A stretch of 25,303 nucleotides of DNA from a virus. The stretch covers positions 1 through 25,303 of IMG/VR virus record IMGVR_UViG_3300009155_000232. One strand, given 5' to 3'. This document shows positions 1-25,303 of this stretch, piece after piece (within the stretch, counting starts at the first letter, position 1; each line of letters starts with the position of its first letter). The notes under the pieces are model-generated. The model made no database searches. It saw only the letters and a program-made list of their open reading frames with translations, and was not told where the DNA came from. A program made the position numbers and the translations under genes.

Positions 1-53
1 GTCCCGGCCCACAAACGCGCCAAACGGCACCCCCCTACGGCCTCAAAAACGGC

Positions 54-244
54 ACCTAACGCCATTTTTAGCCCCAAATCAGGCCCGGTTTTCACGCTAA
101 AAACGCCACTTTCTGCCTTTTTAGGCCAATATCGCCGTGCCGATTTTAGCGCAAAAATCGACCCTAACGCCCTTTTTAGCGTAAAAAACGGCCCTGTTTT
201 TAGGGTAATAACGGCGTTGGACGCCCTTTTTAGCGTAAAAAGGG
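54..244. repeat. Noncoding T-tract repeat array (candidate cos/pac or origin region)
   Basis: This segment carries at least seven copies of a five-base T or A tract followed or preceded by AGC/GCT, centred near 67, 101, 120, 150, 178, 199 and 231. Two copies are exact 21-base direct repeats (167-187 and 221-241). The copy at 224-244 is a perfect dyad with arms CCCTTTTTA and TAAAAAGGG around GCG; another dyad lies at 141-160. I see no gene in 1-270. It lies between the HNH gene and the window edge, and small terminase sits at the other edge. If the genome is circular or cos-ended, this is the HNH-terminase junction. Binding by small terminase or by a replication protein is inference. Confidence 0.6.
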
Positions 245-270
245 GTGCCGATTGCGCTTTGATATCGCCA

Positions 271-597
271 TTACGCACGGTGCCGCCTTTTGACCAAATC
301 GCGCATGGTCTTGGCATCATGACACGCGCAGCATAATGGCTGTAGGTTCTCCCGGCTGTTATCGCCCCCGTCGCGTAACGGCCGTATATGATCCACTTCC
401 ACCGCCGGCACCGCGCGCCCGCGTTCCGCGCAATGCCGGCATACTGGCTCAGCGTTAAGCACTACTTCGCGCAACTTGCGCCAATTGACGCCGTAGCCGC
501 GTTGGTGCGCCGTCCCGCGCCTGGCGTCATGGTCCTTGAACACGATACGCGGCGTAACCTTTGGCTTGGACGTTTTAAGCCTAGGCGGAAGCCTCAT
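271..597 (-). CDS. HNH endonuclease
   Basis: This 108-residue protein is a phage HNH nuclease. A zinc pair C53-x-x-C56 is followed by the D69-H70 catalytic start of the HNH fold, N84 in the central position, and C89-x-x-C92-H93 followed by AKT. This is the usual layout of small HNH proteins encoded next to terminases. In HK97-like phages such proteins support terminase cutting at cos sites. Here the gene is at the left edge and small terminase at the right edge, so the pair would be adjacent on a circular map. The ATG at 597 overlaps the stop of the preceding gene as ATGA. Family assignment is firm; a packaging role is inferred from context. Confidence 0.9.
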   Translation of the reverse strand: MRLPPRLKTSKPKVTPRIVFKDHDARRGTAHQRGYGVNWRKLREVVLNAEPVCRHCAERGRAVPAVEVDHIRPLRDGGDNSRENLQPLCCACHDAKTMRDLVKRRHRA

Positions 598-878
598 ACG
601 TCAACCTTTCGATAGCCAGCGCGCCATAACGCTAACGCCAATGCGGTAGCGGTTTCCTCAACGCTTGCTTCGGTTAAATCAGGCTTGGCAGCGTGCAATA
701 CCTCATGGCAAAGCACGTCTAGCGCTCGCCGGCCACGCAATGCCCCGCGTATCTGAATCAAAGGGTGCCGGCCCGCAGGTAGCCAGCAGCGCCCCCAATC
801 GGAACCCATAACGCGCGCCGTTTCAAAACGGATACGCCAAAGACGGCCGGCGATCTTGGTTTTAAACTCACGTCGCAC
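594..878 (-). CDS. Small HExxH metallopeptidase-like protein
   Basis: A 94-residue protein starting at GTG (878), with GAGG six bases upstream. Residues 57-64 read CHEVLHAA, placing an H58-E59-V-L-H62 zinc-binding motif in a predicted helix; E74 or E75 in the next helix could be the third ligand. The N-terminal half (KIAGRLWRIRF) looks like short beta strands, and residues 41-52 (IQIRGALRGRRA) lead into the metal helix. This resembles short HExxH proteins of environmental phages. Substrate and activity are unknown, and 94 residues is very short for a secreted peptidase, so a minimal SprT-like or structural zinc role is equally possible. It overlaps the phosphoesterase gene by 11 bases. Confidence 0.7.
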   Translation of the reverse strand: MRREFKTKIAGRLWRIRFETARVMGSDWGRCWLPAGRHPLIQIRGALRGRRALDVLCHEVLHAAKPDLTEASVEETATALALALWRAGYRKVDV

Positions 879-1821
879 GAATCACCTCAGCCGCAAGCCT
901 GTATTCGCTTTGCTTGCCCGCAATATGCAAACGCATATAGACGGCGCCAAGCCCCTTGGGCGGCATTCCCTTTTCTACGCTCCAACCCCCAAACGCATCG
1001 CCATATTCATCCTTGTACGTACCCAACCGGCAATGCAATTGCTCGTCGATAGTTACCGCAACTTGGCCGTTAAACTGCCGTAGGCGTTCCCTGGCAATCG
1101 GCACTATCCAATGGTGATGCGAATGGCCCGTAATGACCATTTCGGCATCGGGGTAAAAACTGGCTTGCCGGCGGGTATCAAGCACGCCATGCGTCATTAA
1201 AGCGCCACCGCCCGAACCGTGAAAATATCGGACCTTAAACGAAAACGATCCGCCCTTGGCGCTTACCAGGCGGAATAGAACCCAACCGCCGTAGCCGCCG
1301 CTATACACGGGGCAAGGTCCAGCAGCGCTAAGCCCGGCGCAAAGCCGCTCGGTAAGATCAATTTCGTGCCGTTTCGTTACGCTTGTTTCGTGATTTCCGC
1401 GGCCAATAACCACAAACCTATCCGCGTACGGTGCATAAAACTTTACTGCTTCGCGCGTTACAGCGTCTAGGTAATCCCCGCATTGGTGTTCCGGCCTACA
1501 TGCGCTTTTATCGGCCCTTGGGTCCCATTTTCCTTGCATAGCGCACGCTAAATCGCCCACGTCGATAACCCCGCCTTTACGGCGCGCGATTTCATCTAGG
1601 TGCTTCCGCTCCAACTCCCAATCGCTATGCGCGTTATCGTGATGCCTGTCGCTGCTAAGCAACCCGTTCCATTCGAACGCGTGCGGCGTATCGCAAATCA
1701 TCGTTACCCGGTGAACGTTGCGCGTTAGTTTTTCAACGGTCCAGCGGCTACCGTTCACGCCTTCGCGCCAGTAATGCCCGTCCAACGTCTTTAAAACGCG
1801 TTCCAGTTCATTACGCGCCAT
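868..1821 (-). CDS. Calcineurin-like metallophosphoesterase
   Basis: 317 residues with the metallophosphoesterase signatures in order: SDRH (57-60), GD (89-90), GNHE (142-145), an isolated histidine in YFHGSG (201) and GHSHHH (232-237). These would bind two metal ions and hydrolyse a phosphoester bond. The order fits the calcineurin-like family, but D58-x-H60 comes after about 50 residues of N-terminal extension and residues 95-135 form an insert with two cysteines (C108, C114). The ATG at 1821 is preferred to 1839 because AAGGGG lies six bases upstream of it. Substrate is not evident; DNA end processing or removal of a signalling nucleotide are possibilities. It lies between two nuclease-like genes. 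Confidence 0.85.
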   Translation of the reverse strand: MARNELERVLKTLDGHYWREGVNGSRWTVEKLTRNVHRVTMICDTPHAFEWNGLLSSDRHHDNAHSDWELERKHLDEIARRKGGVIDVGDLACAMQGKWDPRADKSACRPEHQCGDYLDAVTREAVKFYAPYADRFVVIGRGNHETSVTKRHEIDLTERLCAGLSAAGPCPVYSGGYGGWVLFRLVSAKGGSFSFKVRYFHGSGGGALMTHGVLDTRRQASFYPDAEMVITGHSHHHWIVPIARERLRQFNGQVAVTIDEQLHCRLGTYKDEYGDAFGGWSVEKGMPPKGLGAVYMRLHIAGKQSEYRLAAEVIRAT

Positions 1822-2179
1822 CGGAAGCCCCTTGGACATGGCTACGCGTCATATCGGCAATAGCGCGGGCAATAGCCGGCCCATCCGCAACGCGTGCCAT
1901 AAACGTCCATTCGGTATCCCCATCCTCCCGAAACACTACAACCGGCGCCCGGCCGTCTTTGCAATCGGCAATAGCCTGGCGTAGCCACTTCAACGCGGCC
2001 ACCTTTGAATAGCGCTTGCATTCGACGTGCAAGCCTGGCACCCCGATTAAATCCGCATCGCCCGCGCGGCCGCAAAACTGGACGCTTCGCCTGGCGTTTG
2101 TTGCGTTCCAATGCAACGCCAGCACCGCGGCGCATTCCCGTTCCCCCGCCTTGCCCTTTTGCCTTTGCATCTTGCCCAT
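1811..2179 (-). CDS. PD-(D/E)XK nuclease, Holliday junction resolvase-like
   Basis: 122 residues with the core of a small PD-(D/E)XK nuclease: GERE with E13 in the first helix, GDADLIG with D43, and the HVECK strand with E53-x-K55, followed by a helix and the strand PVVVFRED. This arrangement is typical of phage resolvase-like enzymes, which cut branched DNA before packaging. The ATG at 2179 is chosen because AGGGG precedes it at a suitable distance; an upstream in-frame start at 2221 has no such site. The fold is well supported; substrate preference is inferred from related phage enzymes and from the nearby HNH and recombination genes. Confidence 0.8.
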   Translation of the reverse strand: MGKMQRQKGKAGERECAAVLALHWNATNARRSVQFCGRAGDADLIGVPGLHVECKRYSKVAALKWLRQAIADCKDGRAPVVVFREDGDTEWTFMARVADGPAIARAIADMTRSHVQGASDGA

Positions 2180-2192
2180 ATTGCCCCTTTTG

Positions 2193-2468
2193 TTAACCCG
2201 CAGACCAAAACGGTTTAGCATCGTCTCCGTAGCGAATGCGCCCGGCGTAAAACCAGTTCCCTAGCGAATCGGGTAGGTACACGGCTTCCGTATACGCGTC
2301 CTTTTTAATCCCCTCGGGAATTTCGTCTAAGCACGTCCCGCAAACGCAAGGAACCCGGATTTCTAGTACCTCGGCATCCTCCAACGTAATAACGTCGCCA
2401 TCGCATGGCCCCCAACGTAGGGTTACTTCGGGCAACGTCATATTGGCATTGTGCCACGCTCTAGCCAT
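2193..2468 (-). CDS. Small phage protein of unknown function
   Basis: 91 residues starting at ATG 2468, with GGGTGA upstream and only three bases after the previous stop. I do not recognise a named family. A GP-x-DG motif near residue 21 (WGPCDGDVI), a short Cys cluster (CVCGTC) and a C-terminal segment WFYAGRIRYG resemble short beta-rich proteins common in actinobacterial and environmental phages, whose role is unknown. The three closely spaced cysteines could bind metal or form a disulfide. It sits in the operon between an unknown gene and the resolvase-like gene. Confidence 0.65.
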   Translation of the reverse strand: MARAWHNANMTLPEVTLRWGPCDGDVITLEDAEVLEIRVPCVCGTCLDEIPEGIKKDAYTEAVYLPDSLGNWFYAGRIRYGDDAKPFWSAG

Positions 2469-2471
2469 TTT

Positions 2472-2843
2472 TCACCCTTGCAACCTTTCCCGGAACTGCG
2501 CCCGCAACCTTAGCGCTTGCATTTGCCGTAGGTAAGAATGCACTAGGCGCAACACTTCCCGTAATTCGAATTCGTCTACAACCGCCGTACGTGCGGCCCG
2601 TTTGCAGCGCTCAACGTTCCGCACCTCCAGCGCTTCGCACGCCTGGCAATGGTCAATACAGCAAACCCGTTCCAATACCGCCACGGCTAGAACCAATTGC
2701 TGGCGCTGCCTGGATAGGTGCCGTCTGTAATCCTGCACGCTACTTTGGTCTGCGGTGCCGTTTTCAAGGCTTGCCAAAATCCGAATAACCACGCTCGGCG
2801 GCGCCGGCTTTGGCTGTTCGGTTTTATTGTGCGTGCCCGTCAT
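2472..2843 (-). CDS. Unknown helical Cys-containing protein
   Basis: 123 residues, unrecognised. The N-terminal 20 residues are polar and proline-rich; the remainder is mostly predicted helix rich in Arg, Leu and Gln. A cysteine cluster in the middle (CCIDHCQACEA, then C further on) could form a small zinc site. The ATG at 2843 has AGGGCG upstream. This is the first gene after the repeat- and hairpin-rich segment 2855-2969, so it probably heads a transcript covering the genes down to HNH. No membrane segment or signal peptide is visible. Confidence 0.65.
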   Translation of the reverse strand: MTGTHNKTEQPKPAPPSVVIRILASLENGTADQSSVQDYRRHLSRQRQQLVLAVAVLERVCCIDHCQACEALEVRNVERCKRAARTAVVDEFELREVLRLVHSYLRQMQALRLRAQFRERLQG

Positions 2844-2854
2844 TCTGCGCCCTG

Positions 2855-2922
2855 GCGCATTGCGCTTTTTATTGTGTTGTGCGTCTCTTTAGAGCGCACA
2901 CACACAAATAAAAGCAATGCGC
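2855..2922 (-). other. Long imperfect hairpin upstream of the left-end operon
   Basis: The outer arms GCGCATTGC (2855-2863) and GCAATGCGC (2914-2922) are perfect inverted repeats. Inside them a T-rich/GTG-rich arm faces an A-rich/CACAC arm with small bulges, so most of the 68 bases could fold into one stem. It lies about 12 bases upstream of the ATG at 2843. On the minus strand the inner arms are A- and T-rich, but there is no T run after the outer arm, so a classical terminator is not supported. Confidence 0.55.
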
Positions 2923-2950
2923 GGATTGTGTTGCGTGGATTGTGTTGCGT
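2923..2950. repeat. Tandem 14-base operator-like repeats
   Basis: GGATTGTGTTGCGT occurs twice, abutting (2923-2936 and 2937-2950). A related copy ATTGTGTTGTGCGT is at 2871-2884, and an inverted half, CGCACAAT, is at 2955-2962. The cluster sits just downstream of a TATAAT box on the minus strand, where a repressor or initiator protein could bind. No obvious repressor gene is in the window, so the partner is unknown. Confidence 0.6.
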
Positions 2951-2963
2951 AATTCGCACAATT

Positions 2964-2969
2964 ATTATA
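2964..2969 (-). promoter_or_regulatory. Candidate -10 box (TATAAT) after the primase-helicase gene
   Basis: A perfect TATAAT is present on the minus strand, about 120 bases upstream of the ATG at 2843. The region at the expected -35 spacing (2986-2993) has no good TTGACA match, so this would be a weak or activator-dependent promoter. It is supported mainly by position between two operon segments and by the repeats just downstream. Confidence 0.35.
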
Positions 2970-2978
2970 GGACTAGTT

Positions 2979-4886
2979 TTAGACTTCCTTTGTACCGTCT
3001 GTAAGCCGGTTGCGAATCCAAACCGCACCCTTGGTAGCGCCCGTCTTGCGAATCAGCCCCTTACCTAGCGCAGCGCTGCGCAGGATGCGTAGCCGGTGCG
3101 TGCTTAGCCCAAACTCCTCCGCCTTGCCCACCATGTAATCGGCTCCAACGCCGCCAAAGGTTACGAATTCCTCCGCAAACCTTTGCGCGTTCCATCCGTC
3201 CGATTCCGCCGCCTTGGCGCTCTTTAGGTCTGCTGGATCGCCCATTGGGTCCACTTCAAATACCGGCCAATTGAACCGCAGCACTTTGGGCGCAATGGGT
3301 GCAAAGGATCGCACCGCAGAATCCAGCACTACGCAATTCTCTTCACGATGCTGGCGAAGAATCATATGGGTATCCGCGGCACGGCTAATGCTGCCGGCGC
3401 CACTACCTACGTCTGTTACGCTGCGTTCCGATTGGTTTCCCTTGCTCGTATGATGCACCTGCACGAACGCGCAATCTAGGCGGCGCGCCCAACCGTCGAT
3501 TAGGTTGTATAGCCCTGCCATACCGCCGTTACTGTTTTCCTCCACGTCTGCCGGAATGAAACGGTAGAACGCGTCCAGGATGATTAGCGAATAGCAACCG
3601 CTTTCGATATGGTCAAAGACTGCCGCGCCAAGGCTATTAAAATCCTTCAGGTTGCCGCGAAGGTTCAATACCTCCAGGTTGCCTAGCGACTCGACGTTAA
3701 CCCCCATTGCCGATGCAACCTTTGGGATACGGTGCGCCGTAGTTTCTTGGTGCAACTCATTATCCACTAGCAGCACGCGGCCCGCTTCCATTCGAAACCC
3801 CAACCACGGCCGGCCAGTAGCGCAGGAAATCGCTAGCCCAGTAACTAGCCAACTCTTACCGATCTTTGGTTGGCTAACCAGGTTAAGTGTTTCACCGCTA
3901 CGTAGGACGCCTTCAATAATTGGGCGCCGCAACTCGGGGAATTCCTGAACCAGCGCGGGCGCCCGTACGGGCTTCAGCGGCCGCGATTCCTCCACGGGTT
4001 CCGCTGCTTCCGCAGGACCGTTAGACGGCTTCCTAGGCGCCTTAAAAGCGTTCTCCACTTGGCGCCCAACGTCGCGCAAATCCTCGGCGCTAAGCCCTAG
4101 CGTTTCCGCTCGGCGCTGGATAGCCGCCTTTGCTTCCGCCAACGGCCATGCCCGCGCGGCCATGTCGCACGCCACCGTAAAAATCGTAGTGCGCCGGCCA
4201 TACGCCGTCATCACGTAGCCATCATCTAAGAAACGTTTCGCTAGCATTGAAAGGCTACGCGGTGCAACGGGTGCCGCCGGCTCGTCTGCCGTTTCAAAAT
4301 GCGCCGGATCGGGGAATTCGTCTAGCGAATAAATGTTCTCGGGTACGCAATCATGCACCACGCATACTGGCCGGTGCGGGTACTTCCAGTTAACAAAACC
4401 GGGAATCCGAAGAATGCGCGGCGCATCGGTAACGCTGGCGTCAGATTTCAACCGTGCGGCCAAAGCCTTTTGGTAGCGCGTCCACAACGCTAGGTCCGTC
4501 ATGGGTTCATCTAGGCGCCAGTACATATGTACGCCGCCGCCCGTTAGAACCGTTACCGTAGGGTGCGGAATGCACGCATCGGTATACGCCTGGCGCGCCT
4601 GTTCAACCGTTGTACCGCCGTCAAAATCCGCGAATAGGCAACGCGCTAGCGCGACGTCTGCCGCCGTACCGCCGTACCTCAGCCGCGGGTTAGCGCCGTA
4701 ATAGGCTTGCACGTCGGCGCCGGCATTCGCAATACGCGTAATCACCTTCGCGGCTTTAGCCTGGTTAACCCATTCCCGGATGCACACTTTGCCTAGCGTG
4801 CGGAATTCGATTAGGTCCGACGGTTCAAATATGAAACCAAACAATTGGTACGCGGCTTCGATTGCTGCCGCCGGTTCTACTGTCAT
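2979..4886 (-). CDS. Primase-helicase fusion (PrimPol-like plus RepA-like ATPase)
   Basis: 635 residues in three parts. Residues 1-200 look like an archaeo-eukaryotic/PrimPol-type primase: FADFD (85-89, catalytic D87-x-D89), GGGVHMYWRL (116-125) and APRILRIPGFVNWKYP (155-170). Residues 320-550 form a RecA-like ATPase of the RepA/AAA_25 type: Walker A VSQPKIGKS (337-345), Walker B LIILD (434-438), sensor-like VQVHHTS (476-481) and SGAGSISRAAD (495-505). Residues 565-630 look like a winged helix. The first Walker A position is S rather than G or A, which is tolerated in this family. It would prime and unwind DNA at the phage origin. The ATG at 4886 has AAGGA upstream. It is the main replication protein here; no polymerase is encoded, so the host replisome is probably used. 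Confidence 0.85.
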   Translation of the reverse strand: MTVEPAAAIEAAYQLFGFIFEPSDLIEFRTLGKVCIREWVNQAKAAKVITRIANAGADVQAYYGANPRLRYGGTAADVALARCLFADFDGGTTVEQARQAYTDACIPHPTVTVLTGGGVHMYWRLDEPMTDLALWTRYQKALAARLKSDASVTDAPRILRIPGFVNWKYPHRPVCVVHDCVPENIYSLDEFPDPAHFETADEPAAPVAPRSLSMLAKRFLDDGYVMTAYGRRTTIFTVACDMAARAWPLAEAKAAIQRRAETLGLSAEDLRDVGRQVENAFKAPRKPSNGPAEAAEPVEESRPLKPVRAPALVQEFPELRRPIIEGVLRSGETLNLVSQPKIGKSWLVTGLAISCATGRPWLGFRMEAGRVLLVDNELHQETTAHRIPKVASAMGVNVESLGNLEVLNLRGNLKDFNSLGAAVFDHIESGCYSLIILDAFYRFIPADVEENSNGGMAGLYNLIDGWARRLDCAFVQVHHTSKGNQSERSVTDVGSGAGSISRAADTHMILRQHREENCVVLDSAVRSFAPIAPKVLRFNWPVFEVDPMGDPADLKSAKAAESDGWNAQRFAEEFVTFGGVGADYMVGKAEEFGLSTHRLRILRSAALGKGLIRKTGATKGAVWIRNRLTDGTKEV

Positions 4887-4913
4887 GGCTTCCTTGCCTT
4901 TCGTTTCGGTTGC

Positions 4914-5399
4914 TTAATGAAACGCGCTAACGTCGAATAGAAATTCGTCGGGGTTGTACGCGACGCCTAAGTTTTGTGCAACGTCTAGCGCCGGAATACC
5001 TCCGCATACCAACGCCTCCGCTTCCGCTAGCGGTACAAAAAACCAATTCACTTTACCGCGTTCAAAATGCTTATGCTCAACTATTGCGTAGCGCCCATCC
5101 GCAAATAGGCACACGCAATAAATCCAATCGCACGCGGTGCAAAAGCAATCGTTAAATTTGAAACCGGGTCTTCTCTTGTTTCCGCCCTTGCCCAACAAAC
5201 TCCGGTCCCAATTTAACCGCGACGTTTTTACGGAAACAAAAGTAGCGCTAAGCCTGTCGCCTTCGGGAATGCTCAAAACCAAATCGTAGGAAAAGCCTTC
5301 GCCGCCCTTGCTTACTTGGTATCCACGCGCGGAAAGCATTGCCATAACCAGCGCTTCGCCGATATTGCCAATGCACTTAGTTTCCCCTGGTTCCTGCAT
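4914..5399 (-). CDS. PD-(D/E)XK-like protein with atypical active site
   Basis: 161 residues if it starts at ATG 5399. The N-terminal region follows the restriction-endonuclease fold: GNIGEALVMAML (E15 in helix 1), then FSYDLVLSI (D39), then FVSVKTS with K58. The usual acidic residue or Gln two before the lysine is Ser (S56), so catalysis may be altered or lost. The later part has five cysteines (C85, C87, C90, C95, C97) and a WIYCVCLF strand. It may be a nuclease or a DNA-binding derivative. The start is uncertain: 5399 overlaps the preceding gene by 23 bases and its ribosome site is weak, and the open frame continues further upstream. Confidence 0.6.
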   Translation of the reverse strand: MQEPGETKCIGNIGEALVMAMLSARGYQVSKGGEGFSYDLVLSIPEGDRLSATFVSVKTSRLNWDRSLLGKGGNKRRPGFKFNDCFCTACDWIYCVCLFADGRYAIVEHKHFERGKVNWFFVPLAEAEALVCGGIPALDVAQNLGVAYNPDEFLFDVSAFH

Positions 5400-5598
5400 C
5401 GCGTTCCGCTTTCTGTTCCAAGTACAAGTTTCGCTTGCGGAAATCTTCGCACCGCTCGCGCAAATAATCTGCGCGTTCCTCCCACGTCTTGGCTTCCTCG
5501 CGTAGCGTGGCGATAGCCTCAATAGCCCGATAGATGGGACCGTTAGGCGCAAGCGCTATGCGCTGCAAATCCCTTAGTAGTGCATCGTATTTTTCCAT
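5377..5598 (-). CDS. Small coiled-coil protein of unknown function
   Basis: 73 residues, strongly charged and predicted to be almost entirely helical (IEAIATLREEAKTWEERADY and onward), suggesting a coiled coil. No known family was recognised. Its ATG lies 10 bases after a strong stem-loop, and the only purine-rich ribosome site, AGGGG, is in the 3' arm of that stem. Expression may therefore be low or conditional. It overlaps the following gene. Confidence 0.6.
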   Translation of the reverse strand: MEKYDALLRDLQRIALAPNGPIYRAIEAIATLREEAKTWEERADYLRERCEDFRKRNLYLEQKAERDAGTRGN

Positions 5599-5608
5599 AG
5601 GTAATAAA

Positions 5609-5640
5609 CCCCTAGCCGGGCTTTCGCCAGCGGCTAGGGG
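5609..5640 (-). terminator. Terminator-like stem-loop after the SSB-like gene
   Basis: Arms CCCCTAGCCG (5609-5618) and CGGCTAGGGG (5631-5640) are perfectly complementary. Within the loop a further GGC/GCC pairing closes a GAAA tetraloop on the minus strand. The minus-strand continuation is TTTATTACC, a modest U-rich tail, as in an intrinsic terminator. The stem also contains the ribosome site of the next gene, so it may act as an attenuator rather than a full stop. Confidence 0.65.
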
Positions 5641-5655
5641 CTTCCGGGGGTTCGG

Positions 5656-6132
5656 TTAGAAGGGAATATCAGAATCGGCCAGGTCGGTAGCCGACGCCTT
5701 AGGCTTTGCCTTGCCTGGCTTGGCGTCAAGTGTACGCGCCATATCCTTAAGGTATTCACCCACGCGCGCCTTGCCATTCTTGCCAACGTAACTACGGGCA
5801 ATAACGCTACGCCCTTCAAGGATTGATTCCTCAAACTGTCCGGCGTCCTTCGTAATCAGCGGGAAACCCGCCGCAAGCAACACTTCGTTGAGGCGGTAAA
5901 TCTTGGTTACTGGAATTGAATCGAAGAGCCTGTAGCGCTTTCCGTTAACGGTTGTATCCAACCAAAGGTTCACTTCCCAACCTTCGGGATTGTCCGCCGT
6001 CTTGACGTTTTCAAATGGGCTTTGGCGTGCCTCACTCTTAACGATTTCGAACGTGTACGTACCGTCCGGCAGAACCTCGGGCTTGTTTCCGCCTGGCGTG
6101 TTTTCCTTGCTGCCGTGAATTACCTTAACCAT
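5656..6132 (-). CDS. Single-stranded DNA-binding-like protein with SSB-type tail
   Basis: 158 residues. The middle (residues 20-125) is rich in beta strands, as expected for an OB-like domain: TYTFEIVKSEAR, WEVNLWLDTTVNGKRYRLFDSI, SVIARSYVGKNGKARVGEYL. It is followed by a K/A/P-rich linker and the acidic tip DSDIPF at the extreme C terminus. That tip matches the DDDIPF tail by which bacterial SSB recruits partner proteins. Lying directly behind the annealing protein (8-base overlap), it fits a role in coating ssDNA during recombination and replication. The OB fold itself is inferred. The ATG at 6132 has AAAGGA upstream. Confidence 0.75.
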   Translation of the reverse strand: MVKVIHGSKENTPGGNKPEVLPDGTYTFEIVKSEARQSPFENVKTADNPEGWEVNLWLDTTVNGKRYRLFDSIPVTKIYRLNEVLLAAGFPLITKDAGQFEESILEGRSVIARSYVGKNGKARVGEYLKDMARTLDAKPGKAKPKASATDLADSDIPF

Positions 6133-6940
6133 TGCTTGCTTCCTTTCGTGTTGCTTTCTGTTCCTCGCCCCGCTGAATGAGGCTTTCCAAATATTTCGTA
6201 ACTTGCGCGTCGTCGTCGCCCACTACCTTGCGGGCATTCGCCATTGCCTTCTGCCACGTGTACCTAGCCGATCCCATTTCACGCGCCAATTGCGCCACGC
6301 GTTCCGCCAATTCTCCAAGGCTTACCGCCGGCGACTCCGACTCCGCCGACGGCAAAACCTCGGGAATGCCTTCTAGCGCTACCGTCGAAGCGCTAGCCGG
6401 CTTTGTATTGGCAAGCCTGGCGTTCAACGCGGCAAGCCCGGAAGTCTGCACAACCTCGGCGCCGGCGCTAGTGGCTTCGGCTTCTACCTCGTACTCGGTT
6501 GGTCCAGCAAGCCCGAACGCTGCCTTCAGGCAATGCACTTCCGCCTTGATTCTCAGCATATGCCGCGGGCTTTTGTTCCACGTCGGGCTACTTTGCTTGA
6601 ATTCGTGTAGCCAGCACGTAAACGAAAACTGTCCGCCCAACGTGGTATGCACCGTGAACGTGCAGTATTCGCCGTGTTCATCTTCCCCGTAGCGCACGTC
6701 CGACGATTGATAGCGCCCGGTTTCATGCGCCAGGCGGCGCCACCCGTCAACGCCCACCACAACGCTGAGCCGGCCACCGTAGGAAATGGCGTAAATTTCC
6801 TTGCACAACGGGTTAAGGTTGTACGCCTTCATTAGTTCCGATAGCGCCAACTTATCTACGTCGCTGGCGTTCCGCGGCATGACACTATCAACGATGCGTT
6901 CAACCGCGGACGGTTCTAAAACTACCCTTGCAATACTCAT
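6125..6940 (-). CDS. bet: Red-beta (Bet/RecT) family single-strand annealing protein
   Basis: 271 residues, close to the 261 of lambda Red-beta. Two hallmark blocks are present: NLNPLCKEIYAI (41-52) and VVVGVDGWRRLAHETGRY (60-77), both matching the Bet branch of the RecT superfamily. A helix-rich region with the Lys/Arg residues expected for ssDNA binding follows (WNKSPRHMLRIKAEVHCLKAAFG). The C-terminal third is low-complexity and then helical, as in related phage proteins where it binds SSB or the exonuclease. It would anneal complementary single strands produced by the exonuclease upstream. The ATG at 6940 overlaps the previous stop as ATGA and has AAGGG at good spacing. Confidence 0.9.
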   Translation of the reverse strand: MSIARVVLEPSAVERIVDSVMPRNASDVDKLALSELMKAYNLNPLCKEIYAISYGGRLSVVVGVDGWRRLAHETGRYQSSDVRYGEDEHGEYCTFTVHTTLGGQFSFTCWLHEFKQSSPTWNKSPRHMLRIKAEVHCLKAAFGLAGPTEYEVEAEATSAGAEVVQTSGLAALNARLANTKPASASTVALEGIPEVLPSAESESPAVSLGELAERVAQLAREMGSARYTWQKAMANARKVVGDDDAQVTKYLESLIQRGEEQKATRKEASNG

Positions 6941-7365
6941 TCTGTTTCCCTTTCGAAACAATCCCAACCCTTAGCGGTAGCAAACGCGTTCGGGTCCATA
7001 TACATACGCGCTAACGTCCTACGCAACGCGTCACGCTCTGCACGCAATTCCGCTACCTGCTGTCGAAGTTTCATGGTTTCATCCATAGATTGCAAAGTCT
7101 TTATATCCTGCTGCAACTGCTGGTTTCGAACGCCGATAGGTACGCACGTCATGCAAGTACCTTCTAAGCCTTCCATAATGAGTGCCAACGTCCTACGCAA
7201 CGCGTCATGCTCTGCCGTCAACCGTTCAATTTCGTTAGCGGCTTCGAATTCGTTTTGTTCGCAACGCTGAAACGCGTCCACGTACAACGCGTGAAGGTTT
7301 TCGTTATCCGCTAGGTGCTTGGCGTGAAACGATAAACGCCGTAGCCTGGCGACCAAATCGCTCAT
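6937..7365 (-). CDS. Coiled-coil protein with internal duplication
   Basis: 142 residues, function unknown. Mostly helical with heptad-like Leu/Glu/Arg patterns (EIERLTAEHDALRRTLALI, VAELRAERDALRRTLARM), separated by a loop with C71-x-x-C74. The DALRRTLA block occurs twice, at residues 54-61 and 112-119, encoded by near-identical DNA. The ATG at 7365 overlaps the exonuclease stop as ATGA, so the two are probably translationally coupled. It lies between the exonuclease and annealing genes and may bridge or regulate them; that is inference. No membrane segment. Confidence 0.7.
   Translation of the reverse strand: MSDLVARLRRLSFHAKHLADNENLHALYVDAFQRCEQNEFEAANEIERLTAEHDALRRTLALIMEGLEGTCMTCVPIGVRNQQLQQDIKTLQSMDETMKLRQQVAELRAERDALRRTLARMYMDPNAFATAKGWDCFERETE
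7013..7215. repeat. Near-identical 29-base direct repeat inside a gene
   Basis: Bases 7013-7041 and 7187-7215 match at 28 of 29 positions (one C/T difference). They are 174 bases apart, exactly 58 codons, and both encode the DALRRTLA block of the coiled-coil protein. The identity at DNA level suggests a fairly recent duplication or gene conversion. Confidence 0.9.
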
Positions 7366-8255
7366 GGCGTACCGCCTTCGATCTTGCGGCGCTCCCACGC
7401 TGGAACACCGATTCTCTGCACCTCGTCCGGCCACGCGTCAAAACGCTTAGCCTTTGAAGCCTTGGCCCATAGCGCAATGCCGCGCGAAACTTCTGATTCG
7501 TACATATCAATAACGTCGGCATCCAGGGCAAACGCTGCAATCCCAAACGGCGCCACGGTTTCAATAACAAGGAACACGAAATCGCTAAACGGCACGTTAG
7601 CAAGCCGGCAAACGCGGCGGTAGTGGCAAGCCTGTAGGCCGTAACCCCATCCGACCGACGCAATTGCGCGTTCGAAATCATCGCGGCTTGCGTGGCTACG
7701 TGTGGTTTTCACGTCAACCACAAGCCCGGTATGAGGATCGTACGCATCTAGCCGCGCCTTAATCGGAAAGTCTGCTTCCTTATCGTGCGCGAATACGGAT
7801 ACCTCACGATCCGGGCAAGAGTCAATAAGACGCGGAATCAGGTTAAGCGCCTTGTAGCGATCCATCACGCGCGCCAGCGTTTCGCCCTGTTCCGCCGTAA
7901 TCACGGTGCGCCCGTCCGTGGTTTCTAGAAAGGATTCCCACCGGGCTTTACCTTGCTTGGTGCGCTTATCCACGTCCGGCGCAATGGCAACCAATCCGGA
8001 AAAGATAGTCGGCTCCAAAATCGCGGCGTGAATCGCGGTACCTAATTGCTGCGCCTGGTTGGATTCTTCCTCCATAGCGGCTAGCGCGTGCGCCGGCGTA
8101 GCCCGAAGAACGTTGCGAAGTACGCTAGAACCTAGCGCGACGCTACCGTGGTACTCAGCGGCCGACAAGCCGCGCAGCAAATGAAAGGTTGCGCTACCAG
8201 ACACTTTCGATTCCAAGGATTTGCTACTCATTACTTTTGATCCGAACGTACTCAT
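7362..8255 (-). CDS. RecE/lambda-exo-like PD-(D/E)XK exonuclease
   Basis: 297 residues. The N-terminal LGTAIHAAILEP (71-82, with H76) is typical of phage exonucleases of the YqaJ/RecE type. The catalytic core reads KARLDAYDP (D170) and VVDVKTT (D181-x-K183), then a helix with Q208 and Y212 in GLQACHYRRVC, the QxxxY signature of this group. The enzyme would resect double-stranded ends 5' to 3' and load the annealing protein encoded two genes downstream. The stop at 8257 and ATG at 8255 overlap as TAATG. A second in-frame ATG at 8231 arose from a 24-base duplication; the first has the better ribosome site (GGGGGA). Confidence 0.88.
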   Translation of the reverse strand: MSTFGSKVMSSKSLESKVSGSATFHLLRGLSAAEYHGSVALGSSVLRNVLRATPAHALAAMEEESNQAQQLGTAIHAAILEPTIFSGLVAIAPDVDKRTKQGKARWESFLETTDGRTVITAEQGETLARVMDRYKALNLIPRLIDSCPDREVSVFAHDKEADFPIKARLDAYDPHTGLVVDVKTTRSHASRDDFERAIASVGWGYGLQACHYRRVCRLANVPFSDFVFLVIETVAPFGIAAFALDADVIDMYESEVSRGIALWAKASKAKRFDAWPDEVQRIGVPAWERRKIEGGTP

Positions 8256-8267
8256 TACTTTCGATCC
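8225..8267. repeat. Short tandem duplication carrying two start codons
   Basis: A 19-base segment at 8225-8243 recurs at 8249-8267 with one mismatch and a period of 24. Each copy includes ATTAC and the start codon context of the exonuclease, so the duplication created two in-frame ATGs eight codons apart. Confidence 0.85.
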
Positions 8268-8614
8268 CCCAAAAAGCGCCGGCGATACCAGGCGGATAGA
8301 CCGCCGGCGGGCTTGCCGGTTATGTCTTCCTCGTAGTATTCCTTCCGGCTAGTTCCTTGACCTGTAATAACCAACGGTTGCGGTTCATCGACGCGAAGAA
8401 TGCGCCTAGCAACTGCCAGCACGTCCACGCTATTTAGCGAACGCCCAAGCCCAATACGCTGTTCCTGCAATAACGCAACCATCATGCCAAGCCGCTGGTT
8501 CATTGCAAGGCGGATGGTAAGCGCTTCGCGCGTGTATCCGTCTGCGTCCCAAGACTGCACGGCCAGCGCGCAATCTTCCGCAATCTTTCCAAACTCTTGC
8601 GTTTCGCTGTTCAA
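8255..8614 (-). CDS. Unknown small early protein (TTG start)
   Basis: 119 residues, unrecognised. The start is TTG at 8614: AGGGGGTG lies five bases upstream and the TTG overlaps the previous stop as TTGA, so coupling is likely. Predicted helical in the first 75 residues (FGKIAEDCALAVQSW, ALTIRLAMNQRLGMMVALLQ), with a basic C terminus (SAWYRRRFLGDRK) that could contact nucleic acid. It directly precedes the exonuclease gene. No motif gives a function. Confidence 0.65.
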   Translation of the reverse strand: MNSETQEFGKIAEDCALAVQSWDADGYTREALTIRLAMNQRLGMMVALLQEQRIGLGRSLNSVDVLAVARRILRVDEPQPLVITGQGTSRKEYYEEDITGKPAGGLSAWYRRRFLGDRK

Positions 8615-8841
8615 TTTTCACCCCCTACCAACCAGGCGTTCGCTTCGCGCTGAATGCTCGGACCCACTTCGCCCATTGCCACCGATGCAAGGATTTCCGC
8701 GGCTTGCATAAGCCCATCGTTAGCCTTGAAAAACACGCGCTGAATAGCAATAGCCGCGCGGCGCTTGCTTTGCTGCTTACTTTGCGGGTCCATTAGAATC
8801 CCAAGCGCTAGGGAAACTGCGTGCGTTGCGTCATTCTTCAT
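8611..8841 (-). CDS. Unknown 76-residue protein, first gene of the early module
   Basis: 76 residues starting at ATG 8841, with GGAGG nine bases upstream. An upstream in-frame start would run through the large hairpin and is not favoured. The sequence is helical and polar (SKQQSKRRAAIAIQRVFFKA, LMQAAEILASVAMG), without a recognised family. It is the first gene after the putative promoter and hairpin, so it would be the promoter-proximal gene of the replication and recombination module. Confidence 0.65.
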   Translation of the reverse strand: MKNDATHAVSLALGILMDPQSKQQSKRRAAIAIQRVFFKANDGLMQAAEILASVAMGEVGPSIQREANAWLVGGEN

Positions 8842-8854
8842 AGCCAAACCTCCG

Positions 8855-8924
8855 GCACCGCAGGGACCGCCGACGTTGCAACCGAATCGCCGCGCGTTTC
8901 GAACGCCGGCGGTCCCTGTAGTGC
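8855..8924 (-). other. Long leader hairpin before the early module
   Basis: Two 23-base arms (8855-8877 and 8902-8924) pair at 20 positions around a 24-base loop. On the minus-strand transcript two of the three exceptions become G-U wobbles, leaving one mismatch. On the plus strand only one becomes a wobble. This favours an RNA hairpin in the minus-strand leader. There is no T run after it, and it ends just before the GGAGG site of the next gene, so a leader structure or processing site is more likely than a terminator. Confidence 0.65.
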
Positions 8925-8966
8925 CTGAAATTGAAGTAGCGCGGTATTCCATCGGTTGCGAGGGCA

Positions 8967-8995
8967 ATTGTTGCCTAAACCCGTTCCGCTGTCAA
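8967..8995 (-). promoter_or_regulatory. Putative sigma70-type promoter for the early module
   Basis: On the minus strand a perfect TTGACA (8990-8995) is followed after 17 bases by AACAAT (8967-8972), four of six matches to the -10 consensus. Transcription would start near 8960, leaving a leader of about 120 bases that contains the hairpin 8855-8924. The position, between the structural and DNA-metabolism modules, fits an early promoter. Host promoter preferences are unknown. Confidence 0.45.
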
Positions 8996-9003
8996 GCCCC
9001 GTT

Positions 9004-9537
9004 TTACTCGGCGTTTTTGCCTAGTTTTGCTTTCGCTTGGTGCGCTAGCGTGCCCAAGAAACCGATAGCCGCTTCCGCCGCTGCGCCAATGGTCGCGCCG
9101 GTCCCGTCAACCTGGCCCCACTTCTTCAGCGGGCACGCCGCGCCGGCAATTGTCAACTTCACGGAAAGCGCCGCGCGCGGCCCCGCACCGCAACCGCATT
9201 TAGTACAAAACCCAAGCCCGCCGGCGTCGGTTTTACCTTGCAGTTCCAGCGCGCGCGCATCGCACGCTAGGCAAAGCGCTTTACGGGCTTCAAAATCTGC
9301 GTCCGACGCTGGACCCTGCGTAGCGTGCTTCAGTTCCGCTGCGGCGTAAGCCGCTGCCAGGCTTGCCGCTCCAAAGCGCTGCGTTTCCCCTATGGCCATT
9401 TCGGCGCGCACGCCGGATACAACGCGGTGCGGACATTGCTTGCAGACTCCAAAGGACGGTCGCCCTCCGTAATGCCCGGCACCGCAGCAGCCGCCGCCGG
9501 GCACGCCGCAGTCGCTCCAATGCTCGCATTCGGTCAC
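9004..9537 (-). CDS. Cysteine-rich protein, likely metal-binding
   Basis: 177 residues with 12 cysteines in two clusters. The N-terminal cluster (residues 4-35) follows C-x5-C-x6-CC-x13-C-x2-C with a GGRPS motif. The C-terminal cluster includes CLAC, FCTKCGCG and AACPLKKW. Between them is an Ala-rich helical region. The spacing suggests two small zinc or iron-sulfur knuckles. I recognise similar architecture from phage and planctomycete-associated hypothetical proteins but know no function. It starts at GTG 9537, overlapping the previous stop as GTGA, and ends the structural half. Confidence 0.7.
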   Translation of the reverse strand: MTECEHWSDCGVPGGGCCGAGHYGGRPSFGVCKQCPHRVVSGVRAEMAIGETQRFGAASLAAAYAAAELKHATQGPASDADFEARKALCLACDARALELQGKTDAGGLGFCTKCGCGAGPRAALSVKLTIAGAACPLKKWGQVDGTGATIGAAAEAAIGFLGTLAHQAKAKLGKNAE

Positions 9538-10175
9538 GAAATCACCACGCTAATGCTCATGCATCCCTCGTTAGTCCCGCAACGCTCCAAAAAAAGTCCG
9601 GTGCAACTGACGTATGTGCCTAGTGGTGTTGCCGTGCCCTGCTTGCACATTATTACGGTGGTTCTATCGCAATCCAAGTAGAACAAACATCCGTAACCCC
9701 ATCGGCAAGAAACGCAATTTTGACCCTGATAGTAATCTGCCGATGGATTCAAATTTTCTACTGGTATTGCACTAGTCACCGTAAAACTGATCGTCCAATT
9801 TTGACAGTACCCCAACTCGGGGTAGTTGGGATCGATGACGAATGATCCGTCTGTTCCGATTGAAATAGTGTCGATCATTGCAAGCGCATTCGCGCTGCAA
9901 TCATTGCTACATTTCCAATCGCTGATTGTTTCGCACCGAAACCCGCTACAAGATTGGCCTTCGGTAACGGTTGGATACCAAACGTAACGTGGACAGATAT
10001 TGCAGGTACCGCAAGGGGCAGTCACCTCGTTTGAAAGAATTCGCGTAACTGTGTGCGAAGTGCCGCAGCAATCTACAATGGTAATAGTTGCCGTAACACT
10101 AGACGGATTCGGCGTTCCTGCCGGGCATTTGCAATCGCCCCCGCAGCAACAAGAACTAGCCGCCATTAGCGACAT
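9534..10175 (-). CDS. Highly cysteine-rich structural-type protein
   Basis: 213 residues, 23 of them cysteine (about 11 percent). The N terminus opens with CCC and a CxxC-type cluster; the rest alternates beta-prone Thr/Ser/Val stretches with Cys pairs (CGTCNIC, CVSC). There is no signal peptide or membrane segment. The pattern suggests a disulfide- or metal-stabilised beta-rich extracellular or virion protein, perhaps a tail tip or host-contact component, but no family was identified. The base composition is more AT-rich than its neighbours (for example 9720-9860), which may mark a separate origin. The ATG at 10175 has AAGGG upstream. Confidence 0.7.
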   Translation of the reverse strand: MSLMAASSCCCGGDCKCPAGTPNPSSVTATITIVDCCGTSHTVTRILSNEVTAPCGTCNICPRYVWYPTVTEGQSCSGFRCETISDWKCSNDCSANALAMIDTISIGTDGSFVIDPNYPELGYCQNWTISFTVTSAIPVENLNPSADYYQGQNCVSCRWGYGCLFYLDCDRTTVIMCKQGTATPLGTYVSCTGLFLERCGTNEGCMSISVVIS

Positions 10176-10177
10176 GG

Positions 10178-10309
10178 TTAACCCTTGCGCTTAAACAAGT
10201 CTGCCACGCGGCTAACCGGGAAAACGTGGCCGGCAATGTATCCGGCAAACGCGGTAAAGCACGCAAACCAAACCGAACCCAACCAGGCCGAAAAATTAGC
10301 GTCGATCAT
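10178..10309 (-). CDS. 43-residue membrane peptide (holin-like candidate)
   Basis: A short reading frame from ATG 10309 to TAA 10178, encoding MIDANFSAWLGSVW, then a hydrophobic stretch to about residue 30, and a basic end, DLFKRKG. It has one predicted membrane span with a positively charged cytoplasmic tail. It overlaps the preceding lipoprotein-like gene by 14 bases and ends three bases before the next start. Small size, one span and position between tail and Cys-rich genes fit a holin or lysis accessory, without family support. Confidence 0.55.
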   Translation of the reverse strand: MIDANFSAWLGSVWFACFTAFAGYIAGHVFPVSRVADLFKRKG

Positions 10310-10829
10310 CGTCTACCGTACCTTTCTGTTGCTGGCGGTATGCCTTGTCGAAAAGGGGATCGGCAACCCGCCTAGCCGAAACCCATTCCCTAGCGCTTTC
10401 CTTATGCGCCGGGTCGATTGTAGCCGCCGCTAGTTCCGCTTCCGCGCGAACACGCTTAGGGATAAGCCCAAAGAATGCACGTAACGCAATGCCTAGCCCG
10501 GTCTGCCACACAAGCACAACCACGGCAAGCACCACGCCAAGCACAAGCCCGTACTTAATCAGCACCGCCCAAAACGGAACCGAATCCACCACGCCAGGTA
10601 AAGCGTTATGGATGCTGCCGGCAGCGTGGTTAATGGCCGTGGCCTGAACCGCAATATCAGCGGCCATAGCGCATACGTCCGAATCGGTTGAAACGCTGCC
10701 TATTTCATTCGCTAGCCGATGGATTTCCGCCGCCCTGTCCGCAACGTCTGTAGCGGCTACCGCAATGGCCCTAGACGGGCTACAAGCCGCCAGGGCGATT
10801 AGTAGCAGCATGGCGGCTATCCGAATCAC
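10296..10829 (-). CDS. Lipoprotein-like membrane protein (spanin candidate)
   Basis: 177 residues starting at GTG 10829 (GTGA overlap with the previous gene). Residues 1-16 form a bacterial lipoprotein signal with lipobox LAAC (13-16). A helical region 20-80 leads to a hydrophobic span at 86-110, possibly extended to 123, and a basic, helical C-terminal tail of about 55 residues. An outer-membrane lipid anchor plus an inner-membrane span is the layout of a unimolecular spanin, although those usually end soon after the span. A holin accessory is another possibility. A lipobox implies a host with a lipoprotein pathway; an outer membrane is inferred. Confidence 0.6.
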   Translation of the reverse strand: MIRIAAMLLLIALAACSPSRAIAVAATDVADRAAEIHRLANEIGSVSTDSDVCAMAADIAVQATAINHAAGSIHNALPGVVDSVPFWAVLIKYGLVLGVVLAVVVLVWQTGLGIALRAFFGLIPKRVRAEAELAAATIDPAHKESAREWVSARRVADPLFDKAYRQQQKGTVDDDRR

Positions 10830-11110
10830 CGGCGCGCCTCCAACCTGTCTAGGCGAACGGCAACGGCTTGCAGCGCTTCACCATGTTTGGAATCGTTAGC
10901 GGCCCCCAAGACTTGGGATTTAACCAGGTCCGAAGCAATGGCCCTAAGTTCCGTAATGTCCCTATCTTGTCTATCCAAAATGGCGTCCTTGCGGCCAAGC
11001 GTTACAAACACGCCGGCTACGCCTATCATCAGAACCGCCAATTGGAAAACCTGAATAGCCAACGCTAACCCTTGCGTCTGCTGCTTTGCTGGTTGCTGGT
11101 AAGGATTCAC
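10826..11110 (-). CDS. Small membrane protein with C-terminal coiled coil
   Basis: 94 residues from GTG 11110, which overlaps the previous stop as GTGA. A polar N terminus (NPYQQPAKQQTQG) is followed by one membrane span (about 15-38) and then a helical, charged domain (ILDRQDRDITELRAIASDLV) likely to form a coiled coil. This resembles phage holin accessory or haemolysin XhlA-type layouts, though orientation differs. Together with the next two genes it forms a cluster of three small membrane proteins. Confidence 0.6.
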   Translation of the reverse strand: MNPYQQPAKQQTQGLALAIQVFQLAVLMIGVAGVFVTLGRKDAILDRQDRDITELRAIASDLVKSQVLGAANDSKHGEALQAVAVRLDRLEARR

Positions 11111-11658
11111 GGTAGCCCCGCTTCGCCTTCGCCACCGCCGCCTTCGTTGCCACCCGTGAACGCCGGGCATTGCCCATCGATTGGATTTGTAGCGTTAAAG
11201 AAATACAACGGTTGCCCGTTGGTACGCGTTAGGGCGTGCATAAGCACTACCGTATTGTTTGCAATCGCGTTATAGGAAAAGCCCGTAGGAATATAAACCG
11301 CCGTCACGCCTGGACCCAAAATGGTTTCGGCTCCAATGGTTTGCGGTCCCTCGTTACCGTTAATCGCCTTGCCATAGGTTGTAACAAGACTCGATTTCTT
11401 ACGGTACGTAGCGGACGTTACGTAGGTGCCATCGTTGCTTACTACAATTTCTTCCCAATCGTATAACCACGCCTTTGTTTTTGCCGTTCTCAGCGTTGCG
11501 CCCGTAATGCGGGCAAGAAAAAGCACGTAGGTTTTATTACTGCTAACGCTAGTAGAAGGACCGTCCGAAATGCTATTTACGGCATCGGCAATTTGTCTAA
11601 TCATGGCCGGCGACCACGGCCCCAAACGCTGTTTGGTATTGCCGTTAACGCGCGGCAT
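11107..11658 (-). CDS. Putative tail tip or distal tail protein
   Basis: 183 residues from ATG 11658, which overlaps the previous stop as TAATG. The sequence is beta-rich and Thr/Asn-rich (KTYVLFLARITGATLRTAKTKAWLYDWEEI, GPGVTAVYIPTGFSYNAIANNTVVLMHA), ending in a Gly/Glu-rich tail (GGNEGGGGEGEAGLP). This is typical of phage structural proteins, and its place after the tape measure and a 312-residue protein fits the tail tip. I do not recognise a family. Confidence 0.55.
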   Translation of the reverse strand: MPRVNGNTKQRLGPWSPAMIRQIADAVNSISDGPSTSVSSNKTYVLFLARITGATLRTAKTKAWLYDWEEIVVSNDGTYVTSATYRKKSSLVTTYGKAINGNEGPQTIGAETILGPGVTAVYIPTGFSYNAIANNTVVLMHALTRTNGQPLYFFNATNPIDGQCPAFTGGNEGGGGEGEAGLP

Positions 11659-12596
11659 TAGACTAGGTAAACCCCAAGGTTTACGCACGCTGCGCCGAAC
11701 GCCGCGGTTTTTGGGAATGGTTGCTTCCAATAGACGCAACGCGCATACGTTGCTCCGGCACCGCTCGGCTCGCTCGGCGTGCCCGTGCAAGTATCCGCCT
11801 TAGCGCTGGCCTTCACTTCGCCGTTAGGCAACTTGCCGGCAACCTGGCGCAAATGGTAGCCATTGTCCCACGCGAATTCCCACGTTTGCTCGTAGGTTCC
11901 AGCGCCCACGCGCGAAATGCTGCAACCAGTAAATAGCAGGGTGCGGGCGGCAAAACTGTACGGACCTAGGTTAACGCTATCGCTGTTACGCTTGTTTAGA
12001 AATGTGAGCGGAACGCTTGGGCGGCCAAGCACTACGTTACGCACCGTGATACGGGCGACGTTCACGAAACCCGTAATAGGTTCTCCGCCGCTATCCACCT
12101 TTTCGCCACCAATGTCTACTTCGGTTGGATTGTCGATAGCGCTACCGCTTGGGAACGTAATTGCCGTGGCTCCATCCGTACGCCAGATGTCCACGGATTG
12201 CGCTTCAAGGCTTGCTTCCAGCGCTGTAAACCCGCTTTGGTTTTCGTTCTTGGCGTCAATTTCCGTACCGCTTTGCTGGCCCACCAAACTATCCAAAACT
12301 ACGGAGGCTTCCCACACTTGCCCGCCGGCGTCCGCTTGCTTGAAGTCTACGGATACCTGGCGGCACCGGGCGGTAAGGTAGGCGCCCAACTCCGTTAGGC
12401 AACCGTCCGCAGCGCTTCCGCGATCATAGGTGCTATAAACCTTCGCTTGGACCGTGCTGGAAGAAAGCACGTCTTGAATCGTTAGCGCGGCGCCAGCATC
12501 ATCCCAAATGCGATAGGTTGCGGTGCCCGCAAACTTTCCGCGGTCGAAGGTTATGTTAACGCCGCCGTCGGTATGTAATGCGATTTGGATAGCCAT
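11658..12596 (-). CDS. Putative minor tail protein (distal tail/hub region)
   Basis: 312 residues, the gene directly after the tape measure, where siphoviruses encode distal tail or hub proteins. Predicted mostly beta (GGVNITFDRGKFAGTATYRIWDD, ARITVRNVVLGRPSVPLTFLNKR), with a Thr/Gly-rich C terminus containing several cysteines. No lysozyme or peptidase motif is visible. The ATG at 12596 overlaps the tape measure stop as TAATG. The role is inferred from gene order only. Confidence 0.55.
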   Translation of the reverse strand: MAIQIALHTDGGVNITFDRGKFAGTATYRIWDDAGAALTIQDVLSSSTVQAKVYSTYDRGSAADGCLTELGAYLTARCRQVSVDFKQADAGGQVWEASVVLDSLVGQQSGTEIDAKNENQSGFTALEASLEAQSVDIWRTDGATAITFPSGSAIDNPTEVDIGGEKVDSGGEPITGFVNVARITVRNVVLGRPSVPLTFLNKRNSDSVNLGPYSFAARTLLFTGCSISRVGAGTYEQTWEFAWDNGYHLRQVAGKLPNGEVKASAKADTCTGTPSEPSGAGATYARCVYWKQPFPKTAAFGAACVNLGVYLV

Positions 12597-13798
12597 TATG
12601 GTGCCGCCGCCGCATTTGCCATGCGGCCCGTGTTCTCCGCAACCTTTGCGGTATTAATTGCCGTTGCTTGCGCGGGCTTTGCCAACTTGTCTAACCCCGT
12701 GGTCATGCCGGCCATTTTAACGCCGCCTACCGCCGTTGAAATGTTTTCAACGTTAGACATAGCCGCGACTGGGTTTTCCGCTGCGCCCTTGGTTGCCTGA
12801 ATAGCCCGAAACAATTCCCAAGCCTTAGCGGTAGTTTCGTCGCTAAGGTCCGCGTTGGCGATTTTCTTGCGGAATAGTTCTTCCTCCGTCATCGTCTGCT
12901 GGTCTAGGGCGTCTTGCAGACTGCTAAGGAAATCTATTTGGTCCTGGTTGTAGCGGTCCTCGGCGTCTTGCCGGTCCTTCGCACGGCTAGCGGCCGCATC
13001 GGCAATGTCCTTTTGTTCCTTAAGTACTCGGGCAGTTTCCTTTTCGGCTTCGGCTTGCTGCTTAGCGGCGTTCGCCTTTTCTTCACCCGCTTGAATAAGA
13101 CGTACTTGGGCTTCGTATTCCAACCTAAGCCCGTTTTCGGTTTCCAAAAATGCCTTTAACCGCGCCTGACGGTCCATGTATTTTCCGTCGGCTCCCTTAA
13201 CTCCAGCGCCAGTTTCAATGATTTTTTGCTCGGTTTCGAAATACTGCTTTCGTAAAGCGTTTTGGCGCTCCTGATTTGCAAGCGCAAGTTCGCCAATCTG
13301 CCTTTGGGCGTCACCCATTTTTAAGTAATCTTCCAAGCCCGTTTGCAGGATGAATTTTCCCTTTGTCGATGCTTGGTTCTTCTGCAATTCGGCGAACGCA
13401 TCGCGTGCCGCTTGCGCTGCTTTCTCTTGCGCCTTGTAACTTGCCGACGCCAAATTTTCTAGGATTTGGTAGCCCTGGCCAAGAATCGGAACGCTTCTAA
13501 CAATGTCAAAAATGCCTTCGCCAATGCCGTTAATGACGGCTTGCGCCTTTGATCCGTTGGCACCAATGTTTGCGGTAAACTTTTCAACGCTGCTAAGCAC
13601 CGTGGAAACGCCTTGCACGCCAGCAACTGCCACAATGCCCTTGCCTAACGCGCGGCTAAAGGATCGGCCCGATTTCTCTAGAATCGTTTCGGTAGCGCTG
13701 GCGCCCTTTGTGGTTGCCGCCTTTACCTGTTCCCATCCCGCCAAATACTCGGCGGTTTGGAGCGCAATCGTTGTACGAAAATTGGCAATGTTCGCCAC
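12596..13798 (-). CDS. Short tape measure protein
   Basis: 400 residues from GTG 13798, with AGGGG upstream. The layout is that of tail tape measures: an N-terminal helical part, hydrophobic segments around residues 50-75 and 90-115 (KGIVAVAGVQGVSTVL, IVRSVPILGQGYQIL), then a long Ala/Gln/Lys/Glu-rich coiled coil (AQEKAAQAARDAFAELQKNQ, AKQQAEAEKETARVLKEQK) and an Ala-rich tail. It directly follows the frameshifted chaperone genes, as in lambda-like tail modules. It is much shorter than lambda gpH (853 residues), so the tail should be correspondingly short, if it is the sole length ruler. Confidence 0.8.
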   Translation of the reverse strand: MANIANFRTTIALQTAEYLAGWEQVKAATTKGASATETILEKSGRSFSRALGKGIVAVAGVQGVSTVLSSVEKFTANIGANGSKAQAVINGIGEGIFDIVRSVPILGQGYQILENLASASYKAQEKAAQAARDAFAELQKNQASTKGKFILQTGLEDYLKMGDAQRQIGELALANQERQNALRKQYFETEQKIIETGAGVKGADGKYMDRQARLKAFLETENGLRLEYEAQVRLIQAGEEKANAAKQQAEAEKETARVLKEQKDIADAAASRAKDRQDAEDRYNQDQIDFLSSLQDALDQQTMTEEELFRKKIANADLSDETTAKAWELFRAIQATKGAAENPVAAMSNVENISTAVGGVKMAGMTTGLDKLAKPAQATAINTAKVAENTGRMANAAAAP

Positions 13799-13801
13799 GG
13801 G

Positions 13802-14116
13802 CTAGCCCCTTTTATATTGCGCCCGAAGCGCTGCAAGCACTTCCGCCGGCGTCTGCTTTGGCTTGTCCATGAACGGCATGAAATCCGATGGCTTGAACGG
13901 ATCGCCCTTAGCCCGATGGCAATTTGCAACGGTTGCGGCAATGATGCCGGCCCGAAGGTCTGCACGCTGTTCCCCAATAGGTTCTAGCGCGTCATAGGCA
14001 ATCCATTCCGTTAACTCTTGTGCCGTCATGGTTTCGCCTAATTCCTGTACCGTGCGGCCAAGCGCTAAAGCAAGACGAAAAAGGAATTTCCTTAGCGGCC
14101 GCTGTCGGAATTTCCC
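13802..14116 (-). CDS. Tail assembly chaperone, T-type extension made by -1 frameshift
   Basis: This frame is open from the slippery site to TAG at 13802. After the slip it reads FRQRPLRKFLFRLALALG, then TVQELGETMTAQELTEWIAY and DALEPIGEQRADLRAGIIAA, which matches the lambda gpT-type domain (ELxEWxAY...EPxGExRADLRAxIIAxTxAN). An ATG at 14029 lies inside this domain and would give a truncated 75-residue product, so the upstream frame is probably reached by frameshifting. The fusion would be 113 residues of the G-type protein plus 102 from this frame, 215 in all. Such G-T products chaperone the tape measure during tail assembly. Confidence 0.85.
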   Translation of the reverse strand, partial: GKFRQRPLRKFLFRLALALGRTVQELGETMTAQELTEWIAYDALEPIGEQRADLRAGIIAATVANCHRAKGDPFKPSDFMPFMDKPKQTPAEVLAALRAQYKRG

Positions 14117-14448
14117 TCGGCTGTTTCCTTCGCGGATTGGCCCATACCGCTAAGCCTGGCGGCAACATCGTAAAGACTATCCACCACGCTAGCCGGCAAC
14201 TCGCCAATAGCGTCTAGGTCCTTTGCCGTGAATAGCGGGCTATCGCCGTCATAAGCGCAAAGCGTAATCATGGTTGCGCGAATGTTCCGCAGCGTCTTGC
14301 CCTGAGCGTGGAAAATCCGTTGCTCCCATTCGTCGCGGCCCGCTGCCGTCATGCCGCGAATCGTGATAGGACCGACGCCAGGCACGTCCACTACCTCGGT
14401 AGGAACGGAAGCCTTAAGCGCTAGGAAACGGGTCTTAAGGTCGCTCAT
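14092..14448 (-). CDS. Tail assembly chaperone, G-type
   Basis: 118 residues from ATG 14448, overlapping the tail tube stop as TAATG. It matches the layout of short tail assembly chaperones: KTRFLALKASVPTEVVDVP, then a beta segment VGPITIRGMTAAGRDEWEQR and a helical region with AKDLDAIGELPASVVDSLYD. The C-terminal codons contain the -1 slippery site, five residues before the stop. Position between the tail tube and tape measure genes supports the role. The unshifted product would be the abundant form, as in lambda. Confidence 0.82.
   Translation of the reverse strand: MSDLKTRFLALKASVPTEVVDVPGVGPITIRGMTAAGRDEWEQRIFHAQGKTLRNIRATMITLCAYDGDSPLFTAKDLDAIGELPASVVDSLYDVAARLSGMGQSAKETAEGNSDSGR
14110..14116 (-). 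promoter_or_regulatory. Programmed -1 ribosomal frameshift site GGGAAAT
   Basis: On the minus strand the zero frame reads GAG GGA AAT, forming the canonical heptamer G GGA AAT (X XXY YYZ), nearly the same as lambda GGGAAAG. A -1 slip leads into an open frame encoding a recognisable T-type domain with no stop until 13802. The zero frame stops at TAA 14094-14092. No downstream structure was analysed. Confidence 0.88.
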
Positions 14449-14876
14449 TAGGCAACGTCCGCAAAGGCAACGGAGCCGGTCCACTTCAGATTAAACGACG
14501 CGGTAACGGCCGCATCTACGCCAATCTTGGTAGAGAAATCGGTAACGATTGCGTTTCCGGTAAGGCTAAATCCCTTGTTTGTTGCGTCGCCGCACGTAAA
14601 CACAATGGCCTTAGCAGCGGGCGCCGTGCTAGCCGCAGTAGCGTCCAACTGCGCCATAAGCGCCGCTTGCGCGGCATTGTTTGCGGTATCGTAATTCACT
14701 TCAACGCCGATGGTTCCGCTGTCGATAATGCCAGGCACGAAAACGCGGTGCCGCTGCGTAATGTTTGTAACGTCAATGGTAGACAACTTCATGCCATCGG
14801 CGCTCAGGCTAAGCACTTCGCCAAGGCTATTTCCGCCAATGCTAATTGTAGTTCCGAATCCGCTCATCGCTGCCAT
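14448..14876 (-). CDS. Major tail tube protein
   Basis: 142 residues. The pattern is that of lambda gpV/HK97-like tube proteins: GFGTTISIGGNSLGEVLSL at the N terminus, IDVTNITQRHRVFVPGIIDSG in the middle, VEVNYDTANNAAQAALMAQL, and a beta-rich C-terminal half with a final strand TASFNLKWTGSVAF. It polymerises as hexameric rings into the tail tube. The position after the tail terminator and before the chaperones is canonical. The ATG at 14876 has AAGGA upstream. Confidence 0.88.
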   Translation of the reverse strand: MAAMSGFGTTISIGGNSLGEVLSLSADGMKLSTIDVTNITQRHRVFVPGIIDSGTIGVEVNYDTANNAAQAALMAQLDATAASTAPAAKAIVFTCGDATNKGFSLTGNAIVTDFSTKIGVDAAVTASFNLKWTGSVAFADVA

Positions 14877-14893
14877 TGTTTAGTCCTTGGGCT

Positions 14894-15337
14894 TTAGCCC
14901 GTAATCGTGGTTGGTGAAACGCTATCGGCCCGGTAAACGCATTCAACGGAAACGGTTGCAATATGAATGCCCGTTTCGGTTGCTTCCGATCCAATATCGT
15001 ACGTACTTGTGATCCCTTGTTCGCGCACCTCAAAAATCGTTACGCCCGAATACGTACCCTTCGCTCCGTGAACGGCTTTACGGATGATTTCCGCCGCTTG
15101 CCTGGCGGCTTTTAGTGTAGACGCAATAACCGATATTTCAACGGTAGAACGCCGTAGGCAATCGGTCCGCAGCATGGACGGGCTAACCGCCGAATCGTTT
15201 CCAGGCGCTAGCAGAATTGCCGGCAGCGCGGCGCTATCGCGGTACGCGGTATTAATGCGTGCCGCCGGTACGAGGTTTGTAACTGCTGCCGTCTGCGTAA
15301 GGACGTAGCGCAAACCCGCTAGAACAGTATCGCTCAT
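14894..15337 (-). CDS. Tail completion/terminator protein
   Basis: 147 residues resembling the DUF3168/gpU-type tail terminators of siphoviruses: VLAGLRYVLTQTAAVTNLVPA at the N terminus, then DCLRRSTVEISVIASTLKAARQAAEIIRKAV and a C-terminal beta segment (ATVSVECVYRAD). It would cap the tail and join it to the head. Its place between a gp10-like protein and the tube protein is the usual order. The ATG at 15337 overlaps the previous stop as ATGA. Assigned from order and pattern. Confidence 0.75.
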   Translation of the reverse strand: MSDTVLAGLRYVLTQTAAVTNLVPAARINTAYRDSAALPAILLAPGNDSAVSPSMLRTDCLRRSTVEISVIASTLKAARQAAEIIRKAVHGAKGTYSGVTIFEVREQGITSTYDIGSEATETGIHIATVSVECVYRADSVSPTTITG

Positions 15338-15885
15338 TTAACCCCCGCTTTCGCTGCTGCCTCGCTTGCTAGACGTTCGAACGCCGCCGGCAATTCTCGA
15401 TTTAGTGCGCTTTGGGCGGTAAATGCAAAGCGCTTGAGAATGGCAACCGCGCCGCCCCAACCGCGGTACGTGTTAGCGCCCTTATAACGACCATGTTCGG
15501 TAAGAAAGATTCCCGGCCCCCATGCCTTAACGCGCATAAAATAACCGTCGCCATCTTTAAGCCTGGCAACCTTGAAACCGAAATTTTCGAACGCAAGCGC
15601 CCGAAGCGCCAGCACGCGCGTATGGCCCACGGGCAAACCCTGTTTCCTAAACTTATTCCACCAGCGGTGGCTAAGCGCCCGCTTTAGGTTTTCGCCGTCA
15701 TACTTGCCATCTTTGTTGGCGTAGTAGTTAATCAGACGATCCCGATACGGTTGCGCAATGCGCGTAAGCACGGGCAAAATCGTTGCGTCCAATTCGGTAT
15801 CCGTCATAGAACGAATAACCTTTTCGAATTCGGGAACGCCCGAAATCAAGTACCGCTTTAGCGCGCTATCGCGGCGATACGGCAT
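15334..15885 (-). CDS. HK97 gp10-like head-tail joining protein
   Basis: 183 residues. An N-terminal helical region (SDTELDATILPVLTRIA-type, here from residue 27) is followed by basic segments and the strand motif YFMRVKAWGPGIFLTEHGRYKG, similar to the HK97 gp10 pattern near a conserved H or E facing the interface, then Ala-rich C-terminal helices. Usual gp10 proteins are 110-150 residues, so this one is somewhat long. The order (connector, closure protein, gp10, terminator) is typical. It overlaps its neighbours by one and four bases. Confidence 0.75.
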   Translation of the reverse strand: MPYRRDSALKRYLISGVPEFEKVIRSMTDTELDATILPVLTRIAQPYRDRLINYYANKDGKYDGENLKRALSHRWWNKFRKQGLPVGHTRVLALRALAFENFGFKVARLKDGDGYFMRVKAWGPGIFLTEHGRYKGANTYRGWGGAVAILKRFAFTAQSALNRELPAAFERLASEAAAKAGVK

Positions 15886-16235
15886 TAGGAAACGATTTCC
15901 CTACACATACAATCAAGCCATTGCCGACGCTCCTGCCAATCCACAACGGACACAATTTCCCAACGCCGGCTAACCATTCCGGCTTGATTAGCAACCGTCC
16001 TAAATTGACTTCTATGGTTTACCGATGGATGCCAGCGCGTCCGGATTTTGTGGGTAATCACGCCGTCTAACTGCCGATGGTTCATTTGCTCCGTAGCGCT
16101 GGCTTCCTGAATGGCGGCAAAAATGATCGTACCCGTGCCCGCAGCGGGCGTAGCCCGGTTCACCTGTCCGTAATCGTCTACCGTTTCGGATGGGTTGAAC
16201 ACTTCCAGCGGCGTACGAATGTTCGCCAGGCTCAT
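15885..16235 (-). CDS. Head-closure (head-tail adaptor) protein
   Basis: 116 residues matching the SPP1 gp16/HK97-type head-tail adaptor pattern: an N-terminal PLEVFNPSETVDDYGQVNRA, an Ala/Thr region, DGVITHKIRTRWHPSVNHRSQFR (the thigh strand motif H-x-I-x-x-R) and RRWEIVSVVDWQERRQWLDCMCREI at the end. It forms the ring that closes the head and receives the tail. It starts at ATG 16235 overlapping the connector stop as TAATG. Confidence 0.85.
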   Translation of the reverse strand: MSLANIRTPLEVFNPSETVDDYGQVNRATPAAGTGTIIFAAIQEASATEQMNHRQLDGVITHKIRTRWHPSVNHRSQFRTVANQAGMVSRRWEIVSVVDWQERRQWLDCMCREIVS

Positions 16236-16822
16236 TAAACGTAATCCCCCGCGTGGTACTGCACGATATAGCGCTCAACGGTACGCGGAATTTCGGTAAC
16301 GATATTGCCGACGTTCACGCTCGTACGATGCTCGTACATATGCGCGGCTTGCAGCATCACGCAAAACCGAAGCGCTAGCGGGACGTTTGCAGCGGCCGCA
16401 CCAAAGCCAGCGGTAAAGTTAACCGTAACGTCTAGCCCGCCATTTTCCTCCGTAGCCGGCCACGCCTGGTCCCGCTTCAACTGCACGCGGCCAATCATGT
16501 TTACGGAATAGACGTTGTAAACGGACGCGCTAAGGGTCTGCGTTGCGCCCGCTGCATCGGCATACGTAATGCTAGAAACGGCAACCGCTGGAGAACGCGG
16601 AAGCACGATTTCCCCATTTTCGGGAAACGCTTCCAGGCGGTACGAAAAAGCCCGCGTAATCATGGCGCGCCGGGTTTCGTTTTCGATAACCTGAGTAGCG
16701 GCTAAAATAGTATCGGGTAGCGCCGAATCATCTTCCGAATGGTAAATCCTGGCGTGCGCTTTGAATTCGGCAAGCGTAATGGGCGCCGTAACTGCGCCAG
16801 TATCTACTAGGTTAGTTTTCAT
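16235..16822 (-). CDS. Head-tail connector protein (gp6-like)
   Basis: 195 residues resembling HK97 gp6/phiE125 gp8-type connectors: PITLAEFKAHARIYHSEDDSAL at the N terminus (the LxEaKahlRi motif), AATQVIENETRRAMITRAFSY, a central beta domain, and a C-terminal helix VPLALRFCVMLQAAHMYEHR. It forms the ring below the portal. It overlaps the preceding structural gene by 11 bases. The assignment is firm at family level. Confidence 0.87.
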   Translation of the reverse strand: MKTNLVDTGAVTAPITLAEFKAHARIYHSEDDSALPDTILAATQVIENETRRAMITRAFSYRLEAFPENGEIVLPRSPAVAVSSITYADAAGATQTLSASVYNVYSVNMIGRVQLKRDQAWPATEENGGLDVTVNFTAGFGAAAANVPLALRFCVMLQAAHMYEHRTSVNVGNIVTEIPRTVERYIVQYHAGDYV

Positions 16823-17066
16823 CCGGTACGGGTTCCTCGTATGCGTTTGGGTCCACGGGCGCCGGAATGAACGTATCGGTTACGGGATCGTAGATATCCC
16901 CAACGCCAGCAAAGCGCCCGCGAATGCTGCCGTTATAACTGGTTTGTAGCCAATTGCCACCCAATAGTCCGGCGCAATAATCGCTACCGAACGCTTCGCA
17001 TTCGTCGGGAATCACAATAACGCGGGTAACTACGTTGCTAGCGTTGATTTCGGCAAAATGTGCCAT
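16812..17066 (-). CDS. Small conserved phage protein (structural-type)
   Basis: 84 residues with a pattern common among aquatic phages: MAHFAEINASNVVTRVIVIP, then FGSDYCAGLLGGNWLQTSYN and GSIRGRFAGVGDIYDPVTDT with FIPAP after it. Proteins of this type are frequent in cyanophage and pelagiphage genomes, usually near tail fibre or structural genes. Their role is unknown. Here it follows the polyglycine protein directly (stop and start adjacent), suggesting the two act together. It has an acidic, Pro-rich C terminus. Confidence 0.75.
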   Translation of the reverse strand: MAHFAEINASNVVTRVIVIPDECEAFGSDYCAGLLGGNWLQTSYNGSIRGRFAGVGDIYDPVTDTFIPAPVDPNAYEEPVPDEN

Positions 17067-17975
17067 TTAGGAAGTAACCGTAAAAGTTCCGGACGCGTTA
17101 AAAAAATGGTTGGTAAAACCGTCGGCTTGGTAAATTGTTCCACCCGTTCCGCGCGGAGTACCGGCATAGCGCACAACCACAATGCCGCTACCGCCGGCTC
17201 CTCCGTCGTATAGGATTTCAGCCGGCGGTATTTCAAATTCGTCGTAAACCCATCCGCCGCCGCCGCCGCCGCCGCCGCTATTGGCTCCTCCATTATTTCC
17301 CGGGAATTCGGTGCCGCCGAAACCATTTGAACCGCGGCCCGGCTCGCCTGGCAAACCGCTTTGATAAAAAGCAGAACCGCCGCCACCGCCGCCACCCTTT
17401 GCGCCAAGCATTGCTTCTGGAATGCCAGTAAGTAGCCCACCGTCACCGCCATATCCGGCACCCTCGGGATTAGCCGCGCCGCCCGAATTAGTAAAACCGC
17501 CGCCGCCGCCAGCGTCCCATTCATAAATCACGGACGAATTACCGCCCTGGTAGCCCTGCTGAACGGACGTATAGCCGTCGGTTATGGTTGTATGGTTTCC
17601 ACCTTGGCGTGCTGAGCCACCAGCAGCAGCGCCGCCGCCGCCGCCGCTACCGCCCGGATGACCGTTATGCTTTTGCTTTCCGCCGCCGCCGCCGCCGCTG
17701 GCTACAAAATCCATAAAAGACGAATCTGAACCATTTCCGCCGCGGTTTGTTTCGGACGTTCCCGCCGTACCTCCAGCGCCAATAACGATGGTATAGGCCG
17801 TGGTTGTAAGTGTGATATCGGCAACGCGGCGTCCGCCACCGCCGCCGCCGCCGCCGGCACCAGCGCCACCGCCACCGCCGCCGGCCACAACCATTACCGT
17901 AGCGGTAAACGAAACCGGCGGAGTAGCGCCCTTAATGCGCTTTACCAGGTAAGGGATATATCTATTACCCTTCAC
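17067..17975 (-). CDS. Polyglycine-rich protein, adhesin or fibre-like
   Basis: 302 residues from GTG 17975, with GTGA overlap. After a short N terminus, TATVMVVAGGGGGG opens a domain of repeated poly-Gly runs separated by short polar segments (ITLTTTAYTIVIGAGGTAGT, GSDSSFMDFVASGG, GGAGGSGIVVVRYAG), closing with FTNHFFNASGTFTVTS. This is the glycine-rich fold seen in phage fibre tips and in T-even gp38-type adhesins, where Gly runs form a polyglycine II sandwich. It would be displayed on the virion for receptor contact. Unusually it lies among head genes rather than after the tape measure, so capsid-surface display is possible. Confidence 0.75.
   Translation of the reverse strand: MKGNRYIPYLVKRIKGATPPVSFTATVMVVAGGGGGGAGAGGGGGGGGRRVADITLTTTAYTIVIGAGGTAGTSETNRGGNGSDSSFMDFVASGGGGGGKQKHNGHPGGSGGGGGAAAGGSARQGGNHTTITDGYTSVQQGYQGGNSSVIYEWDAGGGGGFTNSGGAANPEGAGYGGDGGLLTGIPEAMLGAKGGGGGGGSAFYQSGLPGEPGRGSNGFGGTEFPGNNGGANSGGGGGGGGWVYDEFEIPPAEILYDGGAGGSGIVVVRYAGTPRGTGGTIYQADGFTNHFFNASGTFTVTS
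17254..17277. repeat. (CCG)8 trinucleotide run
   Basis: Eight uninterrupted CCG units on the plus strand encode a Gly run in the polyglycine protein. Shorter runs occur near 17631, 17683 and 17839. Unit gain or loss would change Gly-run length without shifting the frame. Confidence 0.9.
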
Positions 17976-18181
17976 CGCTTGGCCGGTCCTTTCGTAGCCG
18001 TTTTAACGGCCGCAGAAATGCAAGCCCGTACGGGCGCTAGGATCGGTTCCACGGGCTTAGCAATGCCCGCGGCAATCCAAGCATTACCAATTGACGCCTC
18101 AACCGTAACGGCTTCCCCTTGCGCGTAAAAGCCTTTTCCGGTTACGGCCGCTTCCGTGAAAATAACTTGGATAGTGTCCAT
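17972..18181 (-). CDS. Small head-associated protein
   Basis: 69 residues. The segment FYAQGEAVTVEASIGNAWIA and the following AGIAKPVE resemble small proteins often encoded after major capsid genes (NAGEVAxFP...ALIAAGxAEPV), of unknown function. The C terminus is Ala/Lys-rich and basic. A perfect 12-base stem ends five bases before its ATG, so the ribosome site would lie in the stem. It overlaps the polyglycine gene by four bases. Confidence 0.65.
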   Translation of the reverse strand: MDTIQVIFTEAAVTGKGFYAQGEAVTVEASIGNAWIAAGIAKPVEPILAPVRACISAAVKTATKGPAKR

Positions 18182-18186
18182 GAAAT

Positions 18187-18214
18187 CCCGCTAGGGCGTT
18201 TCCGCCCTAGCGGG
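18187..18214 (-). terminator. Perfect stem-loop with GAAA tetraloop after the second capsid gene
   Basis: Arms CCCGCTAGGGCG (18187-18198) and CGCCCTAGCGGG (18203-18214) pair perfectly around four bases that read GAAA on the minus strand. The sequence after the stem is ATTTCATG, only a weak U tract, with the next start codon included. It could be a leaky terminator, an RNA stabiliser, or a block to the next ribosome site. Confidence 0.6.
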
Positions 18215-18236
18215 GTTATTTACCAACCGTAACTAG

Positions 18237-19508
18237 TTACGTCTGGCATTGCAGGGCGCTAAACGCCAGGCCAGGAAGCAGCAACTGGCAATCCATGCGC
18301 ATATTCGCAAGATATCCAGTTTCGTTAGTGTCCGCATAACGCTCTCGTAGAACCTTAAGTTCATAGTTACCAGTAGTTCCCATCACGCAATAATCCCAAG
18401 CGCCGATAAGCGCCACCTTAGTAGACGTGGTGCCGCTGGTCGGAATCGTCGGCATCGCCGCCGAAGTAACCACGGGAATGCCAAGCAGACGATCCGGCTC
18501 AGGTGCCAGGCCGCTACCGCCCTTGGCGTAACCGTTCTCCCAAAAGTACAGACCGCTGGTAGCCAACTTTCTAATAGCGCCAAGGGTTGCATCGTTGGTA
18601 ATGATTGCGGCAGAAGGATGCGAACGATACTGGCGCGGCAAACTGTAAACCCAACTAATAATTTCCGCGGCGGTAATAGCGGTTTGACCCGCAGCGGAAG
18701 TAGCCAGGCCGGAAGCAACCAGCAGCGAAGCCGGAGCGCCCGAAACGCTAGAAGCGCTCAGCAGCGCGGTTTCCTCAGTCTGAGCAAAAATACGCGCAAA
18801 CTGTTCCGACAGAATGGAAGAAATTCCAAAGTTACCGCCGCGTGCATCGGCATCGGCAACCAGTTCATTCGAAACGCGCAGCAAGCAAGAAAGACGCTTG
18901 GGGGTAAGCGTAATCTTGGCGAATGTGCTGCCGCTTTCGCTGCTGGGTGCGCTGCCTTCGCCAGTCCAGTAAGCAGTACCCGTGGCATTCTCGTACGCCA
19001 CTTCGCGCGCAAACGATCCAAGAGAAATTTTGCGGCAAAGGTTTCGGACGCTGGTCATGGTCTGCAACTTCGTAACCAACTGGTTATCAAACTCGGTAGG
19101 CGGAATCACGGTGCCGCCGCTTGCCTCACTCAGCGCGCGCATTTCGCTAGGGCCGGTGTACTCGCCGTTGCGCAGGTACTTTTCAAAAGCCGCGGCGTAC
19201 TCCTCGGTACCTCGGCGCTCAAAATCGCTAGCCGGCTTATCCGAAACCTTGCGGCTAGCGGTGCGAATCTCGGGCACGTCGGGAATGACGTTAACCGAAA
19301 TACCGTCGGCCAGGGCAAGCATTTCATCGTTACGCGAACGCTGCTGGCGCAGCGCGGCGTACTGCGCCTTCAGCGCGGAAAACTTCTGCTCCATCTCAAC
19401 GCTCATGCCGTCGGGGCTACCGTTAGCCTCATTAACAAGCGCTTGCATTTCCGAATAAATAGCGCCCATCTTTTCGATAAGCGCCTTAACGCTGTCCATT
19501 GCTCCCAT
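18237..19508 (-). CDS. Major capsid protein 2, HK97 fold with delta domain
   Basis: 423 residues. Residues 1-95 form a helical, coiled-coil delta (scaffold) domain (KALIEKMGAIYSEMQALVNE, EQKFSALKAQYAALRQQRSR), which the prohead protease would remove. The HK97 capsid domain follows: RALSEASGGTVIPP (124-137), LSCLLRVSNELVADA (206-220), QFARIFAQTEETALL (236-250), and ERYADTNETGYLANMRMDCQ (389-408). The length fits unprocessed HK97-type capsid proteins (HK97 gp5 is 385). It lies 87 bases after another capsid gene and is clearly divergent from it. The ATG at 19508 has AAAGGA upstream. Confidence 0.9.
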   Translation of the reverse strand: MGAMDSVKALIEKMGAIYSEMQALVNEANGSPDGMSVEMEQKFSALKAQYAALRQQRSRNDEMLALADGISVNVIPDVPEIRTASRKVSDKPASDFERRGTEEYAAAFEKYLRNGEYTGPSEMRALSEASGGTVIPPTEFDNQLVTKLQTMTSVRNLCRKISLGSFAREVAYENATGTAYWTGEGSAPSSESGSTFAKITLTPKRLSCLLRVSNELVADADARGGNFGISSILSEQFARIFAQTEETALLSASSVSGAPASLLVASGLATSAAGQTAITAAEIISWVYSLPRQYRSHPSAAIITNDATLGAIRKLATSGLYFWENGYAKGGSGLAPEPDRLLGIPVVTSAAMPTIPTSGTTSTKVALIGAWDYCVMGTTGNYELKVLRERYADTNETGYLANMRMDCQLLLPGLAFSALQCQT

Positions 19509-19559
19509 ATTCGTATCCTTTCAAAAGCCCGCGCGAATCGCCGGCGACGTGCCGGTTAA

Positions 19560-19583
19560 GCATTCACGCGGGATGGTGAATGC
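19560..19583 (-). other. Stem-loop between the two capsid genes
   Basis: Arms GCATTCAC (19560-19567) and GTGAATGC (19576-19583) are perfect, with an 8-base loop. The run of seven T on the minus strand lies before the stem rather than after it, so this is not a standard terminator. A second small stem (CCGGC/GCCGG) follows nearby. It may mark an RNA processing site that sets the ratio of the two capsid proteins. Confidence 0.55.
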
Positions 19584-19595
19584 CCGAAAAAAATC

Positions 19596-20615
19596 TTAGG
19601 AACGGTTCACGTTCAAAACGGCCGAAGTGTTGGTAATAGAACCGTCGGCCCGAATTGAACCAACGAAAAGCGTTTCGTTAGTGTCTGCGTGGCGCTCGTC
19701 GAAACGTGCAACGCTGAACGCGTCGAACGAATGCGCAAGCAGGTACTTGGACGGATCGAAGAACATAACCGCCGTATCGCCCGCCGCGGGGGTACCCGTG
19801 GAAAGCCTATGATAAACCGTCGGCAATCCTTCAACCGTTGTACCCGTGGTGCTGGCGATATAGCCGCGGAAGGACGGAAAAAGGACCGGGTAGAACGTCG
19901 CGTCGAAATTTGCAACAAGCCGGCTATTCACAACGGCAACGCTATTAATCCATTGCTCGTATGCCATCGGGCTTAGCGCGCTAGTAGTTGAACCCCAAAC
20001 GGAGGAAATAATGTCCTTGGGCGTAATGGCCGTGCTACCTGTAGTGCTAACCGTACGGCCATAAGCCTTAGCGCTCGTATATGCGCCCTGGCATTGCGTT
20101 GTACCGTCACCAATAAGGATTTGGCTGTTAATCGTGTTCACCAGTCCCGCGACCAATTCTTGCCTAAGGAACTTATCTACGTCGGTTGCCGCCTTACTGT
20201 CCGCAAGCAATTCGTTAGATACCTTCACCCATGACGTAACCTTCTTCAGCGAAAACGTATAGAACGTTCCGCTTGTTCCAGTGTTAACGCCCTGGCGTGG
20301 AAGGCTAAACGTCGGACTACTCTGCGTACCAATCCCCGCTTCGGAAACGTTGGCGTTAACCGTCATATCTTCGTTATAAATCGGCAACTTAAATGCCGTG
20401 GTAGTCGCCACCTTTCGCACGCGGTTAAGGATAAAATCCTCATTAATTGCGGCGTCGATGAAATTAGACCAATCGGTTGGCGCCAGCGCGGTTCCGCCGC
20501 TGCTAATGCTTAGCGCGCGCGCTTCAACGTCGGTAAGGCCGCGGGCACCGCGTCGAAGATAGGTGCGGTAAATTTCTGCGTAGTCGGCGCTAGAACGGTC
20601 TAGGGGCTTATCCAT
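19596..20615 (-). CDS. Major capsid protein 1, HK97 fold without delta domain
   Basis: 339 residues from ATG 20615, which has AAAAGG upstream. The sequence shows the HK97 capsid fold: RALSISSGGTALAPTDW (33-49), KKVTSWVKVSNELLADS (124-140), and DERHADTNETLFVGSIRADG (306-325). These align with motifs in the next gene, but overall the two are divergent. Its first residues (ADYAEIYRTYLRRG) align with residue about 101 of the second capsid protein, so there is almost no N-terminal scaffold domain. It probably follows its own promoter (20785-20812). The two proteins may build different parts of one shell. Confidence 0.88.
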   Translation of the reverse strand: MDKPLDRSSADYAEIYRTYLRRGARGLTDVEARALSISSGGTALAPTDWSNFIDAAINEDFILNRVRKVATTTAFKLPIYNEDMTVNANVSEAGIGTQSSPTFSLPRQGVNTGTSGTFYTFSLKKVTSWVKVSNELLADSKAATDVDKFLRQELVAGLVNTINSQILIGDGTTQCQGAYTSAKAYGRTVSTTGSTAITPKDIISSVWGSTTSALSPMAYEQWINSVAVVNSRLVANFDATFYPVLFPSFRGYIASTTGTTVEGLPTVYHRLSTGTPAAGDTAVMFFDPSKYLLAHSFDAFSVARFDERHADTNETLFVGSIRADGSITNTSAVLNVNRS

Positions 20616-20641
20616 GTTTTTCCTTTTGGGTAAATCGTTAT

Positions 20642-20671
20642 CGCCGGCAATGGCAACACACAACGCCGGCG
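20642..20671 (-). other. Small stem-loop in the capsid leader
   Basis: Arms CGCCGGC (20642-20648) and GCCGGCG (20665-20671) are perfect with a 16-base loop. It lies about 27 bases upstream of the first capsid gene start. No U tract follows on the minus strand. Confidence 0.45.
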
Positions 20672-20733
20672 GTTAAATGGTTTCAACCGTGGCGGATTAG
20701 TGCAGCACTAGGCAACACGGAAACCCGTTTTCG

Positions 20734-20765
20734 CGCGCGGCGTCCACTAGGGATTATGCCGCGCG
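20734..20765 (-). other. GC-rich stem-loop in the capsid leader
   Basis: Arms CGCGCGGC (20734-20741) and GCCGCGCG (20758-20765) are perfect with a 16-base loop. It lies just downstream of the predicted transcription start, so it would form the 5' end of the capsid transcript and could protect it. The rest of the 219-base gap 20616-20834 holds no convincing gene. Confidence 0.5.
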
Positions 20766-20784
20766 GCGTTATTCAATTGCGCGC

Positions 20785-20812
20785 ATTATCGGTATGCGTA
20801 TACGTTTTGCAA
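20785..20812 (-). promoter_or_regulatory. Putative promoter for the capsid genes
   Basis: On the minus strand TTGCAA (20807-20812) and GATAAT (20785-20790) are 16 bases apart, matching four and five of six consensus positions. They lie in the only sizeable gap of the structural module, upstream of the first capsid gene, which must be made in large amounts. Confidence 0.4.
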
Positions 20813-20834
20813 CTATCGTAAGCGTTTTGCGGCT

Positions 20835-21353
20835 TTACGCTTCCGGAATAAGGTAAATCTTGCGCTTTGGCGTTGGGTTTTCGCTCCGCGCCTGAACGCT
20901 CGTAGCGCTATTCGCCGGGAACGTTACAACCGATACTTCCCGCAATTCGGCGTCCGTAATTACGCGAATCGGTTTACCGTCCTCGCCCTTTTCGAAGCGT
21001 TCCCCACGCACGATAAAACCAAAACTGCATTGGCTGACCACGCCGCTTTTAATCAATTGGTGCGCTTCCCTGGCTGTAGCCGTATCGGGTAGCGTGGCTT
21101 CGAACCCAAGCCCATTCGAATCCGTGTAAAGCCGCAGGTTGCCGGCTCGCACGCGCGCCAGCGGCTTAGACGTATCGTGATTCCAAAGTAATGCAATATC
21201 GCTAGGGTCCTCCAGCGACTTGGCAAACGCGTTAGGGTCGATCCGCTCGTATTCGTTACCCATATCGTACGTATCCCACGTAACCGCTACGCCGGAAATG
21301 CGAAGCCCGTTAGCGGGTGCAAGGGTGCCGTTAGAACGCGTTTCGATACTCAT
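20835..21353 (-). CDS. HK97-family prohead protease
   Basis: 172 residues. The family pattern is complete: LRISGVAVTWDTYD, ERIDPNAFAKSL, IALLWNHDTSKPLARV (catalytic His), ATLPDTATAREAHQLIKSG, VVSQCSFGFIV (catalytic Ser) and ELREVSVVTFPANSAT. The enzyme cleaves the scaffold domain of the capsid protein and itself during head maturation. Here only the second capsid protein carries such a domain. The ATG at 21353 overlaps the portal stop as ATGA. Confidence 0.93.
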   Translation of the reverse strand: MSIETRSNGTLAPANGLRISGVAVTWDTYDMGNEYERIDPNAFAKSLEDPSDIALLWNHDTSKPLARVRAGNLRLYTDSNGLGFEATLPDTATAREAHQLIKSGVVSQCSFGFIVRGERFEKGEDGKPIRVITDAELREVSVVTFPANSATSVQARSENPTPKRKIYLIPEA

Positions 21354-23080
21354 GGCTTAACCTCCGTATTGCCCCTAATTCCGTCCAGCAGTTCCGCAGC
21401 AGCGGCGCCGGGCAACGTCTGCCATGCGCAAATATCATCCGTAAGCGTTGCAATAGCGCCAACCGTGGCGCGCAAATGCTTAGCGTGACGCATCATGGCG
21501 GCATCCAGCACCGTTACCGCGTGCGCTTCATTCCCAAGCAACCGCCCAAGCCCGGCCACGGTTTCCCGCAAATCCTCGTAAATATCATCTACTGGCGGTT
21601 CCCACTTATCTAGTTTTGTCTGCGTCCGCTGGCGAAGCAAGTATTCGCCCACGCGGTTTACGTGCCGGCGGTAAGCCGCTTCGATGGCCGGACGCACCGC
21701 GGCGATTGCGGCGGTATTCGCCGCGCGCGCCATTTCCTCGGGCGCAATGTCCACCGATGCGGGGATTTCCTCGGGTTCAAGGTCCACGCTTGCGGGCACT
21801 TCCTCGGCAACTGGTTCCGCGGCTGGCGGCGTAGTCGGCGTAGGAATGGGCGCCGATTGTCCGGGTGCTTCAGTATTCAAAGGAAGCCGAATGCTAGAAC
21901 CGCCTTCAACCGCCGGTAGCCCTTCCTTTGCGCGCGCTTCGTTCGGCGTCAGAACGCCAGAAAGAATCGCCGTCGAATAGGCGCTAAATCGGGTACTCAT
22001 GTCGGCACGTAGGAGCGAATCAAAAGAAATCCGCGTGCAATATGGAGCGTTGCCAATCAGTTTACGGCTAGCCTCCTGTTCCAATCGGGTAGCCCAACCG
22101 CTAAGCGTATGCTTTACGAAATGCTGGTCCGCGGCTTCCTGGCTTGAATAACTTTGGGCGTCGGTTGCGCCAATACGCGCGGCCGGCACGCCGAACGCGG
22201 CCGCGATTTGCTCCCGGCAAAACTTCCGAATTTCGACCAAATCTTGGTCCTTAAGGCTACTGGTAAGCGCCTCATACGTCATGCCGTCTTCAAGAATTGC
22301 CGTCTTGCCGCTGTTGCGGCTTCCGCCGTGAACGGCTTGCCAAGACTCACGAAGCCGCTTGCTAGCCTCCGGCGTTAGGCGCCCTGGCATCTTTAGGATG
22401 CCGCCGGGAACGGCATTATTGCCGTAAAACCGCCCGACGTACTCGGAGCAAGTAAGTTCCAGCGAAATCAGTTCTCGCATAACGTGAATGGGCGGAACGC
22501 CAAGCAAGCCTTCCATACTTGGCCCCACCAAATGAAAGATTTCGTAGCCGCGGAAGCGCTTACCGGCTCCGGTGCCGTTGGCGTACTTGCCGGTGAATAC
22601 CTCGTAATAGGGTTGCTGGTCGCCGTCCCTATACATGGCGATTTGATCCGGGCGAATCAATTCCATAGCCACGGGGCGCCCGGTGGAATCCCGTTGAATG
22701 AATGCGTAGCCGTTGCCCGTAAGTAGGCAATTGGTAAGGATCGTTTCTCTAAACACAAGCGCCGAAACGTCTTCGTTAGGTTCAACGTTAAGCAACTGCG
22801 TTAGCGGATGGTCCGGTTCAACAATCTTCCCTTCGGACGTTTCCCTAAGCACTTGCCAATCAAGCCGGGCAATACTGGACGCAATCAGACGCACGCACGC
22901 GTAAACCGATGGCGACTCCATCGCGTTTAGCGGGTTAATCTGAATGCCGCTATAGGAATACGTCGAAACGTAGGATTGGATCGAACCGCCAAGCGTTTGG
23001 CCGATTGGCGTATTATCTTCCCATGCGGTACGCGGCGGCTTTGGTCCAACGTACCGCTTAAGAATGTCGATTAAACCCAT
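21350..23080 (-). CDS. Portal protein (HK97 family) with long C-terminal extension
   Basis: 576 residues, against about 400 for typical HK97-type portals. Residues 1-400 match the family: NAMESPSVYACVRLIASSIA, NCLLTGNGYAFIQRD, then GYEIFHLVGPSMEGLLGVPP, and ATDAQSYSSQEAADQHFVKH. After a Pro-rich stretch the C-terminal 170 residues start with two 11-residue repeats of the type EEVPASVDLEP and continue with an Ala-rich helical domain. The extension may face the head interior or bind another head protein. The portal ring is the packaging channel and head-tail joint. It overlaps TerL by 10 bases. Confidence 0.92.
   Translation of the reverse strand: MGLIDILKRYVGPKPPRTAWEDNTPIGQTLGGSIQSYVSTYSYSGIQINPLNAMESPSVYACVRLIASSIARLDWQVLRETSEGKIVEPDHPLTQLLNVEPNEDVSALVFRETILTNCLLTGNGYAFIQRDSTGRPVAMELIRPDQIAMYRDGDQQPYYEVFTGKYANGTGAGKRFRGYEIFHLVGPSMEGLLGVPPIHVMRELISLELTCSEYVGRFYGNNAVPGGILKMPGRLTPEASKRLRESWQAVHGGSRNSGKTAILEDGMTYEALTSSLKDQDLVEIRKFCREQIAAAFGVPAARIGATDAQSYSSQEAADQHFVKHTLSGWATRLEQEASRKLIGNAPYCTRISFDSLLRADMSTRFSAYSTAILSGVLTPNEARAKEGLPAVEGGSSIRLPLNTEAPGQSAPIPTPTTPPAAEPVAEEVPASVDLEPEEIPASVDIAPEEMARAANTAAIAAVRPAIEAAYRRHVNRVGEYLLRQRTQTKLDKWEPPVDDIYEDLRETVAGLGRLLGNEAHAVTVLDAAMMRHAKHLRATVGAIATLTDDICAWQTLPGAAAAELLDGIRGNTEVKP
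21740..21805. repeat. 33-base tandem repeat in the portal gene
   Basis: Units 21740-21772 and 21773-21805 match at 25 of 33 positions and encode EEVPASVDLEP and EEIPASVDIAP. This is an in-frame, partly diverged duplication in the linker of the portal C-terminal extension. Confidence 0.8.
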
Positions 23081-24717
23081 TCTATGGCCTTTCCTTGATC
23101 CTCATATACCGAAGGTCCGCTAGTCGCGTTACCTTCATTCATCCACGCCGCCATAGCCGTAATGATTGCGGCTAAAGGGTCGATTCGCTCCACGCTGGTT
23201 TTCTTGGAAACCTTAATGTTGGCCGCGGCATCCATGTCAATGCAAGCATTGGAAACCGCCCACGTAAGCAGCGGGTTGCCCCCGTGTTGAAGTTTACGCG
23301 ACATAACTAACGCTTCAAGTTTCTTACAAGGTTCCGATAGCGTCCTAAAGCCTTGCCGTACTTCCAGCATCGGAAGCCGTTCGGCGTTATACAGATTCGT
23401 AGCCAACTGCGTAGCGCTCCACGGATCGTACCCAATCTGCCTAACGCGGAACGTCCTGCATAGTTCCCTAATGCGTTCCTCAACAAACTTATAGTTAATC
23501 ACCTGTCCAGGCGTAGGTTTAAGCCACCCTTGGTCCGCCCAAACGTCATAGGGTGCGCGGTCCGCCCGGCTTCGCCGGCGTATGCCGTCTTCGGGGCACC
23601 ACGTGTACGAAATAACCGCTAGTTCTCCATTGTCGCCCGGGACGATGCACGCCAGGCTAGTAAGGTCCACGTTACTAGAAAGGTCCAAGCCTAACCAGGC
23701 TTCTCGGCCGGCCAGCGCTTCAACGCTTAGACCGTCAACGGTGCAAGCCTTCCACGCATCGTTTCCAATCCAAGTACGTTTACTTTCTACCCATTGGTTT
23801 AAGTAAAGCGTTCTAAACGTGGTTGAATATGCGGGTAGTTCCTTCGCCTTTTCGCATTCGGACCGTAGAAATTCTTCCGAAACCGTAATGCCTAAAGACG
23901 GGTTAGCCTTTTTCCATACCTTCGGGCTTGTCCAATCATCTTCAATATCGGCGCCATACAACGCGGGTAAAAACTTGTGGTCGCTAATGATTCCATCGCG
24001 CACCTTTTCCGCGTAGCCGTGCAACTCGTACGCTAGCGAATTGCGGTTATGCCCGGCGGTAGTAATGCTAATGTTCAACGGTTGAAGACGTGAACCTTGG
24101 CTACTAGCCATTGTGTTAAACAATTCGCGCCCGTGTTCGTCAAACGTATGCAATTCGTCAACGCATAACGCGCTAGCGTTGCGGCCGTGCTTCGTTCCAG
24201 CGTCGGCGGATAGGATTTCAAGTTTAGAAGTACCGAACGTAATGACGTTCCGCTGTACCGTGGTCGCCCTGGCTAGTACCTGGTTAGCCTGAATCATCTG
24301 CCGGCAGCAATCGCCCACAACCGCGGCTTGGTCGCGGCTAGATGCCGCGCAATAGATTTCGGCGCCCGGCTCGTCTTCAACCAGCAGCAGGTAAAGCAGA
24401 ATGCCGGCAAGCATTGTGGATTTGCCGTTTTTGCGTGGTACTTCAATAAGCGCTTGCCGAAATCGCCTAAGCCCGTCTGCACGCTTCCAGCAAAGCAACG
24501 TACCGATTAGGTCCAGTTGCCACGGCAGCAACGCAAACGGTTTGCCGGCGTGCGGTCCCTTTTGGTGAACCAGCAGATTAAAAAACTTGTCTAGCCGTTC
24601 AAATTCGTCAACGTCGAACCAATCGCCTGGCGCCGCGGTGGCGTTGGCGTTGAAACCCGCAACGGTTGCTTTCTTAGGCGCTTTTCTTTTTAAGCAACGC
24701 TTCGATTCCGGTGGCAT
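23071..24717 (-). CDS. terL: Terminase large subunit
   Basis: 548 residues from ATG 24717. ATPase motifs: Walker A VPRKNGKS (93-100) and Walker B LCVDE (184-188), followed by ITTAGHNRNS. Nuclease motifs: LGLDLSS with D345, GYDPW with D431 and a late IDPLAAIITAM. This places it in the HK97/P27-type terminase group, usually associated with cos packaging. It pumps DNA into the prohead and cuts concatemers. An earlier GTG at 24753 lacks a ribosome site; 24717 has AAAAGG nine bases upstream and overlaps the small subunit by 44 bases. Confidence 0.93.
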   Translation of the reverse strand: MPPESKRCLKRKAPKKATVAGFNANATAAPGDWFDVDEFERLDKFFNLLVHQKGPHAGKPFALLPWQLDLIGTLLCWKRADGLRRFRQALIEVPRKNGKSTMLAGILLYLLLVEDEPGAEIYCAASSRDQAAVVGDCCRQMIQANQVLARATTVQRNVITFGTSKLEILSADAGTKHGRNASALCVDELHTFDEHGRELFNTMASSQGSRLQPLNISITTAGHNRNSLAYELHGYAEKVRDGIISDHKFLPALYGADIEDDWTSPKVWKKANPSLGITVSEEFLRSECEKAKELPAYSTTFRTLYLNQWVESKRTWIGNDAWKACTVDGLSVEALAGREAWLGLDLSSNVDLTSLACIVPGDNGELAVISYTWCPEDGIRRRSRADRAPYDVWADQGWLKPTPGQVINYKFVEERIRELCRTFRVRQIGYDPWSATQLATNLYNAERLPMLEVRQGFRTLSEPCKKLEALVMSRKLQHGGNPLLTWAVSNACIDMDAAANIKVSKKTSVERIDPLAAIITAMAAWMNEGNATSGPSVYEDQGKAIEWV

Positions 24718-25150
24718 CGCCCTTAGCCTTTTGGTTGGTTTGCAGTCCGACACGTGAAGCCGGGCTTAGTCCGAATTCGCGGGAAAGTTTCGCTACCTTA
24801 TCCCATGCGCCTTCACGCACCTTGATAGCGGGATTAGCGTAGCGTCCTTGCGGGCTGTCCGTAATTAGCCCGCCTTCCTGTACCAATGCGTTAGCGGCTT
24901 CCCATTCGGCTTGTGCCAGGGCGTAATGGTTGTGCGCTACGTAATCCTCCGCGGCGTAAAGCCCGAGCCGGCGCAAATCTTCAACCAGGCGGTTAAAGAA
25001 TTCGGTAGCCCGCGGGCACGCGGCAACTTGAGCAAACACGGTAGGTGCGCCGTCGCTGCCTACCGGCTCATTTTCACGTAGCGGAAGCAGGGTAGAACCC
25101 CGCAGTTTCAGCGTCGCTGTCGGCGTCGGCCGTGGTCCATTTCTGCCCAA
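24674..25150 (-). CDS. terS: Terminase small subunit (P27-like)
   Basis: 158 residues from a TTG start at 25150. GAGG lies eight bases upstream, and the protein then begins GRNGPRPTPTATLKLRGS, the usual P27-family opening (GRPxxPTxLKxLRG). Helical segments such as TEFFNRLVEDLRRLGLYAAE, QAEWEAANALVQEG and AWDKVAKLSREFGLSPASRV follow. A reading frame open further upstream (to 25234) lacks family resemblance and crosses inverted repeats. The small subunit recognises the packaging site, which may lie in the neighbouring repeat-rich junction. Confidence 0.85.
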   Translation of the reverse strand: MGRNGPRPTPTATLKLRGSTLLPLRENEPVGSDGAPTVFAQVAACPRATEFFNRLVEDLRRLGLYAAEDYVAHNHYALAQAEWEAANALVQEGGLITDSPQGRYANPAIKVREGAWDKVAKLSREFGLSPASRVGLQTNQKAKGDATGIEALLKKKSA

Positions 25151-25201
25151 TATCGCCACCTCGTTTTTATTTGGACGCGCGCACGATTGGCCGTGCTGCG
25201 T

Positions 25202-25277
25202 CGGTTTAAAAAAACCGTATCTAGGGCGCTCCAATGCCCTACGGACGCATTGTGGGGCTTCCTAGCACCCCTAGGAA
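25202..25277. repeat. Cluster of small dyads upstream of terS (candidate cos region)
   Basis: Three inverted repeats occur in 76 bases: CGGTTT/AAACCG (25202-25217), AGGGC/GCCCT (25223-25240) and TTCCTAG/CTAGGAA with a 5-base centre (25259-25277). I see no gene in 25151-25303. The segment is between small terminase and the window edge, opposite the HNH gene on a circular map. The last dyad is a possible cohesive-end cutting site; this is inference without experimental or comparative support. Confidence 0.45.
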
Positions 25278-25303
25278 CCAACCCTTAGCCGCGCGCAGAC
25301 CGA

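Follow-up and report, generated by a model that had tools for sequence, protein, structure and literature searches.

The window, which is the whole 25,303-base viral record that was analysed, carries all of its head genes on the minus strand, in the order terS, terL, portal, S78 prohead protease, cpA, cpB, a gene for a 69-residue protein, a Gly-rich protein, and connector and tail genes (Table 1). The Gly-rich protein (17067-17975) follows the 69-residue gene, which comes next to cpB; in L083 (the relatives recovered from IMG/VR are given L numbers) a Gly-rich protein is located upstream of the protease (1419-2930), unlike its position in the window. Directly 3′ of cpB, at 18182-18236, lies a strong hairpin, CCCGCTAGGGCG-GAAA-CGCCCTAGCGGG, which is possibly a transcript end or a processing site. 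The spacer between cpA and cpB is only 15-30 nt long in most clades other than that of the window.

Table 1. Features of the capsid locus in the window; ↓ marks the predicted point of cleavage.
Feature	Position	Strand	Assignment and basis
Terminase large subunit	23071..24753	(-)	PF20441 and PF03354
Portal protein	21350..23080	(-)	PF04860, 325 bits
Prohead protease (Peptidase_S78)	20835..21353	(-)	PF04586, 151 bits; TIGR01543, 112 bits
Putative sigma70-like promoter, TTGCAA-16-GATAAT, upstream of cpA	20785..20812	(-)	Scan match and similar hexamers in relatives
Structured 5′ leader RNA before cpA	20616..20778	(-)	Covariation in relatives; transcript start inferred from promoter
cpA	19596..20615	(-)	339-residue HK97-family capsid protein without delta domain; proposed vertex (pentamer) subunit
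Predicted protease site R33↓A34 (E-A-R↓ALS) in cpA	20514..20519	(-)	Aligns with HK97 gp5 K103↓S104
cpA-cpB intergenic spacer	19509..19595	(-)	Contains a hairpin, GCATTCAC...GTGAATGC, in the clade of the window; from sequence
cpB	18237..19508	(-)	423-residue major capsid protein of the HK97 family; N-terminal delta (scaffold) domain present; proposed to form hexamers
Predicted protease site R124↓A125 (E-M-R↓ALS) in cpB	19134..19139	(-)	Aligns with HK97 gp5 K103↓S104

Both cpA and cpB belong to the HK97 family of capsid proteins. PF05065 (Phage_capsid) matches cpA with 79.4 bits, across positions 1-275 of the 280 in the profile, and cpB with 152.8 bits, across positions 3-272 (cut-off 24.2), while TIGR01554 (major_cap_HK97) gives 101 and 206 bits, respectively (cut-off 27.5), and both proteins match the major head protein family PHROG 10. 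In pairwise alignment cpA and cpB are 25% identical across 342 residues (E = 6e-17), and comparison of a profile of 30 cpA with one of 26 cpB aligned 301 columns at a probability of 99.8%. The motifs ALSxxSGGT, (K/R)VSNEL(L/V)AD and R(H/Y)ADTNET, which a first-pass annotation of the window had picked out, are indeed common to the two proteins and occupy corresponding positions. The N terminus of cpB extends ∼95 residues beyond that of cpA and contains two helices, at residues 7-30 and 37-68 of a low-confidence model; the delta domain present in cpB is absent from every full-length cpA. Thus, the profiles, the motifs, the 25% identity and the conservation described below bear out the first-pass view that the window encodes a divergent pair of HK97-family capsid proteins and that a delta, or scaffold, domain is confined to one of them.

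On the strength of the family profiles cpA is likely to adopt the HK97 fold. AlphaFold2 models, built from shallow alignments of 16-17 close relatives, had a mean pLDDT of 31 for cpA and 47 for cpB and were used for no claim. A broad cpB profile matched the major capsid protein of RcGTA (Rcc01687; 6tb9, E 9.7e-48), the closest solved structure, and no counterpart of cpA was matched in that system; searched against solved structures, a broad cpA profile gave no match at E 0.01. Neither cpA nor cpB of the window has a Lys at the position aligned with HK97 K169 in the E-loop, a region in which the alignment is gappy. At the E-loop position the cpA of the L013-L022, L044 and L053 types carries ∼75 extra Gly-rich residues, comprising two repeats like GSGYTSAPTVxFSGGGGSGATATA (cpA at L013 3455-4699, L014 4983-6230, L020 2601-3851, L022 4983-6230 and L044 3727-4974), an insert that the cpA of the window does not have.

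The proteins also appear to share a maturation site. At the position aligned with HK97 K103 there is a basic residue in both, R33 in cpA and R124 in cpB. R124 and A125 are invariant across 26 cpB, and E-x-R↓ALS is near invariant in the cpA and cpB sets, the exceptions being KRALG in L083-type cpA and LRTLS in the L044 type. Full-length cpA has ∼33 residues before the motif. In contrast, L087-type cpA, which is present in several contigs, starts exactly at (M)ALS, with nothing ahead of the aligned cleavage point, as though its short leader had been shed. The cpA that start in this way (L087 1696-2799, L105, L106, L107, L108, L110 and L112) are extremely divergent. As the HK97 cleavage point, K103↓S104, corresponds to a conserved E-x-R↓ALS in cpB and in nearly all cpA, both proteins are predicted substrates of the protease and, in most of these phages, probably differ merely in the length that is removed. 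The first-pass annotation had placed the start of cpA at about the mature N terminus and the protease substrate in cpB alone; on both counts the alignment indicates otherwise, since cpA starts ∼33 residues before the residue aligned with the HK97 cleavage point and retains the site.

IMG/VR was searched with the two capsid proteins of the window and with two further, divergent cpA; after removal of same-contig loci this yielded 85 contigs from uncultivated tailed phages, mostly fragments and none known to be a complete genome. cpA is located directly before cpB in 71 of these, demonstrating that other phages carry the same tandem pair. Thirteen of the remaining 14 reach the end of the contig where the partner would stand, leaving L090 as the only intact locus with a single capsid gene. 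When a gene matched in two stretches (as in L055) was counted once, exactly two PF05065 genes were found in 14 of 16 long records; the others were L090, with one, and L093, in which cpB (4983-6288) is broken into several reading frames, probably through sequencing error. Comparison of the window with L003-L006, members of its clade, gave dN/dS values of 0.11-0.15 for both genes, showing that cpA and cpB are each under purifying selection. Neither gene was found to have decayed in relatives, and this selection, together with conservation across the 85-contig set, rules out the view that one of the two is a pseudogene. An assembly artefact is likewise ruled out, as the 71 contigs with the pair derive from separate metagenomes.

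Beyond IMG/VR, scans of contigs from GTDB genomes with an alignment of each protein detected no relative. The inspected cultured phages, from among those closest to cpB, each have a single capsid gene between the protease and the adaptor. Among 50,697 phage records cpA gave only four weak matches (23-26% identity), of which the three with annotation either are major capsid genes or include one. The open-access literature contained no report of a tailed phage with two HK97-type capsid genes, although subscription papers fell mostly outside this search and novelty is therefore unproved.

A maximum-likelihood tree built from 78 capsid proteins places all cpB in one clade (100/98) and all cpA in another (35 rows, 96/71), with the exception of L087 cpA, which sits on a long branch. 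A constraint that groups all cpA lowers the log-likelihood by 0.15 units (AU p 0.39); when the two longest outgroup rows were dropped, all 36 cpA fell to the same side of one branch (SH-aLRT 96). The data are therefore compatible with a single ancient split between cpA and cpB, although long branches are in play and such a split is not proved. The cpA and cpB trees conflict for L042, L081 and L082, which suggests that cpA has been swapped between lineages with different cpB.

Three kinds of evidence bear on the relative roles of the two proteins. Codon bias (Karlin z) identifies cpB as the most biased gene of the window (8.4, compared with 2.4 for cpA), and cpB is again the most biased in L003-L006, with z of 8.0-12.2 against 2.6-5.2 for cpA. 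In other clades cpB exceeds cpA in only 19 of 42 contigs, cpA being as deviant as cpB or more so. The rare-codon fraction of cpB (0.055) matches that of the protease gene (0.056); rare codons are more frequent in cpA than in cpB in 39 of 42 contigs, a count that is not independent as the contigs are related. The odd codon usage of cpA may reflect exchange between lineages. As a proxy for copy number, codon bias is thus clear in the window's clade and unconvincing elsewhere.

Translation signals were compared by folding prediction, applied here to GC-rich RNA. The start codon of cpA had a mean predicted unpaired probability of 0.20, compared with 0.64 for cpB (36 loci), and predicted Shine-Dalgarno (SD) accessibility was lower for cpA in 27 of the 36. 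In the window itself the SD of cpA is no less accessible than that of cpB (0.65 versus 0.51).

The third line of evidence concerns the axial domain, the limits of which follow HK97 through alignment and the known features of the fold. In pairs of group 2 phages whose cpB are >85% identical, the cpA axial domain is only 54% identical, compared with 78-90% for the rest of cpA and 88% for the axial domain of cpB, and the axial-domain distances of the two proteins show a correlation of 0.14. A hypervariable cpA axial domain beside a near-constant cpB was observed in L038, L040, L046, L055, L057, L059, L060, L064 and L085, possibly through diversification or recombination; it was not seen in the window's own clade. 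The axial domain sits at the centre of the capsomer, and its free variation in cpA therefore fits capsomers that consist of cpA alone.

Upstream of cpA the gap to the protease gene measures 170-232 bases in nearly all main-group loci and 32 in the L083 type. This region, which holds the putative promoter and leader, spans 20616-20834 in the window, with equivalents at L007 1583-1758 and L014 4813-4988. The promoter scan is no evidence when taken alone (two matches in the region versus 2.3 expected by chance); a similar hexamer pair, however, recurs at the corresponding place in relatives. RNAalifold, applied to 23 relatives, a set from which the window's own, diverged leader was left out, returned 38 pairs, 13 of them with changes on both sides. 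With this structure fixed, 96.3% of cells were paired, compared with 89.8% in shuffled alignments and at most 50% when the structure was slid, and 60 cells changed on both sides versus 19.9 in shuffles; these scores are tilted in favour of the structure, as it was derived from the same alignment. Support from covariation lies mainly in the first hairpin. The CUCCG/CGGAG helix around the cpA SD, present in most relatives, hardly varies and is thus untouched by covariation. For the stretches of leader that were searched, no Rfam family reached the gathering threshold, and none matched even when E was allowed to rise to 1. One guess as to its function is that the leader sets the cpA:cpB ratio.

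Two systems offer precedents for a division of labour between capsid paralogues. In T4, gp23 forms the hexamers and gp24 the pentamers; the two are ∼20% identical, probably arose by gene duplication, and lose propeptides of 65 and 10 residues, respectively (PMC9958956). The pair described here resembles gp23/gp24 in consisting of two paralogues (25% identical) of which the vertex candidate has the shorter propeptide, predicted to be 33 residues versus 124. A vertex protein of the gp24 type is a paralogue of the major capsid protein of the same phage that has a shorter propeptide, and this description applies to cpA. The likeness to gp24 would concern role alone: unlike the T4 proteins, cpA and cpB belong to PF05065/TIGR01554 and are accompanied by an S78 protease, and a delta domain replaces the separate scaffold core. 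The second precedent is Ccm of SaPIbov5, a homologue of the phi12 capsid protein (CP) that occupies the pentamers and is unable to assemble into capsids by itself; its delta domain measures 87 residues, compared with 128 in the CP (PMC8569155). As with Ccm and the phi12 CP, an HK97-like homologue with a shorter N-terminal part stands beside a standard capsid protein. Ccm, in contrast, is satellite-encoded and retains its 87-residue delta domain, whereas cpA lacks the domain and is encoded by the phage next to its partner. With HK97 gp5, Heliusvirales, Javan191 and L090 the locus shares the order portal-protease-capsid, a delta domain and an S78-type or Clp-like protease; these, however, have one capsid gene and no cpA.

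Taken together, sequence and analogy make it somewhat probable that cpB provides the hexamers and the scaffold while cpA is dedicated to the vertices, in a role like that of T4 gp24 or SaPIbov5 Ccm. Labour would then be divided between two proteins inside one phage head. cpB would be an ordinary HK97-type major capsid protein whose delta domain scaffolds the prohead and which fills the hexamers, and cpA a paralogue without the delta domain, whether by loss or from the outset, that depends on the cpB scaffold for its assembly and fills the pentameric vertices. A single transcript, which has a promoter and leader RNA of its own, would encode the two, and the S78 protease would probably trim both at E-x-R↓ALS, so that cpB loses 124 residues and cpA 33. 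We infer, rather than observe, the presence of cpA in the virion, its pentamer role, the cleavage of the two proteins and the cpA:cpB ratio. The first-pass annotation had listed hexamers versus pentamers, a mixed shell and an alternative shell as options. The first of these is the best supported, in that it fits the conserved pair, the purifying selection, the missing delta domain, the precedents, the codon bias of the window's clade, the predicted accessibility and the group 2 axial domain of cpA. Against a vertex role, the codon evidence is weak beyond the window's clade, where in turn the axial domain is not hypervariable and the SD of the window's cpA is not less accessible. Moreover, HK97-type capsids require no dedicated vertex protein, and T4 is able to circumvent the need for gp24.

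It is unlikely that the two proteins instead mix within capsomers to build a mosaic shell, in which cpB would bear the scaffold and fewer delta domains would be packed into a small prohead. The lack of a delta domain in cpA would suit such a shell, as would the N-arm, E-loop and C-terminal regions that are common to the two proteins in the profile-profile alignment (301 columns), but side-by-side packing is hard to reconcile with a group 2 cpA axial domain that varies apart from that of cpB (54% versus 88%; correlation 0.14). The apparent swapping of cpA between lineages with different cpB (L042, L081 and L082) argues in the same direction. A different role, in which cpA alters the size or shape of the capsid or gives rise, in particular conditions for instance, to another type of particle, is in our view distinctly unlikely. 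Ccm does redirect capsid size, and does so via the pentamers (PMC8569155), and the longest contigs, at ∼25-28 kb and none known to be complete, point to a smallish genome. A protein with neither a delta domain nor a separate scaffold is, however, unlikely to build a shell alone, and joint use is suggested by the shared operon and leader of the two genes in nearly all contigs.

That cpA lies outside the shell altogether, as an assembly factor or internal protein derived from a former capsid gene, is very unlikely. cpA is indeed further from the family than cpB, and its broad profile finds no solved structure at E 0.01 whereas that of cpB does. Such a role would nevertheless be expected to relax both the PF05065 regions and the cleavage motif, and cpA retains a full-length PF05065 match (1-275/280), including the N-arm, E-loop and P-domain, together with the aligned cleavage motif.

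The vertex role of cpA might extend to a whole HK97-type lineage that combines a scaffold-bearing hexamer protein with a scaffold-free vertex protein, the ratio being set by the leader RNA and the vertex axial domain diversifying separately in part of the lineage; this broader proposal is tentative, and we regard it as doubtful at present. The covarying leader ahead of the capsid genes would constitute a regulatory element in its own right, one with no match in Rfam. In the textbook account one HK97-type protein makes both hexamers and pentamers. If cpA, a conserved second capsid protein in this family, is a vertex protein, it would represent an independent origin of vertex specialization outside the T4 group, encoded in cis, and would show what a capsid protein without a delta domain is able to do. 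The pair would then provide a compact two-gene system in which to study how pentamers are specified.
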